This document shows, in pieces, positions 1-26,016 of a stretch of 26,016 bases of DNA; the first letter of the stretch is position 1, and every line of letters begins with the position of its first letter. The position numbers and the translations under genes are program-made. The notes beneath the pieces were generated by a model that worked only from the letters and a program-made list of their open reading frames with translations, was not told the DNA's origin and did not search any database. The stretch is from a virus: the IMG/VR virus record IMGVR_UViG_3300046512_000116, positions 1 through 26,016 of that record; one strand, given 5' to 3'.

Positions 1-59
1 AAATGATCCGCCAGATGATCTCCGAACTCGAAGATGTGCTGGTGGTTTTGAAGAAGTGA
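1..59 (+). CDS. 3' end of a host gene (possibly MerR-family regulator)
   Basis: An open frame enters from the left edge and stops at TGA 57-59, leaving 18 residues that end in LVVLKK. It lies just upstream of the tRNA-Pro gene. In Pseudomonas, a MerR-family regulator gene downstream of pheT-ihfA is, as far as I recall, followed by a tRNA-Pro(GGG), and the acidic-leucine C-terminal tail is compatible with a MerR dimerisation helix. The identity is an inference from that synteny; only the open frame and stop are seen directly. Confidence 0.5.
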
Positions 60-149
60 TACAGGCTTTTAAAATACTTCCACATTTCAAAAGCTTGCGG
101 TATATTCCTGATCGCTTCGTTACGAAGCAAACCCAGTAACACGCCTAGT
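60..149 (+). promoter_or_regulatory. Leader/promoter region of tRNA-Pro
   Basis: This 90-base gap holds an AT-rich start and a TATATT at 101-106 that could be the -10 box of the tRNA promoter. No good -35 is seen 16-18 bases upstream. A 15-base inverted repeat, GCTTCGT-T-ACGAAGC at 114-128, lies between that box and the tRNA and would be in the transcribed leader. Its role is unknown. Confidence 0.35.
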
Positions 150-226
150 CGGGGCGTAGCGCAGTCCGGTAGCGCACTAGCATGGGGTGCTAGGGGTCGA
201 GTGTTCGAATCACTCCGTCCCGACCA
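150..226 (+). tRNA. tRNA-Pro (anticodon GGG)
   Basis: A 77-base cloverleaf is visible. The acceptor arm CGGGGCG (150-156) pairs with CGTCCCG (216-222), with one G-T pair. The anticodon stem is CTAGC/GCTAG around the loop ATGGGGT, giving anticodon GGG. The T arm is GAGTG-TTCGAAT-CACTC, and ACCA is encoded at 223-226. It reads CCC proline codons. The gene is complete, so phage insertion restored its 3' end. The phage integrase gene follows directly, which makes this the likely attachment gene. Confidence 0.95.
187..226. other. Probable left attachment site (attL) within the tRNA 3' half
   Basis: Tyrosine integrases of tRNA-targeting phages usually recombine within the anticodon or T arm and leave an identical 3' segment at the other end of the prophage. 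The integrase gene here ends 70 bases beyond the tRNA and reads towards it, as in such elements. The exact core cannot be set because attR is outside the window; the bounds given are only the usual region. Confidence 0.4.
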
Positions 227-242
227 TATAATTCAGTAACTT

Positions 243-271
243 AGCCGAACTCTAGCCAGTTCGGCTTTTTT
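243..271 (+). terminator. Rho-independent terminator after tRNA-Pro
   Basis: AGCCGAACT (243-251) and AGTTCGGCT (258-266) form a perfect 9-bp stem with a 6-base loop, followed by a run of T to 271. It sits 16 bases after the tRNA and probably ends its transcript. It also separates the host unit from the leftward integrase gene. Confidence 0.85.
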
Positions 272-295
272 ACGCGTAGGGACTTTTGCGGGGGT

Positions 296-1492
296 TCATC
301 CCAATTTCCTCCTCAAGATTGTCAGCGCCGGCCCACGAGAGTCAGTTGCCGACACTTTGTTCGCAGCCTCAATCAAGTGCTGCAACTCCGGGGTAGAATA
401 GTGGCTCGTAATGCTGCCGTTCTTATGCCCCAACAACGCTTTCCGATCTTCCTCCGTCACGCTCGCTGCACGTAGCCTTCTGCCAAAGGTGTGCTTCAAG
501 TCGTGAATCCTGATCGACCTGAATCCGGGGTGTGCTGGCGATTGGTGGGCCTTCTCCCACTTATCCGCTGCGCGCACCCTGGCTTTCTTCCAGGCCGAAT
601 CATTCATTCGATGCATCGCCGTTGGTCCGAACTGATCTGGTTGCCCATAAGGGAACACCAGGTCTTTGTGTAGACCGCGCTGGCCATCGATGATGGACAT
701 CGCCACATTGTTCAAGATCACCAAGCGTTCATCGCCGTTCTTCACCCCTGCTTTTTCACTCCGCCCGCCGAATCCGGCAGGTATCAGAAACACGCTGGTG
801 TTCAGATCCGGCACCCGTATTTCCCAGTCCCACCGCAACTTGCACACTTCCTGCTCCCGGCAACCCGTGTTCACCTTGTAGAGGGCCATCCTCAACAGGT
901 GGTCGGGCAGCTCAGGGAACAACAGGGCCTGCTCTTCCCAGGACATCGGGTAGGGTTTGCGGCTCGACTTCTTTTCCTCAAGCATCGATATCATCGGCAC
1001 GCTCTCCAGCCACGGCCGCTTTTCAGCATCGCGCCACTTGCGGTGGCACAGGTTCAATATCCTGACGACTCGCTGCAGGGCAATGTTGACCGTCCTGTTC
1101 GATACGCCTGGCTTGTCCTTCCCTTTGTCCGTCTTGCTCGGCCGCTGCCGCTCACGAATGAACGTAGCCAGACTCCCATCATCGATGTGCGTTATCGGCA
1201 GATCGCCGATGTACGGGTCGAGCTGCTCGATGTGGGAAGCGGAAAGACCGATTGATGCCTGGTCTTTGAACTCGACCAGGAACCGGGTGGCAGCCTCACG
1301 CCAGGTTCGCACCTGGCGCACGCCGTAAATCTTTTCCTGCCGCAACTTCTCCAGCCGATGAATCAAGTACTGCTCGGCTTCTTCCCTCTCGCTTGCTCCA
1401 GTGCTTTCTTGAAGTCGGCTACCTCTGACGACTTTGTCGATGTGCCAAATCCCGTTCCTCTGGTAGAGGCCCGACATTGTTTTTCGCGCCAT
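296..1492 (-). CDS. int: Phage tyrosine integrase
   Basis: Site-specific tyrosine recombinase of 398 residues that would integrate and excise the phage at tRNA-Pro. The N-terminal part (about 1-60) resembles an Arm-type DNA-binding region, 60-160 is the SAM-like core-binding domain, and 185-370 is catalytic. Visible catalytic positions are R212 (in TGCREQEV), a probable beta-hairpin lysine at K251 (GVKNGDER), H330, H356 (LLGH) and nucleophile Y365 (SHYSTPE). The second catalytic arginine of the H-x-x-R motif is lysine here (HDLK, K333). The ATG at 1492 has an AAGGAG ribosome site. The start lies inside the end of the upstream excisionase-like frame, suggesting translational coupling. The gene reads towards the tRNA. 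Confidence 0.95.
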   Translation of the reverse strand: MARKTMSGLYQRNGIWHIDKVVRGSRLQESTGASEREEAEQYLIHRLEKLRQEKIYGVRQVRTWREAATRFLVEFKDQASIGLSASHIEQLDPYIGDLPITHIDDGSLATFIRERQRPSKTDKGKDKPGVSNRTVNIALQRVVRILNLCHRKWRDAEKRPWLESVPMISMLEEKKSSRKPYPMSWEEQALLFPELPDHLLRMALYKVNTGCREQEVCKLRWDWEIRVPDLNTSVFLIPAGFGGRSEKAGVKNGDERLVILNNVAMSIIDGQRGLHKDLVFPYGQPDQFGPTAMHRMNDSAWKKARVRAADKWEKAHQSPAHPGFRSIRIHDLKHTFGRRLRAASVTEEDRKALLGHKNGSITSHYSTPELQHLIEAANKVSATDSRGPALTILRRKLG

Positions 1493-1764
1493 TGTTTTAC
1501 TCCTTGGCGCCCACTGCGGGGCGGATTGTTGTCCTGATCGGCCTGCTTTTCAATTGCCATGCGTTCGATGTAGGCGTCTGCCCACTCGTCCAGCTCGTGA
1601 CGGTCGAAGGCCACGCCCTGTTTTCCAATGGGGAATTCACGGACGTAGGGACGTACGGTTTCGTCGAAAACTGCTCGACACATGCCGAGGTAAGTAGGTG
1701 CATGTTTCGCCCGGATGAAGCGGGGCGCGGTCTCTAGGACCGGCGCTAACTTTGTGTTGGCCAT
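1363..1764 (-). CDS. xis: Probable excisionase / AlpA-like DNA-binding protein
   Basis: A 133-residue basic protein. The first ~70 residues look like the small winged-helix fold of phage excisionases and AlpA-type regulators: a helix with APTYLGMCRAVFDETV, then a wing with FPIGKQGVAFDRHELDEW. Such proteins bend DNA at the attachment site and steer the integrase towards excision. The start is chosen for GAGG seven bases upstream of ATG 1764. It sits directly upstream of int in the same direction, and the last ~44 codons overlap the int start in another frame. That tail is basic and low in pattern, so it may be little more than read-through of the int start region. The fold is inferred from pattern, not searched. 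Confidence 0.7.
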   Translation of the reverse strand: MANTKLAPVLETAPRFIRAKHAPTYLGMCRAVFDETVRPYVREFPIGKQGVAFDRHELDEWADAYIERMAIEKQADQDNNPPRSGRQGVKQWREKQCRASTRGTGFGTSTKSSEVADFKKALEQARGKKPSST

Positions 1765-1922
1765 AGGAATGCCTCGCCACGCCGTTGCCGGGTGGATTGA
1801 TTAGATGATGGTATTGGGCGCTGGGGGGGGGCAGCGCCGATGGGCATAGAGAAGGCGTAGGTTCAGGTGTAAGAGACACCTTACTCAGATATAGCCAGCG
1901 CCTTTAGGGCCGATACACGCCG
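1765..1922 (-). promoter_or_regulatory. Upstream region of xis-int with two inverted repeats
   Basis: This 158-base gap holds no gene. It contains a perfect 7-bp inverted repeat, GGCGCTG (1817-1823) and CAGCGCC (1832-1838), around a loop of eight G. A second repeat is AGGTGT (1865-1870) with ACACCT (1876-1881). Either could bind a regulator or Xis, or fold in the RNA. No promoter boxes are clear enough to mark. Confidence 0.35.
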
Positions 1923-2486
1923 CTATATTCTGGCGTTGCTGCGCAGATCTCCCAGCATTGATGGGAGGTGATAAACGGTATCGCCTCTGTTGTGGTAGGT
2001 GGTTTCGAAACTTTCGTCCACAAACTGCCCTGAGTTGAGAAGAACGAACTCGGCTAGCTGCTCAGCCAGGCCGTCAGACTCGTTGATAACCCCGGATAGC
2101 ACCTCGTAACTGGTAAGGCCGAGCAAGTACCCATGGATGGCTTCGACTCGATGCTTATTGAATTGCAGAATGGAGTCGTAGATATCCTTTTGCAGACCAG
2201 CTCTAAAGCATTGCTTCAGAAGTTTTACAAAATCGCGCTCTCGCCTTTCAATCTGCTCAGTGTTCGTAAAGTAGATTCGAAGCCAAACATCCATAAATTG
2301 GAGCCGTAGAGAGACGACCTCAATCAAACAATTTGCCGACCTGGCAAGCGCGATTTTGTTGGCGACAGTGCTCATGTTGCGTATGGATTGCTCGACTTCC
2401 GGGTTTTCTTCAGTCGTTTTGAAGAGCTTGAAGGTGTTGGGAGGTGAAGACTTTATTGCATCTATGAGTGCGTTTGTTTCGGACAT
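1923..2486 (-). CDS. Unknown helical protein, possible HEPN-type
   Basis: A 187-residue protein of largely alpha-helical composition, not recognised by family. In the helix around residues 104-122 it has NKHRVEAIHGYLLG, an R-x4-H arrangement (R113, H118) ending in HG. That resembles the catalytic motif of HEPN ribonucleases found in toxins and abortive-infection systems. The polar residue that often follows the arginine is valine here, so the match is partial. The ATG at 2486 is preferred over 2495 because AGGA lies eight bases upstream. It lies at the integrase end of the prophage, where cargo genes are often kept, and no antitoxin-like partner is evident beside it. It could equally be a non-catalytic phage protein. 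Confidence 0.6.
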   Translation of the reverse strand: MSETNALIDAIKSSPPNTFKLFKTTEENPEVEQSIRNMSTVANKIALARSANCLIEVVSLRLQFMDVWLRIYFTNTEQIERRERDFVKLLKQCFRAGLQKDIYDSILQFNKHRVEAIHGYLLGLTSYEVLSGVINESDGLAEQLAEFVLLNSGQFVDESFETTYHNRGDTVYHLPSMLGDLRSNARI

Positions 2487-2527
2487 GGTCAGCATCCTGC
2501 GCTTTGAAAAACATTGAGTTTAGGTGC

Positions 2528-3403
2528 TTATTCTAGGCCGTCTGCTGTGAGCTGGTCTTGCCCCCGTGTCCGGCTTTTTGCAGATCGGTGGGCTGCGCAA
2601 AACGGCGAGTTTTCACGCCCTGGGGAATTGCACCCTGGGCAGGCGCAAGGCTTGCCACCACCCTCTATTGGCTTGAGTGCAGCGCAAATATCCGCCTCAA
2701 GGGATTCAAGCTGTTCAGGGGCGCCGCTCTCAAAGCTCAGTACGGACGCGTGAACTACTCGTCGCAACAACCCATCCAGCAGCCCCACCCGCAAGCGCAG
2801 GTCATGTTCCCGCTCACCAGCCCGGACGTACGCGGTAGAGAGCGCATCGTTTTTCTCGTCCGCAGCTGTAAGGCTCAGTTGCAGCGCGTCACGCTCGGCG
2901 GTTACCCGGTCGAAGTTGGTCTGCATCTGCTCTGCACCGACCGCATACAGAATTTCATGCCCCAGCTCTTTGGCTATCGAAACTTCCAGACGCGCACCGC
3001 GTGAAGATGACCAGCCAGGCAACAGCATCATGGCCGAGCAAGTGGAAAGCCGGCTAATGTCGTAGCGCAGGTAGTCACCCCAATCGGCGCCGTCGACGTG
3101 CCCGTGTTCAGCCGGGTTTTCAACGTGCCAGCCATCGGCCCGCAGCACCTCGGCCATGGCGTTGAACGCTGGGAAGTTGAATTCAGGTAGTCCGGTCATT
3201 GGCCCAGCGATGTACACGCGCATCACGCGGTCGGCCTGGAGGATTACCCGGCGCTCTGTCGCCAAGTCCTGTTCCGGTGGCGAAAGTGATACGCCCGCCG
3301 GTGTTGGTGCTGGTGTGCAGAACTCACAGTCGAGAAAGCCAACTGTAGGATCAATGCCCGTGCCCTTGCAGGAATGGCAGGGCGTTTTAGGTGGTGTGCT
3401 CAT
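2528..3403 (-). CDS. DUF4406-domain protein with zinc-finger-like ends
   Basis: A 291-residue protein. Residues 9-29 carry two C-x2-C pairs (CHSC and CEFC), like half of a DnaJ zinc finger. Residues about 61-155 match the DUF4406 fold, beginning MRVYIAGPMTG. This fold is related to nucleoside 2-deoxyribosyltransferases, which act on nucleosides or nucleotides. A probable coiled coil follows (about 165-230). The C-terminus has a further cysteine-histidine cluster (CACPGCNS...FCAAH). The start at 3403 follows GGGAGA and overlaps the previous stop as ATGA; a longer frame upstream lies inside the methyltransferase gene and is not credible. Substrate unknown; a role in nucleotide or DNA-modification chemistry is inferred from the neighbours. 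Confidence 0.8.
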   Translation of the reverse strand: MSTPPKTPCHSCKGTGIDPTVGFLDCEFCTPAPTPAGVSLSPPEQDLATERRVILQADRVMRVYIAGPMTGLPEFNFPAFNAMAEVLRADGWHVENPAEHGHVDGADWGDYLRYDISRLSTCSAMMLLPGWSSSRGARLEVSIAKELGHEILYAVGAEQMQTNFDRVTAERDALQLSLTAADEKNDALSTAYVRAGEREHDLRLRVGLLDGLLRRVVHASVLSFESGAPEQLESLEADICAALKPIEGGGKPCACPGCNSPGRENSPFCAAHRSAKSRTRGQDQLTADGLE

Positions 3404-3549
3404 GATTGATTCTCCCGCTGCTTGGCGTGCTCTTGCTGGCGCGCCCGGCTGCATTTGTCGTGGTTCCCGCTGTTGCGGGGCCTGTTGCACTTGTCGCACT
3501 TGGCCAGGAACTCCAGCACCCCGGCGGTGAGCTTGCCGGTGCTGGTCAT
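3400..3549 (-). CDS. Small cysteine-rich protein (49 aa)
   Basis: A short frame between the methyltransferase and the DUF4406 gene, starting MTSTGKLTAGVLEF and carrying CDKCNRPRNSGNHDKC, a C-x2-C plus a distal cysteine that could bind zinc. Start and stop overlap both neighbours as ATGA, which supports it being translated as part of the chain. The rest is basic and rich in glutamine. Function unknown. Confidence 0.7.
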   Translation of the reverse strand: MTSTGKLTAGVLEFLAKCDKCNRPRNSGNHDKCSRARQQEHAKQRENQS

Positions 3550-4811
3550 AGCGCCAACTGCCGTGGCTGTTCCTGTTCATGCTCGATGCGCGCTCGGGCG
3601 ATTGCCGCGTACTGCACGTCGATCTCGCACCCGATGAACTGGAACCCTTCGCGTACGGCAGCCTTGCCAGTGCTTCCGCTGCCCATGAAAGGGTCCAGCA
3701 CCACGCCACCGGCCGGAGTGACAAGGCGGCACAGGTAGGCCATCAGGTCGGTTGGTTTGACGGTGGGGTGGTTGTTTCCTTTCGTGTCCGTGGTCTGGAC
3801 TTTGCGCAGGGTGGTGCCCATCTTGAATTGGGGCCCGGGGTTGCTCAGTCCTTCATGCCTGTCGGTGCGGCTGGTCTTGGCGCAGTAGAAGAAGCGGGCA
3901 GCGCTGCCACTGTCGCAGTGAAAGGCACCGGCTACCCGCTCACGCATGCCGCTGTAGCTCACCGCTCCACTGAAGCCATTGGCCGTTGGTTCAGTGCCCA
4001 TGACCGGCGCACTTGCTCCAGCCTGGGCAGGAAACAAGGCGACCACTTCGTCGCTGCCATCGTGGATTAGGTTCGCAGGCCAGCGGCCGAGCGCCGAGGC
4101 TTCGGCGGTCATCGGGATAGACCCCGACCTTCCACCGACGAACCGCCCGCCGCGCATATCGACGGTGGTGTCCCGGTCCCAGTTCTTTGCCAGTGCTTCG
4201 GCATCCGCCGCCGATACCCGGCAGCCATCGATGTTCAGCCCGCCAGTTCCCCACCTGGCCATGTTGGTCGCTACGGTCCCGCTGAACGGCTTACGCGCCA
4301 CACAGATCGGTTCATGCGCAGGTTTCAGCGCGGTGCCCCATCCTTGGTGTGCGCCCTTGAGGTTGTGCGACTTGGGGAAGCCGCTCCCGAACACCCACAT
4401 AATCTGGTCGCGGATCTCAAACCCGGCCATCTCAATGCCCACCGCCATGTGGTGGTAAGTGCGAGCTGCAGCAAATGAAAGCAGGTGACCGCCGGGCTTG
4501 AGAACGCGTAGGCACTCGGTGGCCCACTCAAGCGTGAACGACTGAAATGCCTTCATACCACCAGGTGTTAAGTCGTACTTTCCAGCTTCCGAGGCTGTCG
4601 ATCGATGCCCTCCAGTGGCCCCGCAAGCAGGATCAGCCGACGGCATGCTGTCGCGGTAGGCCGCACGGGATTCAATGTCCTGGCCATCCCAGCTTTTGCC
4701 CATGAAGCGAATGCCGTAGGGCGGATCGGTCACGACGCTATCGACTGAGTTGTCGGGCATATGCTGCATAAGCTCGATGCAGTCTCCGATAAGGATGGTG
4801 TGTTGGCTCAT
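3546..4811 (-). CDS. DNA methyltransferase (N6-adenine/N4-cytosine, beta class)
   Basis: A 421-residue amino-methyltransferase. The catalytic motif TDPPYG is near the N-terminus (DPPY at 29-32) and the SAM-binding DPFMGSGSTGKAA is near the C-terminus. That order (motif IV before motif I) is the beta class. The long middle, with several GG-rich stretches, is the likely target-recognition part. It would methylate phage or host DNA, probably to protect phage DNA from restriction; no cognate restriction enzyme is seen. The start at 4811 (MSQHTILIGDC) overlaps the upstream stop as ATGA. The frame stays open another 43 codons upstream, but inside the ASCH gene. Confidence 0.92.
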   Translation of the reverse strand: MSQHTILIGDCIELMQHMPDNSVDSVVTDPPYGIRFMGKSWDGQDIESRAAYRDSMPSADPACGATGGHRSTASEAGKYDLTPGGMKAFQSFTLEWATECLRVLKPGGHLLSFAAARTYHHMAVGIEMAGFEIRDQIMWVFGSGFPKSHNLKGAHQGWGTALKPAHEPICVARKPFSGTVATNMARWGTGGLNIDGCRVSAADAEALAKNWDRDTTVDMRGGRFVGGRSGSIPMTAEASALGRWPANLIHDGSDEVVALFPAQAGASAPVMGTEPTANGFSGAVSYSGMRERVAGAFHCDSGSAARFFYCAKTSRTDRHEGLSNPGPQFKMGTTLRKVQTTDTKGNNHPTVKPTDLMAYLCRLVTPAGGVVLDPFMGSGSTGKAAVREGFQFIGCEIDVQYAAIARARIEHEQEQPRQLAL

Positions 4812-5395
4812 GGCATCACCCGCTTGAACTCGACCACCCAGACCCACGGGTTTGCCTCCCATGCACCGGCGCCGTTGATGCTGTTCCACAGGTGATAGAA
4901 CGAATCGACCGCGCTGGGTGCTGGGCAGTCGCACCCGCACGGCTCGTTGTTTCCGCAGTTGGTGCAGCCACCGTCGGTGATGCCTTCGGCCCTGGCCTGT
5001 TCTTCGGTGATGTCCTGCAACCGCTCGACGCGTACGGCGGTGATCTCCAGCAGGATGCGGCTGTCACGGCGGAACATATGGATGCTGGGTTTCCAGCGGA
5101 TTTCATTGGCGGCCGGGATGTTTTCCAGTTCAGGCGGCAGGCAGCCGGGATAGGTTGCGGCGAATGTCAGATAGCCGGGATCGCAATTGCCGACACGCGC
5201 CCAGGTCTCACGCACCCAAAGCCGGTCGCCGGGCTTGCCGTAGGGGCAGTTGGCTGGAATCGGCACCAGCTCGCCAGTGGCAGAGGTCTCCCAAAAGCCG
5301 TGCGGCATCTTGAGCAACCGACGCGTGACTGTCTTCTGGCCTGACAGGATGGCCCGTACCAGCGGACCTTTAAATAGAATCGGCCGCTCTTTCAT
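4808..5395 (-). CDS. ASCH-domain phage protein
   Basis: A 195-residue protein. It begins with PILFKGPLVRAILSGQKTVTRR, containing the G-x-K-x-x-T-x-R signature of ASCH domains, and ends with the FYHLWNSINGAGAWEANPWVW block seen in many phage proteins that annotators have called morphogenetic. ASCH domains bind RNA or act on modified nucleosides; the real role in phages is not settled. A cysteine cluster (about 145-155: CTNCGNNEPCGCDC) may bind metal. It sits between a methyltransferase and an unknown gene with ATGA overlaps on both sides, which fits a role in nucleic-acid processing rather than head building. Confidence 0.85.
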   Translation of the reverse strand: MKERPILFKGPLVRAILSGQKTVTRRLLKMPHGFWETSATGELVPIPANCPYGKPGDRLWVRETWARVGNCDPGYLTFAATYPGCLPPELENIPAANEIRWKPSIHMFRRDSRILLEITAVRVERLQDITEEQARAEGITDGGCTNCGNNEPCGCDCPAPSAVDSFYHLWNSINGAGAWEANPWVWVVEFKRVMP

Positions 5396-5805
5396 TGGGT
5401 CACCTTCAATGCCTGCTTACCTAGAGCCCGCACAAGGCGCTTCGCGTTGCCGAACTCCCGGCGAGCGTCCTTCCTCGTGAGAATCAAGCCCCAGGCCGCA
5501 AGGCAGTGCGGGCAAGCGTCCTCGGACTCATCGTCCCAGCCGGTGAGCTGGTCTGTGATTTCTTCCTGGTCGAGCCCATAGCCATCGCTACCGCGCGAAG
5601 TTAGCGCCTTGTGCAGATGGTGATTGACGCGACTTTTGTCCCAGAGAGGCGACTTATCATCGAACTCTTTGTATGCCTCGATGGTGATCGGGCACAGCTC
5701 AAGCGTTGTCACAATGGCTTTCTTGATCCTGGTCAGCTCGGCTGCTGCTGATTCGTAACGAATGAGTGCGGCGACTGCGCGTTCGCCGAGTGGTGGCTTG
5801 TTCAT
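5392..5805 (-). CDS. Phage protein of unknown function (137 aa)
   Basis: The start at 5805 (MNKPPLGERAVAALIRYES) has a strong GAAGGAGG ribosome site and overlaps the upstream stop as ATGA. The N-terminal half is helical; the C-terminal half holds a single C-x2-C (ACPHCLAAW), perhaps half of a metal site, and a basic tail. Not recognised. Its place in the overlap chain suggests co-translation with the ASCH and methyltransferase genes. The longer frame upstream is out of phase with the next gene and is rejected. Confidence 0.75.
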   Translation of the reverse strand: MNKPPLGERAVAALIRYESAAAELTRIKKAIVTTLELCPITIEAYKEFDDKSPLWDKSRVNHHLHKALTSRGSDGYGLDQEEITDQLTGWDDESEDACPHCLAAWGLILTRKDARREFGNAKRLVRALGKQALKVTQ

Positions 5806-6125
5806 CCCGCCTCCTTCAACAAGTCGATAACGATCTTCACGCCGCTGGCCACGCTGGCCGGTTGCTGCACGGCGTACCGGGTCAGGTCGGCAATGGCCTT
5901 GGTCCGTACCGGCTCGCGCCGAATCGATGCGCCAAGGGCCTGAACGAAGTCGATGGCCCAGCGCTTGCCCGCAAGCTCCATGACGCGGTTGATGGGGCCG
6001 GTGATCGCCAGTTCGGGCAAAGGCTCGTTGGCCGGGACCGGCGGGAGAAGTTTGGAGGCGCGCACGGGCGCCTGGAACTGGCGGTCGAACGCGTCGGCCA
6101 GCGCTTTGAGTGCGGTGGGGTTCAT
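5802..6125 (-). CDS. Phage protein of unknown function (107 aa)
   Basis: First gene of the leftward accessory chain. ATG 6125 (MNPTALKALADAFDRQF) is preferred to GTG 6134 because AGAGG lies ten bases before the ATG but only one before the GTG. The protein is basic and helical, with a proline-rich linker around residues 24-40. No recognised domain. A promoter must lie in 6126-6221 if the chain is transcribed on its own, but no clear boxes are seen. Confidence 0.7.
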   Translation of the reverse strand: MNPTALKALADAFDRQFQAPVRASKLLPPVPANEPLPELAITGPINRVMELAGKRWAIDFVQALGASIRREPVRTKAIADLTRYAVQQPASVASGVKIVIDLLKEAG

Positions 6126-6221
6126 GATCTTCACACCTCTTTGTGCACCTGCGCCGTGATGGCAATTTGGTGCGTCTTAGTGTTTTATGGGGAGCGGCAT
6201 GGGGCCGCACGGGGAAATGTG

Positions 6222-6590
6222 ATGACAGGTAAGTTTCGGATCGGGAAGGTGACAGCAGAAAACTGCGGGACCGTTATTTCGGTGCCGAAGGATTCGGGCA
6301 TGGACTTTGTGCTGGGTGAGATGAACCTCACGGATTGCAAAGTAGGTTTTGAAGAGCGCGACTATTCATCTCTCGTTCAGGCTGCCGGCCTCCCTGCGGA
6401 TACGCCGCCTGAGCTGATCTTTGAGCTGATTCACGCCCTCCAAAAGCCAAACGAAGCTCCGGTTGATGTCACCGAAATCGTAAAACAGTCACGGCTTTGG
6501 GAGTACGTTCAGCGAACCGGTGAGGTTGCATCGGTGATCGAAAAGCTAGTAGCGATCGCATCTCCAGCGTTCAAAGCCATGGGGATGTAA
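6222..6590 (+). CDS. Lone rightward gene, unknown (122 aa)
   Basis: Encodes a mildly acidic protein starting MTGKFRIGKVTAENCGTVIS and ending AIASPAFKAMGM. The N-terminal half looks beta-rich and the C-terminal half helical. ATG 6222 has GGGGAA about seven bases upstream. It is the only rightward gene in the first 16 kb. It is divergent from the 5802-6125 chain and converges on the methyltransferase gene, with a two-way terminator between. That arrangement is typical of a moron, an independently transcribed gene that can be expressed in the lysogen. No family recognised. Confidence 0.7.
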   Translation: MTGKFRIGKVTAENCGTVISVPKDSGMDFVLGEMNLTDCKVGFEERDYSSLVQAAGLPADTPPELIFELIHALQKPNEAPVDVTEIVKQSRLWEYVQRTGEVASVIEKLVAIASPAFKAMGM

Positions 6591-6604
6591 TACTGGACCG
6601 ACAG

Positions 6605-6627
6605 GCCCAGCCTCTAGGCTGGGCTTT
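6605..6627. terminator. Two-way terminator
   Basis: GCCCAGCC (6605-6612) and GGCTGGGC (6617-6624) form a perfect 8-bp stem with loop TCTA, followed by TTT on the plus strand. It lies between two converging genes. The stop codon of the leftward methyltransferase (6614-6616) falls in the loop. Termination is more convincing rightwards, where T follows; leftwards the tail is only weakly T-rich. Confidence 0.7.
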
Positions 6628-8290
6628 GTGTCGAGACACTTAGCGCCACCGCCACGGGCTGAACCCAGATCGGCATGCTATTCAGCATGAAGGTTTCGCC
6701 GGCCTCGGCCAGCAACAGGGTGGTGCCCATCACGTGGGCGATTGCCTCGGCTGCAGCTGGTGGAACTGCGTTCCCGATTCGCTCGCGCCATGCCTGGTCG
6801 CTCAGGCCGTCCAGCTCAAACCATTCCTCTGGCTCAACCAGGCTTTGCAGCGCGGCCAGCTCCAGCGTTGTGAACGGTCGGTGCCAAGTGCCGTCGAGGC
6901 TTTCGATAACGCAGGTCAATCGCTCGTTGGCTTCCGGCATCCGGGGATCTGCAACAGACCACCGGCCGTTGTCCTGGCGGGCGCTGGCTGAAACTGCGCC
7001 GCACTGGTCGTTCCAACTGGTGACGCCGTAGTGCCCACCGGTCAAGTAGGCATCGCCCTTGCCGCGCTTCATGCCTGGTCGTGGATCCTGGACAGCGAAA
7101 GCACCCTGGCCCGTGGTGCTGCCGGAAATGACCGTGCGCGATATGCCATCCCACTGGGCCACGTTGTACTTGGCGTGGCCGATGCCGGGGTCGCGGGGAT
7201 CTGCAACGCTGAACGTCCCTTGCCCGGGCGACTTCACTCCGATCACCGCACCGCTCGTTTCGTCCCATCGGCGAACACCGTACTGCTGGTATTGCAGTGC
7301 GCCAGCTCGGGCCCGTGGATCAGCCACCGAGAACTTGCCGTTGGTTGGCCCGCTTCGCGCGGCGACGGTGCCGGCAGTTTCGTTCCAGTCGTGCACGCCC
7401 AGGAACCCGTCCCGGAACTGCGGAACAATGACCAGGTCACGAAGGTAGCCGTCCTCGATCACCAGATCATTCAGGCAGCGCCAGTCCTTACCGGCTTCGA
7501 CCAGGGCCAGACGCACCCATGTTTTCCATTGCAGCGCCGGAACCCGGTGCATAGGGCCCGCAGCTTCTACGTCGCCGGCCATGGGCATGCGGCCCAGGAT
7601 CGAGCCGACCGACTTGAGGTTTTTCTTTTCTGGCTCGTACAGGAAGGGCGGTACCTTCTCGATGTGCCTGGCCACCAGCAAGAAGCGCTTGCGGCTCTGG
7701 GCCAGACCGCCGATGACGCCACAGTCGTGAGTTGTTTCCGCAACTGCATAACCGTAGTGGTTCAACAGCTTGTTGATTTGGTCCAGCAGATGCCGGCCAC
7801 GGGTGGCCAGGCGTGGCACGTTCTCGAAAACGATCAACGATACCGGGTCATCCTTCCAGGCTTCGCACATCAGCCACACGCAGCGCAGCGTCAGTTCGTT
7901 GAGGGCCTGGTACTTCGGGGTCAGGCTCATGGTCTCGGACAGCAAGCCCGAGGCGCCTTTACATGGGCTGCTGATGAACACGGCGTCGGGGCGTTCGTAG
8001 CCGGCGGCGCGGCGCACGTCGTCTGGGCCAGCCTCAACCCAACCTGGCGGTGGCTGCTTACCGTGAAACGCGATGTACATGCCGAGGGTGAACAGGTCCA
8101 TCAGGGTGCCAGGTACGCCGGACAGGCGCTGGAAGTCGCGCAACCCGGCCGGGTCAACATCGATGCCGCCGATGCATTGCCACTCGGCCTGCATGTTGCC
8201 CACCACGGGCTTGGCTTTGTTGAACCCTTTGGCGCCGCCGCCGAGGCCGCAGCAAAAATGGAAGTGCTTGAAAATTCGCTTGAGCATCAT
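6614..8290 (-). CDS. C5-cytosine DNA methyltransferase with four-fold internal repeat
   Basis: A 558-residue Dcm-type enzyme that methylates cytosine at C5. Motif I is FHFCCGLGGGAKGF (about 10-23), the catalytic Pro-Cys is in SSPCKGAS (C110), ENV is at 156-158, Q-x-R-x-R at 198-202, and IGNAVPP at about 505. Family members are usually shorter. The extra length is a repeated module in the target-recognition region, residues about 297-450: four copies of a block that starts with an aromatic-G/N-V-x-x-W-(D/N) pattern and ends in (S/A)V-x-DPR. ATG 8290 has AAGGAA at good spacing. It is the last gene of the leftward early operon. No restriction partner is seen. Confidence 0.93.
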   Translation of the reverse strand: MMLKRIFKHFHFCCGLGGGAKGFNKAKPVVGNMQAEWQCIGGIDVDPAGLRDFQRLSGVPGTLMDLFTLGMYIAFHGKQPPPGWVEAGPDDVRRAAGYERPDAVFISSPCKGASGLLSETMSLTPKYQALNELTLRCVWLMCEAWKDDPVSLIVFENVPRLATRGRHLLDQINKLLNHYGYAVAETTHDCGVIGGLAQSRKRFLLVARHIEKVPPFLYEPEKKNLKSVGSILGRMPMAGDVEAAGPMHRVPALQWKTWVRLALVEAGKDWRCLNDLVIEDGYLRDLVIVPQFRDGFLGVHDWNETAGTVAARSGPTNGKFSVADPRARAGALQYQQYGVRRWDETSGAVIGVKSPGQGTFSVADPRDPGIGHAKYNVAQWDGISRTVISGSTTGQGAFAVQDPRPGMKRGKGDAYLTGGHYGVTSWNDQCGAVSASARQDNGRWSVADPRMPEANERLTCVIESLDGTWHRPFTTLELAALQSLVEPEEWFELDGLSDQAWRERIGNAVPPAAAEAIAHVMGTTLLLAEAGETFMLNSMPIWVQPVAVALSVSTQSPA

Positions 8291-8348
8291 GCGGCGATTC
8301 CTTGAAAGAGGTGTGCGCCAGCGAACGCCGGCGCAAGGTGTGGCGGGG

Positions 8349-8960
8349 TCAAGCCACCTGAGCAGGCGGGTTCATGGCGAAGTAGATGCGGGCGCAGGCT
8401 TCGGTGTCGGGCCGCGCGCGGTGGCCACCGACCAGTTCTTCGCCGGTGAAGTGCAATAGGGCCTCGGCAACGGTTGGGGTTTTGAACGAGTTCTTGAAGT
8501 TGGTTGCCTTCATCTTCTCGGTGGGCGGCAACTTGCAAAGCGGTTTCGAACTGGCGGCAGTGCAGTAGCTGGGCTCTGCTTTGAAGGCATCGGCGGCTTG
8601 CTTGCCGATGAACCGCATCAGCGCTATACGCAGGATCCTGTCGTCGAAAGAGCAGTTATGCGCCACCCGTAACCCGGCCTGCATGTAGATCCGCAGAAAA
8701 CCGCCAAGGGCCTCGACTTCAGGGATGCCCTGCTCAAGCGCCATTTCCGTGGTGATTCCGTGGATAACTGCTACGTCGTTGGGGATCATCCAACCATCAG
8801 GGCGGATCATCGCTTCGAAGGAATCGACCAGGTCGCCCTGAGGCGTGTAGAGCAGGGCGCAGATATCGACTAGGTGGGGTTGCGACGGGTCGTCGCTCGG
8901 GATCTTCCAGTTAGGGAAGCCGGTCGTTTCGGTGTCAAACACGCAGATCAATTCGGACAT
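8349..8960 (-). CDS. DnaQ-like 3'-5' exonuclease (DEDDh)
   Basis: A 203-residue exonuclease. Exo I is VFDTETTG (D9, E11), Exo II is in AHNCSFDDRIL, and Exo III is HRARPDTEA, with the histidine five residues before the aspartate; together these give the DEDDh set. Such enzymes trim 3' ends of DNA or RNA using two metal ions. ATG 8960 has GGAG upstream. A terminator lies between this gene and the recombination genes upstream, so its expression may need antitermination. It is single-domain, lacks polymerase parts, and probably works in phage DNA processing or recombination. Confidence 0.9.
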   Translation of the reverse strand: MSELICVFDTETTGFPNWKIPSDDPSQPHLVDICALLYTPQGDLVDSFEAMIRPDGWMIPNDVAVIHGITTEMALEQGIPEVEALGGFLRIYMQAGLRVAHNCSFDDRILRIALMRFIGKQAADAFKAEPSYCTAASSKPLCKLPPTEKMKATNFKNSFKTPTVAEALLHFTGEELVGGHRARPDTEACARIYFAMNPPAQVA

Positions 8961-8975
8961 TGTTTTTCTCCAGGC

Positions 8976-9001
8976 GAAAAGAAGGCGCCCTTAGGCGCCT
9001 T
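8976..9001 (-). terminator. Intra-operon terminator
   Basis: AAGGCGCC (8982-8989) and GGCGCCTT (8994-9001) form a perfect stem. On the minus strand it is followed by CTTTTC. It sits after the FtsK-gamma gene and before the exonuclease, inside the leftward operon. Read-through would be needed for downstream genes, which fits the boxA seen in the leader. Confidence 0.75.
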
Positions 9002-9019
9002 GGGTATTGAGGGGATGGA

Positions 9020-10036
9020 TCAGACGACGTCTTCCAGCGTGGCGATGACCTTGAAGCTGTGGTCAAACGCCGATTCGCCCTCGGTTTCGATCTCGACCAC
9101 TTTGTCATCGAGCAGGCGCATCAGCAGGGCGGCTGTCTTGTCGCTATCAATGGCCAGTCGGCTTTGCACCCAGTGACCTTTGAACGCCTTGTTGTTGGAC
9201 TTGAGCACGATCAGTTGCTTGGCATCGTCGTAGGTGAACTCGCCGAACTCCTTTTCAAAGTCGCCAGACTGTCCAGCATCGGCAATGTCGTCATCGCTTT
9301 GCGCTGATTGCGGGCTCTGGGTCAGAACTTCGCGACTGCCATTCGAATTCATCTGCGTGACGATGCCCTGGGCTTCCATCCATTCGATCATGCGAGCGGC
9401 GCGGTTGTACCCAACTTTCAGGTGGCGCTGTACAGCGCTGACGCTGGCGCGCCGAGTCTCGATGACGTGCTGCACAGCCTCGGCATACAGCGGGTCTTGG
9501 TCATGGCCGACAAACACTTCTTCGCCTTCCGGCTCATCTGGCCCGGTGGCCTTTCCATCGAACAGGCTGCCAGTCAGGTCGCTGACGTGCAGCGGCAAGT
9601 CCGGTTGGTCGCGGTCTGGGCGGATGAAATCGAGCCCGTCGTCGTAGTCGGTCGGCGCCACCACCAGCAGACACATCTTCCCGGGAACCTTTGCCAGGGC
9701 ACCGCCGTTTGGGTCGTTCACGTCAATGTTCGCGGTGATGGTTATCGCCTTTTCCTTGAACTTGGCGTCGATAACCTTCACTTCAACGACGTCAACATTG
9801 CGCGAACTGATGATGTTGATCGCGGTGTGAGCCGCCTCGGTAGCGCTCTTGACGGCGCGGTCAATCACTTCCTGCTGGCAGCCCTCGTTCAGCTTGCTCC
9901 ACGGTGAGTGAATGTTCTTCACCTCAAACAGGACCATGTTCACCAAGTCATGCACCAGCAATTCATGCGCGAGCATGGAAGGTTCAAAGCCCGCCAGCTT
10001 GGCGCGCTCGATGATGTCGCGGTGTTCAGTCTTCAT
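9020..10036 (-). CDS. Phage protein with FtsK-gamma DNA-binding domain
   Basis: A 338-residue protein. Residues about 180-245 match the FtsK gamma winged helix: DPLYAEAVQHVIETRRASVS, then VQRHLKVGYNRAARMIEWME, then a G-I-V turn. In FtsK this domain reads the polar KOPS octamer and loads the translocase. No ATPase motor is present here, so the protein can only bind DNA or partners. The N-terminal ~140 residues contain a probable beta-rich domain of unknown family, joined by an acidic linker; the C-terminal ~70 residues are also unassigned. ATG 10036 is chosen because GAGG lies seven bases upstream; the ATG at 10042 is too close to it. It sits next to the YqaJ/RecT pair. Confidence 0.85.
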   Translation of the reverse strand: MKTEHRDIIERAKLAGFEPSMLAHELLVHDLVNMVLFEVKNIHSPWSKLNEGCQQEVIDRAVKSATEAAHTAINIISSRNVDVVEVKVIDAKFKEKAITITANIDVNDPNGGALAKVPGKMCLLVVAPTDYDDGLDFIRPDRDQPDLPLHVSDLTGSLFDGKATGPDEPEGEEVFVGHDQDPLYAEAVQHVIETRRASVSAVQRHLKVGYNRAARMIEWMEAQGIVTQMNSNGSREVLTQSPQSAQSDDDIADAGQSGDFEKEFGEFTYDDAKQLIVLKSNNKAFKGHWVQSRLAIDSDKTAALLMRLLDDKVVEIETEGESAFDHSFKVIATLEDVV

Positions 10037-10045
10037 GGGCATTCC

Positions 10046-10246
10046 TCAGTGCTTGGCGATGCGCTCAAGCTTCGATTGTTGAGCGGGGCTCAGGTTGGTG
10101 TGGGCGCCGTAACGCTTGAAGCTGGCGCGGATGTTCTCGACGAATTCCAGTTCCCATTCCCCGCTGGCGTGCAACTCAGCGGAAGCCAGGATCCCGGCGA
10201 ACTCCTCGACACTGTCGTAGATGTCGAGGATGGATTGAGCCGCCAT
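10046..10246 (-). CDS. Small phage protein, unknown (66 aa)
   Basis: A helical, charged protein starting MAAQSILDIYDSVEEF and ending SKLERIAKH. It lies between the FtsK-gamma gene and the exonuclease gene with gaps of only 9 and 2 bases. It has no strong ribosome site of its own, so translation is probably coupled to the gene before it. Function unknown. Confidence 0.7.
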   Translation of the reverse strand: MAAQSILDIYDSVEEFAGILASAELHASGEWELEFVENIRASFKRYGAHTNLSPAQQSKLERIAKH

Positions 10247-10248
10247 GA

Positions 10249-11898
10249 TCAGGCTGCGGCCAGGTTGGCCTGTACTGCCTGGATGTGGTTGACCAGGGCG
10301 GTACAGATGCGCGGGAAGTCGCTTTCGCGGTACAGCGTGGCGCCACGCTCGCGGGCTGCCGCTTCGAAGCCCAGCGAGCTCATGAAGCTGGCAGACACGA
10401 CGAAGCCGAGGCGGTCGCTCAAGTCTCCAAGCTTGAAGTGCCGGCCATCGTCGACGGGCTGTTGAACTGCAGTAGCAGTCTTGATCGGTGTGGCGGCGAC
10501 CGGCGCCGGCTCTTCCGCGACTTTCACAGGCTGCTCAACAACCGGCTCAACGACCTGTTGTTGCTGTTGGGCTGCGAGCTGCTGTGCCTTTTCCTCTTCC
10601 TGGCGCTTGAGCTCTGCCTGCTGCTGTTGCTGTTCGTGCTCGTTGATCCGGACCTTGATCAGCGCCACCAGGTCATCGTTGGCCTTGAGTGCCAGTTCCT
10701 GGAAGTCGTGGAACAGGAACTTGTGCTCAGCTGCCAGTTCGTTAAGGCTGGCTTGGTTGACTCGGATGCCGTCGGCAATTCGGCTGGCCTCGATCTTGGC
10801 CCGCGCCAGCTCAGCATCAGCCGCTTCCTTGATGCTGACTACTTGCTTCTTGCCCTTGATGGCGCCTGCAAAGTCAGAGGCCACACGCGGCATGCGGATG
10901 CGACCGCCCAGCGTTTCATTGATCTGGTCGATGTGCGCCTGCAAAGCCTTGGCCGCATCCATGACGATGTCGCTGCGGATCATTTCCTTGCGTGCCTTGA
11001 CCAGCTTTTCCAGTTCCAGGCGCTTGCGCCGGGTCTCGGCCGTGATGTCATCAATCGCCTTGAACAGCACGTCGATGCTCTCGGTCTGGCTCAGGGCGTG
11101 TTCTTTCGCGGCCTTGAGTTTGTCCTCGACCTCGCTGCACCACTTGACCGTGGCGTCAGCGTCGGCGAAGTCCTTGTCCGTTTTCAGTTCGGTGCTGATG
11201 TTGCTGATAACGGTGAGGGCGTGCGACTTGAAGGCGTCCAAGTTGCTGGCGGTAACCATGCCCGTCACGTCGATGCGCAGCGCAGGCAGCTGATCAGGGG
11301 CGGCGCCGATTGCTTCGACCTTGGTTTCCTGTGGGACGAATTCGCCCAGGTCCTGTTCGAACTGGGCCCAACCGGCGATCAGTTCTTCACGGCGACCCGG
11401 TACAGGGGTGTAGTACATGCTGACGTACTTTTCGCGGGTGCCATCGGAGCAGACGAACAGCACGCGCTCAGCACCGCTGACCAGCAGTTGCTGCTCAAGC
11501 TGCCAGTAATAGTGCGGCTCCAGTTCGCCGGCGCGGATCTGCGTTACGACCTTCTCGTTCCACAGTTTGTGTTCGAACAGAATATCACCCAGCATCGTGG
11601 CGCCGTCCATTGAGGCCAGCAGGTTGCCGCTGGTGCCGACGATTGGGTAGAGCTCTTCGCCGATATCTTCCTCGGCCAGGGGGCGCGCCATTTCCTCAGT
11701 GGCGTGGCCACGGTCGAACGCGGCCTGTTGTTGCGGGGTAACGTCCGGAACAATGCCGGTCTTTTTCATTGCCAGCAGATCGTTGCGGGTCTGGAACTTC
11801 GAAGCGCCCATCATCGCGGGCGCCTCCGAAGCGGTGAAGTGGGATGCGCGAAGGGCCAGCCATTCCGGCGTGCCCTGCTGGACGTTATGCACTTTCAT
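10249..11898 (-). CDS. YqaJ-family recombination exonuclease with long C-terminal extension
   Basis: A 549-residue protein. Residues about 8-190 are a YqaJ/lambda-exonuclease domain: QGTPEWLALRASHFTASEAP at the N-terminus and the metal-binding core D98...E109-x-K111. It would chew the 5' strand of double-stranded DNA ends to prepare them for annealing. Residues ~225-430 are a long charged helical region, then a glutamine-rich stretch. The C-terminal ~60 residues (HFKLGDLSDRLGF onward) resemble the tail domain of some phage antirepressor-like proteins. The start overlaps the recT gene by 14 bases, tying the pair together. The extension is much longer than in lambda Exo (226 aa). Confidence 0.9.
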   Translation of the reverse strand: MKVHNVQQGTPEWLALRASHFTASEAPAMMGASKFQTRNDLLAMKKTGIVPDVTPQQQAAFDRGHATEEMARPLAEEDIGEELYPIVGTSGNLLASMDGATMLGDILFEHKLWNEKVVTQIRAGELEPHYYWQLEQQLLVSGAERVLFVCSDGTREKYVSMYYTPVPGRREELIAGWAQFEQDLGEFVPQETKVEAIGAAPDQLPALRIDVTGMVTASNLDAFKSHALTVISNISTELKTDKDFADADATVKWCSEVEDKLKAAKEHALSQTESIDVLFKAIDDITAETRRKRLELEKLVKARKEMIRSDIVMDAAKALQAHIDQINETLGGRIRMPRVASDFAGAIKGKKQVVSIKEAADAELARAKIEASRIADGIRVNQASLNELAAEHKFLFHDFQELALKANDDLVALIKVRINEHEQQQQQAELKRQEEEKAQQLAAQQQQQVVEPVVEQPVKVAEEPAPVAATPIKTATAVQQPVDDGRHFKLGDLSDRLGFVVSASFMSSLGFEAAARERGATLYRESDFPRICTALVNHIQAVQANLAAA

Positions 11899-12646
11899 TG
11901 GTGGCTTCTCCTTCGATTGGGGCCAGGGCGCGGATGCGCTCTTCTTGCTCCGGGGTGACGGTGTACTTGCTGACCAGGTTGGTGAGCAGGTGCTCGGGGC
12001 TGGTGCGGTTGGCAGCGATCATCGAGCGCCACTTATCGGCGTTCTCGTCGAGCTTGCTGTCGGGGTAGGCGGGCAGCACCTTGGGTTCTTCTGTCTTGCG
12101 GGCGTGAGTCTGGTTGAGCTCGCGCTCGGTAGGGATGTCCTGGACTTCCTCGGCCATCGGCATGCCGCGCAGCACGTCGGGGAACACGTCTCGCAGGGCA
12201 AACGACCGGGCGCGCATTTGGCGCATACGTTTCGGGTACTGGGCCCAGGGGCCTTGCTTGCCTTTAAGGCCGGCCTGCTGGGCGTCGGTCATGCTGAATG
12301 TGCGGGCCTGTTCCTCTTCGCCGACGCGCTTAACCCGGCAGGTCGCCGTCTCGCCGTCGTCGGTCTCGTAAACGTACTCACACAGCGGGGAGCTGCGTAC
12401 CAGGGCGATCACCGCGTCACCCCAAAGCGATGGGCGCCCGTTGATGACCGCAATGCTTTGCATGGCTTGCATAGGCTGCAAGCCCAGTTCCATACCCCAC
12501 TGGACGGCCACCAGGATGTTGGCGGGCTTTTTCTGAAAGTCCTTTGGGACAATGTCAGATGCTGCGAGGAAATCAGCGAACTTCAACGCCTCTTCGAGGT
12601 TCTGCGGCGCGAGACTGAATGTCTGCTTGATGGCTAATTCGGACAC
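11885..12646 (-). CDS. recT: RecT-family single-strand annealing protein
   Basis: A 253-residue annealing protein. The core (about 10-165) has the RecT pattern: ADFLAASDIVPKDF, then ILVAVQWGMELGLQPMQAMQSI, NGRPSLWGDA, and KRMRQMRARSFALRDVFPDV. The C-terminal ~80 residues are charged and vary between homologues. It binds the 3' overhang made by the YqaJ exonuclease and anneals it to complementary DNA, forming a Red-type system. The start is GTG 12646 with AAGGA seven bases upstream; no ATG is nearby. Confidence 0.93.
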   Translation of the reverse strand: MSELAIKQTFSLAPQNLEEALKFADFLAASDIVPKDFQKKPANILVAVQWGMELGLQPMQAMQSIAVINGRPSLWGDAVIALVRSSPLCEYVYETDDGETATCRVKRVGEEEQARTFSMTDAQQAGLKGKQGPWAQYPKRMRQMRARSFALRDVFPDVLRGMPMAEEVQDIPTERELNQTHARKTEEPKVLPAYPDSKLDENADKWRSMIAANRTSPEHLLTNLVSKYTVTPEQEERIRALAPIEGEATNESA

Positions 12647-12691
12647 AAGAGTTTCCTTGCCGCGACGTGCGCAGCATTGAGGGGGTGAAGG

Positions 12692-12699
12692 GGGAAGGG
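12692..12699 (+). other. KOPS-like octamer (GGGAAGGG)
   Basis: The 54-base gap upstream of recT contains GGGAAGGG, an exact match to the GGGNAGGG sequence read by FtsK gamma domains. The same operon encodes a gamma-domain protein. A few matches are expected by chance in 26 kb, so this is only suggestive. Confidence 0.3.
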
Positions 12700-12700
12700 T

Positions 12701-13201
12701 TTAGGCGGAGCGGGCGACCAACATTGCGTCGGCTTCGGCGTAGCGCATGCGGGCCCTGAATTCAGCCCAAAACAACTGATTGCCCAATGGGTCGGATGCA
12801 AAGTCAGGCATGCCCCGGCCCACAATCGACGACGCATAAGGGACGCCGTAGTCATCAAGGCAGACGGCAGCGTTCACCGCGAAGTAGTCTCGCAGGCTCA
12901 TGCCTTGCGGGGCTTCATTGAGCGTGTCGGGTCGTGGGTTGAAGTGGCATGGAAAAGCGCTGCCACCGTCAAATACTGGGGTTTGTGCTGGCGGCTCGGT
13001 GAGTGTCTCAGCTGGCAGCTCCACGAGCTTGTAGCCTGGGTCTCCCCCGCAGAAGTCCCACTGACGATCAGTCAAACCGTCCTCTGCCATGTCTATGAAC
13101 AGCCAATCACCTGCGTCATTTTTCTTGTACCAAGAACCGTGGCTGTCTTCTTTACCGGCGTGCGTGGCCCCCTTGGGCCGGAAGGCAAGGTCAATATCCA
13201 T
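12701..13201 (-). CDS. Phage protein of unknown function (166 aa)
   Basis: The N-terminal half (about 1-60) has aromatic and acidic residues (GSWYKKNDAGDWLFID). The C-terminal half carries GGSAFPCHF, GMSLRDYFA and FRARMRYAEADAML, blocks I recall from many small early-region phage proteins without known function. ATG 13201 has only a weak AGGT upstream. It is tightly placed with recT downstream, and a role linked to recombination is possible but not shown. Confidence 0.75.
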   Translation of the reverse strand: MDIDLAFRPKGATHAGKEDSHGSWYKKNDAGDWLFIDMAEDGLTDRQWDFCGGDPGYKLVELPAETLTEPPAQTPVFDGGSAFPCHFNPRPDTLNEAPQGMSLRDYFAVNAAVCLDDYGVPYASSIVGRGMPDFASDPLGNQLFWAEFRARMRYAEADAMLVARSA

Positions 13202-13212
13202 GATGGGTATAC

Positions 13213-13332
13213 CTATTGAGTAATGAGCCCGCCGATAGCGGGGCCCAGTAGAACGATGGTGAGGAAGGTCAGGCCAACGATGGCCGAGGTCCAGCGGATG
13301 GCGCGCCGCCGGTCACGCTGGCGGGTGGTCAT
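13213..13332 (-). CDS. Small membrane protein (39 aa)
   Basis: Starts MTTRQRDRRRAIRW, a strongly basic N-terminus, followed by one hydrophobic stretch of about 20 residues (SAIVGLTFLTIVLLGPAIGG). This predicts a single membrane span with the N-terminus inside. The start overlaps the upstream stop as ATGA. The longer frame upstream is inside the next gene and is rejected. Function unknown. Confidence 0.65.
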   Translation of the reverse strand: MTTRQRDRRRAIRWTSAIVGLTFLTIVLLGPAIGGLITQ

Positions 13333-13538
13333 GGGCAGCACCGTTCGCTGCCGCCGCAGTAGTACGCGCTGCCGTCGTAGTTGATCGGCCCCCACTTGCC
13401 GCACCCGCATTCAGCCTCTTCGGGGTATCGGCCCTGCGCCGCCTCGTTGTCGATGTTGCGCAGCCGGCGGCGCTCACGCTTGGCTTCAGCGGCGCGGATG
13501 TTGGCGGTGTCCGTGGCGTCGAACCTGCGATTTCTCAT
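13329..13538 (-). CDS. Small cysteine-rich protein (69 aa)
   Basis: The first ~35 residues are highly charged and helical (AAEAKRERRRLRN). The C-terminus has CGCGKWGPINYDGSAYYCGG and a final CC, enough cysteines for a zinc-ribbon-like site. ATGA overlaps with both neighbours support it. Function unknown. Confidence 0.7.
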   Translation of the reverse strand: MRNRRFDATDTANIRAAEAKRERRRLRNIDNEAAQGRYPEEAECGCGKWGPINYDGSAYYCGGSERCCP

Positions 13539-13669
13539 GACACCCTCGCAATCAGCATGCCGCGCCGCACTTCAATGCGGATTCGGCGGGGTAGATCGTT
13601 GACCAGAAAAAAGCCCTGGTTTTCCAGGGCCTTGGTCAGTTGCTTGGCGGTTCGGCAGATGATCGTCAT
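13535..13669 (-). CDS. Very small protein (44 aa)
   Basis: A short frame starting MTIICRTAKQLTKALENQ and ending RRGMLIARVS. Start and stop overlap both neighbours as ATGA, completing a five-gene chain. It is basic, with a short helix followed by a probable beta strand. It is supported by the overlaps and by the absence of any other reading of this segment. Function unknown. Confidence 0.65.
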   Translation of the reverse strand: MTIICRTAKQLTKALENQGFFLVNDLPRRIRIEVRRGMLIARVS

Positions 13670-13926
13670 GACGCTCTCCCGTATTGCTGTTCGTAGGCCG
13701 CAAGCCGGTTGGCTGCGCTTTGCTGTTGCAGCGCTCGGCGCCGGACCGATACAGCATCAATTGCCCGCTGTTCCAGCTCGATCGATTCGGCTTGGCTGAT
13801 AAAGCCCTGGGCCAGATTCGCCTGGATCATGCCGGCGATGAATCCCTCGTCTGGGTGGTTCGATTTCTCGATCTGCTTGAGCTGATGCTCCACCATTTCA
13901 ATGGCGCGTTCGTGGCCCCGGCTCAT
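13666..13926 (-). CDS. Small helical phage protein (86 aa)
   Basis: Starts MSRGHERAIEMVEHQLKQIE; long amphipathic helices with charged and glutamine-rich segments suggest a coiled coil or helical hairpin. ATGA overlaps on both sides. No known domain. Confidence 0.7.
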   Translation of the reverse strand: MSRGHERAIEMVEHQLKQIEKSNHPDEGFIAGMIQANLAQGFISQAESIELEQRAIDAVSVRRRALQQQSAANRLAAYEQQYGRAS

Positions 13927-14210
13927 GCTGCCCACCGTTCCCGGCGTTTGAGGGCGTCGATCTCGTGCCACAGCGCCACGGTGATCTGCGGGCCGTACTG
14001 ATGGGCCAGCACAGGCAGTTGGTAATCCGGCACATCCATGCGGACGCCGTCTTCGTCGTAGCAGATGCCCGACACCAGATTGAATTCCAGTTCGCGACAG
14101 CCCTGGGCGTCCCAGTCGCTATTCCAGCTGCCAGGGCAGGGCGGTTCATTCAAACAATGGGTTACCTCCACCTGGAGGACAAACCCCTCAACAACTATTT
14201 CGTGTTCCAT
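13923..14210 (-). CDS. Phage protein of unknown function (95 aa)
   Basis: Acidic protein starting MEHEIVVEGFVLQVEVTHCL, with alternating hydrophobic residues that suggest beta strands, then PCPGSWNSDWDAQGCRELE and a C-terminal helix. ATG 14210 is taken as the start because the frame upstream is out of context. A hairpin lies 30 bases before it (14241-14264). Its stop overlaps the next start as ATGA. Function unknown. Confidence 0.7.
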   Translation of the reverse strand: MEHEIVVEGFVLQVEVTHCLNEPPCPGSWNSDWDAQGCRELEFNLVSGICYDEDGVRMDVPDYQLPVLAHQYGPQITVALWHEIDALKRRERWAA

Positions 14211-14240
14211 GGTTGCCTCCAGGGCGGTGATTGCATCCGT

Positions 14241-14264
14241 CTGCCCACTCGGTGGAATGGGCAG
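14241..14264 (-). promoter_or_regulatory. Leader hairpin before the 14210 gene
   Basis: CTGCCCA (14241-14247) and TGGGCAG (14258-14264) form a 7-bp stem, centred about 42 bases before the ATG at 14210. The core TGCCCAC...GGA...TGGGCA is shared with a hairpin at 14487-14510. No T-run follows leftwards, so it does not look like a terminator. Confidence 0.5.
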
Positions 14265-14275
14265 AGGTGATGCGG

Positions 14276-14461
14276 TCAGGCAGCAGCCTTGCACTCGGCT
14301 GCCGTCATTCGATGGCCGTCTTCGCACTCAACTACTCGCACACCACTGGTGTATCCACGTTCAGCGTTGAGCCTGTTTGCCTCGCGAATGCAGGCGCCCA
14401 AGTCTTCATCGGCAAATACCTGCAGCTCTCCGCGCAGGGTGATGTGAATGACCTTGTTCAT
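14276..14461 (-). CDS. Small phage protein, first clear gene of the left operon (61 aa)
   Basis: Starts MNKVIHITLRGELQVFADED with GGGAGC eight to nine bases upstream of ATG 14461. The first half looks like two or three beta strands followed by a helix (LGACIREANRLNAERG), and the C-terminus is charged. Not recognised. It is the first clear gene after the leftward promoter; the ~300-base leader before it is described separately. Confidence 0.7.
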   Translation of the reverse strand: MNKVIHITLRGELQVFADEDLGACIREANRLNAERGYTSGVRVVECEDGHRMTAAECKAAA

Positions 14462-14486
14462 AGAATTGCTCCCGGTTGTTTTCCCA

Positions 14487-14510
14487 ATGCCCACCGCTCT
14501 GGATGGGCAT
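14487..14510 (-). promoter_or_regulatory. Leader hairpin before the 14461 gene
   Basis: ATGCCCA (14487-14493) and TGGGCAT (14504-14510) form a 7-bp stem around a 10-base loop. It ends 26 bases before the start of the 14461 gene. It resembles the hairpin at 14241-14264 in stem and placement. Confidence 0.5.
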
Positions 14511-14760
14511 CAGTGAAAGGTTCCGGTGTTGCTGGCCGCTGTTACACGCCACCTGCGGACTGGGCGATTACTTGTTCGGGAGCTCTGAGAGCTCAACAGG
14601 TCGCCACGCCCATGCAGGCTGCAACCTCTCCAGTCTTGGCGCTTTACGCTTCGCGCCTTGGGTGGAGGCCCCCCATCTGGTCTGTTCAGGCCGGACCATT
14701 GCTGCCTTTGGCTTTGCGGTGGAACTAAAGAGCGGTGGCTTTCGCCGTGCCGCTGCATAT
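14511..14760 (-). other. Structured early leader without a convincing gene
   Basis: About 250 bases between the leftward promoter and the first clear gene. It contains boxA at 14726-14734 and two further inverted repeats: GGCGC/GCGCC at 14638-14657, and GAGCTC-TGA-GAGCTC at 14580-14594. Two arginine-rich minus frames cross it, one ending at 14510 from an ATG at 14758 and one ending at 14568. Neither has a ribosome site or a known N-type motif. A small basic antiterminator here cannot be excluded. Confidence 0.4.
14726..14734 (-). promoter_or_regulatory. boxA antitermination element (nut-like site)
   Basis: The minus strand reads CGCTCTTTA, the consensus boxA recognised by NusB/NusE in lambda-type nut sites. 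It is about 35-45 bases downstream of the leftward promoter, as nutL is in lambda. A GGC-GAAA-GCC mini-hairpin lies just upstream; a lambda-like boxB after boxA is not evident. Confidence 0.55.
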
Positions 14761-14817
14761 GCAAGCGGACTTGCACTTATAAAAGCATGCTTGTATCTGA
14801 TATGCAAGTTCACTTGT
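14761..14817 (-). promoter_or_regulatory. Left operator cluster (three sites) and leftward early promoter
   Basis: Three related 14-base palindromes: GCAAGCGGACTTGC (14761-14774), AAAAGCATGCTTGT (14781-14794, one arm imperfect) and GCAAGTTCACTTGT (14804-14817). Centres are 20 and 23 bases apart, about two helical turns. The same motif occurs three times upstream of cro. A leftward -10 candidate, TATAAG (plus 14776-14781), lies between the first two sites, and TTGCAT lies near the third site. Spacing between these boxes is about 20 bases, so the exact promoter is uncertain. Repressor or Cro binding here would block leftward early transcription. Confidence 0.75.
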
Positions 14818-14833
14818 GTATTTTCCTTGAGAC

Positions 14834-14860
14834 GAAAAAAAGCCCGCTCGATGGCGGGCT
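14834..14860 (-). terminator. Terminator of the exported-protein gene
   Basis: AGCCCGC (14841-14847) and GCGGGCT (14854-14860) form a 7-bp GC-rich stem, followed on the minus strand by seven T. It ends leftward transcripts from the repressor and exported-protein genes before they enter the operator region. Confidence 0.88.
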
Positions 14861-14878
14861 CTTGTCGACAATGGTTAT

Positions 14879-15235
14879 TTAGTAGCTGGAATCCAAATTT
14901 AGCGCGGCATCGAATAACGTCTTAAGCGGGTTTTCCCTGCAATATTTGTCAAGGAAAGCTGTGATCGACTCAGGGTCAGGCTGAAGCTTAAAAGGAATTT
15001 TTGACGATGCGAATCGCTGAGTGTTCGTGCCGCTGAGATAACCCTGCATCCAGGTAACCACCAAGGAATCTGAGAACTCCTTCGTTCCTTTCGGCGGCTT
15101 TAAGTATTGCCCGCAGGACGTTACGCCAGCGCCGGCAATGGCGTATTTGCTTTGAGCGTTGGATGCAGGCGCACACAGTAAAAGGGGGGTAGCAATAAGC
15201 GCGAGGGCTAGGGTCTTTTGAAGGCTTCTTTGCAT
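14879..15235 (-). CDS. Small exported protein beside the repressor (lysogeny-expressed candidate)
   Basis: About 118 residues with a classical signal peptide: QKTLALALIATPLLLCAPAS followed by NAQ, cleavage probably after NA. The mature part is about 90 residues with two cysteines (SCGQYL and DKYCRENPL) and the blocks WMQGYLSGTN and ITAFLDKYC. These recall small periplasmic proteins of the Rap1a/Tai immunity type, a resemblance by eye only. ATG 15235 is chosen for CGGA nine bases upstream; ATG 15244 is possible. It lies downstream of the repressor gene in the same direction and before a strong terminator, so it is probably expressed in the lysogen. That suggests a cell-envelope function, such as exclusion or host fitness. 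Confidence 0.75.
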   Translation of the reverse strand: MQRSLQKTLALALIATPLLLCAPASNAQSKYAIAGAGVTSCGQYLKPPKGTKEFSDSLVVTWMQGYLSGTNTQRFASSKIPFKLQPDPESITAFLDKYCRENPLKTLFDAALNLDSSY

Positions 15236-15272
15236 CACATGCATTCCGTTGTGTGATCGAGGTTGGTATTTT

Positions 15273-15989
15273 TCAGAGCTTTCGCGCATTCCAGGCGAGC
15301 AGCACCCGGGCGTGAATAATCATGTCCGCCAATTCTGCGCCTTTGATGTCGTAGGGCGGGAAAGTCTCGTTGTCCGAGATCATGCGCAGCATCTTCGGCA
15401 GGCGCTGCAGTCGCTTTATGTACAGCATCCCATCCAAGGTAAATACGTACACCCCGTCTACCACCACTTCGTTGATGCCCTGGTCAACGATCAACGGGTC
15501 ACCGCTGGAAAAGGTGGCCCCCATGCTTTCGCCGAAGCCGGTTATCACCGAAAGGTTGTCGCCATGGCTATAGGTGATGCCCTGCTCCCGCAGGTACTCG
15601 GTGCGCACTGTGATATTGCGTACGGTCTCGATGTATTCCTTTGGCAGAACCTGGCCGGGCCCCATTGACGCGACGACATCGTATTGAGGAATCAACAGCT
15701 CATCTTCCTTGCGGTGCTGCGTAAAATCGCCCTGCAATACGTTATCCATGGCACGCCGCCTCGGTGGTTCTCCGACGCCATCCAGCAACCAATCGACTGT
15801 TGTATCCAGTCCACGAGCCAGCGCCAGCAGGTTGTGGTTTTTTATGTTGCCGGTGTCGCCTGCATACCACTGGCGCACAGCTTCGTAGCTGACATCGCAC
15901 GCAGTCGCTATCAGTCGTTTCACGCCTCGCACGCCGGTTTCGGGCTTCCGTGCCAGGACAAGTTTGGTCATTCGATCGGTGATATTCAT
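15273..15989 (-). CDS. cI: CI-type repressor with S24 self-cleaving domain
   Basis: A 238-residue repressor that would hold the prophage in the lysogenic state. Residues about 5-60 are a helix-turn-helix with VSYEAVRQWYAGDTGNI, and the region up to ~75 completes the DNA-binding domain. Residues ~100-225 are a LexA/S24-type domain with nucleophile S155 (GESMG) and lysine K192 (YIKRLQ). SOS-induced RecA should therefore trigger self-cleavage. The expected Ala-Gly cleavage pair is not clear; the region near 105-112 reads VVASMGPG. It is divergent from cro with three operators between. No good ribosome site precedes ATG 15989. Confidence 0.93.
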   Translation of the reverse strand: MNITDRMTKLVLARKPETGVRGVKRLIATACDVSYEAVRQWYAGDTGNIKNHNLLALARGLDTTVDWLLDGVGEPPRRRAMDNVLQGDFTQHRKEDELLIPQYDVVASMGPGQVLPKEYIETVRNITVRTEYLREQGITYSHGDNLSVITGFGESMGATFSSGDPLIVDQGINEVVVDGVYVFTLDGMLYIKRLQRLPKMLRMISDNETFPPYDIKGAELADMIIHARVLLAWNARKL

Positions 15990-16000
15990 TTGCCCAATCT

Positions 16001-16050
16001 ACAAGTTGGCTTGTCAAGCATGCTTGCTTATTAAATACAAGCATGCTTGA
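16001..16050. promoter_or_regulatory. Right operator cluster (three sites) with cro and repressor promoters
   Basis: Three palindromes: ACAAGTTGGCTTGT (16001-16014), TCAAGCATGCTTGC (16014-16027) and ACAAGCATGCTTGA (16037-16050). The first two are 13 bases centre to centre and share a base; the third is 23 further. The rightward promoter may use TTGGCT (16006-16011) and TATTAA (16029-16034), 17 bases apart, overlapping the operators. A leftward -10 TAGATT lies so close to the repressor ATG that the repressor mRNA could be nearly leaderless, as in lambda. This is the likely switch between lysogeny and lysis. Confidence 0.8.
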
Positions 16051-16078
16051 ATTTGGCGTATGAGCATTGGAGGTGCCT

Positions 16079-16267
16079 ATGAAACGCCAGACAGCGATTG
16101 ATTATTACGGCTCCATCCCCAAGCTTGCCCGAGCCCTCAAGATCACTTACGAGGCCGTGCGGCAGTGGGGGGATGAAGTCCCCGAGTTGCGCCAGTACCA
16201 ACTGGAAAAGCTCACCAATGGAGAACTGAAGGCTGGCCAAGAGAGCCGGTCTCAGTCGGTGGCTTGA
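16079..16267 (+). CDS. cro: Cro-like repressor
   Basis: A 62-residue DNA-binding protein starting MKRQTAIDYYGSIPKLARAL. The helix-turn-helix ALKITYEAVRQW closely resembles that in the repressor (SYEAVRQW), which fits two proteins reading the same operators. ATG 16079 has GGAGG at ideal spacing. First gene of the rightward early operon. Cro would shut off the repressor and early promoters during lytic growth. Confidence 0.92.
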   Translation: MKRQTAIDYYGSIPKLARALKITYEAVRQWGDEVPELRQYQLEKLTNGELKAGQESRSQSVA

Positions 16268-16269
16268 CC

Positions 16270-16581
16270 ATGTCGACCAATCAATTAAGCCCAGAAGGCG
16301 ATGAAACCGCACGGGAGACGGAAACCCTGATCTTGCAGCGGGTTTTGTCTGTCGGTCAGAAAGAGATAGCCCGTGAAACTGGGTTGAGTGAGTCGACGGT
16401 TTCCCGGTGGAATGAGGGCGAGTACGCAAGATGGGCCAAGGTGCTTTCGTTCCTAGGCCTGCGTGTTGTTCCCCAATCCGCCATGCTCGTGACACCGGCT
16501 TACCTGCACTCGCTGGAAACCCTGGCTGAAATCGGGTTGAAGGCTGAGAAGAAGCGGCCAGGCCCGCTCGGGTGGGACTGA
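16270..16581 (+). CDS. cII: CII-like transcription activator
   Basis: A 103-residue protein in the position of lambda cII. The helix-turn-helix spans about 27-55: VGQKEIARETGLSESTVSRW, then an N-x-G-E-Y/W-KVLSFLGL block like that in lambda CII. CII activates repressor and integrase promoters when many phages infect one cell. ATG 16270 is preferred to TTG 16264. The C-terminal half is variable. No CIII or matching direct-repeat CII site was found by eye. Confidence 0.8.
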   Translation: MSTNQLSPEGDETARETETLILQRVLSVGQKEIARETGLSESTVSRWNEGEYARWAKVLSFLGLRVVPQSAMLVTPAYLHSLETLAEIGLKAEKKRPGPLGWD

Positions 16582-16583
16582 CC

Positions 16584-17438
16584 ATGGAATGGTTCCGTAT
16601 GTATGGCGAGTTCGCCACCGACCCCAAAGTGCAGATGTTGAGCGAGGCAATGCAGCGCCGCTTGGTCATGCTCTTTTGCCTGGAGTGCGGTAACGGTATT
16701 GAAACGTTTCATGTAACGGAGCGTGAAACTTCCATAGCGTTTGCACTGCGCGTTACAGAGGAAATCCTTGCCGAAACCAAGTCCGTTTTTTTGGCCAAAG
16801 GCTTCATCAATGACGACTGGACTTTGGCCAATTGGGAAAAGCGCCAATACGTCTCGGACTCAAGCACCGCAAGGGTTAGAGCTCATCGCGAGAAGAAGAA
16901 AAAAGAGGCCGAAGAGCGTGAAACGCGCATGAAACGTTCCAGTAACGGCCTAGAACAGAACAGAGCAGAACAGAACAGAGATACACCACCACCACGCGTG
17001 CAAGACGCGTTCGACTCCCGAACCAAATTCGCAATGACGGAAGACTGGCAGCCCGACGAAAAATCATTCGCCGCGGTTCTGACCATGAACGCCATGGCCA
17101 ACCAGGTGTTCGATCAAGACCAATTCCTTGAATTCAAGTCCTTCTGGATTGCATCCCCTGACGATCACCGCACCCAGGCCAAGTGGGAGCACGCGCTCGC
17201 CCAGCACCTGAAGCGGAATCTGCGTACCGACCAAGCCGCTGGGAGAACCACCGATGGAAACCAAGGCGCCGAACTACCGCGAAATCCCCAAGGCCAAGCT
17301 GGCCGTGGTCCCCAAGGTCGCAACGTCGGACCTTCTCGACAGGGCTCCCTCTCTGCTCCAGACCGTGTCAGAGCCGCCATTGCCGAGCGCGATGCTGCCG
17401 CAGGCTTTGCTGGACAAGCTGTGGATCAAGATGGCTGA
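16584..17438 (+). CDS. DnaT-like replication protein (lambda O position)
   Basis: A 284-residue protein. Residues ~1-95 (MEWFRMYGEFATDPKVQML onward) resemble the N-terminal winged helix of phage replication initiators. A lysine/glutamate-rich linker with the tandem EQNRAEQNRD follows. Residues ~150-215 match the DnaT C-terminal ssDNA-binding domain (DWQPDEKSFAAVL...FKSFWIASPDDHRTQAKWEHALAQHLKR). It would recognise or open the phage origin and hand over to the helicase loader. The last ~60 codons overlap the next gene in another frame and are glycine/arginine-rich, so they may be a by-product of that overlap. Confidence 0.85.
   Translation: MEWFRMYGEFATDPKVQMLSEAMQRRLVMLFCLECGNGIETFHVTERETSIAFALRVTEEILAETKSVFLAKGFINDDWTLANWEKRQYVSDSSTARVRAHREKKKKEAEERETRMKRSSNGLEQNRAEQNRDTPPPRVQDAFDSRTKFAMTEDWQPDEKSFAAVLTMNAMANQVFDQDQFLEFKSFWIASPDDHRTQAKWEHALAQHLKRNLRTDQAAGRTTDGNQGAELPRNPQGQAGRGPQGRNVGPSRQGSLSAPDRVRAAIAERDAAAGFAGQAVDQDG
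16952..16981 (+). repeat. 15-base tandem repeat inside the replication gene
   Basis: Two adjacent 15-base units, AGAACAGAACAGAGC and AGAACAGAACAGAGA, differ at the last base only and are built from a shorter GAACA unit. They encode EQNRAEQNRD in the linker. Lambda-type origins lie inside the O gene as iterons, so this may mark the origin; with two copies it may also be simple slippage. Confidence 0.45.
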
Positions 17439-18006
17439 GTTCTACGGGCACCGCTGGACATCCAGCTTTGGCGTTATCGCTGACCCGGAACACACCTGGG
17501 CGAAAGTGCTGTCCGGCGTAACCGGTGCACAGCTCGCCAACGGCTTGCACGCACTCGTCGAGCGCAGCGCCGAATTCGACTGGCCACCGCCTGCCAATGT
17601 CTTCCTGTCGCTGTGCCAGCAGGTCAAGGGTTTGCCTTCGGAAGCCCAGGCATGGGACGAAGCCCGTTCCGGCAAGTACAGCCACCCGGCCGTGCGTATC
17701 GCCGCCGAGGCCACCAGCACGTTCGATCTGCACTCGACGCCGGATGGTGACAAGGCCCTTAAGCAACGATTTGAGCGCAACTACGCAATCGTTATGCGTC
17801 GCGCACAGACCGGCCAGCCGCTGGAGGGGCGAATTGCCAAGGGCCTGAGTCACGACAGCATGCGACCGCGCGAGCAAGTCCAGCTGGAGTACTCCCGCCA
17901 GGAAGCTGACCGCATCGTCGACACCCTCGAAATACCCAAAGACCCCAAAGCGTGCCGCGCACAGCTGCTGGCAACGCTCGGCATTCGGAGAGACAAGCAT
18001 GCGTGA
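17254..18006 (+). CDS. Lambda P-like replication protein (helicase loader)
   Basis: A 250-residue protein. Residues ~50-125 match lambda P: LLDKLWIKMAEFYGHRWTSS, then WAKVLSGVTGAQLANGLHAL and FDWPPPANVFLSLC. Lambda P recruits host DnaB helicase to the origin-bound initiator. The N-terminal ~45 residues are proline-rich. ATG 17254 has GGGAGA seven bases upstream, and the start lies 185 bases inside the previous gene, an unusually long overlap. Its stop overlaps the next start by 8 bases. Confidence 0.88.
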   Translation: METKAPNYREIPKAKLAVVPKVATSDLLDRAPSLLQTVSEPPLPSAMLPQALLDKLWIKMAEFYGHRWTSSFGVIADPEHTWAKVLSGVTGAQLANGLHALVERSAEFDWPPPANVFLSLCQQVKGLPSEAQAWDEARSGKYSHPAVRIAAEATSTFDLHSTPDGDKALKQRFERNYAIVMRRAQTGQPLEGRIAKGLSHDSMRPREQVQLEYSRQEADRIVDTLEIPKDPKACRAQLLATLGIRRDKHA

Positions 18007-18265
18007 TTACAGCGAGTTGGAACTGATCGCCCAGGCCGCAGTTGGGTTCACCGATGTGAGCCTGGCACCCGATGTGGTTCTTGAGCTGATCGCAGAGAAC
18101 AAGTCGCTGCGCAAGGATGCGGACCGCTACCAATGGCTCAGGGACAGGAGCGAAGCCGTGCATCAGTTCTACCTGAGCGTGCCGCTGTGGTTCAAGGGAG
18201 TGCGCTTTCGCGCTCAGGATGTGGACAAGGCTATCGACGCAATGAGCAAGGGAGAGCAGTCGTGA
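17999..18265 (+). CDS. Small phage protein, unknown (88 aa)
   Basis: An acidic, helical protein with ENKSLRKDADRYQWLRDRSE in the middle, a block I recall from many small phage early proteins without known function. The C-terminus (FRAQDVDKAIDAMSKGE) is also typical. GGAGAGA precedes ATG 17999, and its stop overlaps the next start as GTGA. Located between P and the resolvase. Confidence 0.75.
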   Translation: MRDYSELELIAQAAVGFTDVSLAPDVVLELIAENKSLRKDADRYQWLRDRSEAVHQFYLSVPLWFKGVRFRAQDVDKAIDAMSKGEQS

Positions 18266-18696
18266 CCGACCTCAAGCCCGTGTCGTTCGTTGTTCCAACT
18301 GAGCCCCAAGGCAAGGGCCGTGCCCGCATCGGCAAGGTCGGGAACTTCGCCCGCATGTACACCCCGGAAAAGACCGTGGCCTACGAAGGGCTGATCGCGC
18401 TCGCCGCCCAGGACGTGATGCAAGGGCGTGCCCTGATCGAAGGCCCGGTGATGATCGAGCTGCGCATTGTCCACTCGATCCCTCAATCCAAGTCGAAAAA
18501 GTGGAAGGCCCAGGCACTGGCGGGGGAGATCCCGTGCACGAAAAAGCCAGATGCGGACAACGTCCTCAAAGCCGTCTGTGACGCTCTTAACGGTGTTGTG
18601 TTCAAGGATGACGTGCAGGTAACGGACGGATCGTTTAGACGGCGCTGGGGAGCTATACCGGGCGTCCACGTACGGATTGTGCCGCTGTGCCTGTGA
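18262..18696 (+). CDS. rusA: RusA-family Holliday junction resolvase
   Basis: A 144-residue endonuclease that cuts four-way DNA junctions. The acidic catalytic set is clear in KPDADNVLKAVCDALNGV (D97, D99, K103, D107) and FKDDVQV (D116, D117). The N-terminal PTEPQGKGRAR is also family-typical. The start is GTG 18262, overlapping the upstream stop, with GGGAGAG before it. It would resolve replication and recombination junctions before packaging. Confidence 0.93.
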   Translation: MTDLKPVSFVVPTEPQGKGRARIGKVGNFARMYTPEKTVAYEGLIALAAQDVMQGRALIEGPVMIELRIVHSIPQSKSKKWKAQALAGEIPCTKKPDADNVLKAVCDALNGVVFKDDVQVTDGSFRRRWGAIPGVHVRIVPLCL

Positions 18697-18736
18697 AAGA
18701 TCAGCAATACGCGAAAATACGCAATGAGGGGGATTT

Positions 18737-19618
18737 ATGAGACTGATCAGCGCACGGCAAGCATGGCGGGAGGCGCTTCACGAGAGCCGCGACTCGGTGC
18801 TGGCAGCAGCCCAAGAGCGTATCAAGCTCGGTAAGCGGGGCAGGGTGATCGGTGAAACCATGCCCTCGATGCGTGACAGTAACGGCCGGTGCGCGCATAT
18901 GCTCGCTGCCGGCCTTGTGCAATCTGCCATTGGCACGCTGCCAAAGCCGCTGCAGCACTTCGGGCACGCGCTGTACTCGCCTGTCGCGAATGGCCAGGAC
19001 ATCAACGTTGCTCATGCCCTGGTGTGGTTGACCGTGGACCTGGGCGAGTGCACCGCCAAGCGTAAGGAAGTTGCGTACTGGATGGCCTTGGCCGCGATCA
19101 AGAGCCACCAGGCCGCAGTAAACGGGCGTGAAGCATGGGGCCCCGGCCGGGTGGTGGAGTTCGTGCACGACTGGTACGGGACGAAGGTGAGCGTCACCAA
19201 TTGGGCGCGGGACTGGGCCGCGATCTGGGCAGCCATTGCCAGCACTGTGGATCAGCTCGACGCGAAGGCGTTGAGGCCCGTGGCGGGGGTCATCGTCAAA
19301 ATGTCCGAACGCGTAGGCGATGGCATGTCGCGCTGGGCTTCCCACGACCGGGAGCACGTAGCGCAGGACCGCTCTGTTGCTTACCTGCCGCGCCGCGAAC
19401 AGTTCGTGCAGTCGCTGCGTGAGCGCCTGGTGGCGATGGATGATCAGGCCTTGCGCCGTTGGTTCCAGCGCATGCGTGTGTACTGCGAGGCGTACCGGGC
19501 AGAGTGGGGCAGCGACGTGGTGGAAAACCCAGGGCGTCACCTGATCTACCTCGACCGCCTGGGCGAGTACTGGAACCAGCGCCAGCGCGTCGGTGACGTT
19601 ACGAAGCGTGTGGCGTAA
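18737..19618 (+). CDS. Unknown protein in the late-regulator (Q) position
   Basis: A 293-residue, largely helical, tryptophan-rich protein starting MRLISARQAWREALHESRDS. No zinc-finger or known Q motif is visible, and the family is not recognised. The C-terminal half (FVQSLRERLVAMDDQALRRW onward) is basic. GGGGGA precedes ATG 18737. It is the last large gene before the late promoter-terminator region and lysis genes, where lambdoid phages place the antiterminator Q. That role is inferred from position only. Confidence 0.75.
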   Translation: MRLISARQAWREALHESRDSVLAAAQERIKLGKRGRVIGETMPSMRDSNGRCAHMLAAGLVQSAIGTLPKPLQHFGHALYSPVANGQDINVAHALVWLTVDLGECTAKRKEVAYWMALAAIKSHQAAVNGREAWGPGRVVEFVHDWYGTKVSVTNWARDWAAIWAAIASTVDQLDAKALRPVAGVIVKMSERVGDGMSRWASHDREHVAQDRSVAYLPRREQFVQSLRERLVAMDDQALRRWFQRMRVYCEAYRAEWGSDVVENPGRHLIYLDRLGEYWNQRQRVGDVTKRVA

Positions 19619-19647
19619 GATCCACGAAATTGAACAGGAGGTGCACA

Positions 19648-19884
19648 GTGAGTGAGCAAAACGATGTAATCGGTGAGATTCTGGACGAAATGCAGCGCGT
19701 TGCTGGTTCAGGGACGAAGGTATCGGAAATCGTTATCCATGACGCCGGCCTTTGGGCGAGCCTCCCAGGTCTGGCAGGCGCACAGTTTGAAAGAACGGTT
19801 GGCGGTACGAAATTGTGCGGCGTCCCTGTTGGTCTTGGCCATAAGAGCGATTCTGCGAAATTCACGGTGAAAGCCCTCGCTTGA
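19648..19884 (+). CDS. Small protein of unknown function (78 aa)
   Basis: GTG 19648 has an excellent AGGAGG site. The protein begins with SEQNDVIGEILDEMQRVAG and ends DSAKFTVKALA, mixed helix and strand. Not recognised. It follows the Q-position gene by 29 bases and is the last gene before the tandem terminators. Confidence 0.7.
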   Translation: MSEQNDVIGEILDEMQRVAGSGTKVSEIVIHDAGLWASLPGLAGAQFERTVGGTKLCGVPVGLGHKSDSAKFTVKALA

Positions 19885-19908
19885 CCGTTTGACGAGTGTT
19901 CTGATACC
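19881..19908 (+). promoter_or_regulatory. Candidate late promoter
   Basis: TTGACC (19881-19886) and GATACC (19903-19908) are 16 bases apart, upstream of two terminators and the lysis genes. This is the layout of lambda pR' and its terminator. The -10 is only fair, so the call rests on position and the -35. Confidence 0.4.
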
Positions 19909-19945
19909 TTTTTCCCAAGTTGCAAAGTTACGTCCAGCTCCCAGA

Positions 19946-19968
19946 AACCCGCCAAGTGCGGGTTTTTT
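19946..19968 (+). terminator. First of two tandem terminators before lysis genes
   Basis: AACCCGC (19946-19952) pairs with GCGGGTT (19958-19964) around a CAAGT loop and runs into T (TTTT to 19968). Strong rho-independent form. Confidence 0.88.
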
Positions 19969-19988
19969 GTTGCCTGGAACAATCCACG

Positions 19989-20014
19989 AGCCCTGGCATT
20001 TGCCGGGGCTTTTT
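19989..20014 (+). terminator. Second tandem terminator before lysis genes
   Basis: AGCCCTGGC and GCCGGGGCT (arms at 19989-19997 and 20002-20010, one T-G pair) form a long stem followed by TTTTC. With the first terminator 20 bases upstream it makes a double stop that late transcription must read through. Confidence 0.85.
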
Positions 20015-20033
20015 CGTTTCTGGAGGCCCGACC

Positions 20034-20315
20034 ATGGCAGCCCCAGGCAGGAGCAGAAACAACATGGCCAACCCTGCGCCAGAGAGCATCGTTGAGGCGG
20101 TAGGCATATCGGTTGCCAACAAGGGACTGATCGCCGGCGGCGCCACTGGCCTGTTTGGCTGGTTGTCCCAAGTGAACTGGATTGGTTTTGCTGGTGTGGC
20201 GGTTGCGGTGCTGGGTTTGCTCATCAGCACTTACTTCCAGATCCGCAAGGACCGTCGCGAAGCCGCCGAGAGCGCCGCGCGATTGGAAGCCCTGAAAGAG
20301 CGCGCGCGAGCATGA
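20034..20315 (+). CDS. Holin with two possible starts
   Basis: A 93-residue membrane protein. Two hydrophobic stretches (GLIAGGATGLFGWL and WIGFAGVAVAVLGLLIS) are followed by a charged tail, as in two-span holins that open the inner membrane for the endolysin. ATG 20034 has GGAGG at seven bases. A second in-frame ATG at 20064 has AGGAG ten bases upstream and would drop ten residues that include two arginines. Dual starts of this kind set holin/antiholin ratio in lambda. The stop overlaps the endolysin start as ATGA. Confidence 0.88.
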   Translation: MAAPGRSRNNMANPAPESIVEAVGISVANKGLIAGGATGLFGWLSQVNWIGFAGVAVAVLGLLISTYFQIRKDRREAAESAARLEALKERARA

Positions 20316-20827
20316 ACCAGGTCATTCGCCAGCGAATCGCTGTTGCCCTGCTGGGCATGAGTGCTGCTGGCTTCGCGACCTGGCAGGCGAGCGAGGGTTA
20401 CACGCCTGTCGCCGTCATCCCAACGAAGGGCGACGTTCCCACCATCGGCCACGGCTCCACCCGGTACGAAGACGGCTCGCCAGTCCGTATGGGCGACACC
20501 ATCATCCCGGCCCGCGCCGAAGTCCTGGCCCGCAACCTGAACAGCCAGGCAGAGAAGCAATTCGCCGCGTCACTCCCTGGTGTCACGCTGCATCAAACTG
20601 AATTCGATCTGTACATGGACTTCATTGGCCAGTACGGCATTGGCACCTGGCTCAAGGGTTCCCCGCGCCGCAACCTGCTGGCCGGCAACTACGCCAAGGC
20701 CTGCCATGACCTGCTCAAGTTCCGCTATGCCGCTGGCTTCGACTGCTCCACGCCGGGCAATAAGCGCTGCGCCGGTGTCTGGACTCGCCAGCTTGAGCGA
20801 CACGCCAAGTGCATGGCGGCGCAGTAA
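20312..20827 (+). CDS. Endolysin (GH24 lysozyme) with signal-anchor N-terminus
   Basis: A 171-residue muramidase. The N-terminus QRIAVALLGMSAAGFATWQA is a weakly hydrophobic segment without a clear cleavage site, typical of SAR endolysins that sit in the membrane until released. The catalytic region follows at once: E28 in SEGYTPV, then GDVPTIGHGST. The C-terminal half has LHQTEFDLYMDFIGQYGIG and R/C-rich blocks common to the family. It degrades peptidoglycan at lysis. It lies immediately after the holin with an ATGA overlap. Confidence 0.93.
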   Translation: MNQVIRQRIAVALLGMSAAGFATWQASEGYTPVAVIPTKGDVPTIGHGSTRYEDGSPVRMGDTIIPARAEVLARNLNSQAEKQFAASLPGVTLHQTEFDLYMDFIGQYGIGTWLKGSPRRNLLAGNYAKACHDLLKFRYAAGFDCSTPGNKRCAGVWTRQLERHAKCMAAQ

Positions 20828-20831
20828 TCCC

Positions 20832-21062
20832 ATGGCAGGCCGCAAACAGCCCTACACGCCGTGCAAGCTGTACGTCGATGGCGCCGAAGGCATTCAGGTC
20901 GGCGACTACATCACCACCGCTGCCGGGTCTGCCTACTTGGTCCAGACGCTCCGGGTGAGCCGTACCAAGCCCGAGCGCAAGCACATGGATTGTTTGCGTT
21001 GGCCTATGGCCCAGATCCCCGATGACGCGAGGTGCTACCAGCTGACCTGGTATGCACGATGA
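20832..21062 (+). CDS. Small phage protein, unknown (76 aa)
   Basis: Starts MAGRKQPYTPCKLYVDGAEG and contains IQVGDYITTAAGSAYLVQTL, which reads like a small beta-barrel, then KHMDCLRWPMAQIP. Not recognised. It lies within the lysis cassette, four bases after the endolysin, without a strong ribosome site. A role in lysis is not shown. Confidence 0.7.
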   Translation: MAGRKQPYTPCKLYVDGAEGIQVGDYITTAAGSAYLVQTLRVSRTKPERKHMDCLRWPMAQIPDDARCYQLTWYAR

Positions 21063-21088
21063 ATCACCAAACCCGAGAGGCTGCACTG

Positions 21089-21274
21089 ATGTCCCCAATC
21101 ATGAAGTACTTCGAATACGCCCATTTGCCAACGCACCTGCAAGAAGTGAGCAAACCAATCGGTGACCTCGCTCACCAGATGAATGATCAACTGCCAGATG
21201 GTCCGGAGAAGTCTGCCGGCCTGCGCAAGCTGCTTGAAGCCAAGGATTGCTTGGTTCGCGCCAAGCTGGCCTGA
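21089..21274 (+). CDS. Acb2/Tad1-like small helical protein (candidate anti-defence sponge)
   Basis: A 61-residue helical hairpin protein starting MSPIMKYFEYAHLPTHLQ. Its layout is an aromatic-tyrosine-hydrophobic-proline start, a helix with VSKPIGDLAHQM, then LPDGPEKSAGLRKLLEAKDC and VRAKL. From memory this follows the pattern of Acb2/Tad1-type proteins, which bind the cyclic nucleotides used by CBASS or Thoeris defence. The resemblance is by eye and some positions differ. ATG 21089 is chosen for GAGAGG eight bases upstream; ATG 21059 would add ten residues. It lies between the endolysin region and Rz. Confidence 0.6.
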   Translation: MSPIMKYFEYAHLPTHLQEVSKPIGDLAHQMNDQLPDGPEKSAGLRKLLEAKDCLVRAKLA

Positions 21275-21285
21275 GGAATCCCGCC

Positions 21286-21753
21286 ATGATCCGCTACCTC
21301 ATTGCCGCACTCGCTGCATGCCTGGTGCTGATCTACGGCGGTTGGAGCCACATCCAGGGACAGGCCAAGGACATGGCCGTTGCGAAGGATCGCATTGACA
21401 CCCTTGAGCGCGCGGCCGAGTCACGGCGCAACACCCAGCGCCTGCTGGCCCAGCTCGACACCGAACACACGAAGGCCCTGACCGATGCGCAGACCACTAA
21501 CAATCAGCTTCTTGCTGCTGTCGCTACTGGCGCTCGCCGGCTGTCCGTCAAGGCCACCTGTCCCGCTGTGCGAAACACCGCCGCCACCGCCGGCCTGGGT
21601 GATGCAGAAGCGCGAGCCGAACTTGACCCAGCGGCTGGTCAACGAATTGTCGCCATCGCCAACGACGGTGACGAAGGACTGATAGCCCTGCGCGCGGCAC
21701 AGGACTACATCAACACCGTCTGCCTGGGCGGTACCAATCAAAAGGGGCAGTGA
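21286..21753 (+). CDS. Rz: Rz inner-membrane spanin
   Basis: A 155-residue protein with an N-terminal membrane anchor (YLIAALAACLVLIYGGW), then a periplasmic coiled-coil region (DRIDTLERAAESRRNTQRLL). Rz spans the periplasm with Rz1 and fuses inner and outer membranes at the last step of lysis. ATG 21286 has GAGGA upstream. Rz1 is encoded inside it in another frame. Confidence 0.9.
   Translation: MIRYLIAALAACLVLIYGGWSHIQGQAKDMAVAKDRIDTLERAAESRRNTQRLLAQLDTEHTKALTDAQTTNNQLLAAVATGARRLSVKATCPAVRNTAATAGLGDAEARAELDPAAGQRIVAIANDGDEGLIALRAAQDYINTVCLGGTNQKGQ
21485..21682 (+). CDS. Rz1: Rz1 outer-membrane lipoprotein spanin, nested in Rz
   Basis: A 65-residue lipoprotein lying wholly within the Rz gene in the +1 frame. 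It has a short basic start (MRRPLT), a hydrophobic run and a lipobox LALAGC with Cys20 as the lipidated residue. A proline-rich segment follows (PSRPPVPLCETPPPPPA), as in lambda Rz1. Partner of Rz. Confidence 0.92.
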   Translation: MRRPLTISFLLLSLLALAGCPSRPPVPLCETPPPPPAWVMQKREPNLTQRLVNELSPSPTTVTKD

Positions 21754-21756
21754 CCT

Positions 21757-22293
21757 ATGGCCGCTCTAACCCCGAAGCAACAGGCGTTTGTTCTGGAGTT
21801 CCTGGTTGACCTGAACGCCAGCCAAGCGGCAATCAGGGCCGGGTATGCGCGCAAGGGCGTGAACGCCGCGTCGTACTCCCTCATGCAGCGCCCGCACATC
21901 GCAGCCGCGATCAAGGCAGCCATGGAGGCCCGCAGCCAGCGAACCAAGGTCGATGCCGATTACGTGCTGAACCGGCTGACCGAGATCGACCAGATGGATT
22001 TGCTGGACATTCTCAACGACGACATGTCGTTCAAGGCGCTCTCTAAGTGGCCCAAGGTCTGGCGCCAGTCGCTGTCGGCGTTCGATATCGCCGAGATGTT
22101 CGAAGGCGTCGGCAAGGACCGCGACATGGTCGGCCTGATGAAAAAGATCAAGTGGCCGGACAAGGTCAGGAACCTTGAGCTGCTCGGCAAGCACGTCAAC
22201 GTCAATGCCTTCCGGGACCAGGTGGCGGTCGATGTAACCCTCACCCTTTCCGAACGGATGGCCAAAGCCCGTGAACGCGCCAGCAGAGGTTGA
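21757..22293 (+). CDS. terS: Terminase small subunit
   Basis: A 178-residue protein of the Terminase_2 type. The N-terminal helix-turn-helix region reads LTPKQQAFVLEFLVDLNASQ then AAIRAGYARKGVNAASYSLMQ, a hallmark of small terminases. The rest is helical and would form the ring that recognises phage DNA at the pac or cos site. The end overlaps the large subunit by 23 bases. Confidence 0.93.
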   Translation: MAALTPKQQAFVLEFLVDLNASQAAIRAGYARKGVNAASYSLMQRPHIAAAIKAAMEARSQRTKVDADYVLNRLTEIDQMDLLDILNDDMSFKALSKWPKVWRQSLSAFDIAEMFEGVGKDRDMVGLMKKIKWPDKVRNLELLGKHVNVNAFRDQVAVDVTLTLSERMAKARERASRG

Positions 22294-23782
22294 CCACGAA
22301 CAACAGCTGGTCGAGGACATCCTCTCGTTTGCGCAAGACCCGCTTGGATACGTTTGGTACGCCTTTCCCTGGGGCGAGCCAGGCACAGAGCTGGCGAACA
22401 AATCCGGGCCAAGGCCTTGGCAGATTGAAGTACTCGACTCGATCGGCAAAAAACTGCGCGCCGGCGCCAAGGATCTGGGCGAGGTAATCCACGAAGCCAC
22501 GGCCAGCGGCCACGGCATCGGCAAGTCGGCCCTGGTGTCCTGGCTGATCAAGTGGTGTGTCGATACCTGCGTCGATGCGCGCGGCGTGGTCACCGCCAAC
22601 ACCGAGACCCAGCTCCGCACCAAGACCTGGCCCGAGGTGGCCAAGTGGAACCGGCTTTCCATCACGGCCCATTGGTTCCGCATCACCGCTACGGCGCTGA
22701 TCAGCACCGACCCGGACCATGAAAAGAACTGGCGCGTGGATGCGGTGCCGTGGTCGGAAAGCAACACCGAGGCGTTTGCCGGCCTGCACAACGAAGGTAA
22801 GCGCCTGCTGCTGGTGTTCGACGAGGCATCAGCCATCGCCGATACGGTGTGGGAGGTGGCTGAAGGTGCGCTCACCGACGAGAACACCGAGATCATCTGG
22901 GCTGCGTTCGGCAACCCAACAAAGACCACCGGCCGGTTCCGGTCGTGCTTCACCCGGTACAAGCATCGGTGGTCACACCGCCAGGTCGACAGCCGCACGG
23001 TTGAAGGCACCAACAAGACGCAAATCGCCAAATGGCAGCAGGACTACGGGGAAGACAGTGACTTCTTCCGTATCCGTGTGCGCGGCATGTTCCCGAGGGC
23101 TTCCGAATTGCAACTGATCCCGACCGACTGGGTTGCCGATGCGATGAAGCGGGAGCCAGTGTTTGGCCTAGACGACGCCCTGGTATGCGGTATCGACATC
23201 GCCCGGGGCGGCGCCGACAGCAACGTGATCCGGTTCCGTCGCGGCCTCGACACCCGGTCGATACCGGCGATCAAGATCCCGGGCAGCGAGACGCGTAACA
23301 CCACGCTGTTCATCGCCAAGGTGTGCACGGTGGTGCAGGAACACCGACCAGATGCGGTGTTTGTCGATGCCACCGGCGTTGGCGGTCCTGTTGCCGACCA
23401 ACTGCGACGCCTGATGCCCGGCATCGTGATTATCGACATCAACTTTGCCAGCGCAGCGCCAGACCGGCACTACGCGAACATGCGCACCTACATGTGGTGG
23501 CAGATGCGCGAAGCATTGCGTGCGGGCCTGGCCATCGACAGCAGCGAGGAACTTGAAGCCGAGCTGACCTCGCCTATGTACACGCACAACGCCAGTGACC
23601 AGATCGCCCTGGAAAAGAAGGACGACATCAAGAAGCGCCTTGGCATCTCACCCGATGACGCCGACGCCCTGGCACTGACTTACGCCATGCCGGTGATGAA
23701 GAGCCAATACAACGACTACGGCGGTTCTGGGGCCAGCAATAACGGCCTTGAATCCGAATACGACCCTTACGCGAGTAACTGA
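22271..23782 (+). CDS. terL: Terminase large subunit
   Basis: A 503-residue packaging motor. Walker A is SGHGIGKS (79-86) and Walker B is LLLVFDEAS (D184, E185). A motif-III-like AAFGNPTKTTGRF follows. The nuclease domain shows GIDIARGGADSNV, VFVDATGVGG and PDDADALALT, giving the three acidic metal ligands. It pumps DNA into the prohead and cuts it. The start is GTG 22271, inside the terS end. Confidence 0.95.
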   Translation: MNAPAEVDHEQQLVEDILSFAQDPLGYVWYAFPWGEPGTELANKSGPRPWQIEVLDSIGKKLRAGAKDLGEVIHEATASGHGIGKSALVSWLIKWCVDTCVDARGVVTANTETQLRTKTWPEVAKWNRLSITAHWFRITATALISTDPDHEKNWRVDAVPWSESNTEAFAGLHNEGKRLLLVFDEASAIADTVWEVAEGALTDENTEIIWAAFGNPTKTTGRFRSCFTRYKHRWSHRQVDSRTVEGTNKTQIAKWQQDYGEDSDFFRIRVRGMFPRASELQLIPTDWVADAMKREPVFGLDDALVCGIDIARGGADSNVIRFRRGLDTRSIPAIKIPGSETRNTTLFIAKVCTVVQEHRPDAVFVDATGVGGPVADQLRRLMPGIVIIDINFASAAPDRHYANMRTYMWWQMREALRAGLAIDSSEELEAELTSPMYTHNASDQIALEKKDDIKKRLGISPDDADALALTYAMPVMKSQYNDYGGSGASNNGLESEYDPYASN

Positions 23783-23783
23783 C

Positions 23784-24143
23784 ATGTGCGGAAGTAGCGT
23801 TAAAAAACTGATGAATAAGGTCATTGACCTTGACCCGCTGCGCGGCGGTGATGTGATCCTTGAAGGCATGGGGTTGCCAAACATGACCGGCGAGAACACC
23901 GGCATGCTTGGCAAGGCTGACCGCGAGAAGGCAGCGGCAAAGGCAGCCGCAGAAGCGGCCGGCTCTGTTACTACCGCCGGCACCACAGCGGCCACGACCT
24001 CAAGCGATTCCGTGCAGGCTGCCGTCGAGGCCGAGCGCAAACGCCGACTTGCCCAGTCTGGGCAGAACGGCACCATCTTGACCGGTTCGTCTGGCGTGCT
24101 TGGCAATGCCAACACCAGCCAGAAAACGCTGTTGGGGGTGTAA
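23784..24143 (+). CDS. Small phage protein between terminase and portal (119 aa)
   Basis: Starts MCGSSVKKLMNKVIDLDPLR. The middle is a long alanine/lysine-rich helix (ADREKAAAKAAAEAAGS) and the end reads GVLGNANTSQKTLLGV. Small proteins with a C-terminal TLLG ending are, as I recall, found beside portal genes in short-tailed phages, with unclear virion role. The start follows the terL stop closely. Confidence 0.75.
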   Translation: MCGSSVKKLMNKVIDLDPLRGGDVILEGMGLPNMTGENTGMLGKADREKAAAKAAAEAAGSVTTAGTTAATTSSDSVQAAVEAERKRRLAQSGQNGTILTGSSGVLGNANTSQKTLLGV

Positions 24144-24144
24144 G

Positions 24145-25839
24145 TTGGCCGACTCCCTGCGCGACCGCTGCGAGAAGCGATACACCGCGCTCAAGAGCGA
24201 GCGCGACAGCAACTGGTTGTCTGAGTGGAGAGAGCTGGGCGACTTCATCAGTCCGCGTTCTGGGCGTTGGAACAACACTGATACCAACGACGGCAAGCGC
24301 CGTGATCAGAAGATCATCAACCCTCAGGCCACGTTTGCATCCCGCACGCTCGGCGCAGGTATGCACACCGGCATGACCAACCCGTCGTCGCCGTGGGTGA
24401 AGTTCGGTACGCCTGACCCAGGCCTTATGGATTACGCACCGGTCAAGGCATGGCTATTCGCTGCTGAGAAGGCCATGCGCGAAGTCATGGCCAGGGGCAA
24501 TCTGTACAGCGTCCTGCCCAACCGCTACAGCGAAGAGGGCATTTTCGGTACAGCGCCAATGGTGGTGATGCCAGACGACAGCGACTTGCTGCGTTCCTAC
24601 CCGCTGGCCGTCGGTAGTTACATGCTGGCCAACAACAGCCGCAACCAGGTGGACACGCTCTACCGCGACTTCCGCATGACTGCCCGCCAGATGGAACAGC
24701 AGTTCGGCAAGGACAAGATGGACACCGCATCCAAGAACTTGCTCAGCAGCAAGCCAGATGCCTGGATCGATATTTGCCACGGCATCGAGCCAAACGACAC
24801 CCGCGAGAAGGGCCGCAAGGACAACACCAATATGCCGTTCCGCTCCGTGTACTGGGAGAAGAGCGGCGACAAGGATTCGATGCTGCGTGAATCCGGCTTC
24901 AAGGTGTTCCCGGTCATGGCGCCGCGTTGGGACGTGTTGGGAGAGGACGTGTACGGCACTGGTCCTGGTTCGATGTGCATCGGCACCACCAAGGCCATTC
25001 AGTTGATGGAGCGCCGCAAGGCTGAGTTGCTGGAAAAGGGCGTTCGCCCGCCAATGGGCGCCCCGGTCAGCCTCAAGAATCAACGAGCATCCATCCTGCC
25101 TGGCAGCATCACCTACATGAACGATATGCAGTTGGGCGCCAAGTTTGCGCCGCTGTATGAGGTCCAGCCCGCCTGGCTTGGTCAGCTCCGTGGCGAGATC
25201 GCCGCCGACAGCTCGATCATCGACACCGCGTTCTTTGTCGACCTGTTCCTCATGATCAGCCAGATGGACAGCGTGCGCACCGCGTACGAGATCGCCACCC
25301 GCAAGGAAGAGAAGCTGCTGATGCTCGGCCCGGTGCTGGAGCGCCAGACCGACGACCTGCTCGACCCGCTGGTCGATATGTACTTCAACCAGATGCTGGA
25401 GCAGTCCATTCCACGCTGGACCGGCATGCTCCCTGGTGCGCCGCTGTTGCCGCCACCGCCGAAAGAACTCGCCAACATGGACTTGCGTATCGAGTTCACC
25501 AGCATCCTGGCCCAGGCACAGAAGGCTATCGGCGTATCCAGCATCGAGCGCGCTATTGGGTTCGCCGGCACTGTGGCCACCACTACGCAAAGCTTGGAAC
25601 CTCTGGATCTGCTCGATGGCGACGAAGCCATGCGCCAGTACTTCGAACTGATCGGCGTGCCGCCAACCATGGTGCGTGCTGACGATATGGTCGTGCAGAT
25701 CCGCCAGCAGCGAGCACAGCAGCAGCAAGCCGCGCAGATGCAGCAGGAATTGGGCTCGGCCATCCAGGGCGCCCAGGTGCTGAGCCAGACCGACACCAGC
25801 GGCGACAACGCCCTGACTGCGCTTGCGGGGGCTATGTGA
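24145..25839 (+). CDS. Portal protein (T7-type head-tail connector)
   Basis: A 564-residue portal. N-terminal blocks such as RYTALKSERDSNWLSEWREL followed by DFISPRSGRW, and later ASRTLGAGMHTGMTNPSSPW, match podovirus head-tail connectors. The C-terminus is glutamine-rich (QQRAQQQQAAQMQQ). It forms the dodecameric ring through which DNA enters and leaves. The start is TTG 24145, two bases after the upstream stop, with GGGGGTG as ribosome site; the frame upstream overlaps the previous gene. This gene is the main evidence for a short-tailed particle. Confidence 0.92.
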   Translation: MADSLRDRCEKRYTALKSERDSNWLSEWRELGDFISPRSGRWNNTDTNDGKRRDQKIINPQATFASRTLGAGMHTGMTNPSSPWVKFGTPDPGLMDYAPVKAWLFAAEKAMREVMARGNLYSVLPNRYSEEGIFGTAPMVVMPDDSDLLRSYPLAVGSYMLANNSRNQVDTLYRDFRMTARQMEQQFGKDKMDTASKNLLSSKPDAWIDICHGIEPNDTREKGRKDNTNMPFRSVYWEKSGDKDSMLRESGFKVFPVMAPRWDVLGEDVYGTGPGSMCIGTTKAIQLMERRKAELLEKGVRPPMGAPVSLKNQRASILPGSITYMNDMQLGAKFAPLYEVQPAWLGQLRGEIAADSSIIDTAFFVDLFLMISQMDSVRTAYEIATRKEEKLLMLGPVLERQTDDLLDPLVDMYFNQMLEQSIPRWTGMLPGAPLLPPPPKELANMDLRIEFTSILAQAQKAIGVSSIERAIGFAGTVATTTQSLEPLDLLDGDEAMRQYFELIGVPPTMVRADDMVVQIRQQRAQQQQAAQMQQELGSAIQGAQVLSQTDTSGDNALTALAGAM

Positions 25840-26016
25840 TGGCTGATCAGCAACCTACCGAACAGGAATTGCAGGACATCGCCGACTTCAAGTGGCTGAT
25901 GAGAGACAGCCGCGGGCGCCGCTTCATGTGGCGAACCCTCGGCCATTGCAGGCTGTTTCAATCCTCGATCGGTCCCACCGACGCAATCACGAATTACAAC
26001 GAAGGCCAGCGCAATG
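25839..26016 (+). CDS. Bbp19-like phage protein (cut by window end)
   Basis: ATG 25839 overlaps the portal stop as ATGA, and the frame is open to the window end (59 codons). It reads DIADFKWLMRDSRGRRFMWR, then LGHCRLFQSSI and NEGQRN, matching the small Bbp19 family first seen in Bordetella phage BPP-1, next to the portal gene. Function unknown. The 3' end is missing because of the window edge. Confidence 0.8.
   Translation, partial: MADQQPTEQELQDIADFKWLMRDSRGRRFMWRTLGHCRLFQSSIGPTDAITNYNEGQRN

Follow-up and report, generated by a model that had tools for sequence, protein, structure and literature searches.

A widespread family of small phage proteins related to the Acb2/Tad1 helical-hairpin sponges

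A small gene within the lysis cassette of a temperate-type phage encodes a 61-residue protein whose homology to the helical-hairpin proteins of Pfam family PF24729 (Acb2/Tad1 hairpin) is well supported by profile comparisons. The protein belongs to PHROG 1761/5120, which would constitute a separate, large and highly conserved branch of the Acb2/Tad1 helical-hairpin superfamily. We read this branch as a diverged sister lineage within the sponge superfamily whose members, at about an even chance, act as oligomeric sponges of changed specificity.

The window, meaning the whole 26-kb virus record analysed (26,016 nucleotides), has the gene content of a lambda-like temperate phage, with an integrase-like ORF, an S24-type repressor, RecT, YqaJ, a lysis cassette, terminase and a head-tail connector. 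In its packaging genes it shares 86% identity with Pseudomonas phage UFJF_PfDIW6. The early side carries two DNA methyltransferase genes (3546-4940 and 6614-8290, both on the minus strand), the types represented in the window being N6/N4 (PF01555) and C5-cytosine (PF00145), and a long ORF with a DUF4406 domain (PF14359, 2.7e-24) occupies 2528-3724 on the minus strand. The initial annotation placed the 61-residue gene inside the lysis cassette and gave it a ribosome site of its own, and both statements hold: the gene lies between the lysozyme and a 77-residue gene on one side and Rz/Rz1 on the other, in the following order.

20034-20315, plus strand: holin (PHROG 4237; match to Phage_holin_2_4 below cut-off)
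20312-20827, plus strand: phage lysozyme (endolysin; PF00959, 5e-12)
20832-21062, plus strand: 77-residue gene, function-unknown (PHROG 15907, 1.2e-47)
21075-21080, plus strand: GAGAGG, probable ribosome-binding site read from the sequence, 8 nt before the ATG at 21089
21089-21274, plus strand: 61-residue gene, divergent Acb2/Tad1-hairpin-like protein (PHROG 1761/5120, function-unknown)
21286-21753, plus strand: Rz inner-membrane spanin (PF03245, 2.3e-17)
21485-21682, plus strand: Rz1 outer-membrane spanin lipoprotein, encoded within Rz (PF06085, 2.2e-7)
21757-22293, plus strand: terminase small subunit, opening the packaging module

The 77-residue gene directly upstream (20832-21062) is another candidate accessory gene.

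Translation from the ATG at 21089 to the end of the stop codon at 21274 gives the product MSPIMKYFEYAHLPTHLQEVSKPIGDLAHQMNDQLPDGPEKSAGLRKLLEAKDCLVRAKLA. An alternative GTG at 21032 would extend the frame to 80 residues; the start is placed at 21089 because the conserved part of the relatives begins with M-x-P-I. Purine-rich, start-proximal sites like GAGAGG also precede the gene in all eight relatives checked. Length alone does not lift the frame above chance: ORFs that start with ATG and reach 61 residues or more number 101 in the window, compared with about 64 after shuffling. Judged by its conservation, which is decisive, the frame is a real gene, as first proposed. The window protein shares 75-97% identity with its relatives; against the nearest one, identity at codon positions 1, 2 and 3 is 0.98, 0.98 and 0.70, and dN/dS is 0.02-0.09 in the pairs with measurable dS, so that third codon positions diverge while the protein stays constant.

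Homology searches show that this family is large. A tblastn search with the 61-residue protein matched 388 phage records, 353 of them with at least 80% of the protein covered, and about 0.7% of annotated phage records carry the family. Among viral contigs, a first scan confirmed 293 relatives and a second, stricter pattern scan at least 591, while a genome collection yielded 196 from Pseudomonas, enterics, Streptomyces, cyanobacteria, Bacillales and Chloroflexi. The relatives include phages of Proteobacteria, Actinobacteria, Firmicutes and Cyanobacteria, and identity across phyla remains at 60-97%. In PHROGs the window protein matches function-unknown groups only (1761/5120); Pfam, NCBIfam and PADLOC gave no match for it, and a literature search by sequence and by these PHROG numbers found no paper in the collection searched. 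Several Acinetobacter phage relatives (hits H40, H42, H47 and H48) are annotated as 'occludin homology domain protein', a label that is probably a misannotation arising from a weak coiled-coil match (Occludin_ELL, 0.055).

The resemblance to Acb2/Tad1 proteins, originally read by eye, is borne out by profile methods as homology. PF24729 includes T4 Vs.4 (Acb2; PDB 7uq2). The solved p26 sequence served to gather an Acb2 comparison group. Another PF24729 group, here called the hairpin group, was reached through a query sequence that was only a lead, its loci then being verified with Pfam (L083, 5e-24; L159, 1e-16). Alignment of the 61-residue family with the hairpin group by hhalign scored 34.8 (probability 92.6%); none of 300 column shuffles exceeded 19.1, and no unrelated decoy family exceeded 16.8. 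The hairpin group itself scored only 27.5-29 against the true Acb2 group, and the direct comparison of the 61-residue family with true Acb2 gave 12.7, which is not significant; as far as profiles reveal it, the link between the family and Acb2 runs through the hairpin group.

Reciprocal HMM searches on a background of 17,353 ORFs agree. The hairpin-group HMM placed the JoyLin sponge, an annotated cyclic nucleotide sequestering protein, then Tad1 and then 188 family members, two Acb2-group ORFs standing among them, ahead of anything unrelated, which first appears at rank 193; Tad1 scored 23.2 bits and the best family member 22.8. In the reverse search with the family HMM, the first 35 outside matches all belonged to the hairpin group and preceded any unrelated ORF. 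Among these ORFs the two groups are mutually nearest, at roughly the distance of the validated Tad1. PF24729 is also the top Pfam match in four relatives, all below its curated cut-off of 27 bits: 16.4 for Brevibacterium phage AGM2 and 12.5-14.6 for the others. The AGM2 protein, gp27, matches PF24729 at 0.011 and PHROG 1454 at 3.9e-6, and the hairpin protein L083 matches PHROG 1454 at 1e-24 and the family's own PHROG 1761 at 0.0014. No family member exceeds the curated cut-off, and the window protein has no match at all. Searching a hairpin-family profile, as the initial annotation suggested, thus establishes profile-profile homology, while the curated cut-off and a direct Acb2 match are not reached. 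In PDB, a single-sequence search returned only chance similarity (best 3may, E 0.66), and a family-profile search returned Gp22 (8jaj; E 0.016, 41 of 529 residues).

Structurally, AlphaFold2 with 50 relatives produced a monomer model with a pLDDT of 96.5 and helices at residues 3-8, 15-34 and 39-60. The protomer is predicted with high confidence to share the architecture of Acb2, in which a short N-terminal helix precedes two long ones, in keeping with the helical hairpin first described. A Foldseek comparison with BFVD viral models returned what look like the family's own members at ranks 1-6; beyond these, most named matches are Acb2/Tad1 hairpin proteins, those at ranks 7 and 9 having a probability of 1.00 and a TM of 0.70-0.71 by query. 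A PDB fold search with the family model listed neither Acb2 nor Tad1 among 49 matches, whereas a control PF24729 hairpin model retrieved T4 Vs.4 at rank 1 (probability 0.99) and Tad1 at rank 3 (7uq2, 7uaw). Since the control retrieves these structures and the family model does not, the modelled fold is related to Acb2/Tad1 yet more distant than an accepted PF24729 member. The expected structural match was therefore found among the viral hairpin models and in the Acb2-like helix layout, and was missing in PDB, where the control was positive.

Comparative analysis clarifies which features are shared. The hairpin proteins of the 'FTYHPPK...TKLEEAVMWANAAIARN' type (PHROG 1454) are the reciprocal best profile relatives of the family; both have an F-x-Y motif, a P-[DN]-[SG] turn that connects their two long helices and an E-K-S opening of helix 2, and they align without gaps from the middle of helix 1 to the end. 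The family is shorter, its F-x-Y motif standing about four residues closer to helix 1, which agrees with the suggestion of a minimal or divergent member. It also replaces hairpin-protein R18, R36 and T43 with S21, P/A39 and R46, and ends its helix in KDCLVRAKL instead of VMWANAAIARN. Acb2 proteins (PaP2/PaMx33-type p26 and T4 Vs.4) resemble the family in their short N-terminal helix and two long helices, in the tyrosine (T4 Y8) and in an L-x-R-A of helix 2 that is in register with the family's LVRA; they differ in a much longer connection between helices 1 and 2, in the direct profile match and PDB fold search, neither of which links them to the family, and in the K26, R67 and T74 positions, whose equivalents the family has lost. 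Tad1 from Bacillus phage SBSphiJ7 shares the C-terminal helical hairpin and the similar hairpin-HMM score; unlike the family, it has an N-terminal beta-sheet domain and retains the R and T positions.

The pocket was compared at four positions in a joint alignment with 62 family sequences. The position of PaP2 Acb2 K26, a residue that we take to contribute to dinucleotide binding and that is K or R in Acb2 and the hairpin group, corresponds to S21, which is serine in 59 of the 62. That of PaP2 Acb2 R67, which counts as a pocket position by alignment and conservation only and whose arginine recurs in Tad1 and in the hairpin group, holds P or A, again in 59. The position of T4 Acb2 T68 and PaP2 Acb2 T74 corresponds to R46, arginine in all but one sequence (61/62). 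Only the tyrosine is kept: T4 Acb2 Y8 aligns with family Y10, which is Y in 51 sequences and F in 7, giving 58 of 62 with either. The Y8A change leaves T4 Acb2 binding-deficient, and T68M reduces its affinity (PMC12657230). The pocket is not decaying: the residues that stand in for K, R and T hardly vary, and helix 2 is conserved on nearly all its faces. One accepted PF24729 hairpin protein (L159:477-680) has an arginine at the T68-equivalent position, so the change from T68 to arginine exists inside the known family; this protein is a possible intermediate between the hairpin and 61-residue branches. Plain membership in Acb2/Tad1 is not supported, in view of the sub-threshold Pfam scores, the PDB fold search and the three replaced pocket positions.

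A mechanism consistent with these data would begin with the Acb2-like protomer, which would probably form oligomers in the manner of Acb2 and Tad1, through contacts that involve helix 2. The assembly would then probably sequester a nucleotide-type immune signal made during infection, so that a CBASS-, Thoeris- or Panoptes-like effector would be kept from acting. Because three of the four aligned pocket positions hold other conserved residues, the ligand probably lies outside the cyclic di- and trinucleotides that Acb2 usually binds. In its specific form, this reading makes PHROG 1761/5120 a very widespread, unrecognised class of phage sponge that binds a different, highly conserved nucleotide signal in a rebuilt pocket (Y10, S21, R46, K47, K52 and R57); we hold this version tentatively, somewhat short of an even chance. 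Signals set off by late phage products, capsids for instance, would fit expression from the late lysis operon, and capsid mutations that help phages escape CBASS have been reported (PMC10419184). Identity of 60-97% across phyla is unusual for an arms-race protein and counts against a sponge; the hairpin group is also well conserved, with a mean column identity of 73%.

This unusually high conservation supports the main rival, a repurposed homologous hairpin that kept the fold and oligomerisation, lost nucleotide binding and now binds a conserved host or phage protein. The near-invariant helix 2 and the cross-phylum identity are what a fixed macromolecular partner would lead one to expect, the replaced pocket positions are compatible with a new role, and some relatives are fused to other domains (C2H2-like zinc fingers, crAss001_48). 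Retention of Y or F at the binding tyrosine in nearly all sequences speaks for nucleotide binding instead, as does the fact that the functionally studied superfamily members covered, Acb2 and Tad1, are all nucleotide sponges (PMC12043709). Repurposing is possible, though on the doubtful side. An ordinary Acb2-type sponge, taking up 3'3'-cGAMP and cA3 through the same pockets, is unlikely: homology, fold and the conserved equivalent of T4 Acb2 Y8 favour it, but the position at which T68M lowers T4 Acb2 affinity (PMC12657230) is almost always arginine, and the K/R and R positions common to Acb2 and the hairpin group have become S and P/A.

The distribution of the gene across phage modules bears on the remaining alternative. 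Among the proteobacterial relatives, many have lysozyme-, holin- or Rz-like genes close by, in gene clusters named by eye, and the AGM2 relative follows a holin. Elsewhere the setting differs: in Gordonia phage Ruthy the gene sits between capsid and connector genes, in Dickeya phage JA33 it is close to baseplate genes, in a Dinoroseobacter phage it follows a DNA-repair exonuclease, and in Ruegeria phage RpAliso it adjoins a nucleotide pyrophosphohydrolase and a dNMP kinase. The 61-residue protein matched no holin, antiholin, spanin or endolysin family in Pfam or PHROGs. Its placement is that of a mobile accessory gene, not a lysis gene; a lysis-linked function was rejected since relatives occupy many modules, and the original view that no lysis role was to be expected is reasonable. 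That the protein is a short helical hairpin of other origin, such as a lysis-timing or other accessory protein resembling sponges by chance, is very improbable, for although the lysis-cassette sites and one relative whose best weak Pfam match is the coiled-coil model Occludin_ELL fit it, the profile scores far above shuffles and decoys, the specific reciprocal ranking and the relatives outside lysis cassettes do not. No operon link between the family and defence or counter-defence genes was found, and none of 48 family records carries a PF24729 protein over the cut-off, a count that carries no weight given the rare base rates.

The counter-defence sponges described so far fall into a few families. 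Among them Acb2 is described as relatively rare, and Acb4, with more than 1,300 members, is the largest known anti-CBASS family (PMC11722364). The 61-residue family, with its hundreds of viral-contig members and its relatives in genomes of many bacterial phyla, is functionally unnamed in every library searched. Should it prove to be a sponge, it would add a large class, and its fixed, different pocket would point to a signal that nobody has paired with a sponge; if not, it would be a clear case of sponge fold reuse.

Several relatives carry additional segments. One has a C-terminal crAss001_48 domain fusion (L409:2089-2490; PF21825, 2e-13), which was rejected as a functional clue because it is a single fusion. 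Weak crAss001_48-like ORFs occur near family genes at three further loci (L009, L348 and L381), and another adjoins an Acb2-type gene (L176; E 0.036). A protein of Cellulosimicrobium phage DS1 (L327:1587-2171) has an extra N-terminal C2H2-like segment that looks zinc-binding, and a further relative (L042:4001-4291) ends in a Cys-rich tail of similarly zinc-binding appearance.
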